Shown here: positions 1 through 32,982 of the stretch, piece by piece
How positions within the stretch are numbered: the first letter of the stretch is position 1
Layout: each line of letters starts with the position of its first letter
Made by a program: the position numbers and the translations under genes
The notes under the pieces: model-generated
What the model was told of the DNA's origin: nothing
Databases searched by the model: none
What the model saw: only the letters and a program-made list of their open reading frames with translations
IMG/VR virus record: IMGVR_UViG_3300046724_000162
Span: 1-32,982 of that record
Source of the DNA: a virus
Length of the DNA: 32,982 bases
Direction: 5' to 3' (one strand)

Positions 1-236
1 TCCGAGGACGACGGCCCGCCACGCTCCGCAGACGACGGGCCGGTGAGCAACGCCTTGCCGTGGATGTACGCGATGGGGGCCACCAGCACCAGTCCGACCG
101 TGAGCAGGTCCGACGAGGGATGTGCCGAGCCCGCCTGCCGGATGATGATGTACAGCCCCGTACTGAGCGCCGCGATATCCCTGACCACGGGGAACGCGAT
201 CGTTTGCCACCATGCGACTGTCGGCCGCCACTTCAC
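1..236 (-). CDS. Small membrane protein, holin-like (partial)
   Basis: Reading leftward from a GTG, 78 codons stay open to the window edge, so the C-terminus is missing. The N-terminus (MKWRPTVAWWQTIAF) is followed by two hydrophobic stretches at about residues 10-32 and 43-59, consistent with two membrane spans, then a Ser/Gly/Pro-rich hydrophilic tail. A purine-rich ribosome-binding site (GAGAGAGG) lies just upstream of the GTG. The gene follows the last tail gene by 35 bases, a place where siphovirus lysis genes often begin, so a holin or another lysis-related membrane protein is possible. That assignment rests on position and topology only. A second overlapping frame is also open here but lacks membrane character. 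Confidence 0.6.
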   Translation of the reverse strand, partial: MKWRPTVAWWQTIAFPVVRDIAALSTGLYIIIRQAGSAHPSSDLLTVGLVLVAPIAYIHGKALLTGPSSAERGGPSSS

Positions 237-271
237 TTCGCCTCTCTCTCACGGTCACGAGTACGGGCTGG

Positions 272-3200
272 TCAGGTCCATGGCGACGCCGGGACCGTGT
301 TGACCGTGATGTCCCAGTCATCCCGCGACCTGCTGGCGTATACCTCGGTGAAGCCCCATGCGAGCTGGTCGAGGTCCGCGAACCCGCCCGGCATGCTGCC
401 CACGCCGAACCGGTCGCCGAAGTCGAGCTGCCGCAGGCTCGCCCGCAGGCTGGCACCATTCAGGGTGAGCGCCCACGGCACCTGCGGGAACCGGACGCCG
501 GGCACGGTGCCGCGGGCGAGCTTGCGGTCGGCGATCGCCTGCAGCTGGGTGTCGGCGTTCACGTTGACGGGCAGCTGCGCCGCCCAGGTGCCCGAGCCGC
601 CGGCGGCGGGGTCGCTGACTGACATCTTGCTGCCGTCGTCGAGCACTGAGCGGGCCGAGGAACCGCGCCCGGCCGCGGTCTGCCGGTAGACCGTCACGTC
701 GTTCTGCGTGAACGAGTTATCGAGTTTCGGCGTGAGCCGCAGCCTGGTGCCCCCGCCGGGCAGGTCGTCAGTGCCGGCCGCGGTGAAGTACGCCGCCTGC
801 CCGGTCATGCTCGCCCGGGTCCGGTAAGCGAGCCCGGAGGTTTCCCGCGGCTCGTAGACACCGCCGCCGTCCGCGTCTTCCACCTCCTGCAGCAGCTGCA
901 GCGTGGTCGCGGCCGGCTGCGGGCCCATCGCCTCCGTCGACGACGGGCTCCCGAGCACCCGCGGCCAGATGCCGCCCTCGCCGCACAGGCGGCTGAAGCG
1001 GTCCGCGGCGCGCTCGCCCGCGTGCCCGGCCATCGCGGGCTCCAGGTCGGTGACGGCGACCAGCGCGGTCTGCAGGGTGAGGAAGCAGGCGCTGAAGGCG
1101 AGGGCCGGGTCACCCATCTCGATCCCGCTGAGCTGCGTGGTGCCGGTCAGCCCGGTCGACGACGGGCCGGTCGACCCCTGCGAGGTGCCCGTCAGGTCGT
1201 AGACGGTGAGCTTCGCCTGCCTGGTCGAGCCGGACAGGGTGATCTCGAGGGAGTACAGCAGCGAGCGGCCGATCACCGATGAGGTGTAGGTGATGTACCC
1301 GCTGTCGAGCGAGCCGCCGGGGAACGTCCGCAGGCGCAGCTGGCCGGTGGTGTTGACGAGGACCTCCACGACGTTCCCGCTGCCACCGGGGAACTCGACG
1401 TCGAAGAGCCGCGAGTCGGCTGCCGAGCAGCTTTCGACGTTAGCGAACAGCCGCACCACGCTGGTCGACGTCGGCGTGTAGGACGGCGGCCCGACCGAGA
1501 GGCTGAACCCCAGGTCGAACTTCGCGACAGGCGACGCGAAGACGAAGCTCGAGCTGTCCGCGGCGAGGTCCGCGACGACCGACGAGATAGGGATTTCGCC
1601 GCCCATGATGCCCGTCAGCTGGCTGGCGTCGCTGCCGTCCTCGAACGGGAAGCAGGCGACCGTGATCCCGTCGCCGCGGCGTCCCTCGAAGTAGCGGCGC
1701 ATCGCCGACCAGGCCGGCTGCGCCGGCCCGGTGAGCCGCCCCAGGGTGCCGGCTGACTGCACCTGCACGCCGAGAGGGGACAGGCCGGTGTCGTCGGGCC
1801 ATGACGGCTGGATGACGGTCGCGGTGCCGAAGTGCCGGTAGTCGCGGTCGCTGATCCCGCCGCCCGTGAGCGACCAGACCCGGGAGGCGGAGTCCGTCCA
1901 CGACGTGTCACCTGCCATCCGCGCCGAGAACAGCGGGTTCGCGACGACGGTCCCGCCGATCCCGTTGTACAGCCGGGCCGCGTAGACCTGGCCGAGGAGC
2001 TGCCCCTGCGCGCCCCCGTACGCCGACCAGCCGACGGTGAGCGGCTGGTCGCCCGCGCGCACGGAGGTCGCCGAGCTGGTGACGGTGCTGCCGAGCTGCG
2101 TCCACGTCCCGTCGATGTCACCGGAGGTGTAGAACGTGGTCGCGCCGGTCGCCGCGTTCAGGGTGACGCGCAGCGCCAGGGTGGCGCGGGTGAACGGGAC
2201 GGCGGCGGTGGACACCGCGACGTGGACCGTGCCTCCCGAGTCGTACCAGCCCCATTGCATCGTCCCGTCGGCGAGGATCCCCCAGATCCACGAGGGGGTG
2301 CCGGAGGCGCCGTAGCGGGCCATGAGCGTCGCCGGGCGCCAGTCCGTCAGCTGCAGCATGATCCGTGCCTCAAGGGAGCCGGTGACGTGCAGCGCGCTGT
2401 TATCGGCGGTGCTCGCGTACTGCGGCGAGGACGGGATGCCGCCGGGCCCGTCGAGCCGCAGGTAATTGCTCAGCGCGGGCACCGACAGGCGCACGGGCAC
2501 GTTCAGGCCCCACGACGGGTCAGCGCCGGCGCCCCCGGGTGACCAGGTGCCGTCATCGTCATCGAGGGAGAGCTTCGCGATGCCGGCGGCGGCCTTGGCC
2601 TGCTCACCGGACCGCGGCCGGGTGACGCTGGCCTGCGAGCCGCCTTGCAGCGAGCCGGATGCGTCGGTCCAGCCGCCGGACAGCAGGAGTTCCGTCATGA
2701 GCTCGAGCGGCCCGGCTGGCCACGGGGATGTGACCTCGGCTTCGGCGAGCAGCACGGGCGTGACGGTGAGGGACACCGTCCGGTGCCGGGTCGCGGCGGC
2801 GTGCGCGGTGAACGACGGCGTGACGGTCAGCGACGCGGACCGCGCGCGGCCTGCCTGCCTGGTCGCGGTGAATGCCGGGGTGACGGTGAGGGACGCCGTG
2901 CGGACGTGGCGGGCCGCGTCAGCCGCCGACAGGACCGGGGTGACGGTCAGCGACGCGGAGGCGCGGTGCACGGCGGTGTCCGCCGCCGACAGGACCGGGG
3001 TGACGGTCAGCGAGGCGGATACGCCCGCGACCCCGGCAGCCGACAGGACGGGAGTGACCGTGAGGGAGGCCGTGGCGGCACTGGCTGCCGATACCGACAG
3101 CGCCGGGGTGACCGTCAGCGAGGCCGTGCGGCCCGTGACGTGCGCGGCCGCAGCGGAGAACGACGGCGTTACCGTCAGCGATGCCGTCGCGGTATGAGCG

Positions 3201-3856
3201 CCCGCGGCAGGCAGGATCTCGACCAGGACAATCGACGTGGAGTCTGACCCTGTGTTCGTGAACCCGAGCGTTACCGGCGTGCCGCCGGTGCTGGCTGACG
3301 ACGCCTCGAACGCGGCCTCGGTGTCGCCGCCGCTGCCGTTCGACTTGTTGTAGATCGTCGTGCTGGCGTTCGCGGTCAGGGTGATGCTGTTGCTCGAGTC
3401 CGCGAAGCCGCCGACAACCCGGCTGCCCGTGGTGCCCGGGGTGATGCTCTTCGTGTAGACGCCGCCGCCTGCCGACCCGGCGGTGGCCGTGACCCCCGTC
3501 TGGCTGGCTGCGGCCGCCGCCCCGGCGAACCGCCGGACGATCAGGCCGCAGCCCTCGATCGGGGAGCTGAACGTCGCGGTCGCCGTCCCCGAAGAGGGAC
3601 TGGCCCCGGCGTCCTTGACGAACACGGCCGCCATGGGACCTGTAGTGAGGTACAGGTGAGCCAGGAGGGTCCAGGTCCCGGACATCGCGCCGGTACCGGA
3701 CATCGCGATGCTGGTCGCGGCGTTGTTGTCGCCGTTGCCGCAGACGGCGATGGCGACGAGCAGGTCACCGGATACCGGGGTGATCGTCCCGGTGGTGACC
3801 GCGCCGGCGTTAGTCGGCCAGGTCCCTGTCCCGCCGGCAGACTCGACCAGGGCCAT
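272..3856 (-). CDS. Minor tail / tail-tip protein, 1194 aa, with SLTVTP repeats
   Basis: This is the last and largest tail gene, downstream of the tape measure, and presumably builds the tail tip or receptor-binding end. The N-terminal 220 residues are Gly/Ser/Thr-rich and beta-like. Residues about 224-370 hold eight near-identical blocks built on SLTVTP. Residues about 375 to the end look like a phage minor tail protein: a start resembling a GWTD domain, a DDDDGTW stretch, then a long region that may hold a concanavalin/LamG-like jelly roll, and a C-terminal part with many Trp and Asp. No separate distal-tail and tail-associated proteins are seen, so this protein may combine several roles (inference). 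Start is ATG; the ribosome-binding site is weak and lies over the upstream stop. No catalytic motif is recognised. Confidence 0.85.
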   Translation of the reverse strand: MALVESAGGTGTWPTNAGAVTTGTITPVSGDLLVAIAVCGNGDNNAATSIAMSGTGAMSGTWTLLAHLYLTTGPMAAVFVKDAGASPSSGTATATFSSPIEGCGLIVRRFAGAAAAASQTGVTATAGSAGGGVYTKSITPGTTGSRVVGGFADSSNSITLTANASTTIYNKSNGSGGDTEAAFEASSASTGGTPVTLGFTNTGSDSTSIVLVEILPAAGAHTATASLTVTPSFSAAAAHVTGRTASLTVTPALSVSAASAATASLTVTPVLSAAGVAGVSASLTVTPVLSAADTAVHRASASLTVTPVLSAADAARHVRTASLTVTPAFTATRQAGRARSASLTVTPSFTAHAAATRHRTVSLTVTPVLLAEAEVTSPWPAGPLELMTELLLSGGWTDASGSLQGGSQASVTRPRSGEQAKAAAGIAKLSLDDDDGTWSPGGAGADPSWGLNVPVRLSVPALSNYLRLDGPGGIPSSPQYASTADNSALHVTGSLEARIMLQLTDWRPATLMARYGASGTPSWIWGILADGTMQWGWYDSGGTVHVAVSTAAVPFTRATLALRVTLNAATGATTFYTSGDIDGTWTQLGSTVTSSATSVRAGDQPLTVGWSAYGGAQGQLLGQVYAARLYNGIGGTVVANPLFSARMAGDTSWTDSASRVWSLTGGGISDRDYRHFGTATVIQPSWPDDTGLSPLGVQVQSAGTLGRLTGPAQPAWSAMRRYFEGRRGDGITVACFPFEDGSDASQLTGIMGGEIPISSVVADLAADSSSFVFASPVAKFDLGFSLSVGPPSYTPTSTSVVRLFANVESCSAADSRLFDVEFPGGSGNVVEVLVNTTGQLRLRTFPGGSLDSGYITYTSSVIGRSLLYSLEITLSGSTRQAKLTVYDLTGTSQGSTGPSSTGLTGTTQLSGIEMGDPALAFSACFLTLQTALVAVTDLEPAMAGHAGERAADRFSRLCGEGGIWPRVLGSPSSTEAMGPQPAATTLQLLQEVEDADGGGVYEPRETSGLAYRTRASMTGQAAYFTAAGTDDLPGGGTRLRLTPKLDNSFTQNDVTVYRQTAAGRGSSARSVLDDGSKMSVSDPAAGGSGTWAAQLPVNVNADTQLQAIADRKLARGTVPGVRFPQVPWALTLNGASLRASLRQLDFGDRFGVGSMPGGFADLDQLAWGFTEVYASRSRDDWDITVNTVPASPWT
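2760..3185. repeat. Eight in-frame 54/60-bp tandem repeats encoding SLTVTP blocks
   Basis: On the plus strand the core GTGACGGTSAGSGA recurs at 2760, 2820, 2880, 2940, 3000, 3054, 3108 and 3168. Spacings are 60, 60, 60, 60, 54, 54 and 60 bases, all multiples of three. Each encodes Ser-Leu-Thr-Val-Thr-Pro followed by a variable Ala-rich 12-14-residue spacer in the 1194-aa tail protein. The core is well conserved while the spacers differ, which suggests duplication followed by divergence or recombination. Confidence 0.95.
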
Positions 3857-3862
3857 GAGTGC

Positions 3863-4237
3863 CTAGGAAGCGGTCGGGATGGTGATGGTGATCGCGGTCA
3901 GGTCCAGCTCGTCGCCGGTGTTCATGGTGACGCTCGCGGACAGCGTGATGGCCGCGCCGAACGTGCCGGAGCTGCTCGCCGACCACAGCGAGATCGCCGT
4001 CTGCACCTGCCCGTTGGTGCCCGCCCAGCTTGTCCACTTCGGCAGCGTGCCGTTCGCGGAGATGCTGGCACCGGACGCGCTGGCCCACGTCACCGCCGGG
4101 CGCGTCGTCACCGACGACACGTTGGACGTGCCCGCCGACCCCGGGGCGCCGGTGTGCAGCTGCGCGAACACCATGTTGGTGGCCGTCATGTTGCCGAGCG
4201 CCGAGTTGGCGACCGTGGTGGACACGCCGTCAGCCAT
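3863..4237 (-). CDS. Putative virion structural / minor tail protein (124 aa)
   Basis: The protein is rich in Ser, Thr, Ala and Gly with the pattern of a compact beta-sandwich. It includes an AQLHTGAPG segment and an ISLWSASSSGTFG segment; stretches like these occur in small actinophage tail or fibre-associated proteins. It lies between the tape measure and the large tail protein, supporting a virion role. The start ATG lies 3 bases past the stop of the upstream small cysteine-rich gene, and its stop is 6 bases before the next start, so it is in the tail operon. No signal peptide, membrane segment or catalytic motif is seen. The exact role is unknown. Confidence 0.75.
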   Translation of the reverse strand: MADGVSTTVANSALGNMTATNMVFAQLHTGAPGSAGTSNVSSVTTRPAVTWASASGASISANGTLPKWTSWAGTNGQVQTAISLWSASSSGTFGAAITLSASVTMNTGDELDLTAITITIPTAS

Positions 4238-4240
4238 GAC

Positions 4241-4528
4241 TCAGCCCTCCGCCGGCTCGTCTACGGGCTCGGCGATGACCTGGGAGCGGCGCGTGCCGCA
4301 CCGGCAGGTCCAGTGCGCCTTGCGCTCCCCGAGTACCTTCGCCGTCGGCTGGCTGCACGCGGTGCAGGCGTAGCCGGCCTCGTCGCTGCCGCCTTCGGCG
4401 AGGACCGCCGAGCAGCACGAGCTCCGCGCCGCACGGTGAACCGGGATAACCCCCGGCATGTGCGCGCCGTCGGGGTGCCCGTCGAACTCGCAGCCCTCAT
4501 GGCGGGTGTCGATCGTGATGGTGGCCAT
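4241..4528 (-). CDS. Small Cys-rich, presumed zinc-binding protein (95 aa)
   Basis: A short protein with Cys at about positions 13, 38, 39, 55, 58, 74 and 76 (CTAC and CRC pairs near the C-terminus), giving a zinc-ribbon-like pattern, plus several His. It starts at ATG behind a strong GGGAAGGAAGAG ribosome-binding site. It sits directly after the tape-measure gene inside the tail operon, which is an unusual place for a zinc ribbon. It may be a virion component or an assembly factor. No family can be named from the sequence alone. Confidence 0.7.
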   Translation of the reverse strand: MATITIDTRHEGCEFDGHPDGAHMPGVIPVHRAARSSCCSAVLAEGGSDEAGYACTACSQPTAKVLGERKAHWTCRCGTRRSQVIAEPVDEPAEG

Positions 4529-4571
4529 CTCTTCCTTCCCTAGGTCCGTGCAGGGGGCCGGCCGGGTGTCC

Positions 4572-7157
4572 CTAGCCGGTGGTGAGCGTCAGCTGGCCGC
4601 GGCTGTTCATTTCCTGCAGCCAGTCCAGGAACAGGCGGTCCAGGGTGCCGCCGGGCGAGCCGGTGACGTTCAGCGTCAGCGACGCGCCGCCCGCGGCAGC
4701 CGACCCGGTACCCGGCAGCGACGGGAGCGCGCCGATCGACGGGATGCCGAGCGCTGACAGGGCGGCGCGCGACCGGCCTGATGCCAGGCCGGCCAGCGAC
4801 GCCGCGGTCGCGTCCGCCAGGCGGCCGCCTGCGTCGGTGACGAAACCGGTGCCGTTGTCCATGCCGAGGGCCATGCCCTCCGGGACCGCGGAGCCGACCG
4901 GGATCATCTCCTTCGCCGGGCTGTTGATCCCGAGGGCGGACTCGATCTTGCTCTTGACCGTGTTCGCGATGCTGTCGGCCTCGGCGTAGACCGATCCCGC
5001 TTCGCTGACCAGGCCGTTGAGGAACCCCTGGATCACGCTCACGCCCGCGTTCTCCAGCCAGCTCAGCGGCGCCGGGAGCGCGCTCGTCACCCAGCCCTTC
5101 AGTGCCGCCGCGCCGGAGTTGATCAGCGCGTGCTCGGCCGCGAACCCGGTCGCGAACCCCTGCGCCGCCTGCTGGCCGTGCGGTGAGATCCACGTGTTAG
5201 ACCCGGCGGCGCCGGCCTGCACCCAGCCCTTGAGCTCAGGGCCCAGCGCCGATACGGAGCCCTGCTGCGACTTGAAGCCGGTCACGTAGCCCTGCACGGT
5301 CTGCTCGCCGGCCGGGGTCAGCCACGCCTTCGCGTCGGCCGCCCCGTTCTTCACGTCGGTTGCGAGCCCGGAGACGACACTGCCTGCGCCGGTCGCGCCG
5401 AACGCGACGGTGAACCCGGTGCCGGCCGCAGCGCCCAGGGCAGCCCCAGCGACTGCGGCCGCGGCCGTCGCGAAGAGCCCGACCGCGATCGCCCCGGAAA
5501 GCTCGCCGCCGGCCTCCGCCGCGAACGCCGCACCGAAGGCGGTAGCAGCAGCGGCACCCATCGCCGCCCCGGCGATACCCGCCTCAGCTGCCCCGGCCGC
5601 CCCGACGGCGGTGAACGCGGCGCCGAGCTCGAGGGCGTCCTCGGCACCGAACGCGACACTGAACGCGGTAGCAGCAGCGGTTCCCATCGCGGTGCCCGCG
5701 GTTCCCGCCTCAGCCGACCCGGCCGCGCCGATCTCGGTGAAGATGCCAGGCAGCGCCGCGTTGACCTCGGCCGCGAAGGTCGACCCGAACGAGGTGGCCG
5801 CCGCGGTGCCGGCCGCGCCCCCGGCCGCGGCGCCCTCAGTCTCCGCCTCAGCGGTGGTCGCAGCCCCGCCCAGCAGCCCCTTGACGGTGCCGACCACGGA
5901 CGAGACGCCGCTGACTACCTTGCCGATGGTGCCGACAGTCTTGATGGCCAGGAATAGCCCGGTCAGCGCCTCGATCTCCGCCGGCGTCAGCTGGCCGAGA
6001 ATGTCCAGCACGTTCGAGATGCCGTCGAACGCCAGCGGTGACATGTCCTGGCTCGCCTTGGCGGCGGTCTCCAGCAGGTTCGCGAGGTCGGCGCCGTCGC
6101 TCTTCAGCGCCGCGACGTTCGCGGGCGAGAACGTCTTCGTGAGGAAGGTGTTAAGCCCCTGGTCGTTGACTGACTTCGCCCAGGTGTCGAACGCCCCGGA
6201 CAGCTTGTCCACCGAGGGGAGAAGGTTATCGATATCAGGGGCGAAGGTGACGAACAGGTGAGCGAGCCCGTCGCCGACCTCACCCGCGGCGGTGCCGAAA
6301 ACCTGAAGGGATTCCTCACCGGTCTGCCCGAAGGTGTCGGCAAACTTGGCCCAGAATGGCGACTGGAGCGCGGTATCAGCCTCGTTGCCGAGCAGCTCGA
6401 TCGCCTGCGCGCCGTCGCTGATCAGCGGCTTGAGCAGCTTCATCCCGGGGAGTGCCGCCTGCAGCCACGGGGCGAGCGCCTTGCCGACTACCGGCTGCTC
6501 AGCCTGGCCGAGCTGCTTCCATGCCGCCGACAGGCCGGACAGCTCGGTGGCGAGCTGCTGCTCGGCCGGGGTCAGCCCGGCTAGCGCCGCCTTCTCATCG
6601 GCTAGCGCCTTCGCCTGCCCGCTGGCCGTCGTCGCCTTGCTGTACGCCTGCTGCGCCGCGGTCAGCTTCTGCTGCGCCGTCGTGACGTCGCCGAACATCC
6701 CCTTGGCGATGATGCCGAACGCCCCGGCGTCGCCCGCGGCCGTGGCGAACCCGGTGGCGATCCCCGCGAGCCCGGCGCCGAGTCCGAGCGCCGACGGGCC
6801 CAGCGCCACGCCTGCGGCCGCGCCGAGCCCCACCGGGTTCAGCAGGTCACCGAGGGTGCCCGTCTTGCCGCTGACCTTGTCGGCGACCTCTTTAACCCGG
6901 ATGGTGACCGAGCGGGGCTTCTTCGTCAGCTCGTCGAGCTTCGCCTCGGCCGGCGCCGTGTCGGCGTCGGCGGTGACCGTCGTGCCCAGGTCGCCGGTAC
7001 GCGCCTTGAAAGCGTCAGCGAACGCCGCGCCGGCCGAGTCGCCGGCCTTCGCGAACTCCGGCTCGAGCTCGTCGAGTTTCGCCTTGATCTCGGTCTGGAA
7101 ACCGGACATGTCCGGGGTAACCGGCACGGAAGCGGATCCTGCGACGTACTCAGTCAC
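4572..7157 (-). CDS. Tape measure protein (861 aa)
   Basis: The tape measure sets tail length and is extended inside the tail tube. Evidence is its length, its place right after the tail chaperone pair, a helical Ala/Glu/Lys-rich N-terminus with a Gln/Ala coiled-coil-like stretch at about residues 160-215, and a long Ala/Gly-rich hydrophobic centre (about 405-600) with membrane-active character. By the usual rule of about 1.5 angstrom per residue, the tail would be near 130 nm. Residues about 443-568 contain three 42-residue repeats. The C-terminal third is mixed helical with Gly-rich turns and no recognisable lysozyme or peptidase motif. Start is ATG, 3 bases after the chaperone stop. Confidence 0.92.
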   Translation of the reverse strand: MTEYVAGSASVPVTPDMSGFQTEIKAKLDELEPEFAKAGDSAGAAFADAFKARTGDLGTTVTADADTAPAEAKLDELTKKPRSVTIRVKEVADKVSGKTGTLGDLLNPVGLGAAAGVALGPSALGLGAGLAGIATGFATAAGDAGAFGIIAKGMFGDVTTAQQKLTAAQQAYSKATTASGQAKALADEKAALAGLTPAEQQLATELSGLSAAWKQLGQAEQPVVGKALAPWLQAALPGMKLLKPLISDGAQAIELLGNEADTALQSPFWAKFADTFGQTGEESLQVFGTAAGEVGDGLAHLFVTFAPDIDNLLPSVDKLSGAFDTWAKSVNDQGLNTFLTKTFSPANVAALKSDGADLANLLETAAKASQDMSPLAFDGISNVLDILGQLTPAEIEALTGLFLAIKTVGTIGKVVSGVSSVVGTVKGLLGGAATTAEAETEGAAAGGAAGTAAATSFGSTFAAEVNAALPGIFTEIGAAGSAEAGTAGTAMGTAAATAFSVAFGAEDALELGAAFTAVGAAGAAEAGIAGAAMGAAAATAFGAAFAAEAGGELSGAIAVGLFATAAAAVAGAALGAAAGTGFTVAFGATGAGSVVSGLATDVKNGAADAKAWLTPAGEQTVQGYVTGFKSQQGSVSALGPELKGWVQAGAAGSNTWISPHGQQAAQGFATGFAAEHALINSGAAALKGWVTSALPAPLSWLENAGVSVIQGFLNGLVSEAGSVYAEADSIANTVKSKIESALGINSPAKEMIPVGSAVPEGMALGMDNGTGFVTDAGGRLADATAASLAGLASGRSRAALSALGIPSIGALPSLPGTGSAAAGGASLTLNVTGSPGGTLDRLFLDWLQEMNSRGQLTLTTG
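5454..5831. repeat. Three 126-bp in-frame repeats inside the tape measure
   Basis: The plus-strand marker GGTAGCAGCAGCGG occurs at 5541 and 5667 and a variant, GGTGGCCGCCGCGG, at 5793, exactly 126 bases apart. The surrounding sequence also matches, giving three 42-residue modules (pattern AGxAMGxAAATAF, then an AAGxAEAG-type end). A degenerate fourth copy follows on the C-terminal side (AGAALGAAAGTGF). Unit boundaries are approximate. Confidence 0.85.
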
Positions 7158-7160
7158 GGT

Positions 7161-7876
7161 TCACCCCTTTCGCAGCACCCGGGCGGCGAGTTCCTTGTGC
7201 TTCCGCCACCGTTCGGCGAGGCGTTCCTGCTCGGCAGCCTTTCGCCGCGTCTCGCCGGGCCGCGGGTAAGGCTTCAGCTTCGGCGGCCTGCCGCCGCCGA
7301 TCGCGATCACGCTGGCAAGCAGCGACTGGAGCACGTCAACGATGTGCGCCAGCGCTTGCGTCTCAGGGCCGAACTCGGTCCACGGGACGTCACCCGGCTC
7401 GCCGGGCGTAATCTCCGGGTCGTCGGCCAGCGCTGCCTTGAGCGGCGACGTCCGCGGCAGGTGCACGATGAGGTCCCAGCACTCGTCGGCGGTCATCGAC
7501 CCCGTGAAGACCTCGTTCAGGTCCCGGCCCGGGTAATAGCGGGCGATGCTGGCCCTGGCCGCGCTCTCGTGGCGCTCGAGCAGCCCGGCCAGGGCGTCTA
7601 GTTTCCCAGGCCGAAATGCCGCCGCATGTCGGCGACGAGCTCGCCCGCCGACCCGAGCGGCAGGGCGCCGACCGCTTTCCGTACCCGCGCCACGTCATCC
7701 GGGTCCACGCCCATGGCAGTCAGGAGCGCTGGCAGGTCAGGCGCCTGGAGGGCCTCCTGCCACTCGTCGATCGCAGGCTGCGGGACGATGACCGGCTCGC
7801 CCTTGTCCTCGAGGTCGAGCTCGTACGGGTCACGCCGCGCCTTCGCCGCGATCTCTGACAGCTTCCGCGCGGCCAA
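7161..7876 (-). CDS. Tail assembly chaperone, frameshift fusion product (gpG-T type)
   Basis: Tail assembly chaperones help the tape measure and tail tube assemble. In many siphoviruses the second one is made only as a -1 frameshift extension of the first, as in lambda gpG-T. Here the upstream frame (7876 to 7598) ends in a GGA AAC TAG context, preceded by G, which makes GGGAAAC. Slipping back one base continues as CTA GAC GCC CTG and stays open to a stop at 7161, giving about 238 residues (92 plus 146). The second frame has its own ATG at 7496, but the reading continues well upstream of it with protein-like sequence (LAGLLERHES, YYPGRDLNEVF), so that ATG is unlikely to be the main start. The extension ends in a basic segment (ERWRKHKELAARVLRKG). 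It lies directly before the tape measure. Confidence 0.85.
7598..7876 (-). CDS. Tail assembly chaperone, unshifted product (gpG type, 92 aa)
   Basis: A small charged, mostly helical protein between the major tail protein and the tape measure, the fixed position of the gpG-type chaperone. It includes PYELDLEDKG and DLPALLTAMGVDPDDV segments. It starts at ATG directly after the major tail gene, and its last two codons (GGA AAC) are part of the slippery heptamer. Most ribosomes would stop at the TAG just after it and make this short form; a minority would make the extended form. No catalytic motifs are expected or seen. Confidence 0.88.
   Translation of the reverse strand: MAARKLSEIAAKARRDPYELDLEDKGEPVIVPQPAIDEWQEALQAPDLPALLTAMGVDPDDVARVRKAVGALPLGSAGELVADMRRHFGLGN
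7601..7607 (-). promoter_or_regulatory. -1 programmed ribosomal frameshift site GGGAAAC
   Basis: The minus-strand heptamer G GGA AAC fits the X XXY YYZ rule, with the zero frame reading GGA AAC immediately before the TAG stop. It is located where tail-chaperone genes of siphoviruses are known to shift. After the shift the new frame is open for 146 more codons. Confidence 0.88.
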
Positions 7877-7877
7877 C

Positions 7878-8552
7878 CTAGAACCCCATGTCGGTCAGGA
7901 GGGCCTTCCAGCCGGGGCCGCCGAAGATGAAGCGGACCGCGTACCCGGCTGCGCTGTCGGTGTAGGCGGTCCACGTGGTGTCGTAGAAGATGCCGTCGGC
8001 GCCGGACATCATGGCGATGTCGCCCTTGCCTGTGACCGACGCGCGGGGCATGAAGCAGGAGCAGTAGATCTCGCCGTCGTCGGTCTGGTCGACGCCGAGG
8101 GTGAACAGCCGGCTGTAGTACGGCGACGGCCGTGACGGCTTGGTCCAGTGCGTCTCACCGGTGGTCGCGTCCGGGGTGATGGTGGCCGGGTCGATGCCCA
8201 GCCATGCGGAGACGGTGGCCAGCTTGGTTTCCTGCATGATCACGTGCAGGCCGGTGACGTCCTTCGTGATGTCCCGCCGGGACGGCTCGACGCGCCCCCA
8301 GGACATGATGTCGGCGTTGGTCACGTCGGAGCTGAACTTCGCGCCGTCGTCCGACATCAGGCCGAAGTCGGTGTAGCCGGACGGCAGCAGTGCCAGCGTC
8401 GGGGTGCCCGGAGTGTCGGTGCGGTCGACGGTGATGCTGGTGATCGCGGCCGCGCTCATCGCCGCGCCGAACACCGACCCGTCGAGCGCCTTGCGGATGA
8501 GCTGGTCCTGCTTCACCGCCAGGTCGGCGTAAACGTGCGGGGTGACCGTCAT
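7878..8552 (-). CDS. Major tail (tube) protein, 224 aa
   Basis: This is the likely tail-tube subunit. It lies between the tail terminator and the chaperone pair, has the usual size for a siphovirus tube protein, and shows mixed beta structure with few long helices. The reading frame extends further upstream, but that part (Arg/Pro-rich, overlapping the previous gene) is not protein-like. ATG at 8552 has an AGGAGA ribosome-binding site 6 bases away, deciding the start (MTVTPHVYADLAV). Late segments include WGRVEPSRRDI and a C-terminal FIFGGPGWKALLTDMGF. It should be one of the most abundant virion proteins. Confidence 0.88.
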   Translation of the reverse strand: MTVTPHVYADLAVKQDQLIRKALDGSVFGAAMSAAAITSITVDRTDTPGTPTLALLPSGYTDFGLMSDDGAKFSSDVTNADIMSWGRVEPSRRDITKDVTGLHVIMQETKLATVSAWLGIDPATITPDATTGETHWTKPSRPSPYYSRLFTLGVDQTDDGEIYCSCFMPRASVTGKGDIAMMSGADGIFYDTTWTAYTDSAAGYAVRFIFGGPGWKALLTDMGF

Positions 8553-8554
8553 TT

Positions 8555-8956
8555 CTATCTCCTGACTGAGACGGTGTAGGTCGCGGTGACAAGCCGCAGG
8601 TTGTCTGAGTCGGTCGGCGGCAGCAGGGCAGGCCCTACGTTCACCCTGGCTTTGTCGACCTGGCCGTGAGCGGTCCGGAACGACACGTCGGACAGGAACG
8701 GCCCGCGGATCAGCCGCTGCAGGGCCGCCTTGGCGATGTCCCACGCCTCGGTTGCCCCGGTCGCGAACACGTCTACTACCAGGCTCGCCGTGTCGGTGAT
8801 CCGGTCACTGGTCCCGCCGGTGCGCGTGACGCGGATCCACGGCACCTGAGACCCGAGGTCGGCTGGCGCCTCGATGTCGGCGCCGTTCACGCCGGGCAGC
8901 GTGGCCAGCAGGTCGCAGACCGCGTGCGGCACGTCCGGGTAGACGGTGAGGGTCAC
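8555..8956 (-). CDS. Tail terminator / tail completion protein (133 aa)
   Basis: The small protein precedes the major tail gene, the usual position of the tail terminator (lambda gpU-like or HK97 gp11-like) that caps the tube and joins it to the head. It starts MTLTVYPDVPHAVCDLL, contains VPWIRVTRTGG and ends in a beta-rich TYTVSVRR. Start is GTG overlapping the upstream gene's stop (GTGA), so translation is coupled. Assignment is from position, size and general pattern, not from a diagnostic motif. Confidence 0.75.
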   Translation of the reverse strand: MTLTVYPDVPHAVCDLLATLPGVNGADIEAPADLGSQVPWIRVTRTGGTSDRITDTASLVVDVFATGATEAWDIAKAALQRLIRGPFLSDVSFRTAHGQVDKARVNVGPALLPPTDSDNLRLVTATYTVSVRR

Positions 8957-9249
8957 AGTGACCCCAGGGCCTGCGCGGTGCGGTTAAGGACGTGGTAGCC
9001 GTCCTGCCACTCGACGCGGGCCGCATGAGGCGAGCTGTTGACGATCTTCGCCTCGGCCCGGTCACCGTGGATGCCGCCGTGCGACCGGGTTTCCACCGTG
9101 AACGATGCCTCGTACTCGCCGGTATCCACCGGGCTGATCGACCGGGCGAACGGGACGCCTTTCTCGGCGACGCGCCGGAGCATCGCCTGCATCTCCGGCC
9201 CGTTCATCAGCTTGCCGAGCCCGGCATAGTCCGGCTTGTACGTGATCAC
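8953..9249 (-). CDS. HK97 gp10-like / neck protein (98 aa)
   Basis: A small protein of the neck cluster. It includes RRVAEKGVPFARSISPVDTG, which matches the pattern of HK97 gp10-like proteins (a conserved Pro-Val-Asp-Thr-Gly turn followed by beta strands), then SFTVETRSHGG and a C-terminal HAARVEWQDGYHVL segment. The ORF is open further upstream, but that part overlaps the previous gene and is Arg-rich. GTG at 9249, 3 bases past the upstream stop, gives the sequence VITYKPDYAGLGK. Its likely role is head-tail joining. Confidence 0.78.
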   Translation of the reverse strand: MITYKPDYAGLGKLMNGPEMQAMLRRVAEKGVPFARSISPVDTGEYEASFTVETRSHGGIHGDRAEAKIVNSSPHAARVEWQDGYHVLNRTAQALGSL

Positions 9250-9251
9250 TG

Positions 9252-9578
9252 TCAGCCCTGGCCTTTCCTGAGCAGCAGCTGCGCCTGGACGTGGTCGACG
9301 TTGCCCAGCTCGTCGCGCCAGACAGCCGGGGGGCCGTTGACGGCGTAGACGTCGCCGAGCCACTGGACGCGGTCGGTGGCGAGGATGTCGGTCCCGGCCG
9401 GCAGGTAGGCGGTGGCGTTGGTGACGAGCAGCTCGCCGCGGTCGGTTGACTCGGTTGCCGAGACGGGCTGCACCGAGCAGCCCGTCACCGTCGTGCCCGT
9501 GTCCGAGCCCGTGAGGTCACCCGAGGTGTTCCGGGTGCGGCCGCGCAGGATGGTGACCGTGTCCGAGCCGAGGATCAC
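9252..9578 (-). CDS. Head-tail connector / stopper-like protein (108 aa)
   Basis: A beta-rich small protein placed third in the connector cluster, between the adaptor and the gp10-like protein, where head-closure (stopper) proteins lie. The start GTG (VILGSDTVTILRGR) overlaps the stop of the upstream gene as GTGA. Segments such as VQWLGDVYAVNGPPAVWRDE resemble neck proteins of siphoviruses. No clear Shine-Dalgarno is seen, consistent with coupling. Confidence 0.75.
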   Translation of the reverse strand: MILGSDTVTILRGRTRNTSGDLTGSDTGTTVTGCSVQPVSATESTDRGELLVTNATAYLPAGTDILATDRVQWLGDVYAVNGPPAVWRDELGNVDHVQAQLLLRKGQG

Positions 9579-10159
9579 AGCGGCACCGGCCAGACCGTCC
9601 GCACGGGCACGATCTTCGCCAGCTTGCACAGCTCGCCGTCGGTCAGGTCGCTGTCCGGCGGCGGCCTGGACGCCGACCAGGACACGCCGCCGACCGACCG
9701 TGACGTGATCCCCGCTGACATGGCGGCGGGCATCGCGGCGAACCGGTAGGCGACCGCCGACGTGAGCAGCTTCAGCGAGTCCGGCACCGCCGCGAGGCCC
9801 TGGGTCAGCGTCACCGCGAAGATGCCGCAGTGACGTTCCGGCACCGTGTGATCCAGCCAGATGTCCGTCGCCGTGCCCGCGACGGTCCCCGGCCAGTGCC
9901 AGCCGCTGACCGTCTCCGTCGTGTCGTCCTCGTGCACGAGCACGACAGCTGAGACCTCGGTGACAAGGGGAATGTCGCCGAGCCTGATCACGCCGCGGTC
10001 CGCCCGCAGTTTCACCGTCGCCGTGCCGCTGACGATGCCGAACCCGGCCGCGTCGACAAGGGCCTGCGTCGCGCGGGCGAGCAGGCCGTCAGCGGTATCG
10101 CCTGGGAGCGGGTAGGCGTACCCCGCGGCGTCGTCAGCGGTGGCGAACGGGTCAGGCAT
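9575..10159 (-). CDS. Head-tail adaptor protein (194 aa)
   Basis: This gene follows the capsid genes and begins the connector cluster. It opens with PDPFATADDAAGYAYPL, then ARATQALVDAAGFGIVSG, a pattern of gp6/gp15-type head-tail adaptors that sit under the portal. The middle is beta-rich and the C-terminal part is helical (KLLTSAVAYRFAAMP). Start is ATG and it overlaps the small gene upstream by 8 bases. The assignment is by order, size and N-terminal pattern. Confidence 0.78.
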   Translation of the reverse strand: MPDPFATADDAAGYAYPLPGDTADGLLARATQALVDAAGFGIVSGTATVKLRADRGVIRLGDIPLVTEVSAVVLVHEDDTTETVSGWHWPGTVAGTATDIWLDHTVPERHCGIFAVTLTQGLAAVPDSLKLLTSAVAYRFAAMPAAMSAGITSRSVGGVSWSASRPPPDSDLTDGELCKLAKIVPVRTVWPVPL

Positions 10160-10337
10160 CTGCCTGGGCAGCCTTCCGCGAGCGCCTGGGCGCAGGTGTG
10201 TCCTCGTACGGCGAGCCGTCCGCGTTCACCTGCACCAGGTCCCCGGCGTCGTACTGCTTGGCGATGTGCTCGGACAGCGGCGGCGTGAACTCGAAGACGC
10301 CGCCGCCGGGCCCGCGCAGGTAGATGACGTCGCTCAC
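10152..10337 (-). CDS. Small conserved head-region protein (61 aa)
   Basis: A 61-aa gene starting at GTG (VSDVIYLRGPGGGVFEF) overlapping the upstream stop as GTGA. It ends in a charged tail (PAPRRSRKAAQADA). The gene lies between the head-stabiliser-like gene and the adaptor gene. Its frame is open far upstream, through the neighbouring genes, but that part is Arg-rich and not protein-like. The segment EHIAKQYDAGDLVQVNADGS resembles short head-region proteins in siphoviruses. Function is unknown. Confidence 0.75.
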   Translation of the reverse strand: MSDVIYLRGPGGGVFEFTPPLSEHIAKQYDAGDLVQVNADGSPYEDTPAPRRSRKAAQADA

Positions 10338-10714
10338 GGCCGCAGCACGGTCTCCAGCGTGCCGGCGAAGCCGCTGCTGAAGTCGATGAACAGCGACCCG
10401 TCCGGCTGGCTGAACCGGGCCGAGTCGACGCCGGTGATCACCTGCACGCCGGTGCTCGCCGCGACGGAGACGGTCAGGTCGCCCTGGCCGGCCATCCACG
10501 CGCCCGAGTTGCCGGGCACGTCGGCCGCGGCCCGGATGATGATGTTGTGCGCGCCGCCCGAGTCGGTGTTCGCGACCCGGATGCTGAGCTTCTCCGGCTG
10601 CGGCACCGCGATCGTCACGCCGTTGCTGACGAGCGTGGAGTCGATCGTGGTCTTGGTGGGCGCGACCGCCCCGTTGCGGACGCCTGCCGCCGGGGTCACT
10701 GCGGTACGAGACAT
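10334..10714 (-). CDS. Head decoration / stabiliser-like protein (126 aa)
   Basis: A small protein immediately after the major capsid gene, where decoration or stabilising proteins commonly lie. It is beta-rich with regular alternation (TIAVPQPEKLSIRVANTDS, NIIIRAAADVP, QPDGSLFIDFSSGF), compatible with an immunoglobulin-like or beta-sandwich fold. Start is ATG, 18 bases after the capsid stop, with a GCAGGAAGGT ribosome-binding site. It lacks Cys and membrane segments. A decoration role is inference from position. Confidence 0.7.
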   Translation of the reverse strand: MSRTAVTPAAGVRNGAVAPTKTTIDSTLVSNGVTIAVPQPEKLSIRVANTDSGGAHNIIIRAAADVPGNSGAWMAGQGDLTVSVAASTGVQVITGVDSARFSQPDGSLFIDFSSGFAGTLETVLRP

Positions 10715-10732
10715 GCTCGGTTACCTTCCTGC

Positions 10733-11584
10733 TCAGGACGGCCGCGTGCAGGTAACGCACGCGAGGCCGTCGGGGTAGACCACCTTGCCGCCGTAGACGT
10801 GCAGGCCGCGGAGCCGGTCGGTGAACGCGTCGGGGTCGCGCAGCGCCTCGTTCTCCACCAGCTGGTTGGCGAACGAGACCGCCATCGGGGTGCCTGCCTG
10901 GACCACGTACGTGGTGCCCGCGGACGGCTGCGGCACGTTGTTGCTCTTCAGGACCGCGAAGCCCGCGGCCTCGCCGACCTGCCCGTTCATGAGGGGCGCG
11001 GTGGTGCCGGACTTCTCCGCGTTGATGAAGTTCGGGTCCTTGCGCAGCAGCGCGTGGTACCACGGCGGCACGACCGCGTAACGGCCCTCGGTCGGGACGT
11101 TCGCCTCGTCGAGCACGGTGCCGAGGTCGACCAGCGTGTTGTACGCGGTGCCCTTGTCGGTGGTGAGGTCCGTCACCGCGGTCAGCACGTTGCCCGCGCT
11201 GATGTCGGTGTACTTCGCCGCGACGAACTGGTCGGCCGCGTCGCTCAGCGCGTAGGCGGCGTTCTGCATGATCTGCGCGACCGCCGCGCCCCCGTTGAGG
11301 GACTGCGCCTTGTCGACGTCCTTGACCTTGACGCCGAAGTACTTCTGCTGGTCGATGACCAGCGTGGTGCCGGTGTCGTCAACGTCCTGGTAAGTGACGG
11401 TGCCCGCGTAGTCGCCGACCGTCACGGCACCCATGCCGCTGATGTGGACCGTGTCGCCGTGCTGCTGGATCTCGCCCTCGTAGTCGTGGTTCACGATCTG
11501 CGGGCCGGCGTACACCAGGCTCTTGCGGAGCTGGACGATGAACTCCGCCGCCCAGATCTCCGGCCTGTAGTGAGCGAATGTCAC
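10733..11584 (-). CDS. Major capsid protein (283 aa)
   Basis: This should form the icosahedral shell with an HK97-type fold, possibly of the P22 coat-like branch. Evidence is its place directly after an acidic, helical scaffold-like gene, its size, and its composition: an N-terminal helix (AEFIVQLRKSLVYAG), acidic strands (VDDTGTTLVIDQQKYFGV), a helical QIMQNAAYALSDAADQF segment and a C-terminal FTDRLRGLHVYGGKVVY. The start is GTG behind GAAAGGAACCACCT. No prohead protease gene is seen, so the scaffold may be removed without cleavage, as in P22. Confidence 0.88.
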   Translation of the reverse strand: MTFAHYRPEIWAAEFIVQLRKSLVYAGPQIVNHDYEGEIQQHGDTVHISGMGAVTVGDYAGTVTYQDVDDTGTTLVIDQQKYFGVKVKDVDKAQSLNGGAAVAQIMQNAAYALSDAADQFVAAKYTDISAGNVLTAVTDLTTDKGTAYNTLVDLGTVLDEANVPTEGRYAVVPPWYHALLRKDPNFINAEKSGTTAPLMNGQVGEAAGFAVLKSNNVPQPSAGTTYVVQAGTPMAVSFANQLVENEALRDPDAFTDRLRGLHVYGGKVVYPDGLACVTCTRPS

Positions 11585-11597
11585 AGGTGGTTCCTTT

Positions 11598-12317
11598 CTA
11601 TCCGCCGCTCATGTAGCGCTCGAGGCGCCCCTCACGGCGTGCCTGCGCGATCTGCGGAGCGGTCATGGTCTTGAGGTCGGCGGCGCCGAGCTGAGCGGGC
11701 TTAGAGCCGCCCGTGCGCGCGCCGCCGTCGCCGGAGCCCTGGAAACCTGTCGCCTTCGCGGCGAGGTAGGGCTTGGACTTGATCAGTTCCGAGATCGCCT
11801 CGGCAATCGCACCGGAGTCAACCGTGCCGTCGTCGCCGACCTCGAACTCCGACATGTCGAGGTAGCGGGCCGCGTCCGACGGGTCGGCCAGCTTGCCCGC
11901 GGCAGCCGCCTTGACCTCGGCCGCGAGGATGCGCGCGTTCGCCTTCGCGTTCGCCGCGGCCTCGGCATCGCGCCGGGCCTTCTCCGCGTCCTGCTGCGCC
12001 TGGTCCTGCTGCGCGCCGGCCGCCGCCTTCGCCTTCAGGTCGGCTAGCTCGGCCTCAGCCGCCTTGAGCTTCCTCGCGGCCTCACGCCGCGCCTTGCGCT
12101 CTTCAGCCAGGGCCTTCTTGCCTGCGTCGCCCAGGCCGTCGCCGTCCCCGGCATCGTCCTGGCCGTCACCGCCCGCGTCGCCGTCCCCGGTGTCGCCGCC
12201 CGCGTCGTCGTCGTCCCCTGGGGCGGCGCCGAGCACGGGCCACACGATCCGGCCGGACGGCATCACGCCGAGCGCCGGGAGGCCGGTAAACGGGTGAACG
12301 GGCATTTCCTCAGCCAT
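11598..12317 (-). CDS. Scaffolding protein (239 aa)
   Basis: The protein has an acidic low-complexity part (residues about 33-66, Asp/Gly-rich) followed by a long charged coiled-coil stretch (about 68-135, Ala/Glu/Lys/Arg-rich with KKALAEERKARREAARKL) and a basic C-terminus (QIAQARREGRLERYMSGG). This is typical of phage scaffold proteins, which act inside the prohead and are lost. ATG at 12317 is preferred because GAAAGGAAC is at good distance; the ORF extends 9 codons more upstream. It lies directly before the major capsid gene. Confidence 0.85.
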   Translation of the reverse strand: MAEEMPVHPFTGLPALGVMPSGRIVWPVLGAAPGDDDDAGGDTGDGDAGGDGQDDAGDGDGLGDAGKKALAEERKARREAARKLKAAEAELADLKAKAAAGAQQDQAQQDAEKARRDAEAAANAKANARILAAEVKAAAAGKLADPSDAARYLDMSEFEVGDDGTVDSGAIAEAISELIKSKPYLAAKATGFQGSGDGGARTGGSKPAQLGAADLKTMTAPQIAQARREGRLERYMSGG

Positions 12318-12351
12318 CGCAGCTGTTCCTTTCGCCGTCCGCATCGCGCGG

Positions 12352-13338
12352 TCAGGTGATGTATCCGAACCTCGTCAGCTGCCGCACGATCTCCGTGCGG
12401 TCCCAGCCGTTAAGGGACGCTTCCTCGAAAACCTGCGCCGGGGTCAGCCGCGCCGCCCGGCCCCCGCGCGGTGCGCCGAGCCGCTTGCCTGCTACACCGC
12501 GGCGCGTGGTGCCCTCTGTGGTCACCTGGACGGTCCGGCCTGGTCCCGCGGCCGTCGTCATGCCGCGGTGCGCGTTAACCACCTGGTTGAGGTCCGCGCC
12601 GTGCTTTAGCGCCGCCAGGTCGCCCTCGGTGAGGGATTTCCGCAGCTTCGCCGGGTGATCAGCCTGCATCCGCGCGATCAGCTCAGCCGGGTTCTCGGTT
12701 TCAATGAACGCGCCGCCGGCTAGAGCGGGGATCATCGTGCAGTCGCAGTTCGGGTGCCGCTGGAAACCGTCGCTGTAGCGGTAGAAACGGCCGCTCAGGA
12801 TGATGCACCGGGCGCACGCGGGCAGGTTCACCTTCCGCACGTAGCCGCGCACCCTCGGCTCGGCCGCCATCGCCGACTGGAGCGCCATCCGGCCCGCGTC
12901 CTGCACCTGCGTCCGCACCAGCAGCGCCATGTGGAGCTCCTCGGCCGCGATCACGTCCGCGATCCGGCTGCCCTGGCCGATCCGCTGCTTGGACAGCGCC
13001 ACCGGCGCGTACAGCAGCGACCCCATCGGCCGGCCGTCGCCTGTCAGCCCCGCGAACGCCTCCGGCGCCAGCCGCGCCCCGGCCGCCGTCATCTCCTGAG
13101 CCGCCAGGATCCGCGTCAGGAACGACGCGCCCGCCGTCGCCGCGAGCAGCTGCGCGCGCGCCACGACGGCGAGCAGCTGGGGCAGCAGCACCGCGAACGA
13201 CGCGTCCAGCGCCTTGCCGTTGATCCGCCGCCAGATACCGACCGCGGCGAGCGCCGCAGCCTGCGACGTCCGCGACTGCGCCGACTGGTAAGCGTCCGCC
13301 GCCGCGGCGCTGTCAGCCTGCGTTAGGGATGCGGCCAT
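12352..13338 (-). CDS. MuF-like minor capsid protein (328 aa)
   Basis: Minor head protein between portal and scaffold, the usual place of MuF/VG15-type proteins. Most of the N-terminal 160 residues are helical. A cysteine/histidine set at C175, C178, H195, C198 and C200 (CARC and HPNCDC) is the conserved metal-binding-like motif seen in this family. The C-terminus is basic with many Arg. It overlaps the portal gene by 26 bases. Such proteins are often attached to the portal inside the head and may be injected with the DNA. Confidence 0.85.
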   Translation of the reverse strand: MAASLTQADSAAAADAYQSAQSRTSQAAALAAVGIWRRINGKALDASFAVLLPQLLAVVARAQLLAATAGASFLTRILAAQEMTAAGARLAPEAFAGLTGDGRPMGSLLYAPVALSKQRIGQGSRIADVIAAEELHMALLVRTQVQDAGRMALQSAMAAEPRVRGYVRKVNLPACARCIILSGRFYRYSDGFQRHPNCDCTMIPALAGGAFIETENPAELIARMQADHPAKLRKSLTEGDLAALKHGADLNQVVNAHRGMTTAAGPGRTVQVTTEGTTRRGVAGKRLGAPRGGRAARLTPAQVFEEASLNGWDRTEIVRQLTRFGYIT

Positions 13339-14860
13339 TCACCGGCACCGGGGGCTGCGGAACAGGCGCGGGCGGCGGCTGCGACGGGTCGCCGCCGTTG
13401 ATCAGCGCCGGGTCACCCTGACGGCCGGTAAGGCCGCCTGAGCCCAGTTCCTTCGTGCCCAGCATCGCGAGCAGCGGGTCATTCTGCTGCTCCTTGTCGC
13501 GCATCTTCACCAGCTGCTCGACTTCCTCAGTCGTCAGCCCGTAACGCCGCGCCAGGTCCTCGAACGGCCAGCCGATGCTCTTCAGCTGCACCAGCGACGC
13601 CACCAGCTGCGCCTGAGAGCGGGACTCGGTGTCAGCCCACAGCACGCGCCCGGCCCGGTAAGCGTCCGCCTTGGACTGGTTGCCCTGGGCGAGCGCGATG
13701 AGCCGCTGCACCTCGCGGAGCGCCGCACCGAACCACAGCTGCTTCTCGTTGACCCGCTTTACGAGCCCGGCTTCGGCGGCGAGCAGCGTGTCCGAGCCGA
13801 CGTTGCTCATCTTGCCGATCAGGTAGTGCTGCGGCGTCCTGGTCTGGGCGGCCAGGTGGCCGATCGCGGTCTCGATCACGTCGCTGTAGACGCTCAGCTG
13901 CGCGGCCGGCCAGCTGCCCGCCGTCATGCCCTCACCCTGAGCCCAGAAGATCCGCTGGTCGATCAGCTTCTGCACGTCGAACGGCTTCTCGCCGACTTTC
14001 TTGCCGCTCTCGTCGAAAACCGGCGCCTTCGGTGCCTCGCCGTTCAGGATGTACCGCTGCGGCATCGCGGCGAAGTCGCTGGCGGTGAACAGGTGCGCCC
14101 ATAGCAGGTTCACCGCGTGCTGCAGCGGGATGACCGTGGCCACGTCCGACAGCGGCTCGCGGGCCAGCATCGGCCGGTTCGGGAGCTCGACCATCGGCAC
14201 GAGGCCCATGGGATTGGGCTGCGGGTTCGGCTCGCCGAGGGCGTACGGGTCACGCGGGAGCCAGTCGTCGGCCTGCTCGTCGAACATGGCCAGGTTCATC
14301 GGCTTCTCGACGCGGCTGAGCGGCCGCTCGAACTTCCACAGCTCGTCGGCGGTGTACAGGGTGCAGTACATTTTCTGGCCGTCCTGCCACCGCTTCAGCG
14401 CCGCCCGCCGACGGTACCGCGAGCCGGGGTAGTAGCCGACGATTGCCTGGCCGGAGTCCTCGAACGTCACGCACGGGGTATCCGGGTCGTCCGGGTCGCC
14501 CCACACGAGCGCGAACGACCGGGCGGCCAGCACCGAGGCGAGGAACCCGAGCTGGCTGTCGCAGTCCAGGTTGTTCACCTGCCACACGCGCCACGCCTCT
14601 TCGTCCACCTTGCCGTTATCCGCCTGGAAGCCGGCGACGGTCAGCCGCTCAACCGGGGCGTCCGCCACCACCGGCACCCAGTTGTCACTGAACTCGTGGT
14701 AGCGCTGCGCGAAGTAGTCACGGAACTCCTCCGACGCGAACCGCAGCCGGTGACGGCCGCGGTAGTAGTCGTCCGCCTCGTCGGCGAGCGACGCCCGCAT
14801 CGTCAGCTCCATCTCGAGCGTCGCGACCAGGCTGAGCGCCTGCCCCTGAGTCAGCCCCAC
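13313..14860 (-). CDS. Portal protein (515 aa, SPP1 gp6-like)
   Basis: The portal forms the dodecameric ring at one vertex that is used for DNA entry and exit. It has the length of SPP1/gp6-type portals and follows the large terminase. The N-terminal region includes EADDYYRGRHRLRF and FSDNWVPVVADAPVERL, a pattern typical of actinophage portals (YY.G near the N-terminus, then a VVD-type segment). Later segments are VIPLQHAVNLLWAHLF and RTPQHYLIGKMSNVG. Start is GTG, preceded by GGAGGTGA. The C-terminal 60 residues are Gly/Pro-rich. Confidence 0.92.
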   Translation of the reverse strand: MGLTQGQALSLVATLEMELTMRASLADEADDYYRGRHRLRFASEEFRDYFAQRYHEFSDNWVPVVADAPVERLTVAGFQADNGKVDEEAWRVWQVNNLDCDSQLGFLASVLAARSFALVWGDPDDPDTPCVTFEDSGQAIVGYYPGSRYRRRAALKRWQDGQKMYCTLYTADELWKFERPLSRVEKPMNLAMFDEQADDWLPRDPYALGEPNPQPNPMGLVPMVELPNRPMLAREPLSDVATVIPLQHAVNLLWAHLFTASDFAAMPQRYILNGEAPKAPVFDESGKKVGEKPFDVQKLIDQRIFWAQGEGMTAGSWPAAQLSVYSDVIETAIGHLAAQTRTPQHYLIGKMSNVGSDTLLAAEAGLVKRVNEKQLWFGAALREVQRLIALAQGNQSKADAYRAGRVLWADTESRSQAQLVASLVQLKSIGWPFEDLARRYGLTTEEVEQLVKMRDKEQQNDPLLAMLGTKELGSGGLTGRQGDPALINGGDPSQPPPAPVPQPPVPVNGRIPNAG

Positions 14861-14864
14861 CTGG

Positions 14865-16484
14865 TCACCTCCCTGACGCCGTAAGGATCATCGTCGACTT
14901 CTTCGGCCTGAACTCCTTGGCCGCCGTGGCGTCGCCGGCCGCCTGGTGCGCGAGCACCGAGCACATCGCGAGGTCGATCTTCTGCGCGTCGCTCGGCTTC
15001 GCCAGCACGTACCGCTTCGCGGGCCGGGCTGACTTCCGCGCGTTGCCGACGTGCAGCGCCGTCAGCCGGCAGCCGTCGTGCGCGAACGTCGTCTCCGCCT
15101 TCGTCACGTCGGTCAGCAGCCGCTCGCAGGCCGGGTGCACCCGGGTAATCCGCGAGGTGTACCAGCGGATCACCTTCTTGTCGCCGAGCTGCTCGGCCCA
15201 CCCGTCAATCTCGGTCTCCCAGTCGGGCGGGTCCGCGTACATCCGGGCCACCGCGTACCGGTCGAACATCTCCCGGACCGCGGCGTCCACCTCGAGGCGC
15301 GGCACCTGGCCGCTGAACTCCGCCGGGTCCCAGATGCACGGCAGCCCGTCGGGCCCGTAGACAGGCGTGAACTGGTAGCCGTCGGCCGTCTCGGCGCGGA
15401 TGGCCGTCCAGTCGTTCACGTCCGAGCCGTCGAAGCCGAGCACCACCGGCGTGCCGTCCGGGACGTCCCTTGGGCTTTCCCGCGCTTCCCAGTGCGCCGG
15501 GTCCATCCACGCGCCCAGCCCGGCGACGATCCGGTTGCCGAAGAACCGCTCAGCCTGCGACGGGTCCCGCTCGAGCAGCTCGGCCGCCTCCGCCTCGATC
15601 GCGTCGAGGTCGACGTGCGAGCTGCCCGCGTACACGTGCCGGTGAATCCGCTGCCGCTCCCGCTTGTCGCGGTAACTCAGGTGCTTCGGCGGCAGCCGGT
15701 GAAACCTGTAGATGTCCGGCCGCGACGACGTCGACGTCGACTGCGCGACGCTGTCTTCCGACGGGTCCCACGCGTTCGTGGTCTCGATGCTCCGGCCGCC
15801 CATGCCCGCCAGGCCGCGGCGCTGCGTCTCAGCGACCCTCCGCAGCCCGTTCGCCTTCGTGTAGGTGCCCGACTCATCCTGCAGCACGAACGTGACCGGG
15901 TTACCGAGCCGCGACAGCGCGTTCGCCGTCACCACGTCGATCCGGCCGTTACCGCCGACCCGGGTGAACTCCTCGCCGACCCGCATCAGCGCCGACAGCG
16001 GCCCGTTCTTGATCATCATCTGCAGCGGCCGGTACACGTTGTCGGTCTGGTCCTCGCTAGTGGCCGTCAGCTGGATCAGCGGCGTCGGCCACGGCGTCCC
16101 CATCGGCTCACCAGGCTCGTACTCGTAGATCCACCCGCAGTCACAGCCGTACGCCGAGCACTGGTACAGCTCGCCGCCCTCAGCCCACCCTGCGAACACC
16201 GCCGGGCCGGACGCCTCGACGCAGATGATCGTCGCCGACCACGGGCCCTTGCCCGTCTTCTGCGGCGCCACCACCTGCGAGCGCCTGTACCTGAACGCCG
16301 GCGCCAGCTGCCCGCGCCGGGCGGCCCGCTTGACCGTGTAGTGAGCGGCCGTGCACTCGAGCTGCCAGTCGTACATGACGAACGGGTCGCCCTGGTGCCA
16401 GCCGTCAGGGATCACGCAGTGCGCGGGAATCCAGTCCAGCGCTACATACAGCGGCGTCCCGTCGTCAGCCGCTCCGCTGGCCAC
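14865..16484 (-). CDS. terL: Terminase large subunit (539 aa)
   Basis: ATPase and nuclease that packages DNA into the prohead. A Walker A motif is at residues 75-80 (QKTGKG), Walker B at about 197-204 (VTFVLQDE) and the TTNAWDP motif III at about 235-241. Nuclease acidic residues are expected at D352 (LGFDGSD) and D504 (QKIDLAMC). The protein has an unusual Cys cluster at about 109-117 (CSAYGCDCG) that interrupts the ATPase domain. Start is GTG, overlapping the end of the small-subunit gene by 20 bases. The neighbouring small terminase, portal and HNH genes support a complete packaging block. Confidence 0.93.
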   Translation of the reverse strand: MASGAADDGTPLYVALDWIPAHCVIPDGWHQGDPFVMYDWQLECTAAHYTVKRAARRGQLAPAFRYRRSQVVAPQKTGKGPWSATIICVEASGPAVFAGWAEGGELYQCSAYGCDCGWIYEYEPGEPMGTPWPTPLIQLTATSEDQTDNVYRPLQMMIKNGPLSALMRVGEEFTRVGGNGRIDVVTANALSRLGNPVTFVLQDESGTYTKANGLRRVAETQRRGLAGMGGRSIETTNAWDPSEDSVAQSTSTSSRPDIYRFHRLPPKHLSYRDKRERQRIHRHVYAGSSHVDLDAIEAEAAELLERDPSQAERFFGNRIVAGLGAWMDPAHWEARESPRDVPDGTPVVLGFDGSDVNDWTAIRAETADGYQFTPVYGPDGLPCIWDPAEFSGQVPRLEVDAAVREMFDRYAVARMYADPPDWETEIDGWAEQLGDKKVIRWYTSRITRVHPACERLLTDVTKAETTFAHDGCRLTALHVGNARKSARPAKRYVLAKPSDAQKIDLAMCSVLAHQAAGDATAAKEFRPKKSTMILTASGR

Positions 16485-16941
16485 CGGCGATGGCCCTCAG
16501 CCGCGTCTTCGCCGACTCCGGCGCCGCAGCCGATGCCCTCGGCACCCTGGCGGCCGCCTCGGCCGGCGCCGCGAGGTGCCAGCGGTTACGCAGCATCCCG
16601 GACGGCAGCAGCCCGAGCGACTCGGCGTGCTGGCGCAGCTCCATCAGCATCGCCGCCGACGCGCCGCCGTCCTCGCAGCGGGCCATCTGCCGCACGTGCA
16701 GCGCCACTTCCCAGTACAGCCCCAGCTCAGCCCACGCGACAGCCTGCGGGAGCTTCCACATCGCCTTCCAGAGGTCCGCCTCGCGCACGTCCTGGACCGG
16801 CAGCGGCCACCTCGGCACGCGGCCCCTGCGTCCTGTCGCCGGGAGCTCGCGCCAGCCGCCGGGATCGGCGCGCCGCTGCGACCGCAGCGACATCGGGTCG
16901 GCCGGAGGGCCTGAGGTTGCGCGCGCACCGCCGCTCGGCAT
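16465..16941 (-). CDS. terS: Terminase small subunit (P27-like, 158 aa)
   Basis: DNA-recognition subunit of the terminase. It has a Pro/Gly/Arg-rich N-terminus (MPSGGARATSGPPADP), then RWPLPVQDVREADLWKAMW and PQAVAWAELGLYWEVALHV, which fit P27-family small terminases, and a helical C-terminus. ATG at 16941 has a GGATGGAG site well placed; another ATG lies 4 codons upstream (16953) but its ribosome-binding site is too close. It directly precedes terL. The intergenic gap upstream may hold the site it recognises. Confidence 0.85.
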   Translation of the reverse strand: MPSGGARATSGPPADPMSLRSQRRADPGGWRELPATGRRGRVPRWPLPVQDVREADLWKAMWKLPQAVAWAELGLYWEVALHVRQMARCEDGGASAAMLMELRQHAESLGLLPSGMLRNRWHLAAPAEAAARVPRASAAAPESAKTRLRAIAGGQRSG

Positions 16942-16953
16942 GGGTTTCTCCAT

Positions 16954-17108
16954 CCTGCTCGCATCGCGCGAGCCGAATCAGGTCACATCGCGTGACCGAA
17001 ATGCACAAGGTGCGACTTTTGAACCTGTCGGACCGCGCGAAGCCCTCACTGGCGGTCTCCGCCGCGGCGCCGTTCAGGGTCACCCCCCTGCGGGTGCCAA
17101 ATGGACGC
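16954..17108. other. Non-coding dyad-rich gap before terS; candidate cos region
   Basis: A 155-base gap in an otherwise tightly packed region. It contains GCTCG/CGAGC (16957-16961 and 16969-16973), the perfect inverted repeat GGTCAC/GTGACC with 5-base loop (16981-16986 and 16992-16997), a 10-base imperfect direct repeat CATCGCGYGA (16962-16971 and 16986-16995), and CACCC/GGGTG flanking a C-rich centre (17081-17085 and 17092-17096). Cos sites of HNH-terminase siphoviruses commonly lie next to the terminase genes, so this is a candidate for the cleavage site and terminase-binding repeats. A promoter is also possible. No terminus data support it. Confidence 0.4.
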
Positions 17109-17672
17109 CTAGTAGACGCCGTACCTGGTGCGCATCGTGCTGCGCCTGGCGCTCTGCACCGCGGCACCCTGGCTGCCTGCGTGGTAGGCGGCGAAGTCCC
17201 TGGAGCTGAGCACCGGGTTGCTGTCGAGGTAGGACTTGAGCTCGTCGCTCGCGTACTTGCCGCGGGTGGCGGCGTTCGCGGTGAGCAGGCTGCGTCCGTC
17301 GATGCCCTTGGCGCGGCCTGCCTTGTTGACGAGGTTGCCGCGGGTTGTGTTCTCGGCGGCGACGAAGTGTCCCTCGAGGTGGTCGCGGTGCGCTGACTGG
17401 GCTGCCTGCCGGCGGCTGGTCGTAGCGGCTGCGCGGCGGCTGGCGTTCTCGCGGCGCTGCATCTCGGCGAGGGTGGCCTTGACGGCGTGCCCGCTGTTGC
17501 CCACGTCGGGACGGTCGTAGTGCTCGAGCAGCTGCCGCTCGTTCATCTTGCGGAGCGGCTTCTTCAGTTCCTTGCGGGCGGTTGTCTTGCTGCCGTGGGC
17601 TTTGAGGATGGCGGCGGCCATGTTGGTGGGCACGTAGTCGTGGCGCCAGGTGCCGCCGTTCTTGCCTGCCAT
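17109..17672 (-). CDS. Conserved basic hypothetical protein (187 aa)
   Basis: A highly basic, helical protein in the packaging block between the HNH gene and the terminase genes. It starts MAGKNGGTWRHDYVPTNMAA, with an Arg/Ala-rich middle (RRENASRRAAATTSRRQAA) and a C-terminus with KSYLDSNPVLSSRDF and RSTMRTRYGVY. ATG at 17672 is chosen for its GAGAGG ribosome-binding site; an upstream in-frame start has a poor one. The charge suggests nucleic-acid contact, but no family is recognised. Its conserved-looking C-terminus makes it likely to be a real protein. Its stop is just before the candidate cos gap. Confidence 0.72.
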   Translation of the reverse strand: MAGKNGGTWRHDYVPTNMAAAILKAHGSKTTARKELKKPLRKMNERQLLEHYDRPDVGNSGHAVKATLAEMQRRENASRRAAATTSRRQAAQSAHRDHLEGHFVAAENTTRGNLVNKAGRAKGIDGRSLLTANAATRGKYASDELKSYLDSNPVLSSRDFAAYHAGSQGAAVQSARRSTMRTRYGVY

Positions 17673-17674
17673 GG

Positions 17675-18040
17675 CTACCTCTCGTTCCATCCGCCTGGCT
17701 GGTTCTCAGCCGTGGCCTTGCTGTGGCACCCGCGGCAGAGGCCGCGGCCGTGCTCCGGGTCGTCGGCATCCATGCCGCGCTGCTCGAGTTCTCGCCGTGA
17801 CAGCGGCCAGTGGTCGGCGACCGTGGCGAGCACCCACAGGCCTTCGTCACGGCAGATAACGCAGCAGATGTCACGCTCGAGCACCGCGGCGCGGAACGTG
17901 GTGCGGTGGCGCTTGCCGTAGCCGCGTGCCGCTGACGAGCCGCGCTGCCGTTCAGCCGACCGTGAGCAGCCTGCGCACCGTCCGGACGGCACCAGCGCGC
18001 CGCAGCCTGCCGAGCAGGTAGTGAGCGCGCGCCGCGGCAC
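17675..18040 (-). CDS. HNH endonuclease (121 aa)
   Basis: Small phage HNH nuclease. Such enzymes next to terminase genes are known to assist terminase cleavage in cos-type siphoviruses. Motifs: C60-x2-C63, then the catalytic D76-H77 (VADHWP), then C102-x2-C105-H106 (LCRGCHSK). The Asn expected in the middle of the finger is a His-type position (EHGRGLC), a known variant among actinophages. An extra N-terminal cysteine pair (SAGCG, RCAGC) may bind a second zinc. GTG at 18040 is chosen, 2 bases past the upstream stop; further upstream the frame is Arg-rich and not protein-like. Confidence 0.85.
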   Translation of the reverse strand: MPRRALTTCSAGCGALVPSGRCAGCSRSAERQRGSSAARGYGKRHRTTFRAAVLERDICCVICRDEGLWVLATVADHWPLSRRELEQRGMDADDPEHGRGLCRGCHSKATAENQPGGWNER

Positions 18041-18042
18041 GG

Positions 18043-18489
18043 TCAGATGAAGGCGGGGCCGCCGGATTTGGCGGGAATGCCCGCGGTGGGGCTGGCCTTT
18101 ACGGTGGTGGTCTTCTTCGGTGCGGCCTTGGGTGCTGCCTTGACGGTAGCCGTGGTCTTCCCGGCGGCTGGCGTCTTCGGCTTGGCCGTGGCCATGGCTG
18201 CGAGGTGCTGCTGGTGGGCGACGTGGGCGACGTGCCATTCGTGCTGCTGCGCGGCGGTGAGTTTCTTGCCGGCCTTGATCTTGGCGGCGATGGCGGTCAG
18301 CTGCTTCTGGGTCGGCTGCCCGCTCTTTGCCGTCTTCGCCGTCTTGGCCGTGGTCTTGGTCTTGGCGGGCGGCGTCTTGGCGGGCGGCGTCTTGGCGGGT
18401 GCGCTCTTACTGCCGCTGCCGGGGGTGATGAACTGGCCGCCGCCTGCAGCGCCGCCGGGCGCGCGGGGATGGAGATCAGCTTCGAACAC
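18043..18489 (-). CDS. Lys/Ala/Pro-rich histone-H1-like basic protein (148 aa)
   Basis: A low-complexity basic protein. The N-terminus is MFEADLHPRAPGGAAGGGQF, then PPAKT repeats and an AKTAKTAK run (residues about 30-55), a short helical middle (KQLTAIAAKIKAGKKLTAAQ) and a long Lys/Ala/Thr/Pro tail like an H1 C-terminal domain. Part of the tail comes from an exact 15-bp tandem repeat (CTTGGCGGGCGGCGT at 18361 and 18376). It may bind DNA during packaging or late infection, an inference from composition. It lies at the head of the late operon, just upstream of the HNH gene. Confidence 0.65.
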   Translation of the reverse strand: MFEADLHPRAPGGAAGGGQFITPGSGSKSAPAKTPPAKTPPAKTKTTAKTAKTAKSGQPTQKQLTAIAAKIKAGKKLTAAQQHEWHVAHVAHQQHLAAMATAKPKTPAAGKTTATVKAAPKAAPKKTTTVKASPTAGIPAKSGGPAFI

Positions 18490-18491
18490 GG

Positions 18492-18716
18492 CTACCGGCC
18501 CTTCGTCTTCTTGCCCGCGACGGCGATCGACGGGTACTTCTTGCGCACCACGGCCTGCACTGTCTTCTGCTGGGCGGCAGTGCCGTTCTGGGCGATCCGC
18601 GACAGCGCCGACCGTGCGCGCTTGGCGGTGTTGACCGGGTAGCGGCCCTTGCCGAGCGCGAACGCGGACGCGGGCAGCTTGCGGTACTTCTTCGGCACCG
18701 GCTGCTTAGCGGCCAT
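18492..18716 (-). CDS. Small basic protein with DUF6582-like pattern (74 aa)
   Basis: A 74-residue basic protein. The stretch LPASAFALGKGRYPVNTAKR followed by RARSALSRIAQNGTAAQQK and a Lys-rich end looks like a DUF6582-type domain, which is also found fused to phage head proteins. The domain name is from memory of the pattern, not a search. ATG at 18716 is chosen, 3 bases after the upstream stop and behind GAAGAAGG. The frame is open further upstream but without protein character. It is second in the run of basic proteins before the HNH gene. Confidence 0.68.
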   Translation of the reverse strand: MAAKQPVPKKYRKLPASAFALGKGRYPVNTAKRARSALSRIAQNGTAAQQKTVQAVVRKKYPSIAVAGKKTKGR

Positions 18717-18718
18717 GG

Positions 18719-18919
18719 TCAGGCCTTCTTCCGGACGGTCTTGCGTGCGGGCAGCGCACGGTAGGCGGCTTTGCTCGCTGGTGACGGGTGACCGTGCGGG
18801 CCGGTCTCGCCCGCGGCCATCGACCACCGCTTGGCGAACGGCTTGTGCGTGGCGAACAGGAATGCCTGCTGCGCCTTGCTGGAGACCTTGTGCTGGCCGT
18901 TGCCCTTGCTCTTAGCCAT
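18719..18919 (-). CDS. Small basic protein (66 aa)
   Basis: First gene of the late series. It begins MAKSKGNGQHKVSSKAQQAF, followed by LFATHKPFAKRWSMAAGET and a basic tail (YRALPARKTVRKKA). SKAQQ.F-type sequences recur in small phage and bacterial proteins of unknown function. ATG at 18919 has a GGGCGG site; a GTG lies 2 codons earlier. Its leader carries the TTGACA-type promoter candidate. Function is unknown; its charge fits nucleic-acid binding. Confidence 0.65.
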   Translation of the reverse strand: MAKSKGNGQHKVSSKAQQAFLFATHKPFAKRWSMAAGETGPHGHPSPASKAAYRALPARKTVRKKA

Positions 18920-18985
18920 GGTCACCGCCCCAGCGCAAAGTGGCCCTGGTTGCCCAGAGCCACTGAAGTCAAGCTATTGATACAG

Positions 18986-19015
18986 ATGATGCAGTGCTAT
19001 GGCACCCGGTGTCAA
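18986..19015 (-). promoter_or_regulatory. Candidate leftward late promoter (TTGACA-N18-CATCAT)
   Basis: On the minus strand a perfect -35 TTGACA (19015-19010) is followed after 18 bases by CATCAT (18991-18986; 4 of 6 matches to TATAAT). The -35 overlaps the TGA of the gene upstream. The gap 18920-19011 is the only sizeable one between early and late genes and holds no ORF, so this is the best place for the late operon promoter. A second TTGACT nearby (about 18966-18971) has no matching -10. Confidence 0.5.
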
Positions 19016-19380
19016 TTACGTGCGATGCCGTCGAGCCGTGCCGCGATCGTGGCGAGTGCCGCCGCGATAGCCGCCTGCGTCTCGGCGCTGCCCGCTTCGC
19101 GCTCGGCGATGTCTTCCACCTCGCGGCGCGTGCGGTGCACCTCTCGGTATCCACGATGCTGATCGGCCGTGAAGCGAAGCGTGACTGTCGCTGGTGGCAG
19201 GTAAGCGATGAGCCGGTTCGGGTCGCTCAGGTCGTAGTCAACTTCCGGATGGTGCACGTCGACCGTCACATCATGCGGCTCGGGCGCTTCCACCTCGACG
19301 CGGCCGCCGTCGGCCAGCTCGACCATGACTGTGATCTTTGCGACCTTCGGCCGCTGGCCTGCGTCGTCCATGCCGTTCAT
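19012..19380 (-). CDS. Hypothetical protein (122 aa)
   Basis: An acidic N-terminal half (MVELADGGRVEVEAPEPHDV, then DVHHPEVDYDLSDPNRL) and a helical, charged C-terminal half (REVEDIAEREAGSAETQAA). It begins with ATG overlapping the upstream stop as ATGA and is the last gene of the early series before the promoter gap. The ORF extends 36 codons upstream but that part is Arg/Ala-rich and overlaps the upstream gene. No family is recognised. Confidence 0.7.
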   Translation of the reverse strand: MNGMDDAGQRPKVAKITVMVELADGGRVEVEAPEPHDVTVDVHHPEVDYDLSDPNRLIAYLPPATVTLRFTADQHRGYREVHRTRREVEDIAEREAGSAETQAAIAAALATIAARLDGIARN

Positions 19381-20141
19381 CCTCTCACTTTCGGCCGCGG
19401 CTGCTGGCCCTGCGCGTGCAGCGCCAAGACGTCTGACAGCGCGTACGCGCCGCCGGGCCGTGGCAGGAGCCGTCCGCGTGACGCCCACGAGGTGATGGTG
19501 CCGCGCGGTATGCGGATGCCGATGCGGTCGAGTGCGCCGCTGATCTCGGCCGCGGTGCCGAGCACGTCAGCGGCCGCCGCCCGTTCCCGGCGCTTGTCCT
19601 GCAGCGCGAGGACGGTCATGCCGCAGCCGCAGGTGACGCTCTCGGCGCCGAGCTCGGCGAGCAGCTGCCGCCCGCAGTTGTCGCACAGTCCGGCCGGGGC
19701 GCGCTCGGGCTTGCGGTCGATGACGGCCAGGGCGCGGTGGACAACGCGGCGCATGTCATCGAGCAGCCGTCCAGCGTAAGGGTCCTGGCGTGCCGCCGCG
19801 AGGTACACGGCCAGCCAGTGTGCGCGCCGGGCGATACCGCCGGGCGGGTACTCGGCCTGCATGGCCGACCGGCGCCACGTCCGGAGTGACCAGAAGTCGA
19901 GCTTGTGCTGAAGATCGACCTTGGCGTCGCTAGCCGCCATGTCGAGCGGCAGCGGCGGTTCCGGGGAAGTGGAACCGCCGCCGCTGCCGCGCCGTAGCAG
20001 CCGTGCGGTCGCGTCGTCCAGGTCGGCGGCGATCGACGCCGCGGTGAGCAGCAGCATGGCGAGGTCCCGCGTGCAGCCCTGGCAGAGGAATGCCGAGTCT
20101 CCGACAGGTGCCTTGCACGAGCCGCACGCGGGAGCGGTCAT
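19377..20141 (-). CDS. Zinc-ribbon plus HTH DNA-binding protein (254 aa)
   Basis: Likely phage regulator. N-terminal ribbon C6-x2-C9, C20-x2-C23 (ACGSCK, LCQGC); helical middle; second ribbon C153-x2-C156 and C171-x-C173 (LCDNCG, TCGCG). A C-terminal helix-turn-helix of the MerR/Xis type lies at about 193-240 (EISGALDRIGIRIPRGTITSW, then RGRLLPRPGGAYALSDVLAL). Start ATG overlaps the upstream stop (ATGA). It lies next to the early-late boundary, so it is a candidate for control of the late promoter; that is inference. It may bind DNA through HTH and zinc modules. Confidence 0.78.
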   Translation of the reverse strand: MTAPACGSCKAPVGDSAFLCQGCTRDLAMLLLTAASIAADLDDATARLLRRGSGGGSTSPEPPLPLDMAASDAKVDLQHKLDFWSLRTWRRSAMQAEYPPGGIARRAHWLAVYLAAARQDPYAGRLLDDMRRVVHRALAVIDRKPERAPAGLCDNCGRQLLAELGAESVTCGCGMTVLALQDKRRERAAAADVLGTAAEISGALDRIGIRIPRGTITSWASRGRLLPRPGGAYALSDVLALHAQGQQPRPKVRG

Positions 20142-20437
20142 GCGAGTGTGATCTTGCTGCCGCCGAACCGGGCGGTCAGCAGTTCCTCGAACCGCGCCGC
20201 CTCGGCTTCCATGGCGCTCGCCATCGCCTCGGTGTACTCGTCGAGCGTGAAGACGCCCTTGGCGATGAGCAGGTTGGCTAGCCCCTGGTCGGTCACCATG
20301 GCGCTGTTGATGCCGACGCGCAGGTGCTTGGGCGTGGTCGCGCCCTTGCTGCCGTCCGGGTCGGTCTCCATGTCCATGGCGACGCCGGACTGCATTGCGT
20401 GAGCTGCGTTGAGGTACCGCTGCTGGGGCGTCATCAC
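20138..20437 (-). CDS. Hypothetical protein (99 aa)
   Basis: Small acidic protein with N-terminal MTPQQRYLNAAHAMQSGV, then LRVGINSAMVTDQGLANLLI and a helical end (TLDEYTEAMASAMEAEAARF). GTG at 20437 and ATG at 20434 are both possible, overlapping the upstream stop (GTGA or TGATG). It is coupled to the zinc-ribbon HTH gene downstream. The helical C-terminus suggests oligomerisation. Function is unknown. Confidence 0.75.
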   Translation of the reverse strand: MMTPQQRYLNAAHAMQSGVAMDMETDPDGSKGATTPKHLRVGINSAMVTDQGLANLLIAKGVFTLDEYTEAMASAMEAEAARFEELLTARFGGSKITLA

Positions 20438-20820
20438 CGCACCGTCGCGGGCGGCGCGGCCTGGAATGCGGTGGCGACGCCTTCGCCGGCCTGCACGACG
20501 CCGGCAGCCGGGGCGCGCTCGGCCTCGATCGCGGCGACGAAGCCCTTGACGGCGATGACCTCGCCGGGCGTGAGCAGCAGGCCGAGGCCGTCCTCAACCA
20601 GTGTGTCGATGAGCGGGTTGGACGCCAGCACCTTGATGTGGCCGGCGAGGGCTTCGACGGCCTTCTCGGCGTCGGCGAGGCGTGCGGATACGGACATTGG
20701 GTTCTCCTGACTTGTCGGGATGGCTTGGATCGGTGGTACAGGGTCGCGGTGCGTCCATTCGCGGACCTTGGTGACGGCGGCGTCCCAGTCGTCCTCGAGC
20801 CGCTCGCCGAGTCCGGTCAC
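20434..20820 (-). CDS. Hypothetical protein (128 aa) with strong internal start
   Basis: From a GTG overlapping the upstream stop (GTGA), the frame runs 128 codons. The first 41 residues (VTGLGERLEDDWDAAVTKV) look like real coding sequence. ATG at 20697 in the same frame has a near-perfect AGGAGA ribosome-binding site 5 bases away and would give an 87-aa form starting MSVSARLADAEKAVEALAGH. Either or both products may be made. It is helical, with LLLTPGEVIAVKGFVAAIEA in the middle; no family is recognised. Both starts give the same C-terminus. Confidence 0.72.
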   Translation of the reverse strand: MTGLGERLEDDWDAAVTKVREWTHRDPVPPIQAIPTSQENPMSVSARLADAEKAVEALAGHIKVLASNPLIDTLVEDGLGLLLTPGEVIAVKGFVAAIEAERAPAAGVVQAGEGVATAFQAAPPATVR

Positions 20821-21941
20821 GGCTGCTCGATTCCGGCGCGCTGGAGCCACCTGGTGATCTGGACCTGGCCGACGCGGGCGGTGTGGCCGCTGCCGGACGG
20901 GCTGAAGTGGCTGAGGATCTCGGCGATGAGGGCCTGGTGCGCGCGTGCCTCGGTGACGGCCTCGGCCACCCCGGGCGCGGGCTGCTCGCCCGCGTCGCCG
21001 TCGACGGGCTTGCGGACGGTTCCGGCTTCGAGGTCGCGCACGTAGCGGACGGCGATGGCTTCGGCTGCCTCGTCGCCGTCGTACTCGTCGCCGGCGTTGA
21101 GCAGGATCTCTTCGATCAGCCCGTTGTGGTTGTCGGTCAGCTCGGTCAGCTCGGCGCGGAGGGCGGCAACCTGAAGGTCGGGCGCGGGCTGCGGCTCAGG
21201 CTTCGGGAGCGCCGCGAGCTTGTCGCAGGCAAATTCGACGCGGCGTTGCAGCTCGTCGCCGTCGTAGCCCTGGGTACCCAGCCAGTCGTCGCAGGCGAGG
21301 CGGGCGAGTGCCGCGTAGAGCTGGTCGTACGCGGGGGCGTACGTGAGGCCGTCCGCCGCGTCCGGCTCCCGCGCTGCTCGCTCCGCCTCCTCGACCATGG
21401 CGGCGATGCCAGGGCGTCCCCGCTCCCTCAGGTAGTCGCTCAGCAGCACGCCGTCCGCGTCCGGCTCCCGCGCGGCGAGGGCGGCCCACACCGCGATGCC
21501 CGCGCCCCAGACGGTCCGCCCGTCCGGCAGGATGAAGTCCCCCGTCCCGGTGAGCGACACCCGGACACCAGGGGCAACCTCAATGGCCCACTCCCCGTGT
21601 GCCTCGGTCCGCCTCCAGCCTGGGGGAAGCTCGCAGGGCTGGCGGCCGAGGTAGAACAGACGCGCTGCCTGTCCCGCGCTCGCCTGCCCTGGCGCGCTCT
21701 CCTGCGGCTCGGGAAGGATCTTCACGAACGGGCTGTCGCGCAGCGGCAGGTCGGGTGCCCGGTTGATCCACAGCGCGCAGCCGGGCGTCTGGCACTCGCC
21801 GCCCTCTCCGTCGAGGCACAGGGCGCAGAGCCACATCTGCACGAGGTGCACGGGGATCTCGGCCTGCCCTGCGTCGTTCCCGCTGCCCGGCGCGGCGGCG
21901 GCGGTCACAGGTCTCCTGTCGCTTTCCATATTCGTTGTCAT
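20817..21941 (-). CDS. Hypothetical protein with N-terminal Cys cluster (374 aa)
   Basis: Starts MTTNMESDRRPVTAAAAPG. A Cys cluster lies at about residues 38-55 (MWLCALCLDGEGGECQTPGC), then LWINRAPDLPLRDSPF and FYLGRQPCELPPGWRR, an acidic middle with DYLRERGRPGIAAMVEEA, and a C-terminal segment HTARVGQVQITRWLQRAGI. This resembles accessory early proteins of Streptomyces phages, though that is only an impression. It overlaps the upstream gene stop (ATGA) and downstream start (GTGA). Function is unknown. Confidence 0.75.
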   Translation of the reverse strand: MTTNMESDRRPVTAAAAPGSGNDAGQAEIPVHLVQMWLCALCLDGEGGECQTPGCALWINRAPDLPLRDSPFVKILPEPQESAPGQASAGQAARLFYLGRQPCELPPGWRRTEAHGEWAIEVAPGVRVSLTGTGDFILPDGRTVWGAGIAVWAALAAREPDADGVLLSDYLRERGRPGIAAMVEEAERAAREPDAADGLTYAPAYDQLYAALARLACDDWLGTQGYDGDELQRRVEFACDKLAALPKPEPQPAPDLQVAALRAELTELTDNHNGLIEEILLNAGDEYDGDEAAEAIAVRYVRDLEAGTVRKPVDGDAGEQPAPGVAEAVTEARAHQALIAEILSHFSPSGSGHTARVGQVQITRWLQRAGIEQP

Positions 21942-22201
21942 GCGGCTTCTAGTTCCTCTCCGTCGAGTAGTTCGACCAGCAGCGCGATTGCCTCGTCAAG
22001 AAGCGGGAACGGCCGCGCGTACACGCGGGCTGCGGGCCATGCGGTTGCGACTTTCCAGCTCGTGCGCCATTCGAGGCCGCATAGCTGGCATGAGTAATTC
22101 GCTGTGAGGTCGCCTTCCCCGCCGATTCGCATTGCAGATGGCAATGCGGCCGGGGCGTCGCCGGGAAAGCAGACGGGGCAGGCGTCGGATAGCACGTCCA
22201 T
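21938..22201 (-). CDS. Small zinc-binding-like protein (87 aa)
   Basis: Contains CPVC near the N-terminus and CQLCGLEW in the middle, a four-Cys ribbon, followed by a hydrophobic Leu/Ile/Glu C-terminus (LLDEAIALLVELLDGEE). ATG at 22201 is chosen for its GAGGAGGGAA ribosome-binding site 5 bases upstream; the longer frame through the primase gene is Arg-rich and not real. Its stop overlaps the downstream start (ATGA). Probably an early protein of unknown role. Confidence 0.72.
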   Translation of the reverse strand: MDVLSDACPVCFPGDAPAALPSAMRIGGEGDLTANYSCQLCGLEWRTSWKVATAWPAARVYARPFPLLDEAIALLVELLDGEELEAA

Positions 22202-22209
22202 TTCCCTCC

Positions 22210-23802
22210 TCAGCCCGCGCGCTTCGCGGGGCGGTTGAATGCGGTGGCGGGTACCCATGGCCAGTCCAGCTCGTGCGTGCCCCATGTCAGCTCGAGCGGC
22301 CAGCTCCGTTCCTCGCGCGGGCCACGCCAGGCGTGCACGCGGACGTGACGGCACCGGCCGTTCTCGTCGGGCTCGGCTTCCGGGTGCGGCGCGATGCCGT
22401 AGCCGAACTCCGGCCAGCGCATGAGCAGGCTCGAGCCGATCGGCCGCAGGCCGCGGGCGAAGCTGGCGCCGGGGCCGTGGCCTGCGTGCGCCTCGGTGAC
22501 CAGCGCGCAGTCTGCCTTGACGCGGGCGGCGTCGAGCGCGGCGACTACCGTCCGGGCGGCGCGCTCCTCGTTGGCGTCGGCCATGTGCAGCCGGTAGAAC
22601 GGGCCGATGACGAGCAGGTCGGGCTTGTGCGCGGTGACGCGCTCGAGCAGCCATGCCTGGTCTTCCCCGGTGGTCAGGTCGATGCCCTCGGGGCGGTGGA
22701 TGATGCGGAACGCTCCGGGCGGTACCGGGAAGCCGTTGGCGCGGGCGGTGTGCTCGAGCTTGCGGAAGTGGCGGCGCGACTTGCGCTCGGGGTTCTCGCA
22801 GTCGATGAACAGCACGCGGCGCGGGTCGATGCGCCGGTCCTCGAACGGGTGGATGCCGGCCGCCGCGGCGATGGCGAGCTGCCGGGTGATGACGGACTTG
22901 CCGAGTCCCTCGAAGCCGGTCCAGATGAGGCGGTCGCCGCGCTCGAGCAGGTCCGGGATGATCCAGTCGAATGCCGGGTCGCTGGCGGCGAGGAACTCGT
23001 ACAGGTCGGGCGCGAGGTCTATGGCGGGCTCGCCCTGCTCCCAGGTGACCTCGAAGTCGGCGAGGGTCAGCCCGGCGGCGAGGTGCGCGGCGGCGTCCTT
23101 GTGCCCGGCCGCGGCCTCGAGGATGTCGACGGCCAGGGCGATGTCCTCGAGGCTGGCGGCGACCTGGCGGGCGTGCGCCTGGCCGGGCTTGTCCTTGTCT
23201 GCGACGACGTGGACGAACACGCCGCGCAGGGTTTCGGCGTACTCGGGGCGCCACTTGCCGGCGCCGCCGGGGTTGCAGGTGGCGGTGACGCCGGCCAGCT
23301 CGAGCGCGTGGACGTCCTTCTCGCCCTCGGCGACCCAGATGTGCTCGCCGTCCTTGACGGCCTCGAGTACCTTCGGCAGCCGGTACAGGACGCGGCGGAC
23401 GCCCTCGGTGGTCCACCGGTAGCCGGACTTGCGGGCCCGGTCGGGGACGCGCTGGGGGAACTGCTTGTCGATGGTGCGGCAGACCTGGAAGAGGACCTGC
23501 CCGCTCTCGTCGGTGTAGTCGTAGACGGCGACGGCCTCACCGAACGGGGTCCACTCGCCGCGCAGGCCGCGGTCCTCCTCGCGTGGCGTGCAGAGGGTTT
23601 CCCAGGTGAGCCCGATCTTGGCGAGGATGTCTTCGGTCTGGCAGCCGGCGAAGCAGGTGATGACGACAGGCTGGTCTTTGCCTTCGGCGACGGACAGGCT
23701 TGACCGTGAGTCGTCATGGGCGGGGCAGCGGGCACTGTACTGGCCGCCGGACAGCCGGATGTTCTCCAGTCGCGGCAGGAGGATCTCGCGGAGGGCGTCC
23801 AT
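22210..23802 (-). CDS. Primase-helicase (530 aa)
   Basis: Replication protein with three visible parts. An N-terminal zinc finger C26-x2-H29 with C50 and C54 (RCPAHDD, CFAGC); a TOPRIM-like part with E159/E161 (VAEGEKD) and D202/D204 (VADKDKPG); and a RepA/DnaB-type ATPase with Walker A 296-303 (GFEGLGKS) and VLFIDCEN at about 330-337. A later LLVIGPFYRLH fits Walker B. It should synthesise primers and unwind DNA. ATG at 23802 overlaps the upstream stop (TGATG); an in-frame GTG is 4 codons upstream. C-terminus has an HGPGASFARGLRPIGSS segment typical of these ATPases. The upstream DnaD-like gene suggests a loader. Confidence 0.9.
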   Translation of the reverse strand: MDALREILLPRLENIRLSGGQYSARCPAHDDSRSSLSVAEGKDQPVVITCFAGCQTEDILAKIGLTWETLCTPREEDRGLRGEWTPFGEAVAVYDYTDESGQVLFQVCRTIDKQFPQRVPDRARKSGYRWTTEGVRRVLYRLPKVLEAVKDGEHIWVAEGEKDVHALELAGVTATCNPGGAGKWRPEYAETLRGVFVHVVADKDKPGQAHARQVAASLEDIALAVDILEAAAGHKDAAAHLAAGLTLADFEVTWEQGEPAIDLAPDLYEFLAASDPAFDWIIPDLLERGDRLIWTGFEGLGKSVITRQLAIAAAAGIHPFEDRRIDPRRVLFIDCENPERKSRRHFRKLEHTARANGFPVPPGAFRIIHRPEGIDLTTGEDQAWLLERVTAHKPDLLVIGPFYRLHMADANEERAARTVVAALDAARVKADCALVTEAHAGHGPGASFARGLRPIGSSLLMRWPEFGYGIAPHPEAEPDENGRCRHVRVHAWRGPREERSWPLELTWGTHELDWPWVPATAFNRPAKRAG

Positions 23803-24725
23803 CAGTCTCGCCACCAGGCGTCTTGCACGGGGGCGCTTGCCGGGCGCTCGGCGTAGTCCTGCCAGCGATCGCCGTTGAGCCAGGTCGCCGGGTGCGCGGT
23901 GAAGCTGATGTCGTCGCGGCGCCTCAGCGGGTCATCGCGGTAGCGCTCGGCCGCTGCGATGATGACCTGCGGGTCTGCCTTGCGGGTGCAGACGGCCGTC
24001 TTCCACGCCTTGCGGGCAGGGGTTTTCGCCACCTTGCGCGGGTAAGCGCTCCAGAACGCGGTGAACTGCGGGTCCTCGTCGGAGCCTGTGACTGGCCTGC
24101 TAACCGCCGAGTCCGGACCGGCATCGCGTTTCCGTGCTGCGCCGGACGCTAGCACAAGTCCGGGCGGGCGGTCAGCTTGCTGACCGAGTGCTTTTGATCT
24201 TTCTTCTGTCTCTGTCTCTGTCTCTGTCTCTGTCTCTGTCTCTGTGGATTCAGACCGTTGTCGGTTGACGATCGGCTTGCTATCGGTGGTCTGATCAGAG
24301 GTCTGATCGGACTTCTGACACCATTCGCAGTCCGGGTCGCGGGTGTCCGCGTGCCACCGCTTGTGGTTGGCATGGCGCGCGCCGCGCGACTTCGCCTCGG
24401 ACTTGGCGTCGATCGACGCCCGCGACGGGTTGCGCTCGAGCCAGCCGGGCAGCAGCCAGCCCGCGGTGCCGCGCTCGATGAGGCCGACCTCGACCAGGTG
24501 CTCGGCGTCGCGCCGGGCGAACTTGACCGGATCGGGGTGGGCCAGCAGGCCGAGCTGCTCGTCGGGGACGAACCCGTCTGACTTGGTGCGCTTGCAGTAC
24601 AGCAGCATCTGGACGTACAGGTCGCGGGCCGCGCGGGCGTCGCGGCCGTAGCGGCTGAGCGAGCGGACTTTCCGGTTGTCGGGGAAGTCGGTCGACAGCG
24701 GGACGAAGATCTCGCTGCGGCGCAC
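23802..24725 (-). CDS. DnaD-like replication protein with TE microsatellite (307 aa)
   Basis: The N-terminal part (MRRSEIFVPLSTDFPDNRKV, then YGRDARAARDLYVQML) is a winged-helix/DnaD-like pattern used in phage replication initiators and helicase loaders. A Cys pair DPDCEWC follows. Residues about 135-175 form a hydrophilic linker with SDQTSDQT and seven Thr-Glu pairs. The C-terminal half (FTAFWSAYPRKVAKTPARKA) resembles the conserved region of DnaD/loader proteins. Start is GTG directly after the upstream TAA; downstream it overlaps the primase-helicase start, suggesting a joint role. Linker length can vary by slippage without changing frame. Confidence 0.83.
   Translation of the reverse strand: MRRSEIFVPLSTDFPDNRKVRSLSRYGRDARAARDLYVQMLLYCKRTKSDGFVPDEQLGLLAHPDPVKFARRDAEHLVEVGLIERGTAGWLLPGWLERNPSRASIDAKSEAKSRGARHANHKRWHADTRDPDCEWCQKSDQTSDQTTDSKPIVNRQRSESTETETETETETETEERSKALGQQADRPPGLVLASGAARKRDAGPDSAVSRPVTGSDEDPQFTAFWSAYPRKVAKTPARKAWKTAVCTRKADPQVIIAAAERYRDDPLRRRDDISFTAHPATWLNGDRWQDYAERPASAPVQDAWWRD
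24205..24245. repeat. Hexanucleotide microsatellite (TCTGTC)6-7
   Basis: Six perfect TCTGTC units plus a partial seventh (TCTGT), 41 bases, coding on the minus strand for alternating Thr-Glu in the DnaD-like protein. Six-base units preserve frame on expansion or contraction. A 12-base period nearby (GGTCTGATC at 24288 and 24300) encodes SDQT repeats, so the same linker has two microrepeats. Confidence 0.97.
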
Positions 24726-25307
24726 TTATGCGGCCTTTCCGGGCTGCGGGCCGAACTTGCCGAAGCGGTAGGACAGCGCGGCCTCTATCGCAGCGTCGAT
24801 CCGCTCGGGGCCGTCTGCGCCGCGGTACTGCGGGCAGCCGTCCTCAACGAGGCTGTATCGCATGTCGCCGCCGGCGCACCCGATGTCGAAGTGGTAGCCG
24901 GCCGTGCAGGGGCGCCAGTCCGAGTCGCCGTCCTCCCATGGTCCCTTCAGCGGGTCGTCGGTATCGGCCGGGTCGAGTCCGCCGATGACGACGTGCTCGC
25001 CGTGAGCGGTCGGCTTGCCGATCAGCAGGACTGCGCGGGACGGCTGCGGGCGCATGGCGGCGAACCGGCGCCACTTCTCGATGCCCGCAGGGTCTGCATC
25101 CCATTCCGGCTTGACCTCGCACCAGAGGGTGCCGCAGGCGGCGTAGACGGCGAAGTCGGGCAGGTAGAGCGTGCCGCCCAGGTCGAAGCCTTGCGGCTCG
25201 TACTCCCACTTGAGGTCCAGGCGGTCGAAGAAGATCGCCCACCGCGCCTCGAGGTGTGACCTGAACAGGGTTCCGGCGTATGAGCCGGGGAGTCCGCTGC
25301 GAGTCAA
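24726..25307 (-). CDS. PD-(D/E)XK nuclease-like protein (193 aa)
   Basis: The N-terminal half has the motif set E20 (FRSHLEARWAIFFDRL), P50-D51 (YLPDFAVYA) and E64-V-K66 (LWCEVKPEW), plus a WEYEPQGFDL segment, matching a PD-(D/E)XK restriction-like core. The C-terminal half (GCAGGDMRYSLVEDG, Cys-containing) is unknown. Such proteins act as resolvases, exonucleases or anti-host nucleases; which applies here cannot be told. Start appears to be TTG at 25307 behind GAGAGG. It is the first leftward gene left of the lone rightward HTH-like gene, sharing its control region. Confidence 0.72.
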   Translation of the reverse strand: MTRSGLPGSYAGTLFRSHLEARWAIFFDRLDLKWEYEPQGFDLGGTLYLPDFAVYAACGTLWCEVKPEWDADPAGIEKWRRFAAMRPQPSRAVLLIGKPTAHGEHVVIGGLDPADTDDPLKGPWEDGDSDWRPCTAGYHFDIGCAGGDMRYSLVEDGCPQYRGADGPERIDAAIEAALSYRFGKFGPQPGKAA

Positions 25308-25344
25308 TGCAGCCTGCCTCTCAAGACGATTTATGGACGCTCAA

Positions 25345-25415
25345 TCACTATCGTAAACCACTGTCACACATCAAGGTACACGATCAGGTTTCTATGTCGT
25401 ACAGTGGGATAGTGA
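25345..25415. promoter_or_regulatory. Divergent control region with nested inverted repeats
   Basis: TCACTATC (25345-25352) and CCACTGT (25358-25364) recur as exact inverted copies ACAGTGG (25401-25407) and GATAGTGA (25408-25415). The left half has 5 extra bases between its two parts. Centres of the two arms are about 53 bases apart, close to five helical turns. The right arm covers one candidate start of the rightward gene. Leftward TTGATG (25374-25369) could be a -35 for the nuclease gene; -10 elements are weak. Confidence 0.6.
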
Positions 25416-25666
25416 CCGTAGACCTTGACCATGCGACACTGACTGACGTGGACTCCGAGACGCGCGCCGAGCTTGAGCAGGCGGCCGACAACTACGTGAA
25501 CGGGCCTGACCGGCTGAAGTCCGCGATGATCCGGGCCGCTCGCAAGGGCGAGAAGCCTGCGACGATCGCGCGGGCCATCGGCTACGCCTACACGTACGAC
25601 TTCACCGCCAAGCTGGTCCGCGAGGACCGCGCGGCGAACCCTGGCGAGTACCCGGCCGACAGCTAG
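25394..25666 (+). CDS. Small helix-turn-helix-like protein, rightward (90 aa)
   Basis: The only rightward gene in the early region. It contains LKSAMIRAARKGEKPATIAR and AIGYAYTYDFTAKLVREDR, a pattern like a short HTH. ATG at 25394 is a fair start (CAGG 5 bases before); GTG at 25412 (VTVDLDHATLTDVD) is an alternative that lies in the inverted repeat. The ORF is open 38 codons further upstream but that part overlaps the leftward promoter region. It may repress or activate the neighbouring replication or early genes. No homolog can be named. Confidence 0.65.
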   Translation: MSYSGIVTVDLDHATLTDVDSETRAELEQAADNYVNGPDRLKSAMIRAARKGEKPATIARAIGYAYTYDFTAKLVREDRAANPGEYPADS

Positions 25667-25698
25667 CACCCCGGCACCCCCTGTGAGAGGCGGCGCGC

Positions 25699-25953
25699 TC
25701 ACAGGACGGCCGCCATGACGCGCACCGTCTCAACGCGCCTGCGTGCGCCCTGCCACCAGCGCGCGGCCTCGATGTCGTCCCAGGACGCCGCGCCCACCGG
25801 GTCGCGCTCCGAAGACCAGCAGCGGACGCACAGGGCACAGGCCGGGCCTATGCCCTCGCTCGTGCCGCACACGCTGCACACAGGGAAGCCACGCGGGCCG
25901 AGTTTCGGCGGCGCGCTGACCGCGAACAGCTCGAGCTGGACGGCCGCGCTCAC
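25699..25953 (-). CDS. Cys-rich hypothetical protein (84 aa)
   Basis: A short protein with five Cys at about positions 26, 29, 39, 42 and 45 (FPVCSVCGTS, then CALCVRCW), a zinc-ribbon pattern, and a helical C-terminus (WWQGARRRVETVRVM). GTG at 25953 overlaps the upstream stop (GTGA), so translation is coupled. Upstream the frame is open but is Arg/Gly-rich and not protein-like. It ends 32 bases from the stop of the convergent HTH-like gene. Function unknown. Confidence 0.66.
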   Translation of the reverse strand: MSAAVQLELFAVSAPPKLGPRGFPVCSVCGTSEGIGPACALCVRCWSSERDPVGAASWDDIEAARWWQGARRRVETVRVMAAVL

Positions 25954-26102
25954 GCCGCCCTCGTCTCGCACGACGTCGGGTGCTTCGGCGGCTTCTCGGT
26001 ATGCGCCGCCGCCAGCTTGTCGACGTCCGCCCACGGGCCTTCCGCCGTCCAGTCGCAGGACAGGCAGCGGGCGGTGGTCGTGAGCTGCGGGCTGCTAGGC
26101 AC
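25950..26102 (-). CDS. Micro-gene, zinc-finger-like (50 aa)
   Basis: GTG at 26102 opens 50 codons (VPSSPQLTTTARCLSCDWTA). C13-x2-C16 and H34, H41 give a C2H2-like spacing, with a Glu/Pro/Lys-rich end. The start overlaps the upstream stop (GTGCCTAG) and its stop overlaps the next start (GTGA), which supports translation. It is shorter than typical ORF cutoffs. No homolog can be named. Confidence 0.68.
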   Translation of the reverse strand: MPSSPQLTTTARCLSCDWTAEGPWADVDKLAAAHTEKPPKHPTSCETRAA

Positions 26103-26472
26103 GGGCTTCCCACCGCTCGCAGGCCGGCCACCACGCCCGAAGGTCGGTGGCCGCGCCGTGCGTCTCGTAGGGTCCGCTGCGGAACGTCGGCGTGCCCATC
26201 TCGCCGGAGCGGCCCCGGGTGCACTTGAGCCACTGCTCCTTGCGCACGATGAAGATGCAGTCGCCGCAGCGCGGGCCCGGTGCCTTCCGGTCCTCCGCTG
26301 GCGGCGCGTCCGGGTGCAGGCGCAGGGGCGCGCCGTGGACCAGGGCGAGCGGGTGACGGCCGCTGGCGAGCGCCTGCGCCTGGCGGAGCGTGCGCCTGCG
26401 GTCAGGCGACAGCGCCGGGCCGGGATCGGGCAGCGGCAGCGGCTCGAGGTCGAACAGCATCGCCTCAGTCAT
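26095..26472 (-). CDS. Cys-rich hypothetical protein (125 aa)
   Basis: N-terminus MTEAMLFDLEPLPLPDPGP, then RRRTLRQAQALASGRHPLAL and a ribbon-like Cys set C69, C72, C84 and C118 (RCGDCIFI, WLKCTRG, ACERWE). The QALASGRHPL signature is similar to small early proteins of many Streptomyces phages, from memory. ATG at 26472 has a GAAGGAGAG ribosome-binding site. Upstream is the hairpin gap. Possible zinc-binding accessory protein; role unknown. Confidence 0.75.
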   Translation of the reverse strand: MTEAMLFDLEPLPLPDPGPALSPDRRRTLRQAQALASGRHPLALVHGAPLRLHPDAPPAEDRKAPGPRCGDCIFIVRKEQWLKCTRGRSGEMGTPTFRSGPYETHGAATDLRAWWPACERWEARA

Positions 26473-26485
26473 GTCTCTCCTTCGG

Positions 26486-26519
26486 TGGCCGCGCCCGCAC
26501 CGGGGCGCAGGCGCGGCCA
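26486..26519. repeat. Perfect 10-bp inverted repeat between genes
   Basis: TGGCCGCGCC (26486-26495) and GGCGCGGCCA (26510-26519) are perfect complements with a 14-base loop. It lies in the short gap between two early genes, before the ribosome-binding site of the leftward downstream gene. No T-run follows on either side, so intrinsic termination is unlikely; it may affect RNA stability or attenuation. Confidence 0.7.
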
Positions 26520-26523
26520 GGGG

Positions 26524-26622
26524 TCAGTCCTCGGCGTCGTCCAGGTGGAGCACGTCGCGCTCGAAGTCGTCGATCTCCTCGCACGTGGGCGCGTACGGGC
26601 AGGTGTCGCAGCAGATCTCCAT
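26524..26622 (-). CDS. Micro-gene, Cys-rich acidic (32 aa)
   Basis: ATG at 26622 overlaps the upstream stop as TGATG; 32 codons include MEICCDTCPYAPTC, an acidic end DDFERDVLHLDDAED and four Cys. Coupled start, protein-like composition and position support it; the same frame open upstream is not protein-like. Function unknown. It may be a metal-binding peptide. Confidence 0.55.
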   Translation of the reverse strand: MEICCDTCPYAPTCEEIDDFERDVLHLDDAED

Positions 26623-26813
26623 CAGCTCACCTGCCCCGGCATCGCGCCCCTGTCGAGCAGCTCGCGGACCTCGTCCAGGCCGCCCGGCGCGAAGGTCAGC
26701 GCGTCCTCGTCGCGGACCGTCAGGATCAGCGACACCGTGCCGTCGTGGTTGCGCCACACCTCAACCGGGTCGCCGTCCGAGTCGGGCACCGTGCCGAGCA
26801 GGACGTCACTCAC
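26622..26813 (-). CDS. Hypothetical protein (63 aa)
   Basis: Small protein VSDVLLGTVPDSDGDPVEVW, then DGTVSLILTVRDEDALTF and a C-terminal DEVRELLDRGAMPGQVS. Compact beta-alpha pattern. GTG at 26813 is favoured by a GGGGAGGG site with good spacing; a GTG at 26822 is too close to it. It overlaps the end of the recT-like gene. No family recognised. Confidence 0.72.
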   Translation of the reverse strand: MSDVLLGTVPDSDGDPVEVWRNHDGTVSLILTVRDEDALTFAPGGLDEVRELLDRGAMPGQVS

Positions 26814-27888
26814 CGGGCTCACCCTCCCCGCGCGCCTCAGCCGCTGCCTGGAGCATGACCATCAGGTAGCCGCGCGGGTCCTCGTCTTCCTTCTCCGCCT
26901 GCGCCTTCCAGTGCGCCAGCGTGTCGAGCACGGTGCGCGCCTGGTTGTGCGACAGGGCCTTGCTGCTGGCCAGCACGACCGGCTTGCCCTTGCTGCTGAG
27001 GATCTGCGCGCACACCCCGCGCGCCTGGTCCTTCTCGTCGTCGCCGAAGTGGTAGGTCTGCGAGAGGGATGTCCAGATGGCGGTGAGCTGCCGGTTGGTG
27101 ACAGTGCCGGCCGTGTCGTAGTCGCTGGTGTCCGGTGCGGGCTCGTCCTCTCCTGGCAGCGGTGGAAGGCCCTCGCCCGCGGCGGCCACTTCCGCCGGGG
27201 GGTCGGGTACGGCGGCAGGCCCGGATACGGGGGACTCCGCTGCCGCGGGCGAGGGGGCCGGTGTGCGCGCCTTGCGCTGCGCGGTGCGGGGCTTCGCCGC
27301 TTCGATGGCAGGCGTTTCGCTGTCAGAGGTAACGGTCACCTCGACGTCAACGCCGTCCTCGACGTCCTCCGGCGTGTACGGGATGCCCATGATCACGTCA
27401 GCGAAGCGGTGCTTCGCCAGCCGCGACGACGCGCGGGCGTACAGCTTGTCGGCCGGCCAGTTGCCGAGGTTCAGCCCGGCCTTCTTCGCCTGGTCCGCGG
27501 TGAATGTCACCGTCGTCCAGTCCGACTCGTCCTTGCGGCGGCCGCGCACGACGGCCCGGTAGTCGGTGTTCTCGACGTCTTCCCACTTGTGGCCGTGCGA
27601 CAGGATCATGGCGCGCATCAGCAGCGGCTTCTGCGTCGGCTTGCCGCGGATCACGTCGATGTTGGCGAGGCTCGTCATCGGGCCGAGGCCCATCTCCCGG
27701 CCGGCCAGGATGCACGCCGAGACGGCAGCGGCGGACCCGCGCAGGCCGTCCGGGATGAACGGGGTGTCGTAGATCTCGTTGGCCAGCTTCACGACCTGGC
27801 CGACGATCTGGGTCCATGAGTCGATGTCGCTGGCCGCGGGGACGGCCAGCTCGGCGCGGGGCGCCCGGTAAACGTCTAGCTCGGTCAT
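26806..27888 (-). CDS. RecT-like ssDNA annealing protein with C-terminal extension (360 aa)
   Basis: Recombination protein that anneals ssDNA. The N-terminal 190 residues have the RecT pattern (IYDTPFIPDGLRGSAAAVSA, then GREMGLGPMTSLANIDVIRG, QKPLLMRAMILSHGHKWEDV). A Pro/Ala/Glu-rich linker at about 200-265 follows. Then a small helical domain, TVTNRQLTAIWTSLSQTYHF, with ALSHNQARTVLDTLAHWK, about 80 residues. The exonuclease partner is the gene upstream, overlapping by TGATG. The pair forms a Red-like recombination module. Start is ATG. Confidence 0.85.
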   Translation of the reverse strand: MTELDVYRAPRAELAVPAASDIDSWTQIVGQVVKLANEIYDTPFIPDGLRGSAAAVSACILAGREMGLGPMTSLANIDVIRGKPTQKPLLMRAMILSHGHKWEDVENTDYRAVVRGRRKDESDWTTVTFTADQAKKAGLNLGNWPADKLYARASSRLAKHRFADVIMGIPYTPEDVEDGVDVEVTVTSDSETPAIEAAKPRTAQRKARTPAPSPAAAESPVSGPAAVPDPPAEVAAAGEGLPPLPGEDEPAPDTSDYDTAGTVTNRQLTAIWTSLSQTYHFGDDEKDQARGVCAQILSSKGKPVVLASSKALSHNQARTVLDTLAHWKAQAEKEDEDPRGYLMVMLQAAAEARGEGEPGE

Positions 27889-28673
27889 CAGAAGGGCACT
27901 TCCTCATCGAGGGGGAACACGGATGCGCCGGGGGTCACTGCCTCGCCGACGATGGTCTTGGACCGCTCGTTCGCCCACTTCCACATCGCCTTGACGTAGA
28001 GGAAGTAGTTGTAAACGTCCTGGTCAACCGTGACGGGCACGAGCGAGTAGCCGTCAGCGCGGACGTGGACGACGGCGGCGCCGTCCCACTTGGGCATGTC
28101 GCGCATCTCGCCGGCGGCGACATCGAGGTACTGGTCGCAGAACATGTACCCGGCGAGCTGGAGCGCGTTGTCGGGGAACACGCCCGAGCGGGCGGTCTTG
28201 ATGTCCAGGCCGAGTAGCCCTAGCCCGCGCAGCCGCGCGCCGAGGTCCATCGTCCCGGCGTACTTCCACTTGTAGCTGACGACGGGCGCCTCGATCAGGA
28301 CCGGGTCGACGTCGAAGTCGTCTAGGAACTTCACGTAGGACTCGACGTGGCCGGCCAGCTCGTCGGGGACAGTGACCTTCTCGCCCTTGATGAGCTTCTC
28401 GCCGAGGCGGTGGACCTCAGTTCCGCGCTTGCCCGCGGCGTCCCGGTCGGCGTAGTGGGCGCCTTCGAGGATCTTGAGCCGCTCGCCGAGCTTCCTGCCG
28501 GACAGGTCGTCCCAGTTGTCGACGGCGTACCCGGCGACGGTGCGGGCTGCCCAGTTGACGAGCGCGGGCTTGGCCAGGCCGTCACCGAGGATGGTGGTGA
28601 CGCCGGGGAGCTTCACGTCGTCCAGATAGTAGGCGTGGTTGCGGCCGAAGTTGCGCCGCTTGAACTCAGCCAT
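27888..28673 (-). CDS. RecB/Cas4-like PD-(D/E)XK exonuclease (261 aa)
   Basis: Likely exonuclease partner of the RecT-like protein. Motifs: H88 (GTEVHRLGEKL), D143 (YAGTMDLGARL), D157-I-K159 (LGLDIKTARSG) and Q172 (NALQLAGYMF), a RecB/Cas4 core. Size and order match actinophage exonucleases. ATG at 28673 lies within the end of the small upstream gene. The partner gene begins at its TGATG stop. It should degrade dsDNA to expose ssDNA for annealing. Confidence 0.86.
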   Translation of the reverse strand: MAEFKRRNFGRNHAYYLDDVKLPGVTTILGDGLAKPALVNWAARTVAGYAVDNWDDLSGRKLGERLKILEGAHYADRDAAGKRGTEVHRLGEKLIKGEKVTVPDELAGHVESYVKFLDDFDVDPVLIEAPVVSYKWKYAGTMDLGARLRGLGLLGLDIKTARSGVFPDNALQLAGYMFCDQYLDVAAGEMRDMPKWDGAAVVHVRADGYSLVPVTVDQDVYNYFLYVKAMWKWANERSKTIVGEAVTPGASVFPLDEEVPF

Positions 28674-28899
28674 CCTGCCCGCCTCCCTCGCCGGTCATCT
28701 GCTCCAGCTCGGCGTCTACTGCCTCGTCGGTCCAGCGGCGGAGCATCCGCACCGCGTCGTCGATGGCGGGCTCGGGCCCGGCGGCGGTGAGCCGCGCCCG
28801 GGGCCTGTGCCTGACCAGCCAGCCGAACCAGGCGAGGCAGGCTGCCTGGGCGGCGACGAGCCACCCGGCGGCCTCGCGGTACACGGTGAGCCAGGTCAT
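28666..28899 (-). CDS. Small membrane protein (77 aa)
   Basis: One hydrophobic segment near residues 10-30 (AAGWLVAAQAACLAWFGWLV) flanked by a basic stretch, then a hydrophilic C-terminus with DDAVRMLRRWTDEAVDAELEQ. A single-span protein with the C-terminal tail in the cytoplasm by the positive-inside rule. The gene overlaps the exonuclease start by 8 bases and the upstream stop by ATGA. Function is unknown. Confidence 0.7.
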   Translation of the reverse strand: MTWLTVYREAAGWLVAAQAACLAWFGWLVRHRPRARLTAAGPEPAIDDAVRMLRRWTDEAVDAELEQMTGEGGGQDG

Positions 28900-29111
28900 C
28901 GGCTCGCCCCGTAGTACTCGGCGGCTGCCGCCTTCAGGCGGGCGCGGCCTGCTTCCCCGGCGATGCCCTCCATGCTGAGCGCGTGGCCGTACCGCTCGGC
29001 GGCGGTGTGGATCATGTCGGCGTGGTGCACGAGGGGGGCGCTGGTGTAGTTCCGCAGGACTTCCCAGATGACGGCGGTGAGGTGCTCGCGGGCGTCGTCG
29101 GTGGCGCTCAC
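28896..29111 (-). CDS. Hypothetical protein (71 aa)
   Basis: VSATDDAREHLTAVIWEVLR, then a helical C-terminus (MEGIAGEAGRARLKAAAAEY). GTG at 29111 overlaps the upstream stop (GTGA). The remainder of the frame further upstream is not protein-like. All-helical, no Cys. No family recognised; an early accessory gene. Confidence 0.72.
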   Translation of the reverse strand: MSATDDAREHLTAVIWEVLRNYTSAPLVHHADMIHTAAERYGHALSMEGIAGEAGRARLKAAAAEYYGASR

Positions 29112-29374
29112 CGCGCGCCTCCGCAGATGACCTGGCAGTTCCGGCCGCCGCTCTTGTACCCGCAGCCCGGGCACGCGTCCCCGGTGCGGGCCCTGCGCGC
29201 TCCGTGGGCGAACTGGGGCAGCCACTGCTCGTAGCCGCCCTGGTAGGGCGCTAGCTGCTCGGCGCTGAGGTTCGGCCCGCGGTCCTTGCCGGTGCCCTGG
29301 TAGGTGTAGTCGCGTGAGGGGGGCAGGCCGTTGCGTGCGGTGCTGCCGGGCAGGTGGGCGCGGTGGAGGCTCAC
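29108..29374 (-). CDS. Cys-rich hypothetical protein (88 aa)
   Basis: N-terminal MSLHRAHLPGSTARNGLPP, middle GPNLSAEQLAPYQGGYEQW, and a C-terminal zinc-like cluster (CPGCGYKSGGRNCQVICGG). GTG start overlaps the stop of a 38-aa micro-gene (GTGA) and its own stop overlaps the next start. Cys pattern could bind zinc. No family recognised. Confidence 0.7.
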   Translation of the reverse strand: MSLHRAHLPGSTARNGLPPSRDYTYQGTGKDRGPNLSAEQLAPYQGGYEQWLPQFAHGARRARTGDACPGCGYKSGGRNCQVICGGAR

Positions 29375-29487
29375 GGCTGACCGCCTGCCTTCGCCTCAAG
29401 CGCCGCCGCGTGCTTGCGGCTGGCGGCGCGGTCGGCGTACGGAAGGGCGGCTATGAAGGCCACGAGGATGGCGTCGGCGGGGGTCAT
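29371..29487 (-). CDS. Micro-gene (38 aa)
   Basis: ATG at 29487 opens 38 codons (MTPADAILVAFIAALPYADR and a basic helical tail). Start overlaps the upstream stop (ATGA) and its stop overlaps the next GTG (GTGA). This double coupling makes it likely to be translated. An N-terminal hydrophobic stretch could be a membrane-anchoring helix. Function unknown. Confidence 0.62.
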   Translation of the reverse strand: MTPADAILVAFIAALPYADRAASRKHAAALEAKAGGQP

Positions 29488-29750
29488 GAGGCACCCCGGA
29501 TCTGCGCGGCCAGCCTGCGGCCGTCGTTGTTGATCTCGTACTTGATGTGGTCGCAGCCAGCCGGGTAGCCCTTGATGGCCAGCTTCTTGTTTACGAGCCC
29601 GTTGGCGGCCTGGTGCGCAGCGGCGGCGCTGGTCTCGCGGCCGTTCGCCGTCATCCGGGCGGCGAGGCTGCCCCCGCCCACGGGCGTTCCGAGGCCAGCC
29701 AGGGCCAGCAGGGCGAACTGCTGGCGGTCACTGAGTCGTACGGCGGTCAT
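29484..29750 (-). CDS. Winged-helix-like protein (88 aa)
   Basis: MTAVRLSDRQQFALLALAGL, then AARMTANGRETSAAAAHQAA and LVNKKLAIKGYPAGCDHIKY: two helices, a recognition-like helix and a wing, as in MarR-like DNA-binding proteins. ATG at 29750 overlaps the upstream stop (ATGA); the longer frame is Arg-rich. It precedes a micro-gene and follows a second winged-helix-like gene, so the two may act together. No family can be named. Confidence 0.7.
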   Translation of the reverse strand: MTAVRLSDRQQFALLALAGLGTPVGGGSLAARMTANGRETSAAAAHQAANGLVNKKLAIKGYPAGCDHIKYEINNDGRRLAAQIRGAS

Positions 29751-30004
29751 GCGCCACCGCCCGGTGTGATCATCTGCAGGCCGTCCGGGCAGATCTCCCA
29801 GAGCCACGTGTTGCGGGCCATGGACCGCTGGCAGAGCCCTTTGTAGGCCGAGTTGTCGAGCATCTTGAAGACGTAGCGGTCGTTGGACTCGCCGATGCCG
29901 TTCGCGATGGCCTTGGCGCTCGAATCCGGGTGGTCCCTCAGGTACTCCAGCGCCTTGATGAGTGCCGGGTTGATGCAGCTCGGCTCAGGGGCGTAGGTGC
30001 TCAC
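29747..30004 (-). CDS. Winged-helix-like protein (85 aa)
   Basis: Segments ALIKALEYLRDHPDSSAKAI and ANGIGESNDRYVFKMLDNSA followed by RNTWLWEICPDG look like a winged helix-turn-helix. GTG start overlaps the upstream stop (GTGA) and its stop overlaps the next start (ATGA). Cys at three positions could have another role. Stacked with a second winged-helix-like gene. Function unknown; a small regulator is plausible. Confidence 0.7.
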   Translation of the reverse strand: MSTYAPEPSCINPALIKALEYLRDHPDSSAKAIANGIGESNDRYVFKMLDNSAYKGLCQRSMARNTWLWEICPDGLQMITPGGGA

Positions 30005-30579
30005 GCGATCACCTGGCTAGCCAGCCGCTGCGCCTCGTCGACGTCGGCCTCGCACCTGTCGGTGCCGTAGGCGGGCTCCCGCCATGCGCTGACCGACGTG
30101 GTAACGGACGGCCGCCCGTAGGCGGTCTCCTGCCAGCTGTCGTACTGCCTGCGCAGCTCAGCCATCGACGGGGGCGGCTCCGCCCATGATGGCGGCGGGG
30201 GCGTGTAGGAGACGGCGGGGAAGTCGCAGGTCGGCGCGTGGTCCTCGGTGAGCGCCCGCTGGACGGGCAGGTCGGCGCGGACGCTGAGTACCCCGTCACC
30301 GCGGGTGACCTCGATGCCCTCCGGGGGCGTGCCCGTCAGCGGGCCGAAGCGCGGGTGGTCCGGGACAAGGGGCGTCTCGTCCTCAAACGACAGGACGACG
30401 CGGCGGGCGGGCAGCAGCCACAGGACGAACCGGCGCAGCCAGCGCGCAGCCTTGCGGGCCCGCGCGGGCTGCTCGCCCTTGAGGCGGTCAAGCTCGGCGG
30501 CGAAGTGCCAGGCGATGAGGATCGCGGCGACGGCAGCGGTGGCCTCGCCGATGACCAGGATCAGTGCGAGCGTGCTCAT
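30001..30579 (-). CDS. Membrane-anchored hypothetical protein (192 aa)
   Basis: An N-terminal hydrophobic segment at about residues 4-26 (LALILVIGEATAAVAAILIA) suggests one membrane span, followed by a basic stretch (RARKAARWLRRFVLWLLPAR) and a hydrophilic Pro/Ser/Thr/Glu-rich C-terminus. ATG at 30579 has a GGAGG ribosome-binding site at good spacing and overlaps the upstream stop (ATGA); ATG at 30585 is too close. The C-terminus (YTPPPPSWAEPPPSM) is proline-rich. Function unknown. Confidence 0.72.
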   Translation of the reverse strand: MSTLALILVIGEATAAVAAILIAWHFAAELDRLKGEQPARARKAARWLRRFVLWLLPARRVVLSFEDETPLVPDHPRFGPLTGTPPEGIEVTRGDGVLSVRADLPVQRALTEDHAPTCDFPAVSYTPPPPSWAEPPPSMAELRRQYDSWQETAYGRPSVTTSVSAWREPAYGTDRCEADVDEAQRLASQVIA

Positions 30580-30866
30580 GACCATTCCTCCAGCGTCGCG
30601 GTGAACGTGACCGGCTCGACGGGCTGCTCGCGGTCGAATGCCTCGATGAAGTCGCAGGCCGGCTCCGGCAGGTTGTAGGTGGCGCCATAGCGGAGACCGT
30701 CGATGACGTACCGGACCAGGACGCTGCCGAACTCCACGAACACGCTGTCCACGCCGGGCAGCCGGCTGATTGCCAGCGCGATCGCGCACTCGCAGATGCT
30801 TGATGGCTTGCCGAGCCTGATGTCGTCGGCGGTGACCTCGACGGCCAGCGTTGCGGGGGCGCTCAT
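30576..30866 (-). CDS. Hypothetical protein (96 aa)
   Basis: MSAPATLAVEVTADDIRLGK, then ISRLPGVDSVFVEFGSVLVR and a C-terminal PVEPVTFTATLEEWS. Beta-rich with Cys CECAIALA. ATG at 30866 overlaps the upstream stop (ATGA), and its own stop overlaps the next start. Possibly a small stable domain; no family recognised. Confidence 0.7.
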   Translation of the reverse strand: MSAPATLAVEVTADDIRLGKPSSICECAIALAISRLPGVDSVFVEFGSVLVRYVIDGLRYGATYNLPEPACDFIEAFDREQPVEPVTFTATLEEWS

Positions 30867-31174
30867 GACGACGCCTCTCGGTCGAGTCGCGATCCGGCAA
30901 GGGCCAGGATCGCCAGGACGCTGACGGCCGCCCACTCGGTGCCGTAGTCCTCGCGCAGCACCTTCTCGAAGCACCCGGCAGCCTGCGCGACGGCCACGAG
31001 GATGCGCCCGTGGCCGGGGCCGAACTGCTCGCGGATCATGTCGGCGACGGCGGCGGCGATGTCGCCCTCGAACGTGTTGGCCATCTCGTCGGCCTTGTCG
31101 CGGAAGGCGGCGAGCATCTGGTCCGTCTCGGCTTCGAGGGTGCACCTGGGCGGGGCCGGGAACGAGGCGGTCAT
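30863..31174 (-). CDS. Hypothetical protein (103 aa)
   Basis: MTASFPAPPRCTLEAETDQM, a helical middle (FRDKADEMANTFEGDIAAAV) and a hydrophobic C-terminal stretch (VSVLAILALAGSRL) that could be a membrane or packing helix. ATG at 31174 overlaps the upstream stop (ATGA). Translation is coupled with both neighbours. No family recognised. Confidence 0.7.
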   Translation of the reverse strand: MTASFPAPPRCTLEAETDQMLAAFRDKADEMANTFEGDIAAAVADMIREQFGPGHGRILVAVAQAAGCFEKVLREDYGTEWAAVSVLAILALAGSRLDREASS

Positions 31175-31638
31175 CGCGCCATCACCGCGCGCTCCGGCCA
31201 TGACGAGCAGTCGCACTCGCCGTCGTCGTTAGCCGGGTGGCCGCACGACGCGAGGCCGCGCCCGGGCTCGTGATGCTCGGGCCGGTCGCAGTCCACGACC
31301 GCCCCGGCCAGGTTCCGGCTGTGCTCGCCGGGCTGGTGGCAGCGTGCGGAGGTAAGCCTGCTGTCGGAGGTGAACTCAACCGGCGCGGCGTCGGCCATGC
31401 AGTCGCAGCCGGGGACGGGCGGGTCCATCTCCTGCTTCAGCGCGACAAGCTCAGCGATTGCCTTGTTGATCGCGTCGATCGCGTCGGCGGTGTCGAAGAA
31501 CACGTGCGCATAGGCGCTGTGCCCTGGCTTGCCGAAGTCGAGCGTGCCGTACTCCTGGCAGCGGCCGTCGGCGGGGTGGTAGTGGTGGCTGATCTCGGAC
31601 GGGTCAACGTGGAGGCTGATCCCGGCTGTGGTTGCCAT
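31171..31638 (-). CDS. Hypothetical Cys/His-rich protein (155 aa)
   Basis: MATTAGISLHVDPSEISHHY, then GKPGHSAYAHVFFDTADAID and a helical ALVALKQEM region, with a C-terminus rich in Cys and His (PGCDCMADA, ARCHQPGEHSRN, SCGHPANDDGECDCSSW). This suggests metal binding. ATG at 31638 has an AAGGGAG site. It is the first early gene after the excisionase-like gene and follows a leader with two hairpins. Function unknown. Confidence 0.74.
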   Translation of the reverse strand: MATTAGISLHVDPSEISHHYHPADGRCQEYGTLDFGKPGHSAYAHVFFDTADAIDAINKAIAELVALKQEMDPPVPGCDCMADAAPVEFTSDSRLTSARCHQPGEHSRNLAGAVVDCDRPEHHEPGRGLASCGHPANDDGECDCSSWPERAVMAR

Positions 31639-31667
31639 TCTGGGTGACTCCCTTATGGTTGTAGTTA

Positions 31668-31726
31668 CCGGCGAGTGGTGACTCCCGCCGGGTGGCGGCC
31701 CCGTCTGCGCGGGGCCGTCCGTTTTT
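31668..31726 (+). terminator. Tandem hairpins with rightward T-run (plus-strand terminator-like)
   Basis: Hairpin 1: CCGGCGAGT / ACTcccGCCGG with a GGTG loop (31668-31691). Hairpin 2: GGCGGCCCC / GGGGCCGTC (31694-31719), followed by GTTTTT at 31721-31726 on the plus strand. A G-C stem followed by a T-run is an intrinsic terminator in the rightward direction. On the minus strand the A-run comes first, so it would not stop leftward transcription. A direct repeat GGTGACTCCC (31643-31652, 31677-31686) overlaps this leader. Confidence 0.6.
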
Positions 31727-31910
31727 AGGCGTGCGCGGGGACGATGAGCTGCCGCTTCTCCCACGCCTCGACCTCCGCGAGCGGGTAGACGACCGGGATG
31801 CCGGGCAGGTGCCGCGGCCCCTTGCCGTCGTGGCGCCAGCGTTCGAGGGTGCGCGGGGAGCGGCGGAGCCGCGCGGCGAGTTCCTCTGTGGTGAGGTGCG
31901 GCGGGCCCAT
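31725..31910 (-). CDS. Excisionase-like winged-helix protein (61 aa)
   Basis: A MerR/Xis-type HTH: HLTTEELAARLRRSPRTLER followed by WRHDGKGPRHLPGIPVVYPL and AEVEAWEKRQL. Such proteins, next to a repressor-type region, commonly act in excision or in regulation. ATG at 31910 overlaps the upstream stop (TGATG). Size is typical. The integrase is not in the window, so excision function is unproven. Confidence 0.78.
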   Translation of the reverse strand: MGPPHLTTEELAARLRRSPRTLERWRHDGKGPRHLPGIPVVYPLAEVEAWEKRQLIVPAHA

Positions 31911-32146
31911 CAGACGGCCGCCGCTTCGGCGAGCGGGACCGTGATGTCGTCGAGCGAGGCGTTCAGCTCGCGGGCGAGGTTCCGCACGGCGGGGCTGGTG
32001 AGGCCGGGCAGCTCGATGCCGGACTCGATGCGGGACAGGTAGGAGGCCGAGACTCCGATCCGCTCGGCCATGTCGGCCTGGAGGACGCCGGCGCGCTCTC
32101 GGAGCTCCCGGATTACCGGCCCGTTGGTGACTCTGCTTCGTGCCAT
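31910..32146 (-). CDS. Cro-like XRE-family regulator (78 aa)
   Basis: A Cro/CI-type helix-turn-helix at about residues 18-42 (ERAGVLQADMAERIGVSASY then LSRIESG), followed by SPAVRNLARELNASLDD. It is the first gene of the leftward series and lies opposite the rightward repressor-like gene, like a cro/repressor pair. No clear ribosome-binding site is seen at the ATG, so a leaderless message is possible. It should bind the intervening operators. Confidence 0.83.
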   Translation of the reverse strand: MARSRVTNGPVIRELRERAGVLQADMAERIGVSASYLSRIESGIELPGLTSPAVRNLARELNASLDDITVPLAEAAAV

Positions 32147-32272
32147 ATGCGTAAGTTAACGTAATCCAAGTACCAACGCAAGTAACTAGGAGAACTACGG
32201 CGTAACTTGACGCACTTCAACGTAGATAGACAGTCGTCACCATGGCTTGACTTTCGCGAACTTTCGTCCACC
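32147..32272. promoter_or_regulatory. Divergent operator/promoter region
   Basis: Between the Cro-like and repressor-like genes, the sequence is AT-richer and has GCGTAAGTTAACG (32149-32161) and GCGTAACTTGACG (32200-32212) as direct copies 51 bases apart, one near each start. TTCGCGAA (palindrome) and CTTTCGCGAACTTTCG lie near 32251-32268. A TTGACG box and a TTGACT box face right. These are likely operators; promoter assignments are uncertain. Confidence 0.6.
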
Positions 32273-32662
32273 ATGGAAGCCATGGCCACCGAACCCGCTA
32301 TCGGGACCAGGATCAAGCGAGCGCGCGAGCGCAAGCGATGGACTCAGAAACGACTAGCCGGCCTCGTCGGCGTGTCCCAGAAGACGATCGACAACTGGGA
32401 GAACGGGCGCACCGAGCCCCGGAGTTCCATAGGCGCGCTCGAAGAGGTGCTGGGCGTCAGCCTGACCGGCGAGCCAGCGCCGCGCCCCGTCATCTCCGGC
32501 GACCTCATGGCCGCGATCATGGACGACCCGGAGCTGACCGAGTCCGAGCGCCGGGTCGTCATCGACGCCGTGGAGGCGCAGCTTGCCCGGGAACGCGCTC
32601 AAAGGGGAGCGTCCGCGCCCGGCCTGGCCGCCGGTCCGGGGCAACAGCAGCCAGCGTCCTGA
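32273..32662 (+). CDS. XRE-family repressor-like protein (129 aa), rightward
   Basis: An N-terminal HTH (IGTRIKRARERKRWTQKRLA, then GLVGVSQKTIDNWENGRTEP) at about residues 10-50 followed by a helical region (GALEEVLGVSL) and an acidic/polar C-terminus. No protease or RecA-cleavage motif of CI type is seen. ATG at 32273 is chosen; 22 codons of frame exist upstream from a TTG with a poorly spaced AGGAGA. Facing the Cro-like gene, it is the best candidate for lysogeny repressor. The 3' end overlaps the convergent membrane gene by 104 bases. Confidence 0.78.
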   Translation: MEAMATEPAIGTRIKRARERKRWTQKRLAGLVGVSQKTIDNWENGRTEPRSSIGALEEVLGVSLTGEPAPRPVISGDLMAAIMDDPELTESERRVVIDAVEAQLARERAQRGASAPGLAAGPGQQQPAS

Positions 32663-32921
32663 TGAGCAGGCTGCGGTCCTGCCGGGCCGCGTCGACCAGC
32701 GCGCGCCACTGCCGGTCGGCCTCCCGGGCCGATCGCCGCGCCCAGCAGACGAACGCGCCGACGCCGGCCAGCACCGCGGCCGCCGACTCGATGCTCCGGG
32801 CAACCGTGTCGAAGCCGCCCCAGGTGGCGGCGGCGGCCAGGCCGAACAGCAGCACCGCGGCCGCGATGAGCGTCCTTGTCACTACCTGCAACGGGCACAG
32901 CCCAGGCCGGATTCGCCGCAT
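32559..32921 (-). CDS. Two-span membrane protein (120 aa), convergent overlap
   Basis: Two hydrophobic segments at about residues 17-35 and 47-61, then a basic helical C-terminus (RSAREADRQWRALVDAARQD). ATG at 32921 follows GGGGGGACC; an earlier ATG at 32960 lacks a clear site. It overlaps the repressor-like gene by 104 bases tail to tail. Membrane proteins next to repressor genes are common in prophages (superinfection exclusion is one possible role), but nothing here proves that. Confidence 0.55.
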   Translation of the reverse strand: MRRIRPGLCPLQVVTRTLIAAAVLLFGLAAAATWGGFDTVARSIESAAAVLAGVGAFVCWARRSAREADRQWRALVDAARQDRSLLIRTLAAVAPDRRPGRARTLPFERVPGQAAPPRRR

Positions 32922-32982
32922 TGGTCCCCCCAAGGACAGCTTTACTTGCCTATCTACCATTCGGTATCGTTCAGTTTCGCTA

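Follow-up and report, generated by a model that had tools for sequence, protein, structure and literature searches.

A predicted actinobacteriophage-type cos site and a tandem-hairpin leader upstream of the small terminase gene

The non-coding gap upstream of the small terminase gene (terS) in the window, by which we mean the whole 32,982-base virus record analyzed here, is probably composite (probability about 0.8): its HNH-side half would be a cos site and its terS-side half the RNA leader of terS. Judged by its sequence, an actinobacteriophage-type cos site almost certainly lies in this gap, and as a cos site it is of a known kind and is here another member of that kind. The leader carries a pair of hairpins that is conserved among relatives in form and in position, whose stems covary and which is confined to one strand.

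The gap and its neighboring genes

The late genes lie on the minus strand in the order HNH, 193-aa ORF, gap, terS, terL, portal, head protease, scaffold, capsid and tail genes (Table 1). The original prediction took the gap as 155 non-coding nt, and by mechanical ORF calls it does span 16954-17108. In the small terminases of Dubu and phiSASD1 the start is one in-frame ATG further on (MPSGGAR; codon at 16941, preceded by the Shine-Dalgarno GGAG), and by homology the gap is therefore probably 16942-17108, or 167 nt. The phiSASD1 terS gene (L002:98-565; NC_014229 gp21, annotated 188-565) itself seems to be annotated short, and homology favors a start at 98. Names in the databases also differ from function for this family: phrog_226 is labelled a tail family in PHROGs, and its members sit just before terL and match annotated small terminases, and the small terminases NC_070828 (Dubu gp1), NC_070832 (Auxilium gp1) and NC_070836 (Seahorse gp1) are labelled "minor tail protein" in RefSeq.

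The gap had also been described as flanked by HNH and terminase genes. This holds for terS and terL on one side; on the other, the immediate neighbor is the 193-aa ORF, and HNH is next beyond it. This ORF (17109-17690) seems to be mosaic, with an N-terminus that by eye resembles the ORF at the same place in L024, the closest relative of the window, and a C-terminus like the end of head protease/morphogenesis profiles. By eye, L006 has no such ORF between HNH and cos. BLASTP found no likeness between the 193-aa ORF and Dubu gp47, nor between the window HNH and Dubu gp46; the counterpart of the window HNH, again judged by eye, is the unannotated terminal HNH ORF of Dubu. An unannotated HNH ORF lies directly before cos in both phiSASD1 (L002:36664-37015) and Dubu (L003:39051-39418), and the annotated HNH genes of these phages are further upstream.

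The direct and inverted repeats reported in the gap exist, and their number is weak evidence. Compared with 500 dinucleotide shuffles, there are 7 perfect inverted repeats with arms of at least 5 (2.3 expected, P 0.032) and 2 with arms of at least 6 (0.63 expected, P 0.15). With counts this near chance, the number of dyads was dropped as an argument for cos; the repeats are convincing through their conservation in relatives alone.

Table 1. Features of the gap, the neighboring genes and the second hairpin pair in the window
Feature	Coordinates	Strand	Basis or remark
Predicted 9-nt 3' cohesive end CGCCAGTGA	17046..17054	-	PWM match; cut of the terminase-sense strand at 17046/17045
Presumed small-terminase binding site (+15..+29), holding GGTTCAAAA at 17017-17025 (+21..+29)	17017..17031	-	constant distance of 20 nt from the cut, in isolates as in loci
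Left G/C box GGGGGGTGACCC, overlapping the C-rich dyad 17081-17096	17077..17088	-	G-run/C-run box conserved in loci
HNH endonuclease gene, start codon uncertain, expected packaging partner	17675..18238	-	PHROG HNH family, E 4e-15
193-aa ORF between HNH and cos	17109..17690	-	C-terminal part matches phrog_12049 / phrog_1752
terS leader hairpin 1, GGTCAC[GCGAT]GTGACC	16981..16997	-	covarying stem, constant loop type
terS leader hairpin 2, GCTCGC[GCGAT]GCGAGC, just before the Shine-Dalgarno	16957..16973	-	covarying stem, constant loop type
terS, start corrected to 16941	16465..16941	-	phrog_226; Pfam Terminase_7, E 6e-4, under the curated cut-off; tblastn to annotated terminase small subunits
terL	14865..16484	-	phrog_19179, E 2e-154
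Pre-scaffold hairpin 1, CCGC[GCGAT]GCGG, right after the protease stop codon	12339..12351	-	
Pre-scaffold hairpin 2, CAGCT[GCGAT]GGCTG, with the scaffold start codon (12317) inside	12311..12325	-	
Head scaffolding protein gene, start corrected to 12317	11598..12317	-	phrog_4708, E 3e-56; Pfam Phage_scaffold, E 7e-12

The predicted cos site

The closest isolated phages by TerL are the Streptomyces phages phiSASD1, Kromp and Dubu (58-60% identity). Each of their records runs from shortly upstream of terS to shortly past an HNH gene (unannotated in phiSASD1 and Dubu), and the joined ends therefore correspond to the gap in the window. A PWM made from the genome junctions of nine isolated phages, with the window excluded from the build, scores 22.2 at a single place in the window; no other place on either strand exceeds -3.8, and 20 random 33-kb sequences reach 7.4 at most. 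The nine junctions, of which that of Gambol is the most divergent, have in common the core (A)CCGC(C/G)GG(G/T)GA, followed in most by GG and then, at a fixed 20 nt on, by GGTTCAAAA or a related form. The core of the window is off this consensus (CGCCAGTGA vs CGCCGGGGA). The phiSASD1 record begins before the nine letters CGCGGGGGA and the Dubu record begins after them. In the AGM1 record the last 9 bp are annotated as cos-site, at the alignment position of the predicted overhang. On this homology the exact cut is very likely to be at 17046/17045. The original prediction had put the overhang in the C-rich dyad at 17081-17096; this dyad is present, but it is not the overhang, since the cut maps about 40 nt closer to terS and the dyad itself aligns with the left G/C box. 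Two of the records bear separate remark: that of Nyceirae (L092, L093; NC_031004) describes a circularly permuted genome, although its first base, like that of the Dogfish record, falls at the conserved cos cut after CGCGGGGGA, and in Brevibacterium phage AGM1 (L282:33286-34077) four 198-bp tandem repeats are annotated inside the large HNH endonuclease gene gp50.

Metagenomic and host-genome relatives extend the pattern. Upstream of terL the PWM score is above 0 in 55 of 80 viral loci found through TerL, vs 3 of 80 equal stretches of the other strand (54/80 once L020 is dropped, whose match, 36 nt from terL, is false by position); in the 25 loci where it is not positive, a contig cut at that place explains only some. 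Of the 32 viral contigs with an end in the 1300 nt upstream of terL, 13 have the predicted cut as their exact starting point. The same signal is seen when contig ends are chosen without the motif: 23 of them (22 distinct) lie 450-800 nt upstream of terL and have G and G at +1 and +2 in 17/22 and 16/22, and T, T, C and A at +23..+26 in 15, 15, 16 and 15 of the 22. Contigs start after, not before, the nine overhang letters, which would be compatible with trimming of a 3' overhang during library preparation. Contigs that end on the HNH side, which bear on overhang polarity, were also sought; this gave four loci, two of them on already known contigs. L024 (40,981 bases, TerL 80%) starts at GGGCT, the predicted cut, and its far end runs through CGCGGGTGA into the same GGGCT. 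Fixed ends at the conserved HNH-terS site are thus seen in relatives, as record junctions and contig ends, and in this phage are placed by homology only.

The GGTTCAAAA box at +21..+29 of the cut recurs in relatives, with G at 21 and A at 26-29, and a G-run/C-run box is found within -75..-12 (median start -43) in 99/128 loci vs 1/128 random segments. A protein-free scan for core plus box located the pattern in at least 119 viral and 57 genome loci, where the conservation of both follows from how the loci were picked. In 129 of the 153 pattern loci with at least 1200 nt of downstream sequence, among the matches listed, TerL is present there, and of the 102 distinct loci with 1000 nt or more upstream, a homology search, also among the matches listed, places an HNH match before cos in 101, in 77 of them no more than 400 nt away; this count supersedes that from an HNH regular expression, which gave just 24/125.

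The claim of cos-type packaging with a cos site in the gap thus has strong support from homology to the genome ends of isolates, from the ends of contigs and from the order HNH-cos-terS. A gap with no cos, in which an ordinary late promoter/operator region carries dyads by chance, agrees with dyad counts that alone are near chance, but this idea can practically be dismissed in view of the cos core, the box spacing, the HNH/TerL context and the contig ends.

phiSASD1, Dubu, AGM1 and Kromp are like the window in the core, in the 20 nt to a GGTTCAAAA-type box and in having HNH just before cos, and differ from it in the overhang, which in the window is CGCCAGTGA; Dubu and phiSASD1 differ further in being without the hairpin pair before terS. 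A likeness also exists to HK97, whose gene order we take to be HNH-cos-terS-terL; in the window HNH is likewise near the terminase genes, though an extra ORF intervenes between it and cos, and the TerS family (phrog_226/Terminase_7) is different. According to extracts from an HK97 study (PMC11331095), the small terminase of that phage binds +15..+29 of the cos cut and needs a C:G pair at 21 and an A:T-rich run, it is thought to stall the motor so that TerL, aided by the HNH protein gp74, cuts, and the overhang is a 10-nt 3' end. Within what these extracts cover, the window is similar in the +15..+29 spacing of the presumed TerS site and in the make-up of that site, where a G:C pair at 21 precedes a run rich in A (spacing and make-up were compared, not letters) and in a predicted short 3' overhang, and is different in that the overhang would be 9 nt rather than 10 nt. 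By analogy, the small terminase would hold the GGTTCAAAA box and pause the motor, and TerL and HNH would make two nicks, leaving the 9-nt 3' overhang CGCCAGTGA; we infer that cleavage and TerS binding occur at the gap.

Tandem hairpins before terS and the scaffold gene

In relatives the stems of the leader hairpins vary and the loop type, G-N-R-A-N, is kept. Leaders (+28..+140 of the cut) were searched for C-GNRAN-G with no pairing required, in a set from which L020 was removed (false PWM match) and to which L011, L031 and L070 were added (contigs that by eye begin at the cut, with a PWM score just under 0); removal of redundancy took out 46 of 202 loci, and the set omits pattern loci that have no TerL match (24 of the 153 with enough downstream sequence, among the matches listed). 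There are 239 matches in 121 of the 156 distinct loci. Watson-Crick pairing at stem positions 1-4 from the closing pair is 0.80/0.75/0.71/0.61 in the leaders, compared with 0.30/0.27/0.33/0.28 for the same motif elsewhere (5,296 matches) and 0.15/0.11/0.19/0.31 for its antisense (62 matches). For 104 distinct hairpins, selected solely on their loop, the covariation score is 0.632; shuffling gives 0.199 (0/500 reach the observed value), and sliding the partners gives no more than 0.190. G-U mismatches number 70 vs 21 A-C inside the hairpins and 512 vs 521 outside (Fisher P 3e-7, uncorrected for relatedness; the loci are related, so that the P values are optimistic). A DNA structure should have G-T about as often as A-C, and the excess of G-U only inside hairpins therefore points to RNA of the terS sense strand.

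By a strict count, one or more good hairpins are present in 97/156 loci, and in 72 there are exactly two. In these two-hairpin loci the loops are identical in 52/72 (0.19 expected), whereas the four 5'-arm bases are the same in only 9/72, and the loop-to-loop spacing of 14-30 nt falls into classes of 14-15 and mostly 23-28 nt. In a smaller set of measured loci, the last hairpin ends -2..19 nt from the terS start in 35/36. A clear pair before terS is absent in Dubu, phiSASD1, Auxilium, Persistence, Dogfish and Gambol.

The pair has a second site. On the sense strand of the loci there are 45 tandem hairpins in leaders and 5 elsewhere in 1.2 Mb, and none on the other strand; four of these five lie 4.6-5.2 kb downstream, directly behind the head protease gene and, in loci that extend far enough, ahead of scaffold. 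Loci that reach +4000..+6300 have a pair there in 26/77 cases, as against 0/77 antisense and 1/77 in the +1400..+3700 stretch, and the ORF next after the pre-scaffold pair is scaffold-like in 22/25 tested. Outside the leader, hairpins with the same loop are enriched (37/284 vs 61/1,424 with other loops), and 27 of the 37 are at +4500..+5250. A set of 16 whole or part phage sequences (~525 kb) was also scanned, some of them already known to carry the leader pair; 20 records had been chosen by isolate-like names, and stretches of 10 of these were taken together with G001. All 16 tandem pairs in the set of 16 sequences directly precede terS (11) or scaffold (5), with 0 antisense; three of the sequences have no pair, and phiSASD1 has one before scaffold only.

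This recurrence before scaffold, together with the strand and mismatch pattern, argues that the element belongs to mRNA and is not a packaging signal. Of the dyads that had been taken as cos features, two are better read as hairpins in the RNA leader of terS, since the pair has its second site 4.7 kb off, ahead of the scaffold gene. It is very probable that the tandem hairpins are a real RNA element.

Possible roles of the hairpin pair

In the terS leader the two tandem hairpins adjoin the ribosome-binding site, and since the same element precedes the scaffold gene, it is most likely a shared translational operator or a similar post-transcriptional control. Translational control of terS and scaffold in particular may be regarded as an even chance. 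In RNA-phage coat operators the hairpin encloses the start codon, and lambda boxB has a GNRA-like pentaloop; the window hairpins differ from both in forming a tandem pair and in having a loop sequence that varies between genomes. The GCAAC loops hold no start codon, so that AUG-in-loop is not a general mechanism. Loop type is barely predicted by the similarity of TerS (AUC 0.55) or TerL (AUC 0.59), which leaves TerS unsupported as the loop reader.

The hairpins might instead be a late-operon antitermination site, boxB/nut-like or ANTAR-like, an unlikely reading: their GNRA-type pentaloops do resemble lambda boxB, but a mid-operon second copy on the scaffold start codon suits translation better. 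Actinobacterial ANTAR-target RNAs, as portrayed in extracts from PMC8164766, are dual stem-loops with linkers of 2-25 nt, variable stems and conserved loops, often at the RBS or start codon, and on that portrayal our element is like them in its two tandem stem-loops, short linker, variable stems and conserved loops, and in its place at an RBS or start codon (PMC8164766). It differs in that the loops given there are hexanucleotides with A1 and G4, and those here are G-N-R-A-N pentaloops; the pair lacks the six-base A1/G4 form and is therefore not an ANTAR RNA by the definition in these extracts (PMC8164766).

RNase processing or stabilization of mRNA at the 5' ends of head genes, through elements read by a host factor, is a doubtful explanation as well. 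It draws on the intercistronic site right after the protease stop codon and on 17 host-genome loci with hairpins, where the loop tracks host group, though in part only (in the two Micromonospora and the two Actinoplanes loci, for instance, one hairpin or both have GCGAT); against it, loop identity is shared inside a genome and differs from genome to genome, even among those of Cellulomonas (two with GCAAG, one with GCGAT).

Very improbable is a role as DNA-level packaging elements, a cosB-like array bound by TerS, even though the hairpins lie 50-100 nt from the cut and the two spacing classes (14-15 and mostly 23-28 nt) differ by roughly one helical turn. The stems covary as one self-pairing strand in which G-U is tolerated and A-C is not, the distance of the hairpins is tighter and shorter to the terS start (the 35/36 loci above) than to the cut (s.d. 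14), several cos phages are without hairpins, and the cosB-repeat idea is rejected above all because the pair also precedes scaffold, 4.7 kb off.

Rfam at gathering score gave 0 matches in the window, phiSASD1 and Dubu and only two tRNAs in 16 further loci, and at E up to 10 gave only chance-level rows on 16800-17250. A title and abstract search of the open-access PMC literature, whose terms may miss one, found no description of the pair, and within that literature the tandem hairpin element appears to be undescribed. The balance is about equal for the fuller proposal that tandem G-N-R-A-N pentaloop hairpins are an undescribed cis-regulatory RNA family of actinobacteriophages, which would tie terS and scaffold dosage together via one loop-specific factor.

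The cos site gives a base-exact prediction for a large group of mostly uncultured actinobacterial phages, which helps to orient and complete their genomes. The hairpins point to a compact RNA element that singles out two head genes, in phages with little sequence shared there; if translational control is correct, they would be a direct handle on the balance of scaffold vs terminase production in tailed phages.
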